Shown piece after piece: positions 1 to 54,318 of a stretch of DNA of 54,318 nucleotides (position 1 is its first letter; every line of letters starts with the position of its first letter). The DNA is taken from positions 110,142 to 164,459 of the forward strand of contig CASEYP010000002.1 of assembly GCA_949292185.1 (NCBI GenBank), written 5' to 3'. The stretch is from an uncultured bacterium (GTDB taxonomy: Bacteria > Cyanobacteriota > Vampirovibrionia > Gastranaerophilales > Gastranaerophilaceae). The notes under the pieces were generated by a model, which worked only from the letters and a program-made list of their open reading frames with translations, did no database searches and was not told the DNA's origin. The position numbers and the translations under genes are program-made.

Positions 1-1022
1 GTTGGTCTACCAAATAAACCTTTATTAGCAGGGAAAGGTGGTTTTGGTCTTGGCATACCACGTTCACCTTCAATAGATGCCATCAATGCAGTTTCTTCAC
101 CACAAACAAAAGCTCCTGCACCTTCTTTGATATGAATATCTAAGTTAAAATCAGAACCCATAATATTTTTACCAAGAAAATGTCTTTCTTCAGCATCTTT
201 AATAGCTTTTCTTAAACGTTGAATTGCTAAAGGATATTCTGCCCTTACATAGATATAAGCTTCATCAGCGCCTATTGCAAAAGCTGCTATTGCAATACCT
301 TCTAGCAATTTATGCGGATCACCTTCCATTACTGAACGATCCATAAATGCACCCGGATCACCTTCATCACCGTTACATACTACATAAGATTTTCCGCCTC
401 TGTTTGCTGCCGTAAACCTCCATTTTCTACCGGTTGGAAATCCTCCGCCGCCTCTTCCGCGTAATCCTGATTTTTCAATTTCAGAAATTACAGCCTCAGG
501 GTCATTTTGTTCCAAAACATTAGCCAAAGCTTCATAACCTCTTACAGCTATTGCTTCATCTATACTTTCTGCATTTATTTGACCACAATTTGCTAAAGCT
601 GTACGTGTTTGTTTTGCATAAAAATTGATATCTTCATCTTTATGTATTTTTTCATGAGTCTTTGGATCTGTATATAAAAGTCTTTCTACAGGTTTACCAT
701 TTTTTATATGACTTTCATAGATTTCTTCAACATCTTCTAAATGAACTTTTACATAAGTAATATGTTTATCAGGGATATTTACAAGAACCCCCTGTTCACA
801 AAATCCGTGACAACCTGTAGGAACGATTGTCATCTTATCATAATCAGTAAGTACAGAAACATCTGCACCTAATTCTCTAAATTTATCAATAATTTTCAAA
901 GAGCCATTTGCGACACATCCTGTTCCTGCACAAACTAAAACTCTTAACCCTTGATTTTTTATTTCCTCTTGAGCTCTTAACTGCTCTTGTTTTATATCAA
1001 TACTAGTCATTGTATTTTCCAT
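1..1022 (-). CDS. nuoF: NuoF/HydB-type NADH-binding flavoprotein subunit (3' end outside window)
   Basis: Partial gene of about 340 codons running off the left edge; no stop codon is seen. It encodes the NADH- and FMN-binding diaphorase subunit of a NADH dehydrogenase or NAD-linked [FeFe] hydrogenase. The first ~100 residues form a thioredoxin-like [2Fe-2S] domain (CAGTGC and GCHGFC). The NuoF core follows, with RGRGGGGFPTGRKW, CNGDEGDPGAFMDRS and GAGAFVCGEETALM. The extra N-terminal ferredoxin-like domain is typical of HydB/HndC/HoxF rather than complex I NuoF. The start ATG at 1022 follows the nuoE stop by one base and has a GGAG site inside the end of nuoE; a second in-frame ATG lies at 1010. 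The hydrogenase catalytic subunit may lie beyond the left edge, but this cannot be seen here. Confidence 0.9.
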   Translation of the reverse strand, partial: MENTMTSIDIKQEQLRAQEEIKNQGLRVLVCAGTGCVANGSLKIIDKFRELGADVSVLTDYDKMTIVPTGCHGFCEQGVLVNIPDKHITYVKVHLEDVEEIYESHIKNGKPVERLLYTDPKTHEKIHKDEDINFYAKQTRTALANCGQINAESIDEAIAVRGYEALANVLEQNDPEAVISEIEKSGLRGRGGGGFPTGRKWRFTAANRGGKSYVVCNGDEGDPGAFMDRSVMEGDPHKLLEGIAIAAFAIGADEAYIYVRAEYPLAIQRLRKAIKDAEERHFLGKNIMGSDFNLDIHIKEGAGAFVCGEETALMASIEGERGMPRPKPPFPANKGLFGRP

Positions 1023-1023
1023 T

Positions 1024-1518
1024 CTATCTTTCTCCATTCAAAAGGGTATCTAAAATAACTTTTATGGCATCAGATGTCATCTGTGGATAGACTTTTCCGT
1101 TAATTACACAAACAGGTGCCAACCCACAAGCACCAAGACAACTTACTGTTTCTAAAGAGAATAAGCCGTCTTCTGTTGTCATCTGACCTACACCAAGATT
1201 CAAATGTGCTTTTATAGCATTTAATACTGGCATTGAACCCCTAACGTGACATGCTGTACCATCACAAACTTTAATTTCATATTTACCCTTTGGATCCAAT
1301 GAAAATTGTGCATAAAACGTAGCTACACCATAAACTGTTGCCGGTGAAAGCCCTTCCATTTTTGTCCCGATATAAGTCAGGGCATCTTCAGGCAAGTATC
1401 TGTACTCTTCCTGAACTTTTTGTAAAATCGCAATCAAGTTAGATTTATCTGAATTAAAAGATTCAATAATTGAGTCTAACTTAGCAGTGTCGATTTTATG
1501 AGGATTTGCTATACTCAT
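1024..1518 (-). CDS. nuoE: NuoE/HydC-type [2Fe-2S] thioredoxin-like subunit
   Basis: This 164-residue protein has the family's usual length. It carries the four cysteines of a thioredoxin-like [2Fe-2S] cluster: C85 and C90 in CDGTACHVRGS, C127 and C131 in CLGACGLAP. In this family it works beside the flavin subunit in passing electrons between NADH and iron-sulfur clusters. The next gene (the NuoF/HydB-like subunit) starts one base after this stop, so the two are co-transcribed and probably translationally coupled. The pair with an N-terminally extended NuoF resembles HydC-HydB of electron-bifurcating or NAD(P)-linked [FeFe] hydrogenases. A complex I role is less likely, since no other nuo gene is in view. 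Confidence 0.9.
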   Translation of the reverse strand: MSIANPHKIDTAKLDSIIESFNSDKSNLIAILQKVQEEYRYLPEDALTYIGTKMEGLSPATVYGVATFYAQFSLDPKGKYEIKVCDGTACHVRGSMPVLNAIKAHLNLGVGQMTTEDGLFSLETVSCLGACGLAPVCVINGKVYPQMTSDAIKVILDTLLNGER

Positions 1519-1654
1519 CTCGAACTCCTATATATAAAATGTATTAACCCACAACTGCCTTGTACACTAAAAAGATCAAAGCAATCAATATACATAGGAT
1601 ATCATATACTAAAAGAAAAATGCAAGTATATTACAATAGACGTACGAAAAATAA

Positions 1655-2134
1655 TTATTTTACTAAATTAGATAAATAAGATACAGCTCGATATACAGCT
1701 CGCAAGAAATTATCTTCATGACTATAAGTTTCTTTTACCTGCTTAGTTGAACCATCAGGAGCTTTTTTTGTCATCAAGTTTTCTCCGGAATACACAAAAG
1801 TATCTTTTGTTGTATCTATAACAGAATGCTTTTCTTTACCTGTAATTCCATTAGTAACACGCACTACAACACTTTTATCAAGAAGGTTTTTCAACTTTGG
1901 ATTAACATCGCCGGATACACTTGTCAATAGAGAATCACCTCTATCTATAGATACAAAAACTCTTTTATCCTTTGCAAAAGATTCAAAAATATCTTGAGAT
2001 TTGCTAAGATTATATAAAGCATCACTAACTGAATCTTCTTTTTGAGAGTGAGCTATATTAACAAATTTTGGAAAATAAAAATCTCTTACGATAGAAGATG
2101 TTTCTTTTAAAAATTTTGGAGCACTAACTTTCAT
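1655..2134 (-). CDS. Hypothetical protein, 159 aa
   Basis: I do not recognise a family. The protein is soluble-looking, with no signal peptide or membrane segment. The N-terminal half is probably helical, the middle is rich in beta-type segments (residues ~88-118), and the end is amphipathic (FLRAVYRAVSYLSNLVK). It lies 16 bases after nth on the same strand and so is probably the last gene of the MCE-lpxK-nth group. About 140 bases of AT-rich DNA separate its stop from nuoE. Codon use looks like that of its neighbours, so it is likely a real lineage-specific gene, but nothing in the sequence suggests a function. Confidence 0.7.
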   Translation of the reverse strand: MKVSAPKFLKETSSIVRDFYFPKFVNIAHSQKEDSVSDALYNLSKSQDIFESFAKDKRVFVSIDRGDSLLTSVSGDVNPKLKNLLDKSVVVRVTNGITGKEKHSVIDTTKDTFVYSGENLMTKKAPDGSTKQVKETYSHEDNFLRAVYRAVSYLSNLVK

Positions 2135-2150
2135 TTTGTCATTCCTTTTA

Positions 2151-2807
2151 TTATATCCCTTTTTGTGAATCCTTCACGTTAATTCTATCACAAAATTTTT
2201 TTATGGGACAAATCTCACATTTTGGATTTATTGGTTTACATACATTTTGTCCATGTGTTACAAGCAAACTATTAACCGGAATCCAATATTTTACAGGAAG
2301 TTTTTCTCTTAATGCAAATTCAGTTTCTTCAGGAGTTTTTGTTTTCACATACCCAAGACGATTAAATATTCTATGAACATGAACATCAACACAAATTGCA
2401 GGAACACCAAATCCTAACGTCATAACAAGATTAGCAGTTTTCCTGCCAACTCCACGGAATTTACAAAGTTCATCGATACTATCAGGAACTTTTCCATCAT
2501 ATTTTTCAACAATAAGACGAGATAATTCTATTATCTGACCCGCTTTATTTTTATAAAATCCAACAGGATAAATAGCCATTGCCAAATCATCTTCTGAAAC
2601 ATTCATCATCTTCTCAGGAGTTTTTGCCAATTTTAACATCCTTAAGGTAGCAGGATAAGTAGTCCTGTCATTTGTCCTTAAACTCAATATACAAGCTATC
2701 AAAACCAGATATGGATCTTTAAAAGAATCCATAAGTCTAACAAACTCACTTTGCGGCTGCTTTGCATCTATTAAAGTATTAATTATTTTATCTATACTTC
2801 CTGTCAT
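2151..2807 (-). CDS. nth: Endonuclease III, DNA glycosylase/AP lyase
   Basis: Removes oxidised pyrimidines from DNA and cuts the resulting abasic site in base excision repair. The 218-residue length is normal. The helix-hairpin-helix FRGVGRKTANLVM holds the catalytic Lys (K123), and the catalytic Asp is D141 in VDVHVHRI. Four cysteines at the C-terminus (C190, C197, C200, C206; spacing C-x6-C-x2-C-x5-C) bind the [4Fe-4S] cluster. All the key residues are present, so it should be active. It follows lpxK by about 40 bases on the minus strand and precedes a hypothetical gene, probably in one transcript. Confidence 0.96.
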   Translation of the reverse strand: MTGSIDKIINTLIDAKQPQSEFVRLMDSFKDPYLVLIACILSLRTNDRTTYPATLRMLKLAKTPEKMMNVSEDDLAMAIYPVGFYKNKAGQIIELSRLIVEKYDGKVPDSIDELCKFRGVGRKTANLVMTLGFGVPAICVDVHVHRIFNRLGYVKTKTPEETEFALREKLPVKYWIPVNSLLVTHGQNVCKPINPKCEICPIKKFCDRINVKDSQKGI

Positions 2808-2848
2808 AGCTAAATTATAAAATAAATATAAAAATTTGAACTAAAAAC

Positions 2849-3871
2849 CTATGGTTTCAATAAAGATTCTACATCAATAACAGTTTTAAGTTTTAAAGCA
2901 TAAATATTATCTCTATCAAATCTGGCTAATTTAACAGCATCTTTTTCAGTAGTGATAATACTTCCAGAGATATCAACAATATCAATAGGAGCATATTGAT
3001 GATGATCGTCAAAAGTAACAGTTTTTACAACTTGATAATCTGCCAAGAAATCATAAAACTGTTGAGGCTGACCTATAGCGCACATTGCAGTAACTGCAAG
3101 CCCCTCCATCAATCTTTGACCGGTCTTTATATTATAAACATAATCAGGCTCAGTATAGCAAACCTCAGTTGGTATATTTAAACGTTTTTGCATAATTCTG
3201 GCAACTTTATTTGCCGTATCGTGTTTTAAAGATTTGCTTACAACAACAAGTTTATCAATTCTGTCTAAAGCCTCATACCCTTCTCTTAAAGGACCAGCCG
3301 GAAGTAAATTTTCATTACCAAAACCTTTAACACTATCCATTAAAACTATATCTAAATCTCTATATAATTTTCTATGTTGAAACCCATCATCTAAAATAAT
3401 AACCTGAACTCCAAATCTGTCTACAGCTTGTTTTGCCGCCATATATCTATTTTTACAAGTAAAAACATAACATCCCGGAGTATTTTCAGCCAACCAGTAT
3501 GGTTCATCACCTGCTTGAACAGCATCAAAATAAATAGATGTACCATCAGAAATCATATTAATATTTTTATTATTTAACTTCCCGCCATACCCTCTTGAAA
3601 CTATAGCAACTGTTTGACCTTTTGCAATAAGATATTTAGCAATTTCAGATACAACAGGAGTTTTTCCAACCCCTCCGGTTGTCATATTTCCAACTGATAT
3701 AACATAAGCGTTAACTTTTTTCGGCTTTATTAACCCCTTGTCATAAAAGAAGTTTTTTAAACGACTACCAAAAGCGTAGAAATATGAACAGAATTTTAAT
3801 ATATCAAATAAAATTCCCTCCGGATCTCGAGTATAATGGAGTTTTGTAATTTGTGTCTTAATATTTATCAT
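2849..3871 (-). CDS. lpxK: Tetraacyldisaccharide 4'-kinase
   Basis: Phosphorylates the 4' position of the lipid A disaccharide on the inner face of the cytoplasmic membrane. The P-loop is GNMTTGGVGKT (residues 61-71). The family signature ILDDGFQHRKLYRDLDIVL follows, and an N-terminal hydrophobic helix would anchor the enzyme. The 340-residue length is normal. The start lies one base after the stop of the upstream MCE gene, so translation is probably coupled. Its presence means the organism makes lipid A and therefore has an outer membrane, which fits the kdsB gene further along. Confidence 0.95.
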   Translation of the reverse strand: MINIKTQITKLHYTRDPEGILFDILKFCSYFYAFGSRLKNFFYDKGLIKPKKVNAYVISVGNMTTGGVGKTPVVSEIAKYLIAKGQTVAIVSRGYGGKLNNKNINMISDGTSIYFDAVQAGDEPYWLAENTPGCYVFTCKNRYMAAKQAVDRFGVQVIILDDGFQHRKLYRDLDIVLMDSVKGFGNENLLPAGPLREGYEALDRIDKLVVVSKSLKHDTANKVARIMQKRLNIPTEVCYTEPDYVYNIKTGQRLMEGLAVTAMCAIGQPQQFYDFLADYQVVKTVTFDDHHQYAPIDIVDISGSIITTEKDAVKLARFDRDNIYALKLKTVIDVESLLKP

Positions 3872-3872
3872 A

Positions 3873-5240
3873 TTAGAATAATAACCTGAATAATAAGAAT
3901 CTCTTATTCAATTTTTCTGAGAATTTTCTTAAATTAGAAGTTGTAACAACTGTATCACTAACGATTTGTTGTAAATCAGAAGTCTGCGCAGGATTTGACG
4001 GACTAACTTTATTTACAGTTTCTAAAGCAATAGCAGCTTGAGCCATAGCATTATTAACATTTGTAATCGCAGTTGTTATTTGCTTTTTCAACTTATCATC
4101 ACTTGTAATTGCATTTACACTTTCACTAATTTGAGATAAGTTCTCAGCAATAATTTTTAAATTCTTACCTGTTTGCTCAGCATCAGCAGCATCCATAACT
4201 TTATTTAAGTTTTTAGCCAATTTATCAACTGAATCGGCTGTTGAGATAACTGTAGTCTTAAATTGAGGATCACCAATAATATTATTAACATTAGCTGACA
4301 ATTTTGAAAAATCATCTGTTGCTTGTTTTGTCATGTCAAGAAGTTGTTTGATATCATCTTGAGATGAATCTAACAAGTGGTCAATTCTACCCAATGTGTC
4401 ATTAGATTTAGCAGTTAAAGTATCTATATTGGCTATAGTTTGTTTCAAATCAGCAATAGTCTGATCTGTTAATATTTCATTAACCTTACGCGCAGATTCT
4501 GTCAAAGTTTCAGCTGCCCTATACTGCCAATCTAAGAAATCTGACATTCTCATTGGTTCTATAATAGTATATGGCGAATCCTGTTTTGGATAATATACAG
4601 GCATATCATCTAATGGAGCAATTCTTAATTTGTGTGTATTACCTTCTGCTATAGCCTGACCTCTTAAAAACTCAGGAAGCACTAACCCAGGTAAATTTAT
4701 AAAATAATCAACCTTATAAGCATAAGGAGTTCTTATATTATTTTTATAATTCAAAGGTATAGAATCTCTTGTTAAAACCTCTACAGACTTGATAAGACCA
4801 ACATCATAATATTTATCACTTAATTTCATTTGAACAGGATCATTTTTATATAATAAATGTCTGCTTACCATTGGAATATATATAGTTCTTGTTTTCGGCG
4901 GGGTAATTTCTAAGAATAATTCACCGATCAAACCAGACTGCTGAATTGAAAAAGATGAAGCTCTAGGAATTTGTACTGTAGGATCAGTAATAACGAATTT
5001 TACCTTAACATAACTGTCTTCTCCATTTGCAACAGGTGTAATTTCCTCTACCTGACCAACTTTTAAACCCATGATTTGCACACCGGCACCAGGTCTTAAA
5101 CCATTTACATCCTTATATCTAATCTCAATTCTCTTTGCAGATGAAAACGCTCTTCCTTTAACCTTTAAAACAGTACCAACCAAAAGTACCAAGGCTACTA
5201 ACGTTAACAATCCCACTTTAAATGAAGAAGAAAATTTCAT
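3873..5240 (-). CDS. MCE (MlaD-like) substrate-binding lipid-transport protein
   Basis: 455 residues: one N-terminal membrane helix (VGLLTLVALVLLVGTVLKV) followed by an MCE domain with the motif GLRPGAGVQIMGLKVGQV. In MlaD-like systems such proteins form rings that carry phospholipids between the inner and outer membranes. This one is much longer than E. coli MlaD (~180 aa). The long C-terminal part (~245-440) is a helical coiled coil with repeated Thr/Asp/Asn-rich segments, as in tubular MCE proteins. No permease (MlaE) or ATPase (MlaF) gene is adjacent. The start is supported by AAGGAAGG just upstream. It is the first gene of a run with lpxK. Confidence 0.85.
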   Translation of the reverse strand: MKFSSSFKVGLLTLVALVLLVGTVLKVKGRAFSSAKRIEIRYKDVNGLRPGAGVQIMGLKVGQVEEITPVANGEDSYVKVKFVITDPTVQIPRASSFSIQQSGLIGELFLEITPPKTRTIYIPMVSRHLLYKNDPVQMKLSDKYYDVGLIKSVEVLTRDSIPLNYKNNIRTPYAYKVDYFINLPGLVLPEFLRGQAIAEGNTHKLRIAPLDDMPVYYPKQDSPYTIIEPMRMSDFLDWQYRAAETLTESARKVNEILTDQTIADLKQTIANIDTLTAKSNDTLGRIDHLLDSSQDDIKQLLDMTKQATDDFSKLSANVNNIIGDPQFKTTVISTADSVDKLAKNLNKVMDAADAEQTGKNLKIIAENLSQISESVNAITSDDKLKKQITTAITNVNNAMAQAAIALETVNKVSPSNPAQTSDLQQIVSDTVVTTSNLRKFSEKLNKRFLLFRLLF

Positions 5241-5498
5241 TTACATACCCTTCCTTAAAAAATAAGTCTATAAGTATATTACCAGAAACATAAAAAAACT
5301 GTAAAGTTTTTAACGTTTCGTCAAAATACAAACCACAAAAATACACTATATAGTTGATTTTTAACTATACGAATACATAAAACTTAATAAATAATGTATA
5401 ATTAATGTAGATTAGATTGACTTTTTCAAAAAAAGTATTATAAATCAGAACAGGTAGAAATAAATAAAAATCAGAAACAATGTAGAAGGAGATAGCAC

Positions 5499-6551
5499 AT
5501 GGGTTTAGCAGCATCTCAAGCAAGATGGATATCACTTGCAGCAAGAAAATCAAATGTAGAATATGAAGGTCAACAGATAAACCAAGCAAGAACAGCACTG
5601 GCAAACCAAAGCTCTGAATTATGGAACCAATTATATTCAATGGAAGTTCCAACAGCCCCTAGCACAAGTGACTTTACAACAGTGCAATACACATTTGAAG
5701 ATGGTGATCAAACTCAAACTATTTCAAACATTCAAAGTGCAGACTACACAGATGAAGACGGTATTAATTATAATTCATATATTACCTACACTTCAAAAGT
5801 TTCTGAATATACAGGTATAAGAAATACAAATTCAAATCCTCAAGTTCAATACGTAGCACCAACAGAAGGTGATGGATACTATATGGTTGGTACTAAAAAG
5901 TTAACCGCATTAAGTTCAGTAGATAGAACAGATACAAGCAAAGACAGTTCTTGGGGAACTTATAGTGCAGCTTTGGATCAAATATCACAAGATTGGCCAT
6001 CAACACAAATTGCACAAGATTGGCTAAATTACAAAAATAACGGTGATACCACAGCTTTAGATAATATATACTTATGGACAGATAATAACAATGAAGTGAA
6101 CTTTGTATCAAAAACAGCAAACACTAATGATTGTTTAGATGCATGTATACAAGATAGAACCCTATCCCTACATTCATACTATGCGGATTATCAAACAACA
6201 AATAAAGAATTGTCTAAATACGGTGTTATTGAATACGATAGCAACGGCAGAGCTACATCATTACAATTAGAAGGCTCAAGCGTAGTGTATTCACTTGAAA
6301 CAGCATCTGTTACAGATGAAAATGCCTATAATGATGCAATGAATCAATACAACTATGAACAACAATTATACGAAAAACAAGTTCAAGATATAAACGCAAA
6401 AACAGAACAAATTCAAACTGAAGATAGAACATTAGAGTTAAGACTAAAAGCCCTTGATACTGAACAAAATGCTCTACAAACAGAAATGGATTCAGTTCAC
6501 AAGATTATATCTAAAAACATCGAAAGTACATTCAAAACATTTGAAAGCTAG
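5499..6551 (+). CDS. Unknown protein with flagellar-axial-like coiled-coil ends, 350 aa
   Basis: No named family is recognised. The first ~45 residues are an amphipathic helical segment (MGLAASQARWISLAARKSNV, then EGQQINQARTALANQSSELW). The middle (~55-270) is variable, beta-rich and Thr/Asn/Tyr-rich. The last ~75 residues are a coiled coil ending NIESTFKTFES. Helical ends around a variable middle is the layout of flagellar rod, hook and filament proteins. There is no Sec signal peptide. It has a strong AGAAGGAGATAG ribosome site, and the next gene starts 30 bases later. I infer, without proof, a structural or exported protein of a flagellar-type system like the one encoded at 13.9-19.8 kb. 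Confidence 0.7.
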   Translation: MGLAASQARWISLAARKSNVEYEGQQINQARTALANQSSELWNQLYSMEVPTAPSTSDFTTVQYTFEDGDQTQTISNIQSADYTDEDGINYNSYITYTSKVSEYTGIRNTNSNPQVQYVAPTEGDGYYMVGTKKLTALSSVDRTDTSKDSSWGTYSAALDQISQDWPSTQIAQDWLNYKNNGDTTALDNIYLWTDNNNEVNFVSKTANTNDCLDACIQDRTLSLHSYYADYQTTNKELSKYGVIEYDSNGRATSLQLEGSSVVYSLETASVTDENAYNDAMNQYNYEQQLYEKQVQDINAKTEQIQTEDRTLELRLKALDTEQNALQTEMDSVHKIISKNIESTFKTFES

Positions 6552-6581
6552 TAAAATACTAAACAAAATAAAGAGGTTAAA

Positions 6582-7394
6582 ATGTCTTATAAAAATGACA
6601 GCAATTTGGTAATAGCAAACAGATTTTCAGACGCAAGCAGTGCGGCTAAAGCACAGATGTGGGAAACCTATGACAGATTGAGAGACTTGACAGTTTCAGG
6701 AAGCGGAACAGGTACAGGCTTTGAATCTGCAGGAGGCTTATTATATAATATTGCCAGCTTGCTTGCACCATCTTCATTTGCAACCGTATTTGGCGGTTCT
6801 GAAACAATGAATATTGCAGGAACATCTTACTATTCCAAAACAAATACAGGAACTTCTTATGGAGTTGATTCATTATATAACTATTCAGGATTTCCAAGTG
6901 GAGCAGCTTCAATAAATTCAATATACGGACTAGCAACAGGCGGAGCTTCCTCAATTCTAAACGGTTGGGGATCTGATGGGTGTGCAACAGGTTATGCATC
7001 AAGTGTAAGCGGATTAGCTGACATTACAAGTGCCGCAGCATACGGTATCGGTACAGGCTCCGGACTTGGTAAAATTGCATCAAATATTGTAATGCCTTTT
7101 GCTAGTTGCATATCAGGATTTGGTGGCATTTTAACAGCTGTATCCCCATACTTAGGCGTTTATGGAGCAGGAACAACAGTTCTTGGTAACTTAATGCAAG
7201 GTACATCATCAGCAGCCCTTGCAGCTTATCAAAATATAAGCGGAAATATTACAAATAATGCCGATGTAATTCTTTCTACTAAAGTTAGAAACATTGAAAC
7301 AGTATGCAAAATGCTTGATACTCAAGGTGATGTTGCTAAGAAAATGCTAAAAGAAGGTATAGATAGCGATAGTAAAGCTATTCAAAACTTATAA
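6582..7394 (+). CDS. Unknown Gly/Ser/Ala-rich hydrophobic protein, 270 aa
   Basis: No family is recognised. The start has an AGAGG site. After a charged N-terminus (~residues 1-37), residues ~38-210 are rich in Gly, Ser, Ala and Tyr with almost no Lys or Arg and several hydrophobic stretches (for example YNIASLLAPSSFATVFGG and IVMPFASCISGFGGILTAV). The last ~50 residues are a charged helical tail. There is no Sec signal peptide. It shares an operon with the 350-residue coiled-coil protein upstream and is followed by a stem-loop at 7427. A charged cap, a hydrophobic core and a charged tail could suit a membrane-inserting or surface protein, perhaps a secreted one. This is inference only. Confidence 0.65.
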   Translation: MSYKNDSNLVIANRFSDASSAAKAQMWETYDRLRDLTVSGSGTGTGFESAGGLLYNIASLLAPSSFATVFGGSETMNIAGTSYYSKTNTGTSYGVDSLYNYSGFPSGAASINSIYGLATGGASSILNGWGSDGCATGYASSVSGLADITSAAAYGIGTGSGLGKIASNIVMPFASCISGFGGILTAVSPYLGVYGAGTTVLGNLMQGTSSAALAAYQNISGNITNNADVILSTKVRNIETVCKMLDTQGDVAKKMLKEGIDSDSKAIQNL

Positions 7395-7426
7395 TATAAA
7401 TAAGTAAATAATAAATATGCTGATTT

Positions 7427-7475
7427 AATTTAACGGATATTGTAAAATGTTATTACATTATCCGTTAAATTTTTA
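7427..7475 (+). terminator. Stem-loop terminator after the 5.5-7.4 kb gene pair
   Basis: A perfect 13-bp inverted repeat (AATTTAACGGATA at 7427-7439, complement at 7459-7471) extends inward after one mismatch by 5 bp (TGTAA/TTACA), leaving a 7-base loop. It is followed by a T-rich stretch. This most likely ends transcription of the two-gene unit. The stem is AT-rich, so its efficiency is uncertain. Confidence 0.6.
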
Positions 7476-7624
7476 AAGTTTAAAAATTTTTAACCGTATA
7501 TTAGAAAAGATAAATAAACTCGACAGACATATATTAAGAATTATTACAATACTTATTAAAAAATATCAATATTAAGAGCAGTAATGTTTTTATTTATATG
7601 TAGGTCTAAAGTGTAAGGAGCATT

Positions 7625-7897
7625 ATGTTTCGAGAAACTCTAGAACTATACCTGAGAAGAATCTTAGATTTCTTGATATATACAAAGAACTATTTTATCA
7701 GGAAAAACCCAATACAATCAATAATCAATTCAATAGTAGAAGGCATAAAAGATTTTTTAACGGTAAAAAAGAAGTTAAAAATGGCACAATACAGGCTTAA
7801 TTACCATAGACACCAACTTCACAAAATGGAACAATTAATAGCCGAAAACAGCCAGCATAATTTCTTAAAAGGTGCTCATCTGGATCAAAAAAGATAG
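7625..7897 (+). CDS. Hypothetical basic protein, 90 aa
   Basis: Small, strongly basic, mostly helical protein of unknown family (for example LYLRRILDFLIYTKNYFIRK and KMAQYRLNYHRHQLHKMEQL). A strong GTAAGGAG ribosome site precedes the ATG, and the gene for a 110-residue coiled-coil protein starts 11 bases after its stop, so the two form a pair. The N-terminal half is amphipathic and could sit on a membrane. No catalytic motif is seen. Size, charge and helical content would suit an adaptor or export-chaperone role beside the proteins encoded just upstream, but there is no direct evidence for this. Confidence 0.6.
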   Translation: MFRETLELYLRRILDFLIYTKNYFIRKNPIQSIINSIVEGIKDFLTVKKKLKMAQYRLNYHRHQLHKMEQLIAENSQHNFLKGAHLDQKR

Positions 7898-7908
7898 AAG
7901 GCGGAAAA

Positions 7909-8241
7909 ATGGGTTTATTTATCGGAATAATAAGGAAACGTTATCTGAAAATGCAGAAATCAACTGCAGAATGGCAACTGCATTTGATAACCCAGGCAAA
8001 AAGAACTGCAACTAACTCTGTTAATGAATTAATGCAAGTTGGAACAGATTATGAAGCAGATTCTGCAATAGCCAAAAAATTACAACAACGACAATACAAA
8101 TTAAAACTTCTTGAAGAAAAACTAGACGAACGTAAAGAAGAACTCGAAATCTTAATTAAAGGTTACACAGAAGAAATCGAATCTTGCGATACTATGATAG
8201 AAGCTAATATGAAATCATCATTCTCTTATCATATAAGTTAA
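7909..8241 (+). CDS. Hypothetical coiled-coil protein, 110 aa
   Basis: Almost wholly helical. Residues ~55-100 form a charged coiled coil (KLQQRQYKLKLLEEKLDERK). The C-terminus, IEANMKSSFSYHIS, resembles the end of the 350-residue protein at 5.5 kb (ISKNIESTFKTFES): both have N-[MI]-x-S-x-F after a Leu/Glu-rich coil. This suggests a shared end module, perhaps for polymerisation or export. A good AGGCGGAA site precedes the ATG. The gene ends 7 bases from the convergent gene at 8249. Its size and coiled coil also recall FliJ-like proteins, but I cannot show homology. Confidence 0.6.
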   Translation: MGLFIGIIRKRYLKMQKSTAEWQLHLITQAKRTATNSVNELMQVGTDYEADSAIAKKLQQRQYKLKLLEEKLDERKEELEILIKGYTEEIESCDTMIEANMKSSFSYHIS

Positions 8242-8248
8242 TAAACAA

Positions 8249-8953
8249 TTATTTTAAGCTAGTTTGAACAAATAGATTTATAATATCACTCATCACAGCA
8301 GATTGTCTTTGATACTGCTGTGATTTTGCTTCTAAAAGACTAATCTGTTTACGATATTCAATAATATTATTTTGGCATTCTTGAGAATTTGCATTCAAAG
8401 AATCCTGAAACTGTTTAGCTTCTTGCAAAACACTACTCATAGAAATACCTAAAGCTTCCATTGTCTGCTTAATAATAATAGCACCTGTTTGTCTTGAAAC
8501 TCCGGTAGGAAGTTTTGCAATTAACTGTTTTAAAACAGCGATATTTGGCGGATAATTCGTATCATCTTGAGCAAATGCATCAGCTCCCAAATTTTGAGCT
8601 AAACTTTTTTGAAAAGCATTATCAACAAATGAAGGTTGAACAGCAGCTTGGAATTGCATATGAGCAGCTTGATCCTGCAATTGAGATTGAACTTTCATTT
8701 GTAATTCTGAGTGAATTGATGGCTGAACAGTTTCTTTTACAGATTGCATAAATGAATTATCTACAGAAGAATCTATAACTGAAGATTGAGAATCCACAGC
8801 TGAAGAATTAGAAATTGATGATTCTGGTTCATGTTCAACATTCTGAGAATTTTCATTAACAAAAACTTCACCGTCAGAATGCTCCATAGTCTGCATTTTT
8901 AACGCTTCAACAATTTTCTTTCCCATACCTTCATTCATATTCTCTACCGCCAT
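8249..8953 (-). CDS. Hypothetical Gln/Ser-rich protein, 234 aa
   Basis: I do not recognise the family. Residues ~1-120 are low-complexity and probably disordered, rich in Ser, Gln, Glu and Val with little Lys. Residues ~130-234 look folded: a conserved-looking helical segment (NIAVLKQLIAKLPTGVSRQT) followed by a coiled coil (KQISLLEAKSQQYQRQSAVM) and a hydrophobic end. A disordered arm before a coiled coil suggests a scaffold or assembly protein. It stands alone on the minus strand: convergent with the coiled-coil gene pair on one side, divergent from the PurH-like gene on the other. TAAGAGGAATT precedes the start. Confidence 0.65.
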   Translation of the reverse strand: MAVENMNEGMGKKIVEALKMQTMEHSDGEVFVNENSQNVEHEPESSISNSSAVDSQSSVIDSSVDNSFMQSVKETVQPSIHSELQMKVQSQLQDQAAHMQFQAAVQPSFVDNAFQKSLAQNLGADAFAQDDTNYPPNIAVLKQLIAKLPTGVSRQTGAIIIKQTMEALGISMSSVLQEAKQFQDSLNANSQECQNNIIEYRKQISLLEAKSQQYQRQSAVMSDIINLFVQTSLK

Positions 8954-9108
8954 AATTCCTCTTATTTATTGTTCTAAACAACTTAATTATAATAAAGATA
9001 TACAATTTTATCAAGAAGATTAAAAAAATATACATAACTTAGTTTAAGTTTTATTAACTTGATAGTAATAATTCTTTATGCTAGCATCAAAGACAAAAGA
9101 GGGATATT

Positions 9109-10044
9109 ATGAATACAATAGAAATAAGTGATTTTAGCGATTTGCCTTGTGGTGAAAACGCACATCAAGAAGCATTTTTAGCTCCTGTAGAAGACGGCAT
9201 AACATACGATATTTTAAGCGAAAACAAGACTCTTGAATATATAGATTACCTAAATTTATCAAAAGTTTTGGAAATTCTTGGAGAATTTTTTGATGTAAAC
9301 GCATCAGCTATAGCAAAAGAAAATTCATTATGTGCTGTAGCATTAGGCAATTCTTCAGAAACAGCTTTTTATAAAATATTAGAAAGCGATCCAATATCAT
9401 TAACAGATAGTACAATCGGATTTAGCAAAGAAGTTTCACTGGAAATTGCAAAACAACTAATTGCAATAGGCATAAAAAATATAATTGCAACAAACTACAG
9501 AAAAGATGCCTTAGACCTATTAAAAAATCACGCAGGAATAAACGTTATACAAGTGACCAGTCCATTACAAGAGCTATTAGGCTTTGTAACAAAAGATATT
9601 AAAGTAACTCCATTTGGCTACTTGGTACAAGAACAGAATTTAAGCAAATTATCAAAATCCTCATTTAAGGTTAAAGGGAAAATTAAACCAACCCAAGAAC
9701 AAGCTGAAGATGCGATATTTGCGTGGAAAGTTGTAAAACATACAAAAAGTAAATCTGTAGTAATAGCAAAAGATTTATCAACAAAAGCAATAGTTCAAGG
9801 CCACACAAACGGCATTGACTTAGTTGAACAAGCAATGGATATAGCCTGTGAAAATTCTAAAGATGCAATACTTGCTGTTGATGGAGTAATTGAAAATGTA
9901 GAGATTATAAATGCTGCAATACAAGGTAGAATAGGTTTAATTATAGAAGCTTGTGACAGCACTTCATCACAAAAAATAACAAAATTAGCAGATAAATACA
10001 GCCTTTCATTAATTGCAACAGGCATTAGAAATTATAGATACTAA
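9109..10044 (+). CDS. Stand-alone PurH AICAR-transformylase-like protein, probably catalytically altered
   Basis: 311 residues aligning by eye along the AICAR-transformylase half of PurH, without the IMP cyclohydrolase half. Landmarks: CGENAHQEA (15-22) for the PurH YGENPHQ; KPTQEQAEDAIFAWKVVKHTKSK for PxxxELxDxxFxWKVxKxxKSN; and the end SLIATGIRNYRY for FTDMRHFRH. The catalytic Lys-His motif of PurH (KHANPCGVA) reads KENSLCAVA here, so the His is Glu71 and the NPCG turn is lost. The SDAFFPF motif is also gone. It therefore probably does not formylate AICAR; a regulatory, scaffolding or new role is possible. It sits 12 bases before a dCMP-deaminase-like gene, which suggests a nucleotide link. 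Confidence 0.75.
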   Translation: MNTIEISDFSDLPCGENAHQEAFLAPVEDGITYDILSENKTLEYIDYLNLSKVLEILGEFFDVNASAIAKENSLCAVALGNSSETAFYKILESDPISLTDSTIGFSKEVSLEIAKQLIAIGIKNIIATNYRKDALDLLKNHAGINVIQVTSPLQELLGFVTKDIKVTPFGYLVQEQNLSKLSKSSFKVKGKIKPTQEQAEDAIFAWKVVKHTKSKSVVIAKDLSTKAIVQGHTNGIDLVEQAMDIACENSKDAILAVDGVIENVEIINAAIQGRIGLIIEACDSTSSQKITKLADKYSLSLIATGIRNYRY

Positions 10045-10056
10045 AGAGGTAAAAAT

Positions 10057-10506
10057 ATGGAAATAAAACCGTGGGATGAATATTTTCTAGACTTAGCCAA
10101 AACATGTGCAACACGTTCAAACTGTATAAGAGCACAAGTTGGGGCAGTAATAGTCGGAGAAGATAAAAAAATAAAAGCTACAGGTTATAATGGAACACCA
10201 TCCAAAGTTGAATCCTGTGCAGAAAGAGGGGAATGCTACAGAATAAAAAACAACATTCCATCAGGTACAAAATATGAAACCTGCAGATCAATACACGCAG
10301 AACAAAATGCAATAATCCAGGCAGGTCAAGACAGATGTAAGGATGCAACAATATACATCTGGGGACATAACTTTATTTGTATTTTATGTAAAAGATTTAT
10401 AGTACAAGCAGGAATAAAAAACTGTGTTCTAAAAAAAGATGAAAATTCTCCAATCGTAAGAGTTTCTGTTGATGAAATAAGAAGAGAATTAGAAGAGCAA
10501 AGATAA
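10057..10506 (+). CDS. dCMP/cytidine deaminase family protein (ComEB-like)
   Basis: Zinc-dependent deaminase of 149 residues, most like dCMP deaminase, which converts dCMP to dUMP for thymidylate synthesis. The zinc-site residues are visible: His80 and the proton-shuttling Glu82 in SIHAEQNAI, and Cys108 and Cys111 in FICILCKRFIVQAGI. The usual Pro before the first Cys (PCxxC) is replaced, giving ICILC. The N-terminal SNCIRAQVGAVIV and GYNGTPS segments are typical of the dCMP deaminase subgroup. It has an AGAGG ribosome site and follows the PurH-like gene by 12 bases, so the two are co-transcribed. The exact substrate (dCMP or another cytidine compound) cannot be fixed from sequence. Confidence 0.88.
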   Translation: MEIKPWDEYFLDLAKTCATRSNCIRAQVGAVIVGEDKKIKATGYNGTPSKVESCAERGECYRIKNNIPSGTKYETCRSIHAEQNAIIQAGQDRCKDATIYIWGHNFICILCKRFIVQAGIKNCVLKKDENSPIVRVSVDEIRRELEEQR

Positions 10507-10536
10507 AATTATTATTAACTCAAGGGATATATAAAT

Positions 10537-12594
10537 ATGAAAAATTATAAAATATTACTACTAGTTTTAGGATTATTACTAACTAGTTCTGTTCCGAATA
10601 TTGCATTTTCAGCTCAAGATACATCCACTCAAACTTCAACTACCGGAGTTTATGTAACAAGAGAGCCATCAGTAATTTCACCCAAAATAGAAAAAGAAAT
10701 GAGAACTAACATCTCAAAGATATATGGTGAAGATAAAACAGATGAAATTTATAATAAAATAACAGAAATTGCAGCAAAGGCAAAAACTGAAAGATCTGAA
10801 AAACTAAAACAAGAAGATTTAACAAGAGAAAGTGATTGGTACAAAGATGAAGTAATATACATGTTCTACGTTGACCAATTTGGAACTATTACCCCGGAAA
10901 AACCAAACAAATTTAAAGATACAATAGGAATGCTTGATTACTTAAAAGAACTTGGTGTAACTACAATATATATGCTACCATTTGCAGATTCTCCAATGGA
11001 AGATTCAGGCTTTGACGTTAAAAATCCACAAAACGTAAGAAAAGATTTAGGCGGAAAAGTTCAATTTGAACAATTTATAAAAGCTGCAAAAGACAAAGGA
11101 TTTAATATAAAAGCTGACCTTGTATTAAACCATTTTTCAGACCAACACGAATGGTTTCAAGAAGCTTTAAAAGGAGATACAGATAAACTTAATAACTTCA
11201 TCGTAAGAGAAACAATGCCTGAATATACAAAATATGTAGATGAAAAATTAGGCACAGTAATTGAATACAAAGAAGATGACGGATCAATCAGCAAAAGAAG
11301 ACTAATATTCCCTGATGTTACAGATAACAATTACAGAAAAGTAACTATCAATGGAAAAGATTACTATTTATACCACACATTTTACCCATTCCAACTTGAT
11401 ATAAACTGGGAAAATCCGGATGTTTTATATTACAACTTGGAAACAATAAATTACTGGGCAAATTTAGGAGTTGATATATTCAGACTTGATGCAATACCAT
11501 ATTTAATAAAAGAAAAAGGTACAAATGCAGAGAACCAACCAAAAACTCACGCAATAATAAAACTATTAAGTGACTATCTTCAAGCAGTAGCACCAAGAAG
11601 TGTACTCCAAGCCGAAGCATGCCAGCTGCCAAAAGACGTTATTCCATATTTTGGAACAGAAAGAAAAACCGAAACAATAGTAGACGGCAAGCCAAAAGAA
11701 TTAAAAAGAACAGACGAAGTTCAAATTGCATACAATTTTCCATACATGCCAGCACTATGGGCAAGTTTTATCACAGAAGACAGCTCCTATTTTCAACAGG
11801 CAGTAAAAGAAACGCCTAATATTCCGGAAACAGCCAGCTGGGCAACATTTTTAAGAGTTCACGATGAATTAACTCTTGAAATGGTAACCCCAGAAATGCG
11901 AGAACTTATATATAAAGCACTAGAACCAAAAGGAGCACCTTTTAGAAAAGGTTTTGGAGTAAGCGGACGTATGGCAAACTTTTTAGATGAAGACCACGAC
12001 CATATTGAAATGGCATTTTCAGTATTATTATCAATGCCGGGAATTCCAATAATCTATTATGGTGATGAAATTGGTGCAAAAAATAACTTTGCAAACGCTA
12101 AAAAAAGTGCCGAATTAAGAAAGAAAAAACAAAAGAAAAGTAAAATCAAATTACTATCATTTTTTGATTCAAGAGATATCAATAGAGGTTCTCTAACCCA
12201 ACAAGCATTCTATGATGCAACAAAAACTACAAAAACATATAGCGGAAAAATATTCCATAAAGTTCAAAAAATGATAGCTCTAAGAAAAGAAATACCTGCT
12301 CTTAGAAGAGGCTCATTAACTATTTTAAAAACTAAAAAGCCTTATATATTTGCCTACATAAGAAGCTACAAAGGTGAAAAATACTTAATCGTAAATAACC
12401 TTGCAGATAAAAGATGTACAGCAGAAATTGAACTTCCTGCAGAAACTTTACTAAAAGCTATCGCACATAAAGAATATGTATATTTAAAAAACATACTTAC
12501 CGATGAAGAATACAAAGTTAAAGTTTCTCTAAAAGATAAAAAGACAAGACTTCTTATGTATCCTTACGCTGTAGTATGGTTGAAACTACCGTAG
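10537..12594 (+). CDS. Exported GH13 protein, trehalose-synthase (TreS)-like
   Basis: 685 residues. Residues 1-26 are a clear Sec signal peptide (MKNYKILLLVLGLLLTSSVP, cleavage near AFSA). After a ~75-residue linker comes a GH13 catalytic barrel: ADLVLNHFSDQHEWF, nucleophile Asp318 in FRLDA, acid/base Glu360 in LQAEACQ, and Asp443 in RVHDELTLEMVTPE. The segments LKEKGTNAENQPKTH-like, DVIPYFG and IPIIYYGDEIGAKN closely follow maltose alpha-D-glucosyltransferase (TreS), which interconverts maltose and trehalose. TreS is normally cytoplasmic, so export is unusual. Secreted alpha-glucan hydrolysis is the alternative. The last 41 bases overlap the convergent acyltransferase gene. Confidence 0.85.
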   Translation: MKNYKILLLVLGLLLTSSVPNIAFSAQDTSTQTSTTGVYVTREPSVISPKIEKEMRTNISKIYGEDKTDEIYNKITEIAAKAKTERSEKLKQEDLTRESDWYKDEVIYMFYVDQFGTITPEKPNKFKDTIGMLDYLKELGVTTIYMLPFADSPMEDSGFDVKNPQNVRKDLGGKVQFEQFIKAAKDKGFNIKADLVLNHFSDQHEWFQEALKGDTDKLNNFIVRETMPEYTKYVDEKLGTVIEYKEDDGSISKRRLIFPDVTDNNYRKVTINGKDYYLYHTFYPFQLDINWENPDVLYYNLETINYWANLGVDIFRLDAIPYLIKEKGTNAENQPKTHAIIKLLSDYLQAVAPRSVLQAEACQLPKDVIPYFGTERKTETIVDGKPKELKRTDEVQIAYNFPYMPALWASFITEDSSYFQQAVKETPNIPETASWATFLRVHDELTLEMVTPEMRELIYKALEPKGAPFRKGFGVSGRMANFLDEDHDHIEMAFSVLLSMPGIPIIYYGDEIGAKNNFANAKKSAELRKKKQKKSKIKLLSFFDSRDINRGSLTQQAFYDATKTTKTYSGKIFHKVQKMIALRKEIPALRRGSLTILKTKKPYIFAYIRSYKGEKYLIVNNLADKRCTAEIELPAETLLKAIAHKEYVYLKNILTDEEYKVKVSLKDKKTRLLMYPYAVVWLKLP

Positions 12595-13660
12595 AAAGTT
12601 TTTTATAAATAAATTGTTGGAATACTCCAAAATATGTAGTAATAAGCATTACCACTACAAAGTATAAATACGTTGTCTGAACAGGGTTATAAATTGAATA
12701 AATTTTATCACCCTTTTCAGATAACGGAATACCCTTTATACGGAAAATAATTAATGTAATCATATACATAACAAATAAATGATTTGCCATAATATGATAA
12801 GTTACTTTACCCATACTTTGAAGTAATTTAACATCCTTCAAATACGGATACAACAATTTAACCGTCAATAAACAAACCCAAATACCCGTAATTGAAGTAA
12901 ATACAGGAACAATAATTTGATCATCAAATCTGCACCAAACAAGTACATAACTTAACCCAATACCATGAGTCGGGTCATAATCTCTATTAAATAACCATAA
13001 AATAGACTGAACTAAAATAACAATACCTAACCATTTCGGAGTAAAAATATCATGCTTATCTTTAATATATTGAACGTAAAAATGACCTAAATAAACAAAG
13101 AATAGAGAAAAAGTTGTTCTAATAACAACTAATTCTAAAGGAGTATGCACAGGTAACATTTTCCACACTGGAATAGACAAAAATCCTAACAATGAAAAGA
13201 ATGCCAAATGTACAAATTTATTATCAATAGGTCTTAACATTCTCATTAAGAATAAGAATACAATCAATGTCATAAACAACTGAGGAACAAACCATAAAGG
13301 GGCACATAATAAAATTTGGTGACCGTTTAAAAATGGAGTTATAAAAAAGTTTTTCAATGAAATTGGTGAACCGAAAAATTCGCCAATAACAGGAACCAAA
13401 GCTAAAGTTATTAATAAATACACAGCTTCATAAGCAAAATATGGAACCAACAAAGACTTAATTCTTCTTTTAAAATAAACAGCAACATCATCTAAATACT
13501 TATCTTTAAACAACATCCCTGAAATAAAGAAGAATAATGCAAGTTGAAAAGAATAAGGCGGAAACATTCCAAAAATAGAAAACTCCAAATGTCCTGAAAC
13601 AACAAGCATAATTGCAAGTGCCTTTAATAATGTAATTTCACCTGAAAAAACTTTATCCAT
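12554..13660 (-). CDS. Acyltransferase family 3 membrane protein
   Basis: 368 residues with about ten membrane helices. The N-terminal signature of acyltransferase-3 proteins is present: LLKALAIMLVVSGHLEFSIF, including the catalytic-type His, then FFFISGMLFK and RRIKSLLVPYFAYE. Such proteins usually O-acetylate surface or secreted sugars. The start is well supported by TTGAGGAGGAAAA. The 3' end overlaps the GH13 gene by 41 bases tail to tail, so their transcripts are antisense there. It is divergent from the fliE operon. The substrate is unknown; lipopolysaccharide or exopolysaccharide decoration is a reasonable guess. Confidence 0.85.
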   Translation of the reverse strand: MDKVFSGEITLLKALAIMLVVSGHLEFSIFGMFPPYSFQLALFFFISGMLFKDKYLDDVAVYFKRRIKSLLVPYFAYEAVYLLITLALVPVIGEFFGSPISLKNFFITPFLNGHQILLCAPLWFVPQLFMTLIVFLFLMRMLRPIDNKFVHLAFFSLLGFLSIPVWKMLPVHTPLELVVIRTTFSLFFVYLGHFYVQYIKDKHDIFTPKWLGIVILVQSILWLFNRDYDPTHGIGLSYVLVWCRFDDQIIVPVFTSITGIWVCLLTVKLLYPYLKDVKLLQSMGKVTYHIMANHLFVMYMITLIIFRIKGIPLSEKGDKIYSIYNPVQTTYLYFVVVMLITTYFGVFQQFIYKKLSTVVSTILQRKDT

Positions 13661-13841
13661 TTTTCCTCCTCAATAAAAAAACTAAAAAAATTATATCTAA
13701 AAATATAATATAAGCAAATAATCAATAGAATATAAAATTAACCACATACTTGATTTTTCATAAAAAATCCTTAAAACATAAGCTAGAAAACAAATACACT
13801 CTAGTATCATACTCCTTTTGATTGATTTTTTAGTTTATATA

Positions 13842-13871
13842 TTGAAAAAGATTGTAAAAATAAGGTAATAT
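13842..13871 (+). promoter_or_regulatory. Candidate fliE operon promoter with overlapping HLR1-like box
   Basis: A sigma-70-like promoter, TTGAAA (13842-13847) and TAATAT (13866-13871) with an 18-base spacer, lies just upstream of the fliE ribosome site. On the opposite strand 13841-13858 reads TTTACAAT-CT-TTTTCAAT, matching paired KTTACAWW (the HLR1 box of cyanobacterial RpaB) at 15 of 16 positions. A bound regulator would cover the -35 region and spacer. No sigma-28-type promoter is evident. Confidence 0.4.
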
Positions 13872-13891
13872 AAAAAAGAGAGGTAGTATAC

Positions 13892-14230
13892 ATGCAAAGT
13901 AATTTTCCACAATATGATTTAGCATCAAGAATACAACATACCAAATTTGATACAGGATTTGGCAAAATGCCAAGCGCAAGACTAGATAGAGTTGAAAAAC
14001 CTGAAACTCAGAATTTTCAACAAGTATTTACTGGGCTTGTTGAAAATTTGAACGCAGAAATGGAAGCACCCGACAATTTACTAAAAGATGTTATGTCAGG
14101 GAACCAAAACGTAGATATCCATGATGTTATGACAGCAATGTCAAAATCTGAAATCAGTATCAACGTTGCAACACAAATTGTAGGTAAAGTTATCAACGCA
14201 TACGACAGAATTTCACAAATTTCAGTATAA
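13892..14230 (+). CDS. fliE: Flagellar basal-body protein FliE
   Basis: 112 residues. The C-terminal ~75 match FliE: FQQVFTGLVENLNAEMEAPD, then a central region and MTAMSKSEISINVATQIVGKVINAYDRISQI, corresponding to the FliE end KAELSFQLMVQVRNKLVSAYQEIM. FliE joins the MS ring to the rod and is needed for opening the export apparatus. It has an AGAGAGG ribosome site and is first in the fliE-fliF cluster, the classical order. The N-terminal ~40 residues are variable. A non-motile type III system could also use such an inner-rod protein. Confidence 0.88.
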   Translation: MQSNFPQYDLASRIQHTKFDTGFGKMPSARLDRVEKPETQNFQQVFTGLVENLNAEMEAPDNLLKDVMSGNQNVDIHDVMTAMSKSEISINVATQIVGKVINAYDRISQISV

Positions 14231-14290
14231 AGATATTAACTAAGAAATAAAGCAAGAAATAATAATTAATTACAGACGACGGGAATAAAG

Positions 14291-15958
14291 ATGGATTTTA
14301 ACAAGATATTAGAAAACAAACCATTATTATACGGTATAATTGGCGGAGTAGTCTTGATTATAGCAGTTGTAGTATTAGCAATAGCTATAGCAAGCAACAA
14401 TGGAGGAGGAAAATCTTCCGAAGCAGTTGGCGGGGAACCTCTAAAAGCAAACGTGGACTTGCTTACTACAGATAATCTTGGTAAAGCCTTAGAAATCCAA
14501 GCTCTTTTAGCAAAACAAGGTATTACGGCAGAAAGATCCCTTGATGGTACAAAATCAAAATTATTTTTAAACAAAAATAATTGTTCAACACTTACAAAAA
14601 AATGTACAATAACAGACCGTGATAATGCAATTATAGCAATAGTACAAAGCGGTTTAGTAGACCAAAATGTAGGATTAGAAATTTTTGATAAAGGTGATTT
14701 TACATCAACAAAAGAAGATAAAAGAATTCGTCTTGCCAGAGCAATGAATGGAGAACTTGCAAGACTTATCAAACAAATAAAACCAATTCAAAACGCTACA
14801 GTATTTATATCAATTCCGGAAAACAGTTCAATGTTTGAAGATGAAAAGCCAAGAACAGCAACTGTACAACTGGTTATGCCAATAGATGAAAAACTTGACC
14901 AGTTAAAAGTAAAAGCAATTACAAACTTAATTATTGGTAGTACAGGAATCTCAGCAGAAAACATTGCAATTACGGATACAAACGGAAATGTTTACCATAG
15001 TGTAATGAATGCAGAAGATGAAATGCTTCAAAAACTTGAAGAAAATGATAAATATATGCAACAAAAAATTTCAAAACAATTAGACAGATTAGTAGGTCCT
15101 GGAAATTATGTTGCAACAGTAAGTACATTTTTACGTCAAGCACCGGTTGAAAAATTTTCAATAGAATATGATCCAACAAAAAAAGCATCCGTATCAGAAC
15201 AATCATTCAGGGAAGGTTTAGGCGACAAAACGCAAGACCAATCCCAAGGTGTAAATGCCGTTAGTACATATTTACCAAACGGTTTACCAACATCAGGAAC
15301 AGATTCAAGTCAGTCAAGAAATTATTCAAGACAAGCTACAGAAACCCAATATGGGGTAACAAAAACTCAAACAAACGAATATATTAAACCTGGTGTTATA
15401 GAAGACATATCAATAGCAGTAACATTGGACAGAAACAATCTTCCATCTGACACAACACTGGAAGAATTAAAAGAACTAATAGCTAGAGCCGCAAGTCCAA
15501 AAGTTAGTGCAAATGATGTTTCAATAGCATTTACAAATTCAACAGATCCATATCTAACACCTGAAAAACAACAAGCTCTACCTAAAGTAGACGAAACAGG
15601 AAATCCTTGGTGGTTAGCATTATTACTATCAGGTCTTGGATTAATAATAATATTTAAAGCAATCTCAGCAAAAGTAAAACGCATCAAAGAAGAGAACGAA
15701 ATGGAAGTTGAAGCTCTAAGACAACAAACTCTTGAACAAGAACGTCAATTGAAAGACATAAATTCAAGAGCAAGTCAATTAACTCAACGTCAATCAGAAT
15801 TAGCACAAGATTTGATAAATCAACAACAAAAAGCAGCTATTCCACAATTTGATGAAAGCTTATTAACAGATTCACTAGATAGTATCTCAAGCGAAATCAC
15901 AGAAGACTCAGCAGACAAAATCAAAAGCTGGATAGAAGAAGGATCAAAGGGAAATTAA
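14291..15958 (+). CDS. fliF: Flagellar MS-ring protein FliF
   Basis: 555 residues, the usual FliF length. One N-terminal membrane helix (~13-34) precedes the periplasmic ring-building domains: LGKALEIQALLAKQGITAER, RLARAMNGELARLIKQIKPI with VFISIPE, and a second domain with QLDRLVGPGNYVATVS. A Ser/Gln/Thr-rich loop follows (~305-365), then a second membrane helix (~437-455) and a cytosolic coiled-coil tail ending IKSWIEEG. The tail resembles the FliG-binding end of FliF (RxWL/M). It forms the membrane ring of a flagellum or flagellar-type secretion system. The RBS is GACGGGAA; the next gene starts 6 bases after the stop. Confidence 0.93.
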   Translation: MDFNKILENKPLLYGIIGGVVLIIAVVVLAIAIASNNGGGKSSEAVGGEPLKANVDLLTTDNLGKALEIQALLAKQGITAERSLDGTKSKLFLNKNNCSTLTKKCTITDRDNAIIAIVQSGLVDQNVGLEIFDKGDFTSTKEDKRIRLARAMNGELARLIKQIKPIQNATVFISIPENSSMFEDEKPRTATVQLVMPIDEKLDQLKVKAITNLIIGSTGISAENIAITDTNGNVYHSVMNAEDEMLQKLEENDKYMQQKISKQLDRLVGPGNYVATVSTFLRQAPVEKFSIEYDPTKKASVSEQSFREGLGDKTQDQSQGVNAVSTYLPNGLPTSGTDSSQSRNYSRQATETQYGVTKTQTNEYIKPGVIEDISIAVTLDRNNLPSDTTLEELKELIARAASPKVSANDVSIAFTNSTDPYLTPEKQQALPKVDETGNPWWLALLLSGLGLIIIFKAISAKVKRIKEENEMEVEALRQQTLEQERQLKDINSRASQLTQRQSELAQDLINQQQKAAIPQFDESLLTDSLDSISSEITEDSADKIKSWIEEGSKGN

Positions 15959-15964
15959 AAAAAC

Positions 15965-16957
15965 ATGGCAACCAAATTTGATTATGAAAGTTTTGCACAA
16001 AATTTAGCAGCACAAGCTCAAGAACTTGTACCGCCAGAGTTTAATGATGTACAAAAGCAGTACGTAGTAAATACCCTAGGAAACTTTGCCCTTCTATCAG
16101 GGAAAGCCTTAGCTGAAGATCCAAACCTAAATTTTAATGAAGAACAAGCTGTTACTATAACCCAAATAATTGCAGAATGGTCATTTCACAAATCAGTAGA
16201 CTTAATACGATCAGGAATTCCACAACAATATTGGGATTCTGTAATGCAAAAGATTGCATATACAATATTTGAAATAGCAAAACAAACCTTTTCTCAAGGT
16301 CTACCGAATGACAAAATTATTGAACTTATAGAACACCACGTAAAAAAAGCTTACGTTGAGGCACTTGGGGAGTTGAAGAATAAAGGGATAATAGATGAAG
16401 GCTTAATGGAATATGCCGCATCCCAATCCAATATGGATAAAATGGCTCAAGAAATGCAATCCCAACAAGATCAACAAGCACAAGCAGCAGCTCAAGGTGG
16501 TGTTCCAACGACTCAACAAAATGGGAATATTGATTTTCCTAAAGTTGATTCAAAAGTATTAAAACTTGCAACAGTGGCAATGCTATTTAAGAAAATGAAC
16601 CAAGATAAAGTTCAAACTATCTTAAACAAATTTGACCCTGAAGAAGCTCAAATGGTTGTAAAATTTATGAAAGTACCAAACTTAGCAGAAAAAGTTGGTG
16701 CACAAAACGCTCTAAGATGCTTGCAAGAAATAAAAACAAACTTACCAAAAAATACAGATCTAACACCAAATAGAATTGTAACAAGATTAAGAAAATTCAC
16801 ATCAAAATACACAACAAAAGATTTAGATACAATGTTAATAAGAGAGCGCATGGGCGTAAAAAGACTGGTATTTAATGCAATGGAAGGCAAATATTATGAT
16901 AAAATGCCACCAAAAGTTGCAAGTATTGTTGCCACACACCTTGCTGATAGTGTATAA
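15965..16957 (+). CDS. Non-canonical protein in the FliG (or SctK) position
   Basis: 330 residues between fliF and fliH, where FliG is expected, and of FliG length. The canonical landmarks are absent: I find no EHPQTIA motif, and no torque-helix motif (F-x-DL...D...REV). The first ~170 residues are helical and unlike FliG-N. A Gln/Ala-rich linker follows (~165-190). Residues ~200-255 (LKLATVAMLFKKMNQDKVQT, ILNKFDPEEAQMVVKFM) do resemble a FliG-type armadillo segment. It may be a very divergent FliG, a FliG without motor function, or an analogue of SctK, which occupies the same place in some type III operons. FliF's tail keeps a FliG-binding-like end, suggesting they interact. Confidence 0.55.
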   Translation: MATKFDYESFAQNLAAQAQELVPPEFNDVQKQYVVNTLGNFALLSGKALAEDPNLNFNEEQAVTITQIIAEWSFHKSVDLIRSGIPQQYWDSVMQKIAYTIFEIAKQTFSQGLPNDKIIELIEHHVKKAYVEALGELKNKGIIDEGLMEYAASQSNMDKMAQEMQSQQDQQAQAAAQGGVPTTQQNGNIDFPKVDSKVLKLATVAMLFKKMNQDKVQTILNKFDPEEAQMVVKFMKVPNLAEKVGAQNALRCLQEIKTNLPKNTDLTPNRIVTRLRKFTSKYTTKDLDTMLIRERMGVKRLVFNAMEGKYYDKMPPKVASIVATHLADSV

Positions 16958-16969
16958 TAATGTTGTATC

Positions 16970-17680
16970 ATGATAATAAAAAAGAAACATAAAAAACCAG
17001 CTGAGGGAGAAGCGGAACAATTAGTTTCGCAAGGAGAACAAACATCAGTCGAATCCGAAGAAGAGAAAGCAAAGGATATCGACATTTTTGACTTGGATAA
17101 TATTGATTTCAAGCAGCGCCAAGAAAGACGAAGAGGTGACAGAAGAAGGGGTTTCAGAAGAATAGATGACAGAAACCTTATATCAAGAGCCAAAGAAGAA
17201 GCTGGTGCAATAAAAGAAGCCGCTGCAAAAGAAGGTTACAATAAAGGTCTAAGCGAAGCCAAAGAAGATATTGAACACATGAAAGATGCAATGCAAGAAT
17301 TTTTCAATGCAAAGCAAGAAGTTTATGATGAAATAGCTCCTGATATACTTGAAATTGGTTTTGAAATAGCAAAAAAAATCATTAAAAAAGAGATGGCGGA
17401 AGATTCTACAATCCTTCTTGATAATGTAAAAGATATCTTGAAAGGGTTATCAAAAGAAGAAACAAAAATAACCCTAAAAGTTCACCCATCACAAGTTGCA
17501 ATGTTAAAACAAGAAGTGCCGGAAGAAGCAACAAATTTAGGACTTGAAGCAAAAATAATAATAATTCCGGATGAAACAATAATGCAAGGTGGTTGTATAT
17601 TAACAACAACAAACGGCGTAATAGATGCAACAATAGAATCACAACTGGCAATAATTAGTGAGGTATTGAAAGAAATTTAA
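16970..17680 (+). CDS. fliH: Flagellar-type export stator protein FliH
   Basis: 236 residues. The N-terminal ~65 are charged and probably disordered (KQRQERRRGDRRRGFRR). A coiled coil follows (AKEEAGAIKEAAAKEGYNKG), then the conserved FliH/SctL C-terminal domain with EIGFEIAKKIIKKEM and the signature IMQGGCILTTTNGVIDATIE. FliH binds and regulates the export ATPase FliI at the base of the machine; no fliI gene is in the window. The ATG at 16970 has no obvious Shine-Dalgarno site, so coupling to the gene 12 bases upstream is likely. The stop overlaps the flhA start by one base (TAATG). Confidence 0.9.
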   Translation: MIIKKKHKKPAEGEAEQLVSQGEQTSVESEEEKAKDIDIFDLDNIDFKQRQERRRGDRRRGFRRIDDRNLISRAKEEAGAIKEAAAKEGYNKGLSEAKEDIEHMKDAMQEFFNAKQEVYDEIAPDILEIGFEIAKKIIKKEMAEDSTILLDNVKDILKGLSKEETKITLKVHPSQVAMLKQEVPEEATNLGLEAKIIIIPDETIMQGGCILTTTNGVIDATIESQLAIISEVLKEI

Positions 17681-19791
17681 TGGCAGCACCGGAAGGAAAT
17701 AACTCAAATCCAATAAGTGAAATTTTTATGGCAGTGTTTGTATTGACATTGCTTGTAATTTTGCTTGTTGAAATGCCAAATTGGGTTATCAATTGCTGTA
17801 TCTGCTTAAACATATCACTTGGAATTGTACTTTTAATGTTTGCATTATATGTACAAAAGACATTAGAATTATCATCATTTCCATCAATCATTCTTATTGG
17901 TACAATGTTCCGATTAGTACTATCAATAGCATCAACACGTTTAATTCTAGCTAAAGGGGAAGCTGGGGAAGTAATTCACGCATTTGGAACATTCGTAACT
18001 GGTGGTAACATGATTGTAGGAGGTGTAATCTTCTTAATTATCACAGTAGTACAGTTTATGGTAATTACCAAAGGTGCTGAACGTATCGCCGAAGTTTCCG
18101 CACGTTTTGCATTGGATGCTATGCCAGGTAAACAAATGACAATTGACGCGGATTTTAACGCGGGATTAATATCACCTGAAGAAGCCACAAAAAAACGTGA
18201 AGACTTATCCAGGGAATCAAACCTAATGGGTTCTATGGATGGTGCTATGAAATTCGTAAAAGGTGATACAATCGCAGGTATCATCATTGTAATAATTAAC
18301 ATTGTAGGTGGCTTATGCGTTGGTTGTTTAATGAACCAAATGCCAATTGCAGATGCTGTTTCAAAATATACAGTATTAACAATCGGTGATGGTTTGGCAT
18401 CACAAGTTCCTTCATTATTGATGTCTATTGCAGCCGGTGTATTTATGACACGTGCTTCAGCAGCCAGCCCATCATTAGGTTCTGATGTAACGTCACAAAT
18501 TACAAGTAAACCTTACGCTCTATTTTTTGCAGCAGCATTTTTACTTGTATTAGCAGTATCTGGTCATACTTGGTTCTGGCAAGGTACAGGGTTACCTCCA
18601 TTACCATTTTTTATAATGGCAGTTATCTTGTTTATTGCGGGTTTCCAAGTATTAATAAATGCAGATGTTCAATCTCAATTAGGGCAATTGGAAAATGTTC
18701 GACAAAATATGCAAGATCTTGTTAACCCTAACAGAATGTATGAACGTTTAGGTGTTGATATTTTAAGCTTACAGGTTGGTTCAAACTTGTTAGTTATCGC
18801 AGACCCTGATCAAGAAGGTCAGTTATTAGCAAAAATTGCAGCTTTGCGTCAAAGAGTTACTGATGAATTAGGCTATATTATACCGAATATAAGAATTATG
18901 GATTCCTCAGCACTTGATGCAAACGAATATATGATTTCAATTCGTGGTAACACGGTTGCTACAGGTTACGTTTACCCTGGAAAACTCATGGTAATTGCTG
19001 ACCAATGGGATTCTATGAAAAAAGAAGTACCTGAAGATGCAATTATAGGTATAGATCCTACATATCAAACACAAGCATATTGGATTACTCCGGAAGATGC
19101 AAAATCTGCAAGACTAGTTACAGCAGTTGATGCAACAGACGTTATTGTTACTCACCTTCAAGAATGTGTAAGAAAACACGTTGATGAAGTTATGACAAAA
19201 ACTGATGTTCTTAAACTTATGGAACTTGTACGTTCTCAAGACCCAACACTTGTTAACGACCTTGTTCCAACAATCATTTCAACAAGTGATTTACGTAAGA
19301 TTTTTGTAAACTTAATCAGAGAAAAAGTTTCAATAAAAGATATTATATTTGTATTTGAAAGATTATGTGACTATGCAAGATTTTCAAAAGAACCTGATAT
19401 ATTATCAGAAAGACTAAGAGCCGCATTAGGTCGACAAATCTGTTTATCAAATGTTCAGGATGACAAAGTTCTATACGCCTTAACACTTTCTCCTGAGTGG
19501 GAAAAGACACTTGATGACAGCTGTCAAAGAACAGAGTTAGGTACAATGTTTTTACTTAACCCTGTACAAGTTCAAGAACTTATTGAAACAACTGCAACGA
19601 CACTATTAAGAGCTCAACAAACTTGTGGAAGAATGCCTGTTGTATTGTGTTCACCAAGAATTCGATTACCGTTATATCAATTATTAGAAAGACACATTCC
19701 AACAATTGTTGTAATTTCATATTCTGAACTTATCACAGATATTAAAGTTGAAGCAATTGATACAATCGGTGAAGCTTACGTTAATGAATAG
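17680..19791 (+). CDS. flhA: Flagellar-type export gate protein FlhA
   Basis: 703 residues, full length. The N-terminal ~340 residues contain about eight membrane helices and the family signatures RLVLSIASTRLIL, ERIAEVSARFALDAMPGKQM and DGAMKFVKGDTIAGIIIVII. The cytosolic C-terminal domain (from ~345) forms the nonameric ring that docks substrates and chaperones and includes GIDPTYQTQAYWI. It makes the proton-driven export gate of a flagellar or type III system. It overlaps the fliH stop by one base, so the two are coupled. FlhA and SctV are homologous; FliF and FliE next to it favour the flagellar form. Confidence 0.95.
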   Translation: MAAPEGNNSNPISEIFMAVFVLTLLVILLVEMPNWVINCCICLNISLGIVLLMFALYVQKTLELSSFPSIILIGTMFRLVLSIASTRLILAKGEAGEVIHAFGTFVTGGNMIVGGVIFLIITVVQFMVITKGAERIAEVSARFALDAMPGKQMTIDADFNAGLISPEEATKKREDLSRESNLMGSMDGAMKFVKGDTIAGIIIVIINIVGGLCVGCLMNQMPIADAVSKYTVLTIGDGLASQVPSLLMSIAAGVFMTRASAASPSLGSDVTSQITSKPYALFFAAAFLLVLAVSGHTWFWQGTGLPPLPFFIMAVILFIAGFQVLINADVQSQLGQLENVRQNMQDLVNPNRMYERLGVDILSLQVGSNLLVIADPDQEGQLLAKIAALRQRVTDELGYIIPNIRIMDSSALDANEYMISIRGNTVATGYVYPGKLMVIADQWDSMKKEVPEDAIIGIDPTYQTQAYWITPEDAKSARLVTAVDATDVIVTHLQECVRKHVDEVMTKTDVLKLMELVRSQDPTLVNDLVPTIISTSDLRKIFVNLIREKVSIKDIIFVFERLCDYARFSKEPDILSERLRAALGRQICLSNVQDDKVLYALTLSPEWEKTLDDSCQRTELGTMFLLNPVQVQELIETTATTLLRAQQTCGRMPVVLCSPRIRLPLYQLLERHIPTIVVISYSELITDIKVEAIDTIGEAYVNE

Positions 19792-19809
19792 AAAAATTTG
19801 AGGCAAAAT

Positions 19810-20016
19810 ATGAAATACATTTTACTATTCCTTATAAAAATCTATCAATCAATCTCAAAATATACGCCATCAGTATGCAGATTTACACCAACATGCTCAG
19901 AATACACAAAACAGGCTATAATAAAATATGGTGCTATCAAAGGTTCTTGGCTAGGAATAAAAAGAATAAGCCGCTGCCATCCAGGAAACCCTGGAGGATA
20001 CGACCCTGTGCCTTAA
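19810..20016 (+). CDS. yidD: Membrane protein insertion efficiency factor YidD
   Basis: A 68-residue YidD/UPF0161 protein, which helps YidC-dependent insertion of inner-membrane proteins. The conserved core is complete: [34 protein letters not shown] and [15 protein letters not shown] chose the ATG at 19810 because TTGAGG lies at the right distance; a TTG at 19798 would add four residues and destroy that spacing. It begins 18 bases after flhA. Its stop shares the palindrome TTAA with the stop of the convergent radical-SAM gene. yidD usually lies near rpmH-rnpA-yidC, so this is a displaced copy. Confidence 0.93.
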
Positions 20017-21290
20017 CCAACCCTATAAGCTTTTATAAAATCAACAACTTCTTTTAAAGAATAAATATCTTGTTGTACAAAGAACTTTTTACCTGACTGT
20101 TCTTTAACATAATCTAAGTTTTTACCATCTAAAAAATCTTCGCTATAAGGACGTAACATAACTGACGGAATTACGACAAGGTCACAATCAACATCTTTAA
20201 CAGTTCTAATCAAATCATCAGTTGTAATTAAACCGGCAACAGTGATATCTTGTCCCCAATATTCAGATTTGACAGGGTGAATTTCTACCGTTAAATTTTC
20301 AATTTTATTCAAACTTTCAGAAATCTCTGCCAACATATTTTTTGCAGCATACGAACACGCAAAAATAAGTTTAAAAGGCTTAGATATTTTTTTGGGAAGC
20401 TTCAACTTATAAAAATCATCCAATGTTAAACGCAAAGCTCCAACTCCGTCACTCAATTGTGCATAAGTTCCATAATATTTAGCTGGAGGAATAGGCTCAT
20501 CTGCCAATAAAAAGAATTCATCAGAACAACAAACTCTTTTATATTTTGAAGCTATTTTTATAGTTTCAATAGCACATTTTTTATCAACCCTGCGCAACTG
20601 AGAATCATGCCTAAACTGAGTAATTCCAACAGGAACAATAGCAACTGATAAAACCGTATTTTTTAACTTGGCTAAATCAGATAAAGTTCTATCCAATTCT
20701 TCCCCATCATTTAAACCCGGGCACAAAACAATTTGAGCATGAAAAGGAATTTTATTTTTTCTGAACCATTGTAAATTTTCTAAAGCTTTACCCGCATTAG
20801 GATTTCTAAGCATTTTTACTCTTAATTCTGGATTTGTTGTATGAACAGAAACATAAAAAGGTCCCAAATGCATTCTACTTATTCTATTTTTATCTTCACC
20901 TTTTAAATTAGTTAAAGTAATATAAGTACCTTGTAAATATGAAAGCCTATAATCATCATCTTTCACATACAAAGTATCTCTTAAACCTTTTGGCTGCTGA
21001 TCAACAAAACAAAAAATACAATGATTTAAACACGGTTTTATTTTATCAAATACAGCACTTTCAAAAACTATACCCAAATCATCGTCATAATCTTTTTCGA
21101 TTTCAATTTCTTCAACTTCACCATTAACTTTTTTAACTTCAATAGTAACAAGTTCAGATTTCATATAAAAGTTATAATCAATCATATCCTGCATTTTATT
21201 ACCGTCAATAGATAAAATTTCATCACCTTTTGAAATTTCTAACTCTTGCGCTATTGAATTTTCTAAAACACTGTTAACTATTGCGGGCAT
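20013..21290 (-). CDS. PDZ-radical SAM DUF512 protein
   Basis: 425 residues. A PDZ-like domain (residues ~1-65, with [13 protein letters not shown]) is followed by a radical-SAM region with C87, C91 and C94 ([21 protein letters not shown]-x3-C-x2-C) for a [4Fe-4S] cluster. The C-terminal DUF512 domain includes [24 protein letters not shown]. This is the 'putative FeS oxidoreductase' family known from Cyanobacteria and some Firmicutes; its substrate is unknown. It overlaps the upstream PadR gene by 17 bases, so they form one operon. Its stop overlaps that of yidD in a TTAA palindrome. Confidence 0.92.
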
Positions 21291-21798
21291 TATCTTTTTC
21301 TAAACCTTCAATCATTGATATAAAATTATTATATTCACATATAGCATTATCTAGAACAACTCTTTGATAAAAATCTAGAGGAGTATATTCATCATTAAGA
21401 ATTTTTTCAGCATTAACTCTGTGTAACAAAGCGTTTGATTTAATATCTTCAAACATTTCGGCACAATCATCTTTGTCTAAAAATCCTGCACACGCAAGTT
21501 TTACTCTTGCATCAGAGAAAAACTGCAACGGATTAGTTGAAAAAGGTTTTAACAAAAGATTTTTCAATTCCTTTACCCCATCTTTTGAAATAGAATAAAA
21601 CACAGATAACTTTCCACCATCAGACATAATTTTGGCAGAAGTTATACAATGAGCCTTTTCCAATCGAACTAAAGCTGGTTTAATAGCACCAAAACTTGGG
21701 GTTGAATATGCTAAAAATTTTTCTTGTATGCGTTTATGAATTGCATACATTGTTAGATCGTGCTTTAATAAAACATATAAAATCATTAAATCAATCAT
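21274..21798 (-). CDS. PadR-family transcriptional regulator
   Basis: 174 residues. The N-terminal winged helix begins at once (ILYVLLKHDLTMYAIHKRIQ, then FGAIKPALVRLEKAHCITSA and a wing with FYSISKDGVKELK), as in PadR proteins. The C-terminal half (~90-165) is the helical dimerisation domain of the Vir/PadR type. Such regulators repress nearby genes in response to small molecules or stress. It is the first gene of a unit with the DUF512 radical-SAM gene, whose start lies 17 bases inside it. The effector is unknown. Confidence 0.85.
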   Translation of the reverse strand: MIDLMILYVLLKHDLTMYAIHKRIQEKFLAYSTPSFGAIKPALVRLEKAHCITSAKIMSDGGKLSVFYSISKDGVKELKNLLLKPFSTNPLQFFSDARVKLACAGFLDKDDCAEMFEDIKSNALLHRVNAEKILNDEYTPLDFYQRVVLDNAICEYNNFISMIEGLEKDNARNS

Positions 21799-21956
21799 AA
21801 TATAAGAATATCATTAATTGAACAAATTAACAAATGAATTACCTCAACAATAAAATTAAGAAATGTAAAATTTGAATAATAAAAGGTCAATTATAAATAT
21901 TCACAAACATTAGCTAAAGAGTATCAATTGGAGAACATAAAGAAAGGAAGTGTATT

Positions 21957-22385
21957 ATGGCAGAAGTATCACAAGTATCAGCAACTCCAAAAAGTTTTAC
22001 AACAATAAAATATACCACAAAAGATGGCGAAAACATCTCAGCTACAAAAAATAATGGAATTGTTACTCTAGTTGGTGATAAAAATGGTGTTCGTCAAATG
22101 CCGGTTAAAGATTTTATGGAAGAATTAAAAACTAATTTGGCAAATGTACAATTAGAAAAAGCACCTGAAAAAGACACTGTAGAACTATCAAAATCAAAAG
22201 CTCCGGCTGAAGCTGCAAAACCTGAAGCAAAAGCAGAAGCAAAAAAAGCAGATGATAAAAAAGTTGAAGACAAAAAAGCACCAGCTGATGACAAAAAAGC
22301 TGTAGATACTGATAAAAATGCAGCAGCAAAAACTGAAGCAAAAACAGCTCCAGAAAAAGGCAAAAAGCTTGACGTAGCTGCATAA
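21957..22385 (+). CDS. Hypothetical protein with Lys/Ala/Asp-rich tail, 142 aa
   Basis: Residues ~1-65 could fold into a small beta-rich domain (FTTIKYTTKDGENISATKNN, then GIVTLVGDKNGVRQMPVKDF). Residues ~70-140 are low-complexity, made of repeats of KAEAK, DDKK and APAE type. No family is recognised. A very good ribosome site (AGAAAGGAAG) suggests strong expression. The gene stands alone with its own terminator at 22401. The charged tail recalls flexible linkers, but its use is unknown. Open frames on the opposite strand here only mirror the low complexity. Confidence 0.7.
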   Translation: MAEVSQVSATPKSFTTIKYTTKDGENISATKNNGIVTLVGDKNGVRQMPVKDFMEELKTNLANVQLEKAPEKDTVELSKSKAPAEAAKPEAKAEAKKADDKKVEDKKAPADDKKAVDTDKNAAAKTEAKTAPEKGKKLDVAA

Positions 22386-22400
22386 TAAAAAATACAAAAC

Positions 22401-22437
22401 AAAAAGACCTTAGATCCAGTTATCTAAGGTCTTTTTT
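22401..22437. terminator. Bidirectional intrinsic terminator
   Basis: A 15-bp perfect stem (AAAAAGACCTTAGAT and its complement) with a short loop and T-runs on both strands. It sits between two convergent genes and ends the plus-strand 142-residue gene and the minus-strand exported-protein gene. Confidence 0.9.
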
Positions 22438-22459
22438 ATATCTCAAATCAGGTTTATAA

Positions 22460-22861
22460 TTATGGTCTACATAACTTAGATGCAACAGCATCCACCGCAG
22501 TACCCTTTACTATTGGCTGAAAAGTAGCATATCTATTATAATCACCGTTTACAAAATTGTTATTATACCCATAAGAATCCATTACACCAATTTTATATTT
22601 ATTTTTCAAACAATCTATTGTATATTGGCTCAATGTATACTTTATTTTCACCCCGTGAATAGGTTCATACTGCCCCTTGTTATAAGATTTAAGAATAAAT
22701 GTAAAACCATACATATTTTGAGTTCCCACAACCCCACTAAAATCTACATAATTATTTTCAGTGACCTGTTGCCAAACCGTATCATCAACATCTTGTGATC
22801 TTACAACCAAACAGGAAACAAAAAATACTATTAAAAATAATAAAACCAACTTTTTCAGCAT
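22460..22861 (-). CDS. Exported protein resembling surface-adhesin protein E
   Basis: I place the start at ATG 22861, preceded by AGAGGTGTT; an in-frame ATG at 22888 lacks a ribosome site. The 133-residue product opens with a signal peptide (MLKKLVLLFLIVFFVSCLVV); the Cys near its end could be a lipoprotein site. The mature part has a Trp near its start (DDTVWQQVTE), a YVDFSGV segment, a central Cys (YTIDCLKNKYKIGVM) and a final VASKLC. This spacing resembles the Adhesin_E domain of periplasmic or surface proteins. It is weakly linked to the glycosyltransferase gene 44 bases upstream. Function unknown. Confidence 0.65.
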   Translation of the reverse strand: MLKKLVLLFLIVFFVSCLVVRSQDVDDTVWQQVTENNYVDFSGVVGTQNMYGFTFILKSYNKGQYEPIHGVKIKYTLSQYTIDCLKNKYKIGVMDSYGYNNNFVNGDYNRYATFQPIVKGTAVDAVASKLCRP

Positions 22862-22905
22862 AACACCTCTATTAAATATATACTTCAAAAATTTAAATAG
22901 TCATA

Positions 22906-24591
22906 TTATCTTTTCTTAAATAAGAAGTATGTATAATTATCCTTTTTATATGAATTTACTAAATCAAAATTCAAATTAAGTATCTTTCCAATATCAAAAA
23001 TATACTTCTGTAAAAGAATTTGTAAACATCTATCCTTAATATCTTGTACACTTGAAATTGATTTTCGCAAGTCAGTTAAATTAACAACAGCATTAACATC
23101 CCCGCCATAAAGAGCAACTAAAACATATCTTCCGCTAGGAACATAATCATTTACATTTTGCTTAAAGTAATTAAACATATTATTTGAAAAATAGGTATCC
23201 TCAAAAACAGCATCAAAAATTACGCCATATTTTGCAGGCTTATCCATAAGTTTTTGCTGATCAGGATCATAAAAATGAGAATTGTAAGGGTTTCTAACCT
23301 CTTTATGAAAATCAAAATTAAATACTTTTGGAGAGCCTGTCTTTCTAAAATAATATGGAGCATCAGCCCCCAATGGCATAATAACAACATCATCTTTTCC
23401 AAATTTTAATTCATCAGCCTCAGCTCTAACAGCCTCAAATGCATAGAATTTTAAATGATATATAGTATTAATTTGCTGAATATTATATGAAATTGCAGCA
23501 ATTACAAAAATAGCAATAAATGCATAGAAATGCTTTGTAGATAACCTTTTCGCTAAACCAATAACTGATAATATAAAGAAAACAGGTAATAAATATAAAA
23601 AGTATCTAACAGTAAATATACTAATTTCAAAAGCAGAAGAGACTATAGCCAATCCAAGATTCATAAAAGCTATACAATACAAAACTTTCAAAAATTTATC
23701 AGAATTTTTGCACCCTTGAACCAACCCATAAATAAAATAAGCACAAGGAACAATTACAAAAATAGTAAACAAAACGGTAATCACATAAGGATTTATCTCA
23801 GGCCAATAAGGATTTGGCGCTATAAAAATACCAAAAAAGTTTCTAAATAAATCCACAACATTGAAAAATACTAAAGGTCCTTCATGTTTAACAACAAACA
23901 AACCTCGCATTTTGGCATAATATCCGACTAAAATGAAATATGGAATCAATAATACAACTTCAGTAAGCAAACCTTTTAAATATCTAAAAAACTGATCTCT
24001 TTTTGCTCGAAACAAATAAATTCCATAACATAAAGCCAATGAAATATTATAAAAGATTCCGCCAACCAAAGTATATGGTATCAATACATTCACTATAACA
24101 AGCTTAATTAAAGACTTTATACCATTTTTATTTTCAAAATCTATCAAATAATTTACAGATAACATCACCAAAAATATCACCATTGGATACATTCTGGCTT
24201 CTGCAGAAAAGAAAATTAAAATAGGACTAACAGTAGCCAATAAAGTTGCGCATATAGATAGAGCTTTTGTAGTAAGCTTCCTGGTTGCAGTATAAACTAA
24301 AGGAACCGAACCTATAGAAAAAATAACAGATAAAGACTTAATAGCAGCCTCAGAATCGCCAAATATTTTCATCCAAAAATGTAAAAGAAAGAAATATAAT
24401 GGCGTATGTTGCAAATCAATATGCATAAGATTATCAATAATCCCAACAGGAAAAGCCTGCTTTGCAGTAAACCAAGAACAAGCTTCATCATACCATAATG
24501 AAGTATCAACATATGCAACCCTAAGAGCTATAGCAAAAATTCCTAAAACTACAAAAATCAAAATTGATTTAAAATTTTTAACTCTATCCAT
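22906..24591 (-). CDS. GT39/PMT-like membrane glycosyltransferase
   Basis: About 560 residues with some eleven to twelve membrane helices. The first periplasmic loop carries the acidic motif SLWYDEACSW, typical of dolichyl- or undecaprenyl-phosphate-dependent glycosyltransferases (ArnT/PMT_2 families). A second HIDLQHTPLYFFLLHFWM segment follows, and a soluble C-terminal domain starts near residue 385. These enzymes move a sugar from a lipid carrier onto lipid A, protein or another glycan at the outer side of the membrane. I prefer ATG 24591, with GGAGGGG just before it, over 24603. The acceptor cannot be told from sequence. Confidence 0.8.
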   Translation of the reverse strand: MDRVKNFKSILIFVVLGIFAIALRVAYVDTSLWYDEACSWFTAKQAFPVGIIDNLMHIDLQHTPLYFFLLHFWMKIFGDSEAAIKSLSVIFSIGSVPLVYTATRKLTTKALSICATLLATVSPILIFFSAEARMYPMVIFLVMLSVNYLIDFENKNGIKSLIKLVIVNVLIPYTLVGGIFYNISLALCYGIYLFRAKRDQFFRYLKGLLTEVVLLIPYFILVGYYAKMRGLFVVKHEGPLVFFNVVDLFRNFFGIFIAPNPYWPEINPYVITVLFTIFVIVPCAYFIYGLVQGCKNSDKFLKVLYCIAFMNLGLAIVSSAFEISIFTVRYFLYLLPVFFILSVIGLAKRLSTKHFYAFIAIFVIAAISYNIQQINTIYHLKFYAFEAVRAEADELKFGKDDVVIMPLGADAPYYFRKTGSPKVFNFDFHKEVRNPYNSHFYDPDQQKLMDKPAKYGVIFDAVFEDTYFSNNMFNYFKQNVNDYVPSGRYVLVALYGGDVNAVVNLTDLRKSISSVQDIKDRCLQILLQKYIFDIGKILNLNFDLVNSYKKDNYTYFLFKKR

Positions 24592-24758
24592 ATCCCCCTC
24601 CATTAGGTAAAGTTTATCATAAAAAGAGTAATATATCTAGACAACAACACTAAAAAAAATATATAATAAATAAAAAATGAACAAAATGAATTTCCAAATC
24701 GTTAAATACATGTAAAATGACAAACAACTTACTTGTAGTAGAGTAGAAAGGAAGAGAA

Positions 24759-25373
24759 ATGAAGAAACTATTAATTTTAGCTGGAGTAATCGCACTTACT
24801 TCAACAATGCAAACATTTGCACAAGAACAACCAAAAGCAGAAGGACCTTGTCCTTTGAAAAAGATAGAATGTGCTAAACCAAACATGGATTGCCAAGAAA
24901 AATTTAAAAAAGCACACTGTGAAAGAATTCAAAAATTTGAACAAGAATTAAAATTAACAGATGAACAAAAAGCAAAAGCTAAAGCATTAAGAGAATCTGA
25001 AGCAGAAAAGATTAAACCAATCCTTGATCAAATGAAAGTAAAACACGACCAAATGCAAGAAATCTTTAATGAAAAATTAACACTAAAAGAAAGACAAGAA
25101 AAACTTGCACCAATTAGAAAAGATTTATTTGAATTAAGAAAACAAATCAAAGACATTAAATGCCAAGGCAAAAAAGACTTTGAAGCATTGCTAACTAATA
25201 AACAGTTAAAGAAACTAGAAAAAATTAAAAAAGAACACAGAGAAGAATTCAAAAAGAATCATCCAGGCAGAATGATGCACAGAAGACCACATCCACCAGT
25301 AGTAAAACCTTGTCCTGTACCACCAGAGCAAGAACCTCTACCTGCTGAAGATGAAATGCCAGTTGAAGAATAA
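24759..25373 (+). CDS. Periplasmic Spy/CpxP-like helical protein
   Basis: 204 residues with a Sec signal peptide (MKKLLILAGVIALTSTMQTF, cleavage after AQA/FAQ). A Cys-containing segment (~31-55) is followed by a long charged helical region with LTDEQKAKAKALRE and LTLKERQEKLAPIR, which resembles the LTxxQ repeats of Spy/CpxP periplasmic chaperones. The tail is Pro- and Glu-rich (PCPVPPEQEPLP). Spy-type proteins bind unfolded proteins or metals under envelope stress. A strong ribosome site (AGAAAGGAAGAG) and its own terminator suggest an abundant, monocistronic product. The Cys and Pro-rich ends are not usual in Spy, so the family call is moderate. Confidence 0.7.
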   Translation: MKKLLILAGVIALTSTMQTFAQEQPKAEGPCPLKKIECAKPNMDCQEKFKKAHCERIQKFEQELKLTDEQKAKAKALRESEAEKIKPILDQMKVKHDQMQEIFNEKLTLKERQEKLAPIRKDLFELRKQIKDIKCQGKKDFEALLTNKQLKKLEKIKKEHREEFKKNHPGRMMHRRPHPPVVKPCPVPPEQEPLPAEDEMPVEE

Positions 25374-25396
25374 TTAAAACTAATAAAAACTTCACT

Positions 25397-25430
25397 AAAA
25401 AGCTCTATATATAAAATATAGAGCTTTTTT
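25397..25430 (+). terminator. Intrinsic terminator of the Spy-like gene
   Basis: Stem AAAAAGCTCTATAT with its complement around a 4-base loop, followed by a run of six T. It lies about 24 bases after the stop codon. Confidence 0.85.
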
Positions 25431-25459
25431 AAATTATTAAATCTATTGACGAAATATAA

Positions 25460-25491
25460 AACAAAAAAGACCCAATCGGGTCTTTTGTTTT
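25460..25491 (-). terminator. Intrinsic terminator of tRNA-His
   Basis: On the minus strand, AAAAGACCC-GATT-GGGTCTTTTTT forms a strong hairpin followed by T, starting just after the tRNA CCA end. Confidence 0.85.
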
Positions 25492-25495
25492 AAAA

Positions 25496-25572
25496 TGGGG
25501 CGGGTGATGGGAGTCGAACCCACGAATATCGGAACCACAATCCGAGGCCTTAACCACTTGGCGACACCCGCC
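25496..25572 (-). tRNA. tRNA-His (anticodon GTG)
   Basis: The minus strand folds as a complete cloverleaf of 77 bases. The anticodon stem-loop CGGATTGTGGTTCCG has GTG at the centre. The T arm is GTGGGTTCGACTCCCAT. The acceptor is GGCGGGTG paired with CACCCGCC, giving the extra G-1:C73 pair that marks histidine tRNAs. CCA is encoded. It stands alone, with its own terminator. Confidence 0.97.
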
Positions 25573-25628
25573 ATTTATCGTGTAATTTTATATTATCAAA
25601 AAAAGACTTAAAATCAAGTATCAATTTA

Positions 25629-26063
25629 TTATTTAATACGTCCTGATCTTATAACTTGGCAAGGATATTGTTGAGCACTTATACAATATATTAAATCTGT
25701 ACCCAATCTATCTGCATGGCTATAAGTTCCTAAATCATCGAAAAGCAAATCCCTGCGACCATCATTCCCAACCACATATAATTCATAATATCTATCAGTA
25801 TGTCTACCGCGACCTCTTGCAATAAAACGAGTACGGGAATTTATATAAGTTTTTTTTATTTGACTTGGCGGCATTATGTTTCTACTGGTTTTACTTCCCA
25901 TGTATTCATGATACACTGTGCATTCTTGATCCTTAGAATTGCAAATCACATAATTATTTCTAGGTATAGATAAATACACAACAGCAAACACAATTAGACA
26001 AACTAGACTAATAACCTTACCATAATTTGAATTCATCAACAATTCAACTAAAAACTTACCCAT
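25629..26063 (-). CDS. Hypothetical membrane-anchored protein, 144 aa
   Basis: One N-terminal membrane helix (~15-33, VISLVCLIVFAVVYLSI) is followed by a ~110-residue basic, probably extracytoplasmic domain. That domain has four Cys (positions ~41, 48, 126 and 134) that could form disulfides, and the segments GRGRHTDRYYELYVVGNDGR and TDLIYCISAQQYPC. No family is recognised. It lies downstream of rpaB, but an intrinsic terminator stands between them, so it probably has its own promoter. The start is uncertain: neither the ATG at 26063 nor an internal one at 26036 has a good ribosome site. Confidence 0.6.
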   Translation of the reverse strand: MGKFLVELLMNSNYGKVISLVCLIVFAVVYLSIPRNNYVICNSKDQECTVYHEYMGSKTSRNIMPPSQIKKTYINSRTRFIARGRGRHTDRYYELYVVGNDGRRDLLFDDLGTYSHADRLGTDLIYCISAQQYPCQVIRSGRIK

Positions 26064-26082
26064 ACTTATCTAAACTTTTCCT

Positions 26083-26113
26083 AAAAATTAGGGCTTGCAA
26101 AAACAAGCCCTAA
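26083..26113 (-). terminator. Intrinsic terminator of rpaB
   Basis: Minus-strand TTAGGGCTTG-TTTTTG-CAAGCCCTAA is a 10-bp stem followed by TTTTT, 8 bases after the rpaB stop. Confidence 0.88.
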
Positions 26114-26120
26114 ACAAACA

Positions 26121-26870
26121 CTAATTTATTCTTTGAAACATATACCCAATACCACGAGCTGTTAAAATTAACTCTGGATTAGCCGGATCAGTTTCCAATT
26201 TTGAACGTAATCTTGAAATATGAACATCAACTACACGAGTATCAATTCTATGATCTGGCGGATATGCCCAAACATGTTGTAATATCTCATTTCTAGAAAA
26301 TGCTTGACCAGAATTATTTACCAACAATTCTAACAAACTGAATTCCATACCTGTAAGTCTGATTCTTTCATTTTTTCTATAAACTTGACGTCTTGCAGTA
26401 TCAATTTTGATATTACCAGTTGTAATAACATTTTTAGTAACTTTACCAGAAGGAGTAACCATTTCTCGATTGTTAGTTCTTCTAAGTACAGCTTTAACTC
26501 TAGCTTCTAATTCTTTAGGGCTGAAAGGTTTAATAACATAATCATCAGCACCTAATTCTAAACCTGTAATTCTTTCTGAAACATCTCCCAATGCTGTTAA
26601 TATAATAATCGGAACATCTGAAGATCTTCTAATTTCTCTTGTAACACCATAACCATCCATTTTTGGCATCATAACATCTAAAACAACCAAATCAGGATTA
26701 TATTTATTAAATGCAGCTACAGCTTCTTCACCATCTTGAGCTGTATAAACATCATAACCTGCCATTTTTAAACGAGTTTCCAAGATTCTTCTGATACTTG
26801 CTTCATCATCAGCTAATAGAATACGTTGACGATCTTCCGATTCATTAGGCATTTCAACATTTTCTGTCAT
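26121..26870 (-). CDS. rpaB: OmpR-type response regulator, RpaB-like
   Basis: 249 residues. The receiver domain has the acidic pair D21/D22 and phospho-acceptor Asp65 (VVLDVMMPKMDGYG), then Lys in YVIKPFSPKELEAR. The winged-helix domain has RLTGMEFSLLELLV, FSRNEILQHVW, RIDTRVVDVHISRLRSKLE and the end LTARGIGYMFQRIN. The last two segments closely match cyanobacterial RpaB (Ycf27), the essential regulator that binds HLR1 boxes. No sensor kinase gene is adjacent, as in Cyanobacteria where the kinase lies elsewhere. An HLR1-like box at 26967 precedes the gene and suggests autoregulation. It is monocistronic, ending at the 26083 terminator. Confidence 0.88.
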   Translation of the reverse strand: MTENVEMPNESEDRQRILLADDEASIRRILETRLKMAGYDVYTAQDGEEAVAAFNKYNPDLVVLDVMMPKMDGYGVTREIRRSSDVPIIILTALGDVSERITGLELGADDYVIKPFSPKELEARVKAVLRRTNNREMVTPSGKVTKNVITTGNIKIDTARRQVYRKNERIRLTGMEFSLLELLVNNSGQAFSRNEILQHVWAYPPDHRIDTRVVDVHISRLRSKLETDPANPELILTARGIGYMFQRIN

Positions 26871-26966
26871 AGTCTTTTCCTTACTTTACAAAATCTTATA
26901 CAATAGTTCACAAACTCACGAAAAATATTACGATTTATTTATTTTTCTATAGTTTTATAACAGTAT

Positions 26967-26984
26967 GTTACACTAATTTACAAA
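26967..26984 (+). promoter_or_regulatory. HLR1-like box upstream of rpaB
   Basis: GTTACACT-AA-TTTACAAA: two direct repeats of KTTACAWW separated by two bases, 15 of 16 positions matching the RpaB target HLR1. On the minus strand it covers the -35 and spacer of a possible rpaB promoter (TTGTAA, 18 bases, TATAAA). A bound protein there would probably repress. Confidence 0.5.
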
Positions 26985-27006
26985 AAATTGCAAGTACATA
27001 TTTAAA

Positions 27007-27747
27007 TTAATTCTGCAAACCGGCTTCCACAATTTGTCTAAATTTTTCTAAATCTTCTTTTGTATCTATACCTACAGGAACGAAGTCTACAACTGAAGTT
27101 TTTATATGCATACCATTTTCCAAAGCTCTTAACTGTTCTAGACTTTCGGCACATTCTAATGATGTTTGCGCCATTGATGTCATAGATTCTAAAGCTTGTC
27201 TTTTATATCCGTAAATTCCAATATGTCCATAAAAAGTTGCCTTACCTGTATTTCTTTCGTAAGGAATTTTAGAACGTGAAAAATACAATGCAAAGCCATT
27301 TTTATCAATTACACACTTGACAAGATTTGGATTATTTATTTCATTTTCATCTGTTAAAACTCTAATCAAAGTTGAAATATCAGCCTTATCATCTTCTTTT
27401 ACATTTCTAATAACACTATCTATACTTTCAGGCTTAATTAAAGGTTCATCCCCTTGTAGATTACAAATATAGGAAATTTCTGGATGTCTTGAAACAACTT
27501 CCATAATTCTATCAGAACCACATTTATGATTAACGGAAGTCATCTCAACTTCACCGCCAAAAGATTTAACTTCATCAAAAATTCGTTTATCATCAGTTGC
27601 AACAATAACCATATCTGCAAGTTTAGCCTGTTTTGCTTTTTCATAAACCCATTGAATAACAGATTTATCCATAACTTTTAACAATGGCTTACCTTCTAAT
27701 CTTGAAGATCCATATCTTGCCGGTATAATTATCGCAGTTTTAGTCAT
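27007..27747 (-). CDS. kdsB: 3-deoxy-manno-octulosonate cytidylyltransferase
   Basis: Activates KDO as CMP-KDO for lipopolysaccharide core synthesis in the cytoplasm. The 246 residues start with the nucleotide-binding IIPARYGSSRLEGKPLL. Further family motifs are MTSVNHKCGSDRIMEV, ICNLQGDEPLIKPESID and YGHIGIYGYKRQALE. The length is normal. It follows prmA by 17 bases, with an AGGAGAGATATA ribosome site, so the two are co-transcribed. With lpxK it shows that the cell makes LPS with a KDO core. Confidence 0.95.
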   Translation of the reverse strand: MTKTAIIIPARYGSSRLEGKPLLKVMDKSVIQWVYEKAKQAKLADMVIVATDDKRIFDEVKSFGGEVEMTSVNHKCGSDRIMEVVSRHPEISYICNLQGDEPLIKPESIDSVIRNVKEDDKADISTLIRVLTDENEINNPNLVKCVIDKNGFALYFSRSKIPYERNTGKATFYGHIGIYGYKRQALESMTSMAQTSLECAESLEQLRALENGMHIKTSVVDFVPVGIDTKEDLEKFRQIVEAGLQN

Positions 27748-27764
27748 TTTTATATCTCTCCTAC

Positions 27765-28688
27765 TTAATCTACTTTTTTAACTACAAATGATGTCCATTG
27801 GTCTTGTTTAATTTCTTCAACCAATTCCAGACCTACACGCTCGTAAGCATCAATAACCATTTGCTTTTTCTCATCTAAAATTCCGCTCAAAGACATCAAT
27901 GCACCTTTTTTCATAATATGTTTTAAATCAGGCATTATTTCAGCCAACACAAAATGAAGAATATTTGCGCATACGAAATCGAATTGATCATCAATTTGAT
28001 CAGCCGTACCAAGTTCAAATGTACATTCTACATTATTTTTCTTAGCATTTTCTTTAGCAACATCAATTACAGTATCATCATTATCACATCCGTAAACATA
28101 AGATGCGCCTAGTTTTTTAGCTAATACAGACAAAATTCCGCTGCCCATACCAATATCAGCAACCCTATCACCAGGTTTCATATATTTTTCTAAAGCTTTC
28201 ATACATAATTGAGTAGTCTGATGAGTTCCTGTTCCAAAAGCACAACCAGGCTCTAATTTGATAATAAATTCACCATCTTTTGGCTTATATTCAATCCAAT
28301 CAGGAACAACAGCAATTTTCTCTGTTACATGAGTAACATCCCATTGCTCTTTCCATTTTTTAGACCAATCTTCAGATTCTTTTTCTTCCAAAGTAAAATC
28401 CCAAGACCCTAAATCTTCTTCTGATAAACCTCTTGTCAAAAATTCTTGCCTATGCAAATCTAAAACATTTTCAATATCATATTTCAAATCTTCATAAGAA
28501 TCTCCATAATCATTTTTCAAGAAAACTCTAAGAGTACCTTCTGTTGTCGAAACCATTTCAAGATCCTTATAAGTTTCTTCAGCCAAAACTACACCCTCGC
28601 AATCGAAATTATCAAAAAAGATTTCAGAAATAATATCTTCCATTAATGGGTTTATAACTAATCTCAATTCATAATATTTATCAGCCAT
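27765..28688 (-). CDS. prmA: Ribosomal protein L11 methyltransferase
   Basis: Transfers methyl groups from S-adenosylmethionine to ribosomal protein L11. 307 residues: an N-terminal L11-recognition region (~1-115), then a Rossmann methyltransferase with EPGCAFGTGTHQTTQLCM, the SAM motif VADIGMGSGILSVLAKKLGA and DFVCANILHFVLAE. That last segment corresponds to the NPPY-like catalytic motif, here ANIL, as in PrmA. The length is normal. It is upstream of kdsB in the same unit. A hairpin separates it from accA, so it may have its own promoter. Confidence 0.93.
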   Translation of the reverse strand: MADKYYELRLVINPLMEDIISEIFFDNFDCEGVVLAEETYKDLEMVSTTEGTLRVFLKNDYGDSYEDLKYDIENVLDLHRQEFLTRGLSEEDLGSWDFTLEEKESEDWSKKWKEQWDVTHVTEKIAVVPDWIEYKPKDGEFIIKLEPGCAFGTGTHQTTQLCMKALEKYMKPGDRVADIGMGSGILSVLAKKLGASYVYGCDNDDTVIDVAKENAKKNNVECTFELGTADQIDDQFDFVCANILHFVLAEIMPDLKHIMKKGALMSLSGILDEKKQMVIDAYERVGLELVEEIKQDQWTSFVVKKVD

Positions 28689-28699
28689 AATTAAATCCT

Positions 28700-28730
28700 T
28701 AAATTTAAAGGTGAGATAAAAATCTCACCC
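28700..28730 (-). terminator. Stem-loop after accA
   Basis: Minus-strand GGTGAGAT-TTTT-ATCTCACC, an 8-bp perfect stem followed by TTTAAATTT. It probably ends or attenuates the accD-accA transcript; the T-run is weak. Confidence 0.6.
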
Positions 28731-28753
28731 CTATAAAATTCTTCATAAAAAAC

Positions 28754-29710
28754 TTAAACAGTAATATAAGCGCCCATTTTTCTAAACTTGTCATAACGCT
28801 GATTTCTTAAATCTTCACCAGACATGCCAGCCATTTCATCTAAGGCCTGCTTAATAGTCTTTTTCATCTCAGCCGCCATAGCCTCATAATCAGTATGAGC
28901 ACCTCTCACCGGTTCTTTAATCGCTCCATCTATGATACCGAACTTCAATAAATGAGGAGCAGTAATTTTCAAAGCAGTAGCAGCTTCAAGATTTTTAGAA
29001 GCATCACGCCATAAAATTGAAGCACAACCCTCAGGTGAAATAACCGTATAATAAGCGTGTTCTAACATATACACCTTATTTGCAACAGCTAAACCTAAAG
29101 CACCACCTGAACAACCCTCACCTGATATAATTGCAATTACAGGAACATCTAACTTAGCCATTTCTCTAAGGTTCATTGCGATAGCCGCACCTTGAGCGTG
29201 CTCTTCTGCACTAATACCAGGATAAGCACCAGGTGTATCAATTATTGTAACAATCGGGATATTAAACTTACTAGCGTGTTTAAAAAGTCTTAAAGCTTTT
29301 CTATATCCTTCAGGCTGAGGCATACCAAAGTTATATTCCAAATTCTCTTTAGTAGATTTACCCTTCATTGTCCCGATAATCATAACTGGCTTACCGTCTA
29401 ATTTAGCTAAACCGCCAACAATAGCCCTATCATCAGTACCAACATGATCTCCGTGCAATTCAACAAAATCGGTACACATCAAATTAACGTAATCCATAAA
29501 ATTAGGTCTTTCTGGATGACGAGCAATTTGAATTTTTTGTGTCGGATCAAGATTTGCAAATAATTCTTTTTTAAAATCTTCTGCCTCTTGTTCTAATACT
29601 TTTATATCTTTATCTAAATCCATTCCGGACTCCAAACTCATTTTTTTCAATTCCTCAATTTTTTCTTGAATTTCCAGTATAGGTTTTTCAAAATCTAAAA
29701 CTGTTGACAT
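28754..29710 (-). CDS. accA: Acetyl-CoA carboxylase carboxyltransferase subunit alpha
   Basis: With AccD it transfers the carboxyl group from biotin to acetyl-CoA, giving malonyl-CoA for fatty acid synthesis. 318 residues, the normal length. Family motifs: QIARHPERPNFMDYV, GDHVGTDDRAIVGGLAKLDG, FNIPIVTIIDTPGAYPGISA, IISGEGCSGGALGLAVANKV and SPEGCASILWRDASK. It starts 11 bases after accD, so the two subunits are made from one message. Keeping accD and accA adjacent is common in Firmicutes and some other lineages but not universal. Confidence 0.96.
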   Translation of the reverse strand: MSTVLDFEKPILEIQEKIEELKKMSLESGMDLDKDIKVLEQEAEDFKKELFANLDPTQKIQIARHPERPNFMDYVNLMCTDFVELHGDHVGTDDRAIVGGLAKLDGKPVMIIGTMKGKSTKENLEYNFGMPQPEGYRKALRLFKHASKFNIPIVTIIDTPGAYPGISAEEHAQGAAIAMNLREMAKLDVPVIAIISGEGCSGGALGLAVANKVYMLEHAYYTVISPEGCASILWRDASKNLEAATALKITAPHLLKFGIIDGAIKEPVRGAHTDYEAMAAEMKKTIKQALDEMAGMSGEDLRNQRYDKFRKMGAYITV

Positions 29711-29721
29711 ACCTTCGCTCC

Positions 29722-30585
29722 TTATTCATGCATAGCCAAAATATTTGACAAGGTTTCTTTCAGATTTTTACGAGAAGATACGATATCAACTTGACCGTAT
29801 TTCATTAAATACTCTGCAGTTTGGAAATCTGAAGGAAGTTTTTGTCTGATAGTTTGTTCAATAACTCTTCGACCGGCAAACCCTACTCTTGCACCTTGTT
29901 CAGCAATAATGATATCGCCCAAAGTTCCAAAACTTGCGGTAACACCACCAAATGTAGGATCAGTAATTAAATTTATATATAATAAACCTGCTTCATCAAG
30001 TCTTGCACATGCACAAGAAGTTTTAGCCATTTGCATTAAACTCAAAGCACTCTCCTGCATTCTTGCACCACCGGAAGAAGTAATTGCTAAAACCGGAAGT
30101 CTAAGTTCTATGGCTTTTTCAATAATTCGTGTAACTTTTTCACCAACTACACTACCCATAGAACCGCCCATAAAATCAAAGTCCATTACAGCAGTTGCTA
30201 GTTTATGACCGTTTATAGTAGCTAAACCGGTAACAACTGCATCGTCTAAACCTGTTTTTTTCTGAGCAGCTTCCAATCTGTTTTTGTAAGATTCTGTATC
30301 CACAAAATCCAATGGATCTGTCGGTTTTATTTCTGTAAACATTTCTTCAAAAGAACCTTCATCAAATAATTGCTTAATTCTGGTTCTTGCGTTAACTCTA
30401 AAATGATAATCACATACAGGGCAAACCATATAATTATCTTCAATGTCTTTTCTCAACAATTGAGAATCACAATGAACACATTTTGTCCATAATTCCGGAT
30501 TTGCCTCAATTTCTACTCTAGCTTCAAGTGCTCTTCGTTGAATTTGAGCTTCTTTACGCTTTTCAAACCAATCTTGAACTGTCAT
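29722..30585 (-). CDS. accD: Acetyl-CoA carboxylase carboxyltransferase subunit beta
   Basis: Partner of AccA in the carboxyltransferase of acetyl-CoA carboxylase. 287 residues. An N-terminal C4 zinc ribbon (CVHC near residue 37 and CPVC near 56) precedes the crotonase-fold domain with MGGSMGSVVGEKVTRIIEKA, ITSSGGARMQESALSLMQMA and LITDPTFGGVTASFGTLGDI. All are typical of AccD, and the length is normal. It is the first gene of the accD-accA pair, and the intergenic region upstream (30586-30767) should hold the promoter. Confidence 0.96.
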   Translation of the reverse strand: MTVQDWFEKRKEAQIQRRALEARVEIEANPELWTKCVHCDSQLLRKDIEDNYMVCPVCDYHFRVNARTRIKQLFDEGSFEEMFTEIKPTDPLDFVDTESYKNRLEAAQKKTGLDDAVVTGLATINGHKLATAVMDFDFMGGSMGSVVGEKVTRIIEKAIELRLPVLAITSSGGARMQESALSLMQMAKTSCACARLDEAGLLYINLITDPTFGGVTASFGTLGDIIIAEQGARVGFAGRRVIEQTIRQKLPSDFQTAEYLMKYGQVDIVSSRKNLKETLSNILAMHE

Positions 30586-30696
30586 AAATTTACCTTCTTA
30601 TATCCCTATAAATAAGAATCCTATAATTCTAATAAATTTATTATACATAAAAAAAATACATTGGCAAAATCTTCACAAAAGGGGTAAATATTTTTA

Positions 30697-30737
30697 ACAA
30701 AAACAATGACAGCTTAAGCTTAATTGCTAAACTGTCA
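30697..30737 (-). terminator. Probable terminator of the 122-aa exported-protein gene
   Basis: Minus-strand TGACAGTTTAGC pairs with GCTTAAGCTGTCA (one bulge and one G-T pair) and is followed by TTGTTTTTGTT. It lies about 30 bases after the stop. Confidence 0.6.
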
Positions 30738-30767
30738 CTGCTTTTAATAAAATTTAAATAATATATA

Positions 30768-31136
30768 CTAATAATGATTTGGATATAATTCCTTTATTTT
30801 TTTAAGACAATAATCATCCGTTGCATTATATTCAATAACCTTTTTGGTTTTAGCACCCATCAAGGCAGTTGCTTTGCAATTTCCCCAGCTTCTATATTTA
30901 GTCAGAGTTTTTTCACAATCACTTGAGAATGCGGCTTTCTTATAGGCTTCATACTCTGAGTCACGTAAACAACTAGATAATTGTTGACTTTTTCCCAATT
31001 CTCTGAGTGGAGCGCAAGGATCTGTATAAATACGTCCGTTGCAATAGTATTGAGCTGCCGAAGCCATGTTTACAGAAAATAGTGAAATTGCAACAAAACC
31101 GAGCATAATTCCTGAAATTTTACTAGTTTTAAACAT
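30768..31136 (-). CDS. Small exported Cys-containing protein, 122 aa
   Basis: A signal peptide (~1-27, ending SVNMASAA, cleavage before QYYC) leads a ~95-residue mature protein with six Cys (YYCNGRIYTDPCAP, SSCLRDSEYE, SDCEKTL, GNCKATAL, DYCLKKI). Even numbering suggests three disulfides in the periplasm. No family is recognised. It stands between the metalloprotease gene and accD on the minus strand with its own candidate terminator. The start is the only good ATG before the signal peptide. Function unknown. Confidence 0.65.
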   Translation of the reverse strand: MFKTSKISGIMLGFVAISLFSVNMASAAQYYCNGRIYTDPCAPLRELGKSQQLSSCLRDSEYEAYKKAAFSSDCEKTLTKYRSWGNCKATALMGAKTKKVIEYNATDDYCLKKIKELYPNHY

Positions 31137-31220
31137 ATTATTAAATCTCTTAATAATTAAATAACAAACGTATTATATATCATCTTTATAACATTTAAAT
31201 CATACAAAGAGTTTAAAAGA

Positions 31221-32015
31221 TTATCGCATATTATTATCTCTATGCTGTTTACGGATTTGTTCGGTTAATTCATTAGGTATTTTTATATTTTGCAATGCCA
31301 TATGATATTTTCGCAAATTCGAAATATTTTCTTGTTCTTCCAACAAATTTCGCTCAGGTTGAGGGTTTATATTATCCTTGACCTTTTCAAACTCTGTCTT
31401 TGCCCGTTTAGAAATAATTTTTGCAACTATCTCATCAATATCACTTCCCGCAACATGGTAAGCAGAAGCGATTTCAGAAATAGTTTTACCTGATGGAAAA
31501 GTATACAACCAATTAATTGATAACCTGTCACCTGGCCCAACATGGCTAATCCCTTTTTGATGAGGGGTGTACATAATATCATTTTTAAACGGACTATGTC
31601 CCAAACCTATAGCATGACCTATTTCATGCAATATAGTATGATAAACTTCACCCTCATCCATATAATCAGCATGGACTAAACCTTCTGTTAAACCTATAGC
31701 AACATCTGCAGAATACAACCTATTCATTTTATCATAATGAAAATAACAACAACCCAAAGCCTGCCGCTCAACTCTTTTCCAATCAATATTAACATTTGAT
31801 GCCAATAATTGATCTACCACAACAAACGAAACTTTACCATTAGAAACCTTATGCCATTCGTCAAGCGCCTGTTTTACAAAATGCCTATATTTAGCATCTT
31901 GCCCCTGCTTTGAATAAAACTTCATAGGCGCAATATATACCTTTAACGGCATCATTGTCCATCTTATCAATCTTCCGTTTTTGACAGATTCTTGTAAATA
32001 GGTTTTCTTCTCCAT
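31221..32015 (-). CDS. Matrixin-like (M10) zinc metalloprotease
   Basis: 264 residues. The zinc motif HEIGHAIGLGH (130-140) has three His ligands and catalytic Glu131, followed by the Met-turn NDIMYTP. Upstream, ALDEWHKVSNGKVSFVVVD and the calcium-site-like YSADVAIGL fit the M10A fold. The ~90 residues after it are helical and charged (including a possible LysM-like or helix-turn part around ISEIASAYHVAGSDIDEIV). No signal peptide is visible, odd for a protease family that acts outside the cell, and no cysteine-switch propeptide is seen. It could be exported another way or act inside. Substrate unknown. Confidence 0.82.
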   Translation of the reverse strand: MEKKTYLQESVKNGRLIRWTMMPLKVYIAPMKFYSKQGQDAKYRHFVKQALDEWHKVSNGKVSFVVVDQLLASNVNIDWKRVERQALGCCYFHYDKMNRLYSADVAIGLTEGLVHADYMDEGEVYHTILHEIGHAIGLGHSPFKNDIMYTPHQKGISHVGPGDRLSINWLYTFPSGKTISEIASAYHVAGSDIDEIVAKIISKRAKTEFEKVKDNINPQPERNLLEEQENISNLRKYHMALQNIKIPNELTEQIRKQHRDNNMR

Positions 32016-32090
32016 ATTTTTATTGTATAATAAAATGTGCTATAAGAAAAGTATAAGAGAGTTATAATACAGACTTAAGGAGAAAAACAC

Positions 32091-32432
32091 ATGGGAATGA
32101 ATTTAATGAACATTATGAAACAAGTTCAAAATGCTCAAAAAAGAGCTGAACAAGCACAAAAAGAACTTTCTGCATTAGAAATAACAGGAGAATCAGCAGG
32201 CGGTTCTGTAAAAGTTACTTGTGATGGTCAAGGAAAATTCAAATCAATAAAAATTGCACCGGAAGCAATTAATCCTGATAATCCATCTTCTGTTGATTCA
32301 GAAACTATTGAAATGTTAGAAGATGTAATTTCAGCTGCTATAAAACAAGCTAACGAAAAAGCTTCAGCAGAAATGGCTTCTAAAATGAAACAAATTACAG
32401 GTGGTATCAGCATTCCGGGATTAAACTTCTAA
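32091..32432 (+). CDS. ybaB: YbaB/EbfC nucleoid-associated protein
   Basis: 113 residues, normal for this family of small DNA-binding proteins. It has an N-terminal helix (NIMKQVQNAQKRAEQAQKEL), the conserved central strand region GGSVKVTCDGQGKFKSIKIA and the end MKQITGGISIPGLNF. These dimers bind DNA loosely and often accompany recombination repair genes. Here the stop TAA overlaps the recR ATG (TAATG), the classical ybaB-recR pairing. TTAAGGAGAAAAAC gives a strong ribosome site. Confidence 0.95.
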   Translation: MGMNLMNIMKQVQNAQKRAEQAQKELSALEITGESAGGSVKVTCDGQGKFKSIKIAPEAINPDNPSSVDSETIEMLEDVISAAIKQANEKASAEMASKMKQITGGISIPGLNF

Positions 32433-33028
32433 TGATTTATCCAAAAGCAATAGCAGCACTTATAGAGCAATTTCAAAAATTTCCTTCAGTAGGGCCGAAA
32501 TCCGCTCAAAGAATGGCATTTTATTTACTTAGAATGCCAATGGCTGATGTTGAAAAATTTGCACAAGCAGTAGTTGAAGCAAAGAAAAATACACATACTT
32601 GTGAGATTTGCTTCAACTTATCTGCACAATCACCTTGCGAGATTTGTTCTTCAACTCAAAGAGACAGATCAACTATTTGCGTTGTTTCTGAAACAAAAGA
32701 CTTAATCGCAATAGAAAAAACTAACGAATTTAAAGGTTTATATCATGTTCTTCAAGGCCTGATATCTCCTATAGACGGAATAGGCGCGGAAGACATAAGA
32801 ATAAAAGAATTATTAAACAGATTAACAAACGAAGAAGTTAAAGAAATAATTTTAGCTCTTAGTCCTTCTGTTGAAGGTGAAGCTACAAGTTTATACCTAA
32901 CAAAACTTATAAAGCCTTTTGGAATAAAAGTTTCACGTATAGCATTCGGACTTCCTGTCGGTGCTGATTTAGAATATGCCGATGAAATGACAATTGCAAA
33001 AGCAATCGAAGGCAGACACGAAATATAA
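32432..33028 (+). CDS. recR: Recombination mediator RecR
   Basis: 198 residues, normal length. RecR works with RecF and RecO in loading RecA at gaps. Domains in order: helix-hairpin-helix (FQKFPSVGPKSAQRMAFYLL), a C4 zinc finger (CEICFNLSAQSPCEICSS), a Toprim domain (STICVVSETKDLIAIEKTNE to LSPSVEGEATSLYLTKLIKP) and the conserved end SRIAFGLPVGADLEYADEMT. It is translationally coupled to ybaB. recF is also present in this window, at 45.2 kb. Confidence 0.97.
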   Translation: MIYPKAIAALIEQFQKFPSVGPKSAQRMAFYLLRMPMADVEKFAQAVVEAKKNTHTCEICFNLSAQSPCEICSSTQRDRSTICVVSETKDLIAIEKTNEFKGLYHVLQGLISPIDGIGAEDIRIKELLNRLTNEEVKEIILALSPSVEGEATSLYLTKLIKPFGIKVSRIAFGLPVGADLEYADEMTIAKAIEGRHEI

Positions 33029-33076
33029 ACTGATTAGGTATTATCTCTTTTAATAATTTAGGTTATATATAATTGT

Positions 33077-34045
33077 ATGGATAATAATATTTTAGAAATA
33101 AAAGACTTAAACGTTATATATAAAACAAAGACAAGCATTCTTGGTTCTCAAAAGATTGTACACGCCGTAAATAATGTATCTCTGGACATTAAAAAGGGTG
33201 AAATTCTTGCAATAGCAGGAGAATCAGGATGCGGCAAATCAACACTGGCAAAAGCTATAATGCAGCTTGTTGATGTTCAATCAGGTAAAATTATTCTTGA
33301 AAATCAGAATATACTTGAACTAAAAAAAAGAGAAGACCTAAAAAAGTTTTATCAAAAAGTTCAAATAATATTTCAAAATCCATACTCAAGCCTTAATCCT
33401 AAAATGAAAATCGGACAAATATTAAAAGAACCGCTTGAAATTAACACTAAACTTTCTAAAGCTGAAATTGAAAAAATTATTAAAGATAAAATTACCAAAG
33501 TAGGCCTAGATAAAAATTGTCTAAAACTTTATCCTCATGAATTTTCGGGAGGTCAAAGACAAAGAATAGCAATAGCCCGTTCCTTAATTTTAGATCCTGA
33601 ATTTATTATAGCAGATGAGCCTGTAAGTGCTCTTGATGTAAGTATTCAAGCTCAAATAATAAATCTTCTAAAACAACTGAAAGAAGACGAAAACTTAACA
33701 TTTTTATTTATATCACACGACCTAAGCGTTATAAAATACATTTCAGACAGAATTGCAATTATGTATCTTGGGGAAATTGTTGAAATCGGGAAAACTGAAG
33801 AAATATTTTCTGATCCAAAACATCCATACACAAAAGCACTACTAAGCTCTGTTCCGGAACTTAATTCATCTAAAAACAAAGAAAAAATTCAACTAAAAGG
33901 AGAACTGCCTTCCCCTGAAAACATTCCATCAGGATGCAAATTTCACACAAGATGTCCTTATGTAATGAAGGAATGTAATGAAACTTCACCTAAAGAAATA
34001 GAATTTACCTCCACTCACAAATGCAAATGCTTTTTATATAACTAG
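33077..34045 (+). CDS. Oligopeptide/dipeptide ABC transporter ATP-binding protein (OppF/DppF-like)
   Basis: 322 residues. Walker A is GESGCGKST, signature SGGQRQRIAIARSL, Walker B FIIADEPVSALD, and the H-loop follows in FISHDLSVIKYISDRIAIMY. The C-terminal extension with HPYTKALLSSVPELN and the Cys cluster SGCKFHTRCPYVMKECNE is the oligopeptide_ABC C-terminal domain, marking the OppD/F and DppD/F families. It powers uptake of peptides or possibly nickel. No permease or binding-protein gene is adjacent, so it must pair with parts encoded elsewhere. It starts 48 bases after recR. Confidence 0.92.
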   Translation: MDNNILEIKDLNVIYKTKTSILGSQKIVHAVNNVSLDIKKGEILAIAGESGCGKSTLAKAIMQLVDVQSGKIILENQNILELKKREDLKKFYQKVQIIFQNPYSSLNPKMKIGQILKEPLEINTKLSKAEIEKIIKDKITKVGLDKNCLKLYPHEFSGGQRQRIAIARSLILDPEFIIADEPVSALDVSIQAQIINLLKQLKEDENLTFLFISHDLSVIKYISDRIAIMYLGEIVEIGKTEEIFSDPKHPYTKALLSSVPELNSSKNKEKIQLKGELPSPENIPSGCKFHTRCPYVMKECNETSPKEIEFTSTHKCKCFLYN

Positions 34046-34078
34046 CAAAAAAATTTATTTACGGATTTTAACCCCCAT

Positions 34079-34804
34079 ATGATGAAAATAGGGATTAACA
34101 ACGTAAAAACATTTTTACCGCTAAAAAAAGCAAAAGGTACATACACACAAAGACTACAAAGAGCCGTAGAATTAAATGAACAATTTTACGCAACTCTACA
34201 AAAGAATTTTAAAAATGAAGATATTCCTCCAAGAACATTTGGAAAAATCTTAAGAGAAACTACACAGGCACCAATTAAAATAAAAGTAACAGATGCTGAA
34301 CTTTACCCAAATGGTATAGCAGGCTTAAATCTAAATGAAAAATGCGACATTGACGGATACCTTTTACATTTACCATTTAGCAGATTTTCCGGCAAAATTT
34401 CTATGGCAAGTTTTAGAACATTTTTAAGAGCCACTCAACAATTTTTTGATTATATTTTAAACCCTAAATACGTAAAAAGAGAAATTTCAATGATATCTAA
34501 AGGGTATGACCTTCCTGGTTTAAATAAATTCTACAAAGAAAATATAGATAGTAATGCAACATTAACAAAAAAAGCTCTAAATGAATTTTTAAAAGGTAAA
34601 TCTGCCCCAGAAAAAATTGACTTGCTCCAAGAAATAAGATATTGCCTTAAACTAAAAGAAAATGCAAGCAAAGTTAAAGTTCTTTCAGAAAAAGAAACTA
34701 AAAAACTACAAGAATATAAAATCCCAGAAAAACTTCAACTTATTGAAGATACTTTAGCCTCAACTATTAGTAAAGAAAGAGCAAAAAATAAACCTAAAGT
34801 TTAA
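34079..34804 (+). CDS. Hypothetical protein, 241 aa
   Basis: No family is recognised. The protein is basic and mostly helical, with no signal peptide or membrane segment. A central segment (GLNLNEKCDIDGYLLHLPFS) is followed by FRTFLRATQQFFDYILNPKY; the C-terminal ~90 residues are helical and charged. There are two adjacent ATG codons at 34079 and 34082 and no clear Shine-Dalgarno sequence. It sits 33 bases after the ABC ATPase gene and 29 before smpB, on the same strand, so it may share their transcript. Codon use is like its neighbours. Confidence 0.65.
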   Translation: MMKIGINNVKTFLPLKKAKGTYTQRLQRAVELNEQFYATLQKNFKNEDIPPRTFGKILRETTQAPIKIKVTDAELYPNGIAGLNLNEKCDIDGYLLHLPFSRFSGKISMASFRTFLRATQQFFDYILNPKYVKREISMISKGYDLPGLNKFYKENIDSNATLTKKALNEFLKGKSAPEKIDLLQEIRYCLKLKENASKVKVLSEKETKKLQEYKIPEKLQLIEDTLASTISKERAKNKPKV

Positions 34805-34833
34805 GCAAAAAATTTCTATGCTATAATTTACTT

Positions 34834-35286
34834 ATGGAGAAAAAAGTTATAACAACAAACAGAAAAGCTTTTCACGACTACATAATCACAGAAAAATATG
34901 TAGCCGGAATAGTTTTATCAGGAACAGAAATAAAATCCATACGTAAAAATGCAATAAATTTAAAAGACAGTTTTTGCAGAATAGAAGATAACGAAATATT
35001 CTTATATAACTGCCACATATCACCTTATGAACAAGGTAACAGATATAATCACAAAGCTGATAGAACAAGAAAACTTCTCCTAACAAAAAAAGAAATTCTA
35101 AAAATGCATTCTAAAATTAAAAAAGACGGCTATACAATAGTTCCACTGGAAGTTTTCATTATAAAAGGCTTTGCAAAAGTTGAAATAGGTCTTGCTAAAG
35201 GTAAAAAATTACACGACAAACGTGATGACATTGCAAAAAAAGACCAAAAACGAGAAATGGACAGAGCATCTAAACTTAGATACTAA
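34834..35286 (+). CDS. smpB: tmRNA-binding protein SmpB
   Basis: 150 residues, normal. SmpB delivers tmRNA to stalled ribosomes in trans-translation. Motifs: NRKAFHDYIITEKYVAGIVL, SGTEIKSIRKNAINLKDSFC, YNCHISPYEQGNRYNHKADR and GYTIVPLEVFIIKGFAKVEI, with the end KGKKLHDKRDDIAKKDQKRE, the basic tail that enters the decoding site. The tmRNA gene itself is not in this window. Open frames on the opposite strand are shadows of this gene. Confidence 0.97.
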   Translation: MEKKVITTNRKAFHDYIITEKYVAGIVLSGTEIKSIRKNAINLKDSFCRIEDNEIFLYNCHISPYEQGNRYNHKADRTRKLLLTKKEILKMHSKIKKDGYTIVPLEVFIIKGFAKVEIGLAKGKKLHDKRDDIAKKDQKREMDRASKLRY

Positions 35287-35306
35287 AATTTTTCCAAACA
35301 AAGCAT

Positions 35307-35337
35307 AAAAAAAACCTGACATCTTAAAGACATCAGG
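35307..35337 (-). terminator. Intrinsic terminator of the 57-aa gene
   Basis: On the minus strand CCTGATGTCT-TTA-AGATGTCAGG forms a 10-bp stem with two G-T pairs, followed by eight T. Read on the plus strand the two wobbles become mismatches, so it serves the minus-strand gene better than smpB. Confidence 0.8.
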
Positions 35338-35387
35338 GATAAAAATTTGTAGGGGAAAAATTAAATTGGAGTTATAAATAAAAAACT

Positions 35388-35561
35388 TTATGCTATATGC
35401 AACAATTGTTTGTTATATGCTGCAATAAAATTCATTTGTTCTAATAATAAATCTGATTTATCAACAAATGGTTGCTGAGTTGCTGCAACTGTTGTTGTTA
35501 CTTGATCTTTATAAATATCTTTTAATTTTTTATCTAACTTTTTTAAATTTGCTACTGCCAT
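35388..35561 (-). CDS. Small protein, 57 aa
   Basis: A short gene read directly from the minus strand. The product begins MAVANLKKLDKKLKDIYKDQ and ends NFIAAYNKQLLHIA. It is helical, with a basic N-terminus, a Thr/Ala/Gln middle and an amphipathic end. AAGAGAGATG precedes the ATG by about 9 bases, and a strong minus-strand terminator lies 50 bases after the stop, so it looks like a complete single-gene unit. No family is recognised. The end weakly recalls the C-terminal helix of flagellar rod proteins, but this is too short to prove anything. Confidence 0.6.
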   Translation of the reverse strand: MAVANLKKLDKKLKDIYKDQVTTTVAATQQPFVDKSDLLLEQMNFIAAYNKQLLHIA

Positions 35562-35644
35562 AATTTCATCTCTCTTCTTTTAATCATCTCTCGTATATAT
35601 ATAAAGTATATACTCATATATTAATTTCAGTATTTACTTTATTT

Positions 35645-35662
35645 GTTACATTTCGTAACATA
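35645..35662 (+). promoter_or_regulatory. HLR1-like box / inverted repeat in divergent intergenic region
   Basis: GTTACATT-TC-GTAACATA matches paired KTTACAWW at 15 of 16 positions. Part of it (GTTAC-ATTTC-GTAAC) is also a perfect 5-bp inverted repeat. It lies between the divergent 57-residue gene and the 729-residue gene and could control either. The alternative reading is a palindromic operator for an unrelated dimeric regulator. Confidence 0.35.
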
Positions 35663-35740
35663 AATAAAATAATTGTAAAAAATACGCAACTTCTTTAAAT
35701 ATCATGTTTTTATATACTTGTAGGGAAATAGGAAAGTAGC

Positions 35741-37930
35741 ATGTCTGATCAAACAATTAATTCATTAAATATTCCAAGCATACAGAATAATAAGCAAGTT
35801 GCGTTCAAACAAAATCCAACACCTGCAATGCAAGGGGGAACCGCAATGCAAGGTATACCTCAAAATGTTGGAGATACACAACTTGGAAACCGTGTAAAAA
35901 ACAGTTCTGATATGGCACAAAGTCCATATACATTACCAGTGGGCTTAGGAACTTGGTATTTAATAGCACAAGGAATGGACAAGTTCAGCAAAAAATGTAA
36001 CGGAACTTATGATGAAAGCATACTTGGTAAAATTACAGGAAAAGCTGACAAATTATCTGATAAAGTTACAAATAGTGCACTTTTTAAAAGTAGTTTCGGA
36101 CAATGGATTGGTAAAAGATACAATTCAATAAAAAGCTATTTAGACAGAGTTTCAAGCAATCCTAAAAACAGATTAATGTATGCTCTAAGAAACCACAGAA
36201 CAAATCCTGAATGCAAATTAGTAAAAGTACCTGCAGCAGGTTTGGATGGATTTTTGGAAGCTGATACAAAACAGGTTTTTGACGAATTTTTAAAACCTGC
36301 AAAACAAGCTGTTCAATTAAGACAATACGGGAAAGACAAAACTTATATTGATAACTTCTTGGATAGTGTTAAAGGATTATCTAAAGCTGAAAAACGCCTA
36401 AGATTACAAAATGAAGAATTAAAATACTTTAATATCGACCCAACTCAATTAGAAAATACATTTAATCAATTAGGTAAAAAAGATAGAATAAGATTGATTG
36501 CAGCCAAATTAAAAGAATTTGGTGAAAACATTGACAGAAGCAAACTAAGAGAACTTCTAAAAAATGAAGATGCAACCTTATTAAATAAATTTAAAGATTT
36601 AAAATTAAAAGAAGCCAAAATCACAAAAGGTTTAGGATTTGATTCTATTGCACATTATCAAAAACTAACCTCTGAAGATTACGCACTATCTCACATGGAT
36701 GAGTTATTAAATGTACTTAAAAAAGGTGATCCAAAATTAAAAATATCAATTTGGAAAAAAGACGGTACATTTGGAAAAATCTTTGGTCACTTACTTGGCA
36801 GAGATGTAGGTATTCAAGAATTAGCAAACAAATTTGAATTAACCTTAAAAACAGGAGCAAAAACTAAATTTGGTAAATTTGTAGGTAAAGCTTTTGGATA
36901 CTTAACAGAAGGTTGCACAAACAGATTTGCAGGTGGTAAGTTAGCCGTAGCAATGCAGGCATTTATCTTTGCAGATATGTTAATTCACACATTCCAAGCT
37001 CCAAAAGGTGAAAAAGGTAAAACATTAGTAGAAAGATTTGTAAATGACTTTACATACTTCTTAGCATTACCTTTAGGTATTTGGGCAATGCACAAAGTTG
37101 GCGGCTTAAAATACTTAGGAATGACAGCAGATCAAGTTAAATCATATAGACAAAACCTAAAATTATTCAACCAAAACCATAAACTATATGGTAAAAAGAT
37201 GTTTAAATTGCGTAAAAAAGCTTTAAACAAACAACTTATGGCAGGTGTAAAAAATCCATTCTTAGTAGCATTGAAAAAAGCAGCAAATTTATTAACTGTA
37301 GGTATTGAAAGAACAAAACCTTATATATCAAAAGACTCAGCTAACTTGAACTTATTAAGAAAATCAAAATATTGGGGCAAAAACGCTCTAGGTTATGGTA
37401 TAAGATTTGCAATACCAATGATGTTAATCTCACCACTAATTGCAAAATGGACAACAAAATTAACACATAAAATTTTTGGAAGACCAACCCAATCTGTTCT
37501 TGATGAAGACAAAGAAGAAAAAACAAACGATCCAAAAGCAACAAAACCGGCAACTCAAACTCCGGCACAAAACACTCAAAACCCTCAACAACCGGCAGGA
37601 GTAAATCAAAATTCAGTAAATACAACAACTCAAACAACAAAACCAACAACTGCACAAAATACAAATCCTCAGAATTATTCAAATTCAAACTTAATAAAAC
37701 AAAGACTAAATGGAGGTCAAATTCCTCAAATAAAACCACAAACTCAAACAACTACAAATAAAGAAAACAAAGATTCTAATAAAGAACAAGAACCAGTAAG
37801 GACATATATTCCATCTCCAATCGGCATGGTACCACCATCAAGCGCAAACACCTCAGCAGCAGACAGAGCACTTGCGAATGCTGACTTGGCAGAACAATCA
37901 ATAAATGAAACCTTAAAAGCTTTAAAATAA
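35741..37930 (+). CDS. Large unknown membrane-associated protein, 729 aa
   Basis: No family is recognised. Residues 1-65 are disordered and Gln/Asn-rich. A short hydrophobic stretch follows (LPVGLGTWYLIAQGM), then ~300 residues of helical charged sequence. Three hydrophobic segments occur at roughly 400-420 (LAVAMQAFIFADMLIHTF), 435-455 (FTYFLALPLGIWAMHKVG) and 545-570 (FAIPMMLISPLIAKW). The last ~150 residues are Thr/Gln/Asn/Pro-rich low complexity ending in a helix. There is no Sec signal peptide. GGGAAATAGGAAAG precedes the ATG. Disordered ends on a membrane core suggest a structural or secreted cell-surface protein. Confidence 0.7.
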   Translation: MSDQTINSLNIPSIQNNKQVAFKQNPTPAMQGGTAMQGIPQNVGDTQLGNRVKNSSDMAQSPYTLPVGLGTWYLIAQGMDKFSKKCNGTYDESILGKITGKADKLSDKVTNSALFKSSFGQWIGKRYNSIKSYLDRVSSNPKNRLMYALRNHRTNPECKLVKVPAAGLDGFLEADTKQVFDEFLKPAKQAVQLRQYGKDKTYIDNFLDSVKGLSKAEKRLRLQNEELKYFNIDPTQLENTFNQLGKKDRIRLIAAKLKEFGENIDRSKLRELLKNEDATLLNKFKDLKLKEAKITKGLGFDSIAHYQKLTSEDYALSHMDELLNVLKKGDPKLKISIWKKDGTFGKIFGHLLGRDVGIQELANKFELTLKTGAKTKFGKFVGKAFGYLTEGCTNRFAGGKLAVAMQAFIFADMLIHTFQAPKGEKGKTLVERFVNDFTYFLALPLGIWAMHKVGGLKYLGMTADQVKSYRQNLKLFNQNHKLYGKKMFKLRKKALNKQLMAGVKNPFLVALKKAANLLTVGIERTKPYISKDSANLNLLRKSKYWGKNALGYGIRFAIPMMLISPLIAKWTTKLTHKIFGRPTQSVLDEDKEEKTNDPKATKPATQTPAQNTQNPQQPAGVNQNSVNTTTQTTKPTTAQNTNPQNYSNSNLIKQRLNGGQIPQIKPQTQTTTNKENKDSNKEQEPVRTYIPSPIGMVPPSSANTSAADRALANADLAEQSINETLKALK

Positions 37931-37947
37931 TATTAGACATATAACTA

Positions 37948-37977
37948 TTTACAATAGAGATTGATATATGTTACAAT
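37948..37977 (+). promoter_or_regulatory. Promoter of the 6S-like RNA
   Basis: TTTACA (37948-37953), 18 bases, TACAAT (37972-37977): five of six matches to each sigma-70 element. The predicted start near 37984 is exactly the base where the terminal stem of the RNA begins. Confidence 0.65.
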
Positions 37978-37983
37978 AAAGTA

Positions 37984-38159
37984 AGCTCTATATAGGCGTT
38001 AATTTTGTTCCTACATTTATATAAATAGGGAGGGTTAACTCTCAAGACGCTGAAGTAGACCCGCCGATAAATTATCGCCAGCGGGAAACGGATTAGTCTA
38101 GGTTCCCACCCACCTGCGAGCCTAGCAGGTAACAAAATCCGCTTATATGGGGCTTTTTT
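37984..38159 (+). ncRNA. ssrS: Structured RNA, probably 6S RNA
   Basis: A 176-base region between genes with its own promoter. Its ends pair: AGCTCTATATAGGCG (37984-37998) with CGCTTATATGGGGCT (38140-38154, with G-T pairs), then ATTTTGTT with AACAAAAT. After a bubble comes GGGAGGG with CCCACCC, then TAGAC/GTCTA, CCCGC/GCGGG and CGATA/TATCG. The 3' strand carries CCTGCG and can also form ACCTGC/GCAGGT. A T-run follows the terminal stem directly, so it doubles as terminator. A long rod with a central bubble, paired ends and ~180 bases is the 6S RNA layout; 6S mimics an open promoter and holds RNA polymerase. I cannot confirm the family without a covariance model. Confidence 0.6.
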
Positions 38160-38222
38160 ATTAATAAATTGCGCAACCTTTTTTGATATGTTATAATGCG
38201 CATATAGGGGTACTTAGGGAAT

Positions 38223-39407
38223 ATGTCAAATAAAATCTCAACGCTAATTTTGTCTGATGAATTTTCTACAAACGAAGTTCTAAAACTGTTTGTAAGCGAA
38301 TTTGATAAACTTGATTTACTTGAACAGACAAAAGATTCTGCTGAGAGTTTAAACAAACTATCATCTATCAGCGGTAAATCAATATTCATTGTTGATTTGT
38401 CTACTTACAAACAAGAAAAACTTGATTTAATATTAAAAGTCACCCAAGAATGTAAAAATTGTAAGATTCTGGCACTTTCAGACAATCCTTCAGTTGATTT
38501 AATAATACAAATAATGAGAGCAGGAGCCAGAGAATTTGTTCCAATTCCTATTATAAAAAATGAACTTTTTGAAGCTATAAATAAAATTATTGCACAATTT
38601 GAAGAAGTAAAACCGAAAACTAACAAATGCAAAATAATCTCTGTATTTTCAAATAAAGGTGGTATCGGGAAAACTTCTATTGCAACAAACCTAGCATTGG
38701 AACTTTCAAAACTTACAAAAGAAAATGTTGCCCTAATTGATTTAAACTTTCAAATGGGTGATATCACAACATTTCTAGATTTGAAACCATCTTTTAATAT
38801 ATCCTATATGTTAGAAAATATAGATAAAATTAACGAAACCTTTTTACTAAGCACATTAGAACGATATAAAAACACATCACTATATGTACTTGCAGATCCG
38901 CCATATTTCAAACAGGCAGATAATATTCAGCCAAAACAAATTGCAAAACTTTTTAATACTTTAAAAGATACATTTTCATATATCATAATTGATGCAGAAG
39001 CAAGTTTTGACGGTAAAAATATTGCAGCTCTAGACAATTCTGATATGATACTTTTAGTCACAGTTGCAAACCTTCCGGCACTTCGCAATACACAAAGATG
39101 CCTTGAATTATTCGAAAGACTTGGCTACGACAAAAACAAGACAAAAATTATCGTAAACAGATATATGGAAAACGATGAAATAAAAGACGCAGATGTCGAA
39201 AAAGTTTTATCAAAACCTATATATTGGAAAATTCCAAACAATTACTTTGCAATGATGTCAGCAATAAATAAAGGAGTTCCGGTAAGCGTACTAAACAGTA
39301 ACTCAAACGTATCACAAAGTTATAAATGTCTTGCTCAAAATATTTCTGACAACTTGCTAAGAGAAAATATGGTAAAAAAATTTGAAAACATTTTAACAAA
39401 TCAATAG
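38223..39407 (+). CDS. CpaE/TadZ-like ParA-family ATPase with receiver-like domain
   Basis: 394 residues. The N-terminal ~125 form a receiver-like domain (IFIVDLST at the phospho-site strand, then ILALSDNPSVDLIIQIMRAG). The MinD/ParA-type ATPase follows, with deviant Walker A SNKGGIGKTS (143-152), VALIDLNFQMGDITTFLDL and YIIIDAEASFDGKN. This is the arrangement of CpaE/TadZ, which places Tad pilus machines at the cell pole. No cpaF or other tad gene is adjacent. The gene follows the 6S-like RNA and is linked to a 142-residue gene 8 bases downstream, which may encode a partner. Confidence 0.85.
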   Translation: MSNKISTLILSDEFSTNEVLKLFVSEFDKLDLLEQTKDSAESLNKLSSISGKSIFIVDLSTYKQEKLDLILKVTQECKNCKILALSDNPSVDLIIQIMRAGAREFVPIPIIKNELFEAINKIIAQFEEVKPKTNKCKIISVFSNKGGIGKTSIATNLALELSKLTKENVALIDLNFQMGDITTFLDLKPSFNISYMLENIDKINETFLLSTLERYKNTSLYVLADPPYFKQADNIQPKQIAKLFNTLKDTFSYIIIDAEASFDGKNIAALDNSDMILLVTVANLPALRNTQRCLELFERLGYDKNKTKIIVNRYMENDEIKDADVEKVLSKPIYWKIPNNYFAMMSAINKGVPVSVLNSNSNVSQSYKCLAQNISDNLLRENMVKKFENILTNQ

Positions 39408-39415
39408 GAGAAATA

Positions 39416-39844
39416 ATGGGACTATCTGAAAGATTTAAAGAAAAACTTGATACTAATGATATTTTTTCTAAAAAAACAACAAATACTGAAAGTATTTTAG
39501 AAAATCAGAACATAAAATTTATCTCAAAACCAATGGATATTGAGACTAAAAAAATACAACCTGACACAAAATCTATTTCTGAGAAAATAATCTCCGATAG
39601 CAATGAAAGACTTAATAATGAATCAACTCAATCTTTTTCTGCAATATCAGAGGACTTTGAAACTCGATTAATCAGCAAAATTAGAAAAATTCCATACTGG
39701 GAAGAATACTCAATTCAAAGACAAGAAAATATGATAAAATCTTATATTGATAAGAAATTAAAAACCATAGACAAATTAAACTACACGCAGGAAGAAAAAG
39801 CTGAACTTATACAAAATATTTTAGCACTTGCAAATAACAGATAA
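39416..39844 (+). CDS. Hypothetical protein downstream of cpaE, 142 aa
   Basis: The first ~85 residues are charged and probably disordered (Ser/Thr/Asn/Lys-rich). The last ~55 form a compact helical domain (LISKIRKIPYWEEYSIQRQE and NYTQEEKAELIQNILALANN). No family is recognised. It starts 8 bases after the CpaE-like gene with a TAGGAGAAATA site and is followed by a strong terminator, so the two form a closed two-gene unit. The tight pairing suggests it works with the ATPase, perhaps as an adaptor. That is inference from context. Confidence 0.65.
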   Translation: MGLSERFKEKLDTNDIFSKKTTNTESILENQNIKFISKPMDIETKKIQPDTKSISEKIISDSNERLNNESTQSFSAISEDFETRLISKIRKIPYWEEYSIQRQENMIKSYIDKKLKTIDKLNYTQEEKAELIQNILALANNR

Positions 39845-39860
39845 CTCATAAATAAATATA

Positions 39861-39897
39861 AAAAAGGCGGGATATTTTAAAAATATCCCGCCTTTTT
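39861..39897. terminator. Bidirectional intrinsic terminator
   Basis: A 17-bp perfect stem (AAAAAGGCGGGATATTT and complement) with a 3-base loop, T-rich on both strands. It separates the cpaE unit from the convergent membrane-protein gene. Confidence 0.93.
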
Positions 39898-39918
39898 GTC
39901 ATTTTTGAAACATTATAT

Positions 39919-40800
39919 CTATTCTATTTCCATAATATCTTTTTTATAAATTTCAACCAAATTATCAGCCATTGCAAATCCTGGAATAACCACAACATAA
40001 CTTTGAATAACTGCAAGAATCCATGTTGGTATAATTAACATTGACATAAATGTTAAAGAATAAACATCTGCTGATGAAACCATAGACATAACAAGAGAAT
40101 AAGCTATTACAAATAATCCTAATATAGATATTATAATAGAAGCTACAGTGCTTATAACAAGATTTACTAAAACATACTTCAAGGTTAAAACAACAGTATC
40201 TTTAAAAGACTTTTTAATATATTCAATTATTGCAAGAGGATTAAATAATTCCTTGTGATAAGTAAAATCCTGACTATATTTTATAAATACAAAGCCGATA
40301 AATGGAGTAAGTAAGAAAATCACAATTGACATTAGCGCAAATAACATAACAGCGAGAACTGATACCGCAATAAATATACCAATATTTTCTTTATATTGGG
40401 TCAAGCCATATACAAAAACAGAAATTGGAATACTATATAAAATCAAAGAAAACACCACATAATAAAAAGTCCAAACTATATATAACGGTAAAGCTTTTAT
40501 ACCTTTTGGCAAAGTTGCCCAAGTAACATCAGGAAGCCCGATTTCAGAATCATATCTTGATTTATAAAAATCCAAACTAAAGCCTGACATTGTAAGTAAT
40601 GGAATTATAGAAAGTATTAACACCACTACAGCTACTAATAATAAGGACAATACAATAAATGATGGAGTATCCTTATCAATAAAAGAAACAACAGCCATAG
40701 CTAACGAAGGTAAAAAAATCATTAATACTATATACCAATGACGTTTTACAATATTCTCGCCGCTATACAAATTTTTAAAAGTTTGTAGTAATTTTTCCAT
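39919..40800 (-). CDS. Multi-pass membrane protein (possibly DUF4013-like)
   Basis: 293 residues with about six to seven membrane helices. I choose the ATG at 40800, which has AGAAAGGTG just before it; the frame opens at 40830 but lacks a ribosome site there. Between helices it has LPDVTWATLPKGIKALPLYI, which resembles the loop of DUF4013-type membrane proteins, and later FNPLAIIEYIKKSFKDTVVL. No catalytic motif is seen. A 24-residue reading frame precedes it on the same likely transcript. Function unknown. Confidence 0.7.
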   Translation of the reverse strand: MEKLLQTFKNLYSGENIVKRHWYIVLMIFLPSLAMAVVSFIDKDTPSFIVLSLLLVAVVVLILSIIPLLTMSGFSLDFYKSRYDSEIGLPDVTWATLPKGIKALPLYIVWTFYYVVFSLILYSIPISVFVYGLTQYKENIGIFIAVSVLAVMLFALMSIVIFLLTPFIGFVFIKYSQDFTYHKELFNPLAIIEYIKKSFKDTVVLTLKYVLVNLVISTVASIIISILGLFVIAYSLVMSMVSSADVYSLTFMSMLIIPTWILAVIQSYVVVIPGFAMADNLVEIYKKDIMEIE

Positions 40801-40822
40801 AAAACACCTTTCTATAATTAAT

Positions 40823-40897
40823 CTAATCAATAGTAATATATTCTCTTACGAACTTAGGAAAACCTAAAATATATTTAAAATAACCAAAAATATTCAT
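40823..40897 (-). CDS. Possible 24-aa leader or small peptide
   Basis: A short frame, MNIFGYFKYILGFPKFVREY plus four residues, on the minus strand between a TATAAT (40919-40924) and the membrane-protein gene. GAGGT lies 9 bases before its ATG. It stops 22 bases before the next start. It could be a leader peptide or a small membrane peptide, but it is so short that chance is a real alternative. Confidence 0.3.
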   Translation of the reverse strand: MNIFGYFKYILGFPKFVREYITID

Positions 40898-40966
40898 AAT
40901 AACACTACCTCGCTAACAATTATAACGGAGAACTAAAAAAAAAACTTTAAACAAAAAGACTATGAA

Positions 40967-40984
40967 TTTACAAAAAGTTACAAC
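40967..40984 (+). promoter_or_regulatory. HLR1-like box at the uvrB promoter
   Basis: TTTACAAA-AA-GTTACAAC: paired KTTACAWW matching at 15 of 16 positions. The second repeat overlaps TTACAA, a possible -35, with TAAAAT (41002-41007) 18 bases later as -10. It suggests control of uvrB by the RpaB-like regulator. Confidence 0.45.
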
Positions 40985-41014
40985 AAAAACAAATTTTGTA
41001 ATAAAATATAGATT

Positions 41015-43003
41015 ATGGAGCACAGGGAATTTAAAATACATTCAAAATATAAACCTTCCGGAGATCAACCAAAGGCAATAAAAGAACTTGTAGATGGCGT
41101 AAAAAAAGGATACGACACCCAAACTTTACTTGGTATTACAGGATCCGGTAAAACCTTCACCATAGCAAATGTAATAGAACAAGTTCAAAAACCGACACTG
41201 ATAATTGCACATAACAAAACCCTTGCAGCTCAATTATATAACGAATTTAAAGAACTATTTCCAGATAATGCGGTAGAATATTTCATATCATACTATGATT
41301 ACTACCAGCCGGAAGCCTACATTCCAAGAACTGATACTTACATAGAAAAATCATCTTCCATAAATGAAGAAATTGATAGACTTCGCCACAATACCACAAG
41401 AAGTCTTTACGAAAGAGATGACGTAATTGTAATATCTTCAGTAAGTTGTATCTACGGTTTAGGACTTCCTGAAAACTACTTCAAAGGCGCAATCCAAATA
41501 AACGTCGGAGATGAAATAAATAGAGATGACCTTCTAAAACATTTCGTAAACGTCAGATACGAAAGAAATGATCTGGAATTAAAATGCTCAACATTCAGAG
41601 CCAGAGGCGATATTGTTGAAATAATGCCTGCTTATGAAAAAATTATCACAAGAATTTATTTTTTTGGTGATGAAATTGAAAAAATAGTAAAAATAGATAA
41701 TGTTACAGGTGAAATAATAGAAACTCCTAATTCTGTTGTAATTTATCCTGCAGTACACTACTTATCAGATGATGATAATGTTGATGAAACAATAGATTTG
41801 ATAAGAAAAGAATTGCAACAGCGCTTAGTTGAACTAAATAATGAAAACAAACTTATAGAAGCCCAACGCCTTGAACAAAGAGTTAAATACGACATCGAAA
41901 TGATAAAAGAAATGGGTTACTGTACAGGTATTGAAAATTATTCAAGAATAATAGAACGCAGACCACCTGGTTCAGCTCCTGCAACACTTTTAGATTATTT
42001 TCCAAAAGACTTTTTAACCGTAGTTGATGAATCACACGTAACACTTCCGCAAATTAAAGGAATGTCACACGGTGATGCCGCAAGGAAAAAAGTATTAGTA
42101 GACTATGGATTTAGATTACCGTGCGCGAAAGACAATAGACCCCTCACAAATGAAGAATTTTATAAAAAAGTTGGTCAAAAAATATACATATCAGCAACCC
42201 CTGCTGAATTTGAAAAAGAAACCTCAGAACAAATTGTAGAACAAATTATAAGACCAACAGGCTTACTAGATCCTAAAGTATCAGTTCGTCCAATAGAAAC
42301 CCAAATTCAAGATCTGAAAGCTGAAATCAAAAAGCGTACCGAAAAAGATGAAAGAATCCTTATTACAACTCTTACAAAAAGAATGGCAGAAGACCTAACA
42401 GACTTCTTCATTCAAGAAGGCATAAGAGTAAGATATCTTCACAGCGAAATAAAATCCATCGAAAGAGTTGAAATTCTAAGAGATTTACGACTTGGTGAAT
42501 TTGATGTTCTAATAGGTGTAAATTTATTAAGAGAAGGTCTTGATATTCCTGAAGTTTCACTTGTCGCAATTATGGATGCCGATAAAGAAGGATTCTTAAG
42601 ATCAGATACAAGTCTTATCCAAACAATAGGACGAGCAGCGAGAAATGCGTGTGGCGAAGTTATAATGTACGCAGACAAAATAACAGAATCAATGGATAGA
42701 GCGATAAAAGAAACCGAAAGAAGACGTAAACTTCAAATAGATTACAATCAAAAATACGGCATAATTCCTCAAACAATTAAAAAACCTATCGAAAACAACC
42801 TATTATCACTAGTTGCAAGCTATAGAGACCTTGAAGACATAGTTGCTGAAGAAATGGTTGATCTTGGAATTGAGAAAAAAGACCTGCCAAAACTTATTGA
42901 TAAACTTGAAAAAGATATGCACAAAGCCGCAAAAATCTTAGACTTTGAACGAGCAGCACAAATAAGAGATCAACTAAAAAAATTAAGAGAAATGAAAGAT
43001 TAA
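41015..43003 (+). CDS. uvrB: Excinuclease ABC subunit B
   Basis: DNA-damage verifying helicase-like subunit of nucleotide excision repair. 662 residues, full length. Walker A is GITGSGKTFTIANV, followed by the beta-hairpin region YYDYYQPEAYIPRTDTYIEK, Walker B VVDESHV, and C-terminal helicase motifs ITTLTKRMAEDLTDFF, GVNLLREGLDIPEVSLVAIM and QTIGRAARNACGEVIMYAD. The UvrC-binding UVR motif (DKLEKDMHKAAKILDFERAA) ends the protein. Its stop shares a TTAA with the stop of the convergent membrane-protein gene. Confidence 0.98.
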   Translation: MEHREFKIHSKYKPSGDQPKAIKELVDGVKKGYDTQTLLGITGSGKTFTIANVIEQVQKPTLIIAHNKTLAAQLYNEFKELFPDNAVEYFISYYDYYQPEAYIPRTDTYIEKSSSINEEIDRLRHNTTRSLYERDDVIVISSVSCIYGLGLPENYFKGAIQINVGDEINRDDLLKHFVNVRYERNDLELKCSTFRARGDIVEIMPAYEKIITRIYFFGDEIEKIVKIDNVTGEIIETPNSVVIYPAVHYLSDDDNVDETIDLIRKELQQRLVELNNENKLIEAQRLEQRVKYDIEMIKEMGYCTGIENYSRIIERRPPGSAPATLLDYFPKDFLTVVDESHVTLPQIKGMSHGDAARKKVLVDYGFRLPCAKDNRPLTNEEFYKKVGQKIYISATPAEFEKETSEQIVEQIIRPTGLLDPKVSVRPIETQIQDLKAEIKKRTEKDERILITTLTKRMAEDLTDFFIQEGIRVRYLHSEIKSIERVEILRDLRLGEFDVLIGVNLLREGLDIPEVSLVAIMDADKEGFLRSDTSLIQTIGRAARNACGEVIMYADKITESMDRAIKETERRRKLQIDYNQKYGIIPQTIKKPIENNLLSLVASYRDLEDIVAEEMVDLGIEKKDLPKLIDKLEKDMHKAAKILDFERAAQIRDQLKKLREMKD

Positions 43004-43764
43004 CGGCCGTTTAATCTGTCTGCAGAATCGTCAATCAGATTTATTTGAACATTCTCATCATATTCTTCATTACTGCCTTTTATATGTTCATAAGCTGTTT
43101 GTGCCATATAATTGGATAAGATAGATATATTGACTATAATAACAGCCGAACAATATGCCAAAAAGCCCCAGTGAGTAAATGGAACTTTAAAATAAGAAAA
43201 TAAATAAGCAATAGGTCCAATTAATACGACATTAGCAAGAATAAGCTGTGGAATAAAAAACAGAAAACCAATAAAAACATCAATACAAGATTCAAAAATA
43301 GTAATATAATTAAAACCCTGTAAAATTTTTAAATATTTTGCAAAAGATAAATACGATGTTAAAACAATAGAAAATAGTATTGACCAAACAATAATTTGAA
43401 AAATTAAAGGAACATGAGGCAGATCAATAGGAATTGTAACATTCTTTACTATTAAACTGCCTATAGTCCCAAATATTAACAACTGAGGTACAACAACAAT
43501 AAAAGACTTACCTATAGCCTTAACAAGCTTCAACAAATTAAATGTAAGAATTTCTCGTTGATTGGTCCTGACATTATTAATTCCCTGAGTAAGCAATCCG
43601 AGTAATAATATTCCAACTATAGTTGCGAAACAATAAAACTCACTCATTCGGCCCACAATAAATAAATGAACAACAATATAGACAGGAACAGCATATAATG
43701 CAATTTTAGCAATAGCTAAATTTTCACTAAGCGCTTCATTGAATGCATCAACTATAGATGCCAT
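43000..43764 (-). CDS. Multi-pass membrane protein, 254 aa
   Basis: Six or so membrane helices in 254 residues, with no recognised family or catalytic motif. The C-terminal ~25 residues are acidic and cytosolic (EEYDENVQINLIDDSADRLN). GGAGG lies 8 bases before the start. It begins 24 bases after pilT on the same strand, so it is probably co-transcribed with pilT and the 83-residue gene and might belong with the type IV pilus, though membership in an operon is the only evidence. It resembles the membrane protein at 39.9 kb only in hydrophobicity. Confidence 0.65.
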   Translation of the reverse strand: MASIVDAFNEALSENLAIAKIALYAVPVYIVVHLFIVGRMSEFYCFATIVGILLLGLLTQGINNVRTNQREILTFNLLKLVKAIGKSFIVVVPQLLIFGTIGSLIVKNVTIPIDLPHVPLIFQIIVWSILFSIVLTSYLSFAKYLKILQGFNYITIFESCIDVFIGFLFFIPQLILANVVLIGPIAYLFSYFKVPFTHWGFLAYCSAVIIVNISILSNYMAQTAYEHIKGSNEEYDENVQINLIDDSADRLNGR

Positions 43765-43787
43765 AGACTAAACCTCCATACAAAGTA

Positions 43788-44855
43788 TTATCCTTGAATT
43801 AAACGTTTTAATTCTGCTGGTTTTGAAGATTTAGACAACGCATCTTCAATAGTAACCAAACCTTTTTTAAACAATTCAGCCAAAGCAGCTTCTAAAGTCT
43901 GCATTCCAGCACCAGAACTTGTCTGAATAGTAGAATAAATCTGAGCAGCTTTTGCTTCACGAATAAGGTTTGCAATAGCCGGAGTAACAACCATGATTTC
44001 CTGAGCCATAACACGACCTTTTCTTGATCCATCAGGTTGACGTTTAGGCAACAAAGTTTGAGCAAATACAGCAACCAAAGAGTTCGCTAACTGAACACGT
44101 ATCTGTTGTTGTTGTCCTTCTGGGAAAACGTCGATGATACGGTCAATAGTTTGGGAAGCTGAAGATGTGTGAAGTGTTCCAAATACCAAGTGACCAGTTT
44201 CTGCTGCAGTTAAAGCTAACGCAATAGTTTCGTGGTCACGCATCTCACCTACTAGTATGATATCAGGGTCTTCACGAAGTGCTGATTTCAATGCATTTGC
44301 AAATGATCTTGTATCCATACCCAATTCACGCTGGTGAATAATACTTACCTTTGATGTGTGAACAAATTCGACCGGGTCCTCAATTGTTAGAATATGTTCA
44401 GCTCTTGTTCTATTTATATAGTCAACCATTGCAGCCAATGTTGTTGATTTACCGGAACCTGTAGGACCTGTTACAAGAACCAACCCACGAGGCTTATCTG
44501 CAATTGTTGTAACGATAGGAGGCATACCCATATCTTCTAATGTAGGAGCCTTAGTTGCAATCGTTCTGAATGCAGCTGCATAACAACCTTTATCTTTATA
44601 GAAGTTCACACGGAAACGGCCTATATCTTCAACACCATATGAAAAGTCAAGTTCCCATTCTTGTTCTAAGTGTCTGCGCTGTTCATTTGACATCATCGGG
44701 AATAACAAAGCTTCAACACCTTCCGGAGTTAAAGGGTCATAATCTAATCTAACCAATTTACCATCAATACGAGCAACAGGTGGAAGTTTGTTTGAAATAT
44801 GTAAGTCTGATCCACCTTTTTCAACTAATTCTCTCAATAAGTCTTCAATAATCAT
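43788..44855 (-). CDS. pilT: Type IV pilus retraction ATPase PilT
   Basis: 355 residues, normal. The N-terminal domain (GGSDLHISNKLPPVARIDGK) is followed by the ATPase with Walker A TGPTGSGKST (129-138), the Asp box TIEDPVEFVH, Walker B DPDIILVGEMRDHETIALAL and the His box TGHLVFGTLHTSSASQTIDR. The C-terminal AIRTLIRE-type segment, IANLIREAKAAQIY, is characteristic of PilT, which drives pilus retraction and twitching. It is the middle gene of a unit with an 83-residue and a membrane protein. A prepilin peptidase gene is also in the window; the pilus assembly genes are not. Confidence 0.95.
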   Translation of the reverse strand: MIIEDLLRELVEKGGSDLHISNKLPPVARIDGKLVRLDYDPLTPEGVEALLFPMMSNEQRRHLEQEWELDFSYGVEDIGRFRVNFYKDKGCYAAAFRTIATKAPTLEDMGMPPIVTTIADKPRGLVLVTGPTGSGKSTTLAAMVDYINRTRAEHILTIEDPVEFVHTSKVSIIHQRELGMDTRSFANALKSALREDPDIILVGEMRDHETIALALTAAETGHLVFGTLHTSSASQTIDRIIDVFPEGQQQQIRVQLANSLVAVFAQTLLPKRQPDGSRKGRVMAQEIMVVTPAIANLIREAKAAQIYSTIQTSSGAGMQTLEAALAELFKKGLVTIEDALSKSSKPAELKRLIQG

Positions 44856-44872
44856 AATTTATAACCACCTTT

Positions 44873-45124
44873 TTATTCTGTATAATTCATTAAAGCATCA
44901 TTTTCTTTTTGAGCTAATTCTAATAACAAATATGTCATATATGCACCTAAAGCAACAGCCTTAGGATCCAATTTAGTCTTATTTGCAGCCTCAATAATTG
45001 CTGTATTTACTTCCGGATTTTCATCTTTAATATAATGTATCATTTTTTTACGCCAAGCAGGCATATCTTCAAATATTTCATTAAATGCTGTTGTCGCAAT
45101 ATCTTCTGATATAACTGGTAACAT
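44873..45124 (-). CDS. Hypothetical helical protein, 83 aa
   Basis: Small acidic helical protein with no recognised family (AFNEIFEDMPAWRKKMIHYI, then KLDPKAVALGAYMTYLLLEL). It has no signal peptide. It lies 17 bases before pilT with an AGAAGGGTTAA site ahead of its own ATG, and is probably the first gene of the pilT unit. It could be a regulator or partner of PilT, but only its position suggests it. Confidence 0.65.
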   Translation of the reverse strand: MLPVISEDIATTAFNEIFEDMPAWRKKMIHYIKDENPEVNTAIIEAANKTKLDPKAVALGAYMTYLLLELAQKENDALMNYTE

Positions 45125-45232
45125 AACAAATTAACCCTTCTTATTAAACATACGATAAGTTTATTATACACAAATTTCAAACGAAAGTCTACATTGCAAT
45201 AAAAATCATATGTTTGAAGTATAATTTATATT

Positions 45233-46357
45233 ATGAAGCTTACAAATTTGAAGTTAACAAACTATAGAAACTGCAGAAATTTAGAATTAGACTTTACTAC
45301 TTCAAAAATACTAATAATAGGTAAAAATGCTCAAGGTAAAACCAACATCCTTGAAAGCATTTATTTACTATCATCATTAAAAACCCCACGCACAGCCAAC
45401 AATATTGAACTAATAAATTTTGATAGTGAATATTTTAAAATTGAATCAGATCTTATAAAATCCAATACAGATATTAATTTATCAATAGCATATAACAGGG
45501 ATAAAAAAAGAGAATTAAAAATTAACAAAGTTAAATCAACACCAAAAGATTTTAAATCCGTATTAAAAACAGTATTATTTTCATCAGGTGATTTAATGCT
45601 ACTAAGAGGAACCCCTCAAGATAGAAGAGATTGGCTTGATAGAGCAATATCTCAAGTTTATCCGGCATATGACGATAGATTATCAAAATATGAAAAAATA
45701 AGAGTTCAAAAAAACAATTTTCTAAAAGAATGTGCTAAAACAGGAATATTCAATGAAGCCCTGCTTGAAGTTTTTAATGAACAATTATCAATAACAGGAA
45801 GCAACATAATTTATATTAGAAAAAAATTTATAAAAGAAATCGAAAAAGTTGCGCAAACAAAGCATAGAACAATAAGTGAAACTGAAGAACTTTCAATAAA
45901 ATATGATTGTTCATTTGAAATACCAAATCCAAACAATAGTGAGCTTGAAAAAATCGAAGATATACAATGGGGATTTTTACAAGCACTAGAACAAAGAAAA
46001 ATTGAAGAAACAAGACGATGTCAAGCCTGCGTTGGCCCTCATAGAGATGATATAATCTTCTACATAAATAATCAAGAAGCAACAAAATATGCTTCCCAAG
46101 GTCAACAAAGAACAATAGTTTTAGCATTAAAACTTTCAGAACTTGATATTATAACCGACAAAACAGGAGATGAGCCGATATTGCTTTTAGATGATGTATT
46201 AGCTGAACTTGATGATATCAGACAAAACTACCTGCTAAAATCAATAAATCAAAACACTCAAACAATAATAACTTCTGTTGATACAATTTTGTTTGAAGAT
46301 GAATTTCTAAAAGATGTTGAAATTTATAAAATCGAAAAAGGAAATCTTATACAATAA
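45233..46357 (+). CDS. recF: DNA replication and repair protein RecF
   Basis: 374 residues, normal. SMC-like ATPase that helps RecR and RecO load RecA at gaps. Walker A is GKNAQGKTN (30-38), preceded by the typical start KLTNLKLTNYRNCRNLELDF. Further motifs: FSSGDLMLLRGTPQDRRDWL, GPHRDDIIFYIN, the signature YASQGQQRTIVLALKLSEL, and Walker B PILLLDDVLAELDDIRQNYL. recF often sits beside dnaN and dnaA; here dnaA is 7 kb away, so the usual cluster is broken. A terminator follows directly. Confidence 0.97.
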   Translation: MKLTNLKLTNYRNCRNLELDFTTSKILIIGKNAQGKTNILESIYLLSSLKTPRTANNIELINFDSEYFKIESDLIKSNTDINLSIAYNRDKKRELKINKVKSTPKDFKSVLKTVLFSSGDLMLLRGTPQDRRDWLDRAISQVYPAYDDRLSKYEKIRVQKNNFLKECAKTGIFNEALLEVFNEQLSITGSNIIYIRKKFIKEIEKVAQTKHRTISETEELSIKYDCSFEIPNPNNSELEKIEDIQWGFLQALEQRKIEETRRCQACVGPHRDDIIFYINNQEATKYASQGQQRTIVLALKLSELDIITDKTGDEPILLLDDVLAELDDIRQNYLLKSINQNTQTIITSVDTILFEDEFLKDVEIYKIEKGNLIQ

Positions 46358-46388
46358 AAAAAGAAGATTCTTAAACCTTCTTTTTTTA
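46355..46388. terminator. Bidirectional terminator between recF and the transporter gene
   Basis: AAAAAAAGAAG and CTTCTTTTTTT pair around a ~10-base loop directly after the recF stop, with T-runs on both strands. Confidence 0.75.
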
Positions 46389-46409
46389 TCTATACATCTA
46401 TCCTTTAAA

Positions 46410-47783
46410 CTACTCTTTAATAAATTTGGTAATCAAAGCTGCAATTAATAAACAAGCTGCACCTATAAAGAAAGAATATTCATAATGATAATTTAGATAC
46501 CCTTCAGAAGTTGTAATAATAGCCTTATTGATAACCCAAGCTACCAAAGTACAAACAAAAACTTGAGGACCTGCAATAAATATATTAAATAACCCCATTA
46601 CAGAACCTTCAGTTCCAGGTTTGATATATCTTGACAACATAGCAAAAGGCAATGCGCAAACACTAGCCCAACCAATACCGGAAAGTGCCATAAATATACC
46701 AACAGCAATAGGAGATGTTTTAAATATACCCATACCTAAATATGCCAAAACCATTGATAATAAAGAAATTATATGAACTCTTCTATTACCAAACTTCCCT
46801 GCCAAAACTCCAATAGGTATAGCTATAACAAAACAAATTAAATTAAATATAGCAAAACAAATTGAAGAGTAATTTGTAGCTCTTGTTAATAATGGATGGA
46901 AAGTTTTTTGAACATCTAAAGATAATTTTGTCAAATCCGGGATATTAAAAACTGTATGAATAGAGTAATTAGTGAAGAATATCATCAAACACATCATACC
47001 AATCCAAGTAAAAAATTGCATTATACAGATTTTTGAAACTTCAGGAGAAAGAGCAAAAAATTCTTTCATAGATTTCCAAAAACCAACATCTTCAACTTTA
47101 TTATCAGAATCAACATCCGCAACCGTGCTACGCTCTTTTATAGTTAAACAAGTCCAACTCATAGCAAGCGCAAAAGCCAAGGCAGCCATAATAAATTGAG
47201 CTTCGATAGACATTTGATAATGTAAAAATATTTTCAAAAAAGGAGCAGTAGCAGCAGCAATAACAGAACCTAAACCGATAGCCAAACTTATATAAGAATT
47301 AGCCAAAGCATGTTGCTCTGGAACAACAACATCAGGAATCAATGCTCTATAAGGTCCTTGTGCAATATTTATACAAGCATCAATAATCCAAATCATAACA
47401 GCTGCAATTAAAAGCCCTGTCCAAGATGGAAGATTTGTACTTAAAATATGAGATAAAAATTCTGCAATATTACCTGAATTAGGGAATAGCCATAACGCAA
47501 TAGCTGCAATTATAGCACCACTTAATAAATAAGGACGTCTTCTTCCATATTTAGATTTAGTTTTATCAGATAAAGCACCTATTAAAGGCTGAACTACCAT
47601 TCCCGTAAAAGGACCAGCCAACCAAATTAATCCATAAATAAAAGGATCAGCACCCAAATGTTCAGTAACAGGTGCAGATAAAATTATTCTCATCTGCCAT
47701 GCAAACTGTAAACCTAAAAAACCCAATGCAAAATTTAAGAAATTTACAGTCGTAAATTTTTTCATCTCAAAATTATTATCCAT
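46410..47783 (-). CDS. MFS sugar transporter, GPH/sucrose-type
   Basis: 457 residues with twelve predicted membrane helices. The motif PLIGALSDKTKSKYGRRRPY between helices 2 and 3, after FALGFLGLQFAWQMRIIL, is typical of the sucrose/maltoside branch (SLC45/GPH-like) of the major facilitator family, which imports disaccharides with protons. A second half-motif, IPIGVLAGKFGNRRVHI, lies in the middle of the C-terminal half. AGAGGTGAAGAG precedes the ATG. The exact sugar is unknown; with the trehalose-synthase-like enzyme in the window, a glucose disaccharide is plausible but unproven. Confidence 0.88.
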   Translation of the reverse strand: MDNNFEMKKFTTVNFLNFALGFLGLQFAWQMRIILSAPVTEHLGADPFIYGLIWLAGPFTGMVVQPLIGALSDKTKSKYGRRRPYLLSGAIIAAIALWLFPNSGNIAEFLSHILSTNLPSWTGLLIAAVMIWIIDACINIAQGPYRALIPDVVVPEQHALANSYISLAIGLGSVIAAATAPFLKIFLHYQMSIEAQFIMAALAFALAMSWTCLTIKERSTVADVDSDNKVEDVGFWKSMKEFFALSPEVSKICIMQFFTWIGMMCLMIFFTNYSIHTVFNIPDLTKLSLDVQKTFHPLLTRATNYSSICFAIFNLICFVIAIPIGVLAGKFGNRRVHIISLLSMVLAYLGMGIFKTSPIAVGIFMALSGIGWASVCALPFAMLSRYIKPGTEGSVMGLFNIFIAGPQVFVCTLVAWVINKAIITTSEGYLNYHYEYSFFIGAACLLIAALITKFIKE

Positions 47784-47869
47784 TAACTCTCTTCACCTCT
47801 TAAACTACCGTATAACAAAGGTACAAAGAACATAAACCATAGTCAAGCTTAAAGTTGTTCAATATATTC

Positions 47870-49477
<1,608 letters not shown>

Positions 49478-49509
49478 TTAACCCCAAACCAAACTTTATA
49501 AAAATATTA

Positions 49510-49791
49510 CTAATTAATTTTAGGAACTTTAAAAAATCCATTTTCTTCTTCTGGAGCATTTGCCATCAAAGCTTCCTTAGAAATTTCATGTTCCGGAACA
49601 TCTTCTCTCATAACGTTGACAAAATCAATAACTTGAGTCATAGGTTTAACATTAGAAGTATCAACTTCATTCATTTGATCAACATATTTTAAAACATCAC
49701 CAAGTTGTTTTGTATATAAAACTTTTTCATCTTCTGTCAATTCTAATCTTGCTAATTTAGCAACATGTTCAACGTCTTTAACTGTAATCAT
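49510..49791 (-). CDS. gatC: Aspartyl/glutamyl-tRNA amidotransferase subunit C
   Basis: 93 residues, normal. GatC is the small subunit that stabilises the GatCAB complex, which converts Glu-tRNA(Gln) or Asp-tRNA(Asn) to the correct amide. Motifs: VKDVEHVAKLARLELTEDEK, LGDVLKYVDQMNEVDTSNV and the end LMANAPEEENGFFKVPKIN, all typical. gatA and gatB are not in the window. TTAAGGAGCAGATGTA gives a strong ribosome site. It implies that the organism uses the indirect route for Gln or Asn tRNA charging. Confidence 0.96.
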   Translation of the reverse strand: MITVKDVEHVAKLARLELTEDEKVLYTKQLGDVLKYVDQMNEVDTSNVKPMTQVIDFVNVMREDVPEHEISKEALMANAPEEENGFFKVPKIN

Positions 49792-49930
49792 TACATCTGC
49801 TCCTTAATAAAATAATCTATACGGTTATGATAGCATAAAAATAAAGCAAGATGTATATATTAACGAAATTTAAAATTTAGCTTTATTTCAAATATTATGC
49901 TATATTATTGATGTTTAAAGTGGAGATAAG

Positions 49931-50758
49931 ATGACAATTTACAAAGTTTCAGAGTTAGAGAAATTAGAAGAGCTTATGACCGAATATAAGTCAGAACGAG
50001 ACTCAAAAAAGCGTCATATTGCATATCTTCACCTAATTGAAGAGACTTTAAAATTAGTAAAAAAAATAGCAATGACATTTTATCCGCTTCCAAGTTCAGT
50101 ATCCAAAGACGATCTTGTGCAAGTTGGTGCTGTTGGAATGTTAAAGGCTATAGAAACGTATAAAGTTGAAGAAAGAGGAAGCTTCAAAACATATGTAAGC
50201 AAGGTTATAAAGGGTAAAATATTCCACTATTTAAGGGATAAAGCGAACTTGGTAAAACCGCCAAGAGAAACTCTTGCAAACATGACAAAAGTGAAAGATG
50301 CTATCGATGCGCTTTCAAATGACAATACAAAAATTCCGACAGTAGAAGAAGTTGCAAGGTACGTAAATCTTCCATTTGATAAAGTTGAAGAGATCATGAA
50401 TATAGAACTTATCAAAAACATGATTTCACTGGATCAAAATATTTACACCTCAGATGGCGGCGAAACTTTGATGGATAGAATTCAATCTGAAGAAGACTCC
50501 AATTTTGAAGAAATATATGCAAATAAAAAAATAATAGAATTTGCAATAAATAAACTTCCGCCGGCAGATAAAACTGCTATTTGTATGTATTACATAGACG
50601 GAGAATCCCGAAAAGAAATTGCCAAAAGACTAAATGTTTCAGCAACACAAGTATCAAGAATTTTAAAAAGAGCATTAAATAAATTATATACAATCATCCA
50701 AAGAGAAATGGGTGAAGACAACACAAAAGAAAACGTAAACACAAAAGAGGATATATAA
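49931..50758 (+). CDS. Group 3 sigma-70 factor (SigF/SigB-type)
   Basis: 275 residues without the region 1.1 of the main sigma factor. Region 2 includes KDDLVQVGAVGMLKAIETYK and a helix with GSFKTYVSKVIKGKIFHYLR, region 3 ends in PTVEEVARYVNLPFDKVEEI, and region 4 has LPPADKTAICMYYIDGESRK with the helix-turn-helix EIAKRLNVSATQVSRILKRA. This matches the SigB/SigF/SigG group. The prepilin peptidase gene starts 10 bases after it with an AAAGGAGGAC site, so the two are co-transcribed. In some Cyanobacteria SigF controls type IV pili, which fits this neighbour. No anti-sigma gene is adjacent. Confidence 0.9.
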   Translation: MTIYKVSELEKLEELMTEYKSERDSKKRHIAYLHLIEETLKLVKKIAMTFYPLPSSVSKDDLVQVGAVGMLKAIETYKVEERGSFKTYVSKVIKGKIFHYLRDKANLVKPPRETLANMTKVKDAIDALSNDNTKIPTVEEVARYVNLPFDKVEEIMNIELIKNMISLDQNIYTSDGGETLMDRIQSEEDSNFEEIYANKKIIEFAINKLPPADKTAICMYYIDGESRKEIAKRLNVSATQVSRILKRALNKLYTIIQREMGEDNTKENVNTKEDI

Positions 50759-50768
50759 AGGAGGACAA

Positions 50769-51869
50769 ATGTTATTTTCTCTAGTTGTTTTAGGATTTAT
50801 ATTCATAATAGGGCTTGTCATAGGCAGCTTTTTGAATGTCGTTATACTAAGAACAGTGAGTGGAGAATCTATAGTATTCCCGGCATCAAAATGTCCAAAG
50901 TGTAAAACCCCATTAAAATGGTATCATAATATACCAGTATTATCTTATATATTTTTAAGAGGGAAATGTGCTTTTTGTAAAGAACACATAAGCTGGCAGT
51001 ATCCATTAGTAGAATTATTGACAGGATGCTTATTTATTGCATTATTTTTAAGATTTTGCACTCCATTTGACGGATTATTCGGGCTATATGTAATGAATCC
51101 TATTAGTTGGAGCCAAGTTATAGTTTATTTATTTTCATTAGTTATAACATTTTTCTTTATTGCAATAGCCGGAACAGATATTTTAGAAAAGAAAGTTTCA
51201 GATGCTCATACAATACCGCTTATAGCAATTGGAGTATTATATAGCTTATTATATTCGATTATAACATTTGTTTCATACACAAAAGCAAACGGATTTCCAA
51301 AAATTGATCTAAACTTTTTCTTAACTTGTCCTGTATTATATTCTCTTGCGGCAGGTATTTTAGGATTTCTAATAATGGAAGCTATTTCAAGACTTGGATT
51401 AATAACAGTAGGTGCAAGAGCTTTTGGAGAAGGAGATTCATATATTGCAGCGGGTTTAGGTACTGTGTTTGGTGCTTTACTTGGCTGCTCAGCTTTATAT
51501 ACAAACTTTTTCCCAATATTCCAAATGTTAATTTTAGTATTGGTACTAAGTGGCATTATACAAATAATAATAACCTTACCATTACTAATTAAAAAATTAA
51601 TACAATCTAAAAATTGGGTTACATTATCATCATTAGTAGCCTTTATTGCATTTATATTCATATATTTATATGCGCAATACGCTCAATGGTTAACAAATAG
51701 CGTAGCTTACTGGATTTGTACAATACTACTTATTGCAATAGGCTTATTTGCTTGTTTCAAATTAATCAGCGGATTAAAAGATAACAACGCAGAAAATGGA
51801 TTGTATTTACCATTTGGACCTGCAATGATACTTGCTGGATTTATAATGCTATTTACAGTAATGTTTTAA
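50769..51869 (+). CDS. pilD: Prepilin peptidase PilD
   Basis: Inner-membrane aspartyl protease that cuts and N-methylates prepilins. 366 residues, longer than usual (~260-290) because of extra loops and helices. The methylation domain starts with GLVIGSFLNVVILR and has a zinc-type C42-x2-C45 and C67-x2-C70 (CPKCKTPLKWYHNIPVLSYI, CAFC). Catalytic aspartates are likely D136 in AGTDILEKKVSD and D223 in the GEGDSYIA (GxGD) motif. It is coupled to the SigF-type sigma gene and followed by a terminator. pilT lies 6 kb away on the other strand. Confidence 0.94.
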   Translation: MLFSLVVLGFIFIIGLVIGSFLNVVILRTVSGESIVFPASKCPKCKTPLKWYHNIPVLSYIFLRGKCAFCKEHISWQYPLVELLTGCLFIALFLRFCTPFDGLFGLYVMNPISWSQVIVYLFSLVITFFFIAIAGTDILEKKVSDAHTIPLIAIGVLYSLLYSIITFVSYTKANGFPKIDLNFFLTCPVLYSLAAGILGFLIMEAISRLGLITVGARAFGEGDSYIAAGLGTVFGALLGCSALYTNFFPIFQMLILVLVLSGIIQIIITLPLLIKKLIQSKNWVTLSSLVAFIAFIFIYLYAQYAQWLTNSVAYWICTILLIAIGLFACFKLISGLKDNNAENGLYLPFGPAMILAGFIMLFTVMF

Positions 51870-51891
51870 TTAAATACTTTACAAAATAAGA

Positions 51892-51930
51892 AAAGAGATT
51901 AACAATTAATAGTTAATCTCTTTTTTTTTT
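51892..51930. terminator. Bidirectional intrinsic terminator
   Basis: AAAAGAGATTAAC and its complement form a 13-bp stem with a long T-run on the plus strand and A-run (T on the minus strand) on the other side. It lies between the convergent pilD and ruvA genes. Confidence 0.9.
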
Positions 51931-51945
51931 AATAATCATTTAAAA

Positions 51946-52572
51946 CTATATAGATAAAATTTTCAAAGCTTCTTTTAATATATCTTCAGCAGAAGCATTC
52001 TCAGGCAATTTAGCAAGAGTTTTACTTATCGCAGCAGAAACTTCCTCATTAGAATACCCAAGAGAATACAATACCATTTGAGCATCTTCAACATTTTGAG
52101 ATATAGCAACATTAGAAGTTGATATATTACTTGGTAATGTTACAGCACCTTGGTAAGACGTCAATTTATCTTTAAGTTCTAATATAATTTTCTGAGCCAA
52201 CTTTGGACCAACACCCTTAGCTCGTGTTAATTCTTTATAATTTCCGTCTAAAACAAATCCTACTAATTCTGAAACTTCAAATGAATTTAATAAAACAAGA
52301 GCCATTTTAGCACCCACACCGGAAACGGAAGTTAAAATATTAAAAATATCACGATCTTCGCGTTTCAAAAATCCGCAAAGGCACATTTTATCTTCTCGGT
52401 GAATTAAGACAGAAAAAATTTTCATTTCACTATTCACATCAGGCAACTGAGCAAAATCTCTGTCCATAACCTCAAACAAATAGCCAACACCACTACCTGA
52501 TTCAACTGTAACAAAATTACCCTTTTGGTTAGAAATTTTATAAGTAAAAAGACCTTTTATATAATCATACAT
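51946..52572 (-). CDS. ruvA: Holliday junction helicase subunit RuvA
   Basis: 208 residues, normal. RuvA binds four-way junctions and recruits the RuvB motor. Domain I: MYDYIKGLFTYKISNQKGNF and the OB-fold with FSVLIHREDKMCLCGFLKRE. Domain II: two helix-hairpin-helix motifs, LTSVSGVGAKMALVLLNSF and LTRAKGVGPKLAQKIILELK. Domain III, the RuvB-binding part, is at ~155-205 (QMVLYSLGYSNEEVSAAISK). It starts 20 bases after dnaA on the same strand. ruvB and ruvC are not in the window. Confidence 0.95.
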   Translation of the reverse strand: MYDYIKGLFTYKISNQKGNFVTVESGSGVGYLFEVMDRDFAQLPDVNSEMKIFSVLIHREDKMCLCGFLKREDRDIFNILTSVSGVGAKMALVLLNSFEVSELVGFVLDGNYKELTRAKGVGPKLAQKIILELKDKLTSYQGAVTLPSNISTSNVAISQNVEDAQMVLYSLGYSNEEVSAAISKTLAKLPENASAEDILKEALKILSI

Positions 52573-52591
52573 GATAATATCAATAACCTTT

Positions 52592-54016
52592 CTAAGATTT
52601 TATTTGAGCCTTAATCTGATCTAATTCATCCTGCAAAGCAGTATCCGTTTTAAGTTTATCAGCGATTAAATCACAAGAATACATAATTGTAGTATGCTTT
52701 TTAGAAAAATAATCACCAATAGCTTCATAACTCAACTGCAAAATATCTCGAGCTAAAAAGACAGCAACATGACGTGCGTGAGAAATTTTTTGCTGCCTTG
52801 CAGTACTTTTCAAATCTTTCACGGTAACATCAAAGAAATCAGCGACAGCTTGAGCAATTTTTTCAACAGTAATAGTTTTTTTACGAGCTTCGCAATTAAG
52901 AGCTTTTTTTGCCAAATCCAAAGTAACACCCACACCGGAAAATTCAGCATAAGCACTAACTTTATTAAAAGCACCTTTTAATTCTCTAACATTATTAACA
53001 AAATTTTCAGCTATATATGCAAAAACATCATCCTCAGCTTCCACCCCAAGCTCAGCCGCATAAGCCTTAACAATTTCAAATCTTGTTTCATAATCAGGTG
53101 GGACAATATCAACAACCAACCCCATCTCAAAACGAGTTCTCAAACGGTTATCCAATTTTGGAATATCACCAGGAAGCCTATCTGACGCAATAACAATTTG
53201 TTTATTATTAGTATACAAAGCTTCAAAAGTGGAGAAGAAATCCTCCATAGTTTTCATCTTAGATTCAATAAATTGAATATCATCCATTAAAAGAATATCA
53301 ATATTTTGAAATTTTTGATGAAATTTTCGCATCAACGTATTATTACAAACCTGACGTTTTTTAGAATTAGGTGAATCAATATATTGAAAACACTTCATCC
53401 ACTCGTTAAAATAATCTTCCATTCTAATATAACGAACCTTTAAACCAGGCTTATTAAAAATAATATAATGCCCAATTGCTTGCATCAAATGAGTTTTACC
53501 CAATCCTGAAGCCCCATAAATAAACAAAGGATTAAACTTTTTAGACGGATTATTAGCAACAGAAAAAGCCGCATTATAAGCGAATTTAGAATTTTCACCA
53601 ACAACAAAGTTTTCGAACTTCAAATTCAAATTCAAATTAGCACTAGACTGCATCTGAGCCAAAGACATCTTAGATTCTTCAGACTTTCTTTCTTCTTCAG
53701 TCTGCCCAGCAACAATTTTAGATAACTCTTTTTTTCTATTTTTAATATATTTTTCAGCAAAATCAGCATCATAAGATAAAGAAAAAGTCGCATCTTCGCC
53801 TAAAACCTGCTTAACAGAATCTCTTATCTTATCCATCCAATTTTTTTTAAGAATATCAACAGCCATAGGATGAGGAGAAAGTAACACAAGCGTATTATTT
53901 TCATAATCAGCCGCCTCAAGTGGGGTAATCCAAGTACCGAAGATATGCTCAGGAAGATTAACTTCCAACTCCTCTTTCACCTTATGCCATAAAACATTAA
54001 CTTCCGAAATATCCAT
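52592..54016 (-). CDS. dnaA: Chromosomal replication initiator DnaA
   Basis: About 474 residues. Domain I (~1-85) has VNVLWHKVKEELEVNLPEHI; domain II is a short linker; the AAA+ domain III has Walker A GASGLGKTH (168-176), Walker B LMDDIQFI and RTRFEMG; and domain IV has the DNA-binding SHARHVAVFLARDILQLSYE with YFSKKHTTIMYSC. I start it at ATG 54016 (MDISEV), since the frame upstream only offers a TTG at 54031; neither has a strong ribosome site. Few bases separate it from the rRNA terminator, and I see no DnaA boxes there, so the origin is not at this spot. ruvA follows. Confidence 0.96.
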   Translation of the reverse strand: MDISEVNVLWHKVKEELEVNLPEHIFGTWITPLEAADYENNTLVLLSPHPMAVDILKKNWMDKIRDSVKQVLGEDATFSLSYDADFAEKYIKNRKKELSKIVAGQTEEERKSEESKMSLAQMQSSANLNLNLKFENFVVGENSKFAYNAAFSVANNPSKKFNPLFIYGASGLGKTHLMQAIGHYIIFNKPGLKVRYIRMEDYFNEWMKCFQYIDSPNSKKRQVCNNTLMRKFHQKFQNIDILLMDDIQFIESKMKTMEDFFSTFEALYTNNKQIVIASDRLPGDIPKLDNRLRTRFEMGLVVDIVPPDYETRFEIVKAYAAELGVEAEDDVFAYIAENFVNNVRELKGAFNKVSAYAEFSGVGVTLDLAKKALNCEARKKTITVEKIAQAVADFFDVTVKDLKSTARQQKISHARHVAVFLARDILQLSYEAIGDYFSKKHTTIMYSCDLIADKLKTDTALQDELDQIKAQIKS

Positions 54017-54096
54017 AGAAAGATTGTACAATAAAAACCAAAAGTTTAAAAGTGAAAATAAACTAATATTAAAGATGCAAAAATAAAACGTAATAC

Positions 54097-54142
54097 AAAA
54101 AAAAGATGAACTTGAGGGAAACCCAACAAATTCATCTTTTTT
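54097..54142 (-). terminator. Intrinsic terminator of the rRNA operon
   Basis: Minus-strand AAAAAAGATGAA pairs with TTCATCTTTTTT around a loop holding GGGTTTCCC. It lies 12 bases after the 5S end and is followed by a T-run. Confidence 0.8.
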
Positions 54143-54153
54143 CTAAAATTAGA

Positions 54154-54270
54154 AGCTGGCAACTAGTTATCTTCCCAGAGGGTGGCCCCTCAAGTATTTT
54201 CACCGCTATGAGTCTTTACGACCGTGTTCGGGATGGGAACGGGTGTTTTCCTCACGCTTGGTCACCAGCA
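54154..54270 (-). rRNA. rrf: 5S ribosomal RNA
   Basis: The minus strand has a typical 5S: the ends GCTGGTGACC and GTTGCCAGC pair, and the conserved CCCATCCCGAACACGG segment is present, then CTCATAGCGGTGA and CTGGGAAGATAACTAG. The length is about 115 bases. The spacer continues to the right edge, so the 23S gene should lie just beyond. It ends at the terminator at 54097. Confidence 0.97.
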
Positions 54271-54318
54271 AACTCGTGACTCTGTGCTTCTCGCACACTC
54301 AAAATTGCACAATGATTA
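54271..54318 (-). other. 23S-5S internal spacer (start of rRNA operon upstream part)
   Basis: The last 48 bases precede the 5S on the minus strand and contain TGTGCGAGAAGCACA, a short hairpin as expected in a processed rRNA spacer. No 23S sequence is visible here. Confidence 0.6.

Follow-up and report, generated by a model that had tools for sequence, protein, structure and literature searches.

A second flagellum-type gene set in Gastranaerophilales, with a different protein in place of FliG, is likely a motorless type III export machine

The window analyzed here is a stretch of 54,318 nucleotides from an uncultured bacterium of the order Gastranaerophilales (class Vampirovibrionia), a gut group related to cyanobacteria but non-photosynthetic. 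Five of its genes form a flagellum-type cluster, and a smaller module lies upstream (Table 1). The first-pass annotation had reported FliE, FliF, FliH, and FlhA in this order at 13892-19791, and our searches confirmed this arrangement: all five genes were in place, and four of them exceeded the Pfam cut-offs. The fifth gene occupies the slot of FliG between FliF and FliH, and its product is hereafter called X. The FliG-binding-like tail previously described in FliF was present at the end of the protein, and the pattern (L/I)K(S/T)WIE occurred in all six FliF proteins of the X type. A total of 1636 homologs of X were found; among the 120 matches listed, all were nameless or called 'hypothetical protein'. 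FliF and FliH both adjoined X in 71 of the 80 named loci, FliF alone in six, and FliH alone in three. Given this number of homologs and this conserved flanking, we concluded that the X locus is not a product of chance.

Table 1. Genes of the X cluster and its upstream module in the window
Feature	Position	Strand	Remarks
Paralog-family member, 350 aa, candidate exported protein	5499..6551	+	One of seven paralogs in the genome
Three small genes, 270, 90, and 110 aa	6582..8241	+	Same order next to X clusters in many of the 80 named loci; no Pfam family over the cut-off
234-aa gene closing the upstream module	8249..8953	-	Also conserved in many of these loci; no Pfam match
FliE-like rod adaptor, 112 aa	13892..14230	+	Pfam FliE 6.1e-16; TIGR00205 1.6e-14
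FliF (MS-ring), 555 aa, second type, tail IKSWIEEG	14291..15958	+	YscJ_FliF 4.3e-27; YscJ_FliF_C 5.6e-17
X, 330 aa, FliG slot	15965..16957	+	Predicted N-domain 7-176, linker, predicted C-domain 196-329
FliH/SctL, stator of the ATPase, 236 aa	16970..17680	+	Pfam FliH 6.2e-26
FlhA export gate, 703 aa	17680..19791	+	Pfam FHIPEP 2.8e-214; TIGR01398 FlhA 690 bits (cut-off 772) vs SctV 577

X did not reach the cut-off of any Pfam family; MgtE_N was matched at 0.0093 (198-242) and FliG_N at 0.086 (203-236). A sequence search of the PDB returned a single match, to a pollen allergen, at E 0.9. FliG_C had no Pfam match in X, which agrees with the proposal that X lacks the C-terminal torque part of FliG. 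The EHPQ motif was also absent, as had been noted. However, this absence does not discriminate X from FliG because EHPQ was also missing from all 35 canonical FliG proteins examined, which were picked by a script from 38 loci of the class. Canonical FliG proteins of the class carried ENPQ in its place (20 aligned).

AlphaFold2 models had a pLDDT of 86.9 and pTM of 0.53 for whole X, and 86.4 and 0.50, respectively, for its C-domain alone. Where a short armadillo-like stretch had been described, the model instead predicted a domain of about 135 residues. The top seven rows of a structural search with the C-domain were FliG or flagellar-rotor entries, with rows being assigned to FliG by title and residue range. 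In profile comparisons, whole X matched FliG with a probability of 6, and the C-domain cut out matched FliG_N, FliG_C, and FliG_M with P values of 2.7e-4, 3.7e-4, and 7.7e-4, respectively. The N-domain showed no similarity to FliG in the profile comparison, and its fold search mainly matched generic helical proteins. Foldseek of whole X against the PDB yielded no match below E 0.19. The models suggest that X consists of two helical domains. The N-domain, which has stand-alone paralogs, is predicted to be of its own kind, and the C-domain is predicted to have the fold of the N-terminal half of FliG. X is not FliG. The suggested correspondence with SctK held for the gene position between FliF and FliH, but a link in sequence or fold was not found in the PDB sequence search or in the fold rows shown.

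Paralogs of the N-domain were observed as separate genes. One of these, on contig C3 of the source genome (L209:2822-3499, minus strand), encodes 225 aa with apparently two membrane-spanning stretches at the end, and looks like a membrane-anchored version of the domain. Similar paralogs were present in G004 and G051. In G229, a stand-alone N-domain gene of 187 aa (L189:8492-9055, plus strand) immediately followed FliF and preceded X, as though the domain could act as a separate ring subunit.

We then considered the remaining parts of the machine in the source genome (a 1.89-Mb assembly, 96.7% complete). The possibility of another fliG or a motA elsewhere had been raised; the genome contained no FliG_C, by a search that was positive in four of 14 control genomes, and no MotA-type stator. 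The sole MotA_ExbB protein was TolQ-like (TolQ 1.9e-29, below the cut-off of that model), and its gene neighbors two ExbD genes and a TonB gene on a different contig. The FliG_C and MotA_ExbB profile searches thus revealed no torque generator in the genome. The export core was complete (FliE, FliF, FliH, FliI, FliO, FliP, FliQ, FliR, FlhA, and FlhB), and the rod proteins FlgB, FlgC, and FliE were present. The genes are distributed across four or more contigs (C2, C6, C7, and C20): an operon on C6 encodes two FlgF/G-like proteins, FlgB, and FlgC; an operon on C7 encodes a SpoA protein (402 aa), FliO, FliP, FliQ, and FliR; and FliI is on C20. One FlhB was found. The SpoA protein was the only one found in the genome. 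Its best model was FliN (1.9e-17), and SctQ aligned over 195-333 at 7.9e-12, both below the cut-off. One SpoA stretch was detected at E 0.01 and two at 0.5; a second SpoA domain is weakly indicated.

The distribution of X was assessed in 383 genomes of the class. X was found in 304 genomes, including at least one (G081) in which the N-domain paralog was the sole match, and canonical FliG_C was found in 154, with 153 matches passing the cut-off. Among the 310 genomes of the order, 129 had both X and FliG (counting G366, with a FliG match at E 8.4e-4), 175 had X only, four had FliG only, and two had neither. Among the 73 genomes of the class outside the order, none had X and 21 had FliG. X also occurred in public records titled Muribaculaceae, Fusobacterium sp. 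CAG:439, Ruminococcus, and Heliobacteriaceae (L089, L121, L149, and L158), which are probably mislabelled Gastranaerophilales.

Both regions were read in six genomes, and five of these (G229, G163, G168, G335, and G283) possessed two separate clusters. The gene order was FlgB-FlgC-FliE-FliF-FliG-FliH-FliI in the canonical cluster and FlgC-transglycosylase-FliE-FliF-X-FliH-FlhA in the X cluster; open frames that overlapped for the most part with longer ones were omitted from the gene tables. In all five X clusters, the gene separating FlgC from FliE encoded a lytic transglycosylase (SLT 6e-25 to 3e-35). Two FlgF/G-like genes and FlgB preceded the X cluster except in G163, and FliI followed it except in G168; in G335 it was split, lying in two reading frames in the assembly (L197:5100-6398, minus strand). 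In the sixth genome, G195, the X region had no FliF beside X.

The FliF of the window matched the X-type FliF of G229 at 51% and the canonical FliF of the same genome at 26%, and in the tree it clustered with the FliF proteins of X clusters, apart from the canonical ones (100/100). X-type and canonical proteins were split at 100/100 in the tree of FliF (15 rows, with the bootstrap unsettled and the row of G002 being a long branch) and in that of FliI (13 rows, four of the X type, leaving out the broken FliI of G335 in L197 and that of G168, which is not in the stretch). Since the trees contain no other phyla, they show two distinct sets and not the source of the second. FlhB had at least two matches in 124 of the 129 genomes with both sets, and one match in 159 of the 175 genomes with X only.

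In other orders, genomes of the families f10 and f11 (G005, G006, G011, G012, G017, G018, and others) mostly had one FlhB, and FliG, X, and the cargo family described below were not found in them. The FliG-bearing genomes of f8, f9, f13, and f14 mostly had two FlhB. Genomes outside the order may harbor another flagellum-type system; a phmmer search for a hidden X cluster detected no X in the regions round the FlhB genes of other orders.

The upstream module contains a member of a family that we regard as candidate cargo. Of the 50 named loci for which 9.5 kb or more of upstream sequence was available, 28 had a member upstream of the cluster. The source genome encodes seven paralogs of 350-703 aa, which share a start of approximately 45 residues (MG followed by ASQAR) and a coiled-coil-like end of approximately 60 residues, with a variable middle. 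A layout of conserved ends and a variable middle recalls flagellin and needle subunits. The best match in a PDB search with the family was at E 0.25. In other orders, the family was found only where FliG occurs (14 of the 21 genomes with FliG versus none of the 52 without FliG), which ties it to flagellum-type export. The tie is not to X in particular, because the family was present in all 310 genomes of the order, including six without X. We infer that the seven paralogs are exported, and they are likely the cargo of the X machine.

A minimal member of 109 aa, comprising the two ends alone, was observed in G002 of another order (L253:2381-2710, minus strand), with a canonical flagellar cluster 3 kb away. 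This protein had 441 relatives; among the 120 matches listed were Vampirovibrio proteins called hypothetical. JGI names of its relatives were often KpsE/RkpR and also RecN, names that perhaps stem from the coiled-coil ends.

The genes of the window may be viewed as a flagellum in decay, namely, the leftovers of an ordinary flagellar set after the loss of motility. In favor of this view, FliG_C and MotA are missing from the source genome, the genes are scattered across four or more contigs, and partial flagellar sets of Melainabacteria were read as ongoing reduction or as non-functional flagella by Di Rienzi 2013 (PMC3787301) and Soo 2014 (PMC4040986), a reading repeated in PMC5877343. However, a decaying flagellum does not fit the coexistence of canonical and X clusters in relatives, the separate tree groups, the doubling of FlhB, and the selection on the genes. 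Median dN/dS values were 0.009 for FliE, 0.013 for FlhA, 0.020 for FliF, 0.028 for X, and 0.084 for FliH; 12 pairs drawn from the 80 loci were similar enough to pass the filter, and comparisons with a dS of 0.05-2 were kept (10-11 per gene). The pairs are non-independent, with L149 and L150 being identical in this region. The five cluster genes are under purifying selection. Moreover, X occurs in 304 of the 310 genomes of the order, and just one of the X matches listed has an internal stop codon. We consider decay to be the least probable account, and a highly improbable one.

The first-pass annotation left two alternatives, a flagellum with a strongly altered rotor and a non-motile secretion machine. 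In the former, X would act as FliG with an unrecognised stator. The rod proteins are kept, the X cluster of G335 also contains FliJ, a FliK-like gene (below the cut-off), and a hook/rod-like gene, the source genome has a TolQ-ExbD set, and flgE and flagellin genes were reported from related genomes (PMC3787301). Against this, the source genome has no FliG_C, the N-domain of X has no similarity to FliG, the TolQ-ExbD genes stand with a TonB gene on another contig, and relatives carry a normal FliG cluster as well as the X cluster. A working rotor is therefore unlikely, and the absence of FliG_C and MotA together with the complete export core favors the secretion machine. Whether this machine is an injectisome-like system proper, with X as a true SctK homolog and effectors delivered into other cells, also needs to be considered. 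The location of X between FliF/SctJ and FliH/SctL and the alignment of the SpoA protein with SctQ over part of its length are consistent with such a system. However, FlhA (Table 1), FliI (558 vs 544 bits), and FliP (223 vs 195 bits) all scored higher with flagellar than with injectisome models, X had no SctK match in the PDB sequence search, and FliE, FlgB, and FlgC, which PMC3459982 used as flagellum-specific markers, are present. An injectisome proper is very unlikely.

The window carries the core of a second flagellum-type gene set, which differs from the canonical flagellar set of its relatives and has X in place of FliG; this set likely encodes a motorless type III export machine. A distinct, selected flagellum-type set without a recognised motor is the strong part of the case. 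Because a different protein occupies the position in which the motor protein FliG should be, a non-rotating export machine is likely. The role of X as an adaptor is predicted from its modelled fold and its position. We propose that the C-domain of X clamps the conserved tail of FliF, as FliG_N clamps normal FliF. The N-domain, taking the place of the part of FliG that bears torque, would anchor both the FliH-FliI ATPase and the SpoA-type C-ring protein beneath the ring. X would thus be a static adaptor with a job like that of SctK in injectisomes. FlhA, FlhB, and FliPQR may export a short rod of FliE, FlgB, FlgC, and the two FlgF/G-like proteins, while the cluster-encoded lytic transglycosylase found in relatives may open the cell wall. 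The machine would then export the paralogous family, the conserved ends and variable middles of which are laid out as in flagellin and needle subunits. In the broadest form of this proposal, to which we give not quite even chances, the set represents a third, ancient kind of type III machine that is derived from the flagellum and independent of injectisomes. This machine would be rod-bearing and motorless with a hybrid FliG_N-type adaptor, near-universal in the order, and outliving the true flagellum, and would make surface fibres or secrete the flagellin-like family.

The X system shares with the flagellar basal body FliE, FliF, FliH, FliI, FlhA, FlhB, FliOPQR, FlgB, FlgC, and FlgF/G-like proteins, the gene order around FliF, and the predicted fold of the C-domain of X. 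It differs in having no FliG_C or MotA, one SpoA protein found where there would be two, FliM and FliN, and an N-domain of its own kind in X. The Myxococcales-type non-flagellar T3SS, which was first taken for a relic, lacks FlgBCDEK, FliEG, FlgH, MotAB, and a secretin, as described in PMC3459982. Both systems are flagellum-derived export systems without FliG and MotA; however, the X system keeps FliE, FlgB, FlgC, and FlgF/G-like proteins, fills the FliG slot with a dedicated protein, and its FlhA, FliI, and FliP score as flagellar. As in the injectisome (SctJ-SctK-SctL and SctQ), a non-FliG protein stands between the ring protein and the ATPase stator, and the SpoA protein has some similarity to SctQ. 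In contrast to the injectisome, the rod proteins are kept, and no sequence link between X and SctK was found in the PDB search.

In Melainabacteria, PMC3787301 listed flgG (two), flgC, fliF, fliH, flhA (two), fliI, flgE, fliP, fliQ, fliR, and flhB as common to its four genomes, one of which lacked most filament-side parts. These partial sets are probably the same genes as the X set; however, the present study shows that the X set is a separate one, found alongside complete FliG clusters. A termite species was called likely motile in PMC5877343. The genome paper on V. chlorellavorus (PMC4451040) described a flagellum and a single Melainabacteria cluster in its fliI tree, and the term type III is absent from its accessible portions. 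Judged by titles or the starts of abstracts, we found no literature report of a second flagellum-type set in this group.

Until now, the partial flagellar genes found in gut Melainabacteria have been taken as evidence for lost motility. If they instead belong to a separate, selected export machine, hundreds of gut species would possess an unrecognised secretion route, and the machine would join the injectisome as another natural example of a flagellum converted for secretion. The layout of the machine, in which the rod is kept, the motor is removed, and a FliG-like FliF-binding part appears to be retained, bears directly on how conversions from flagellum to secretion proceed.
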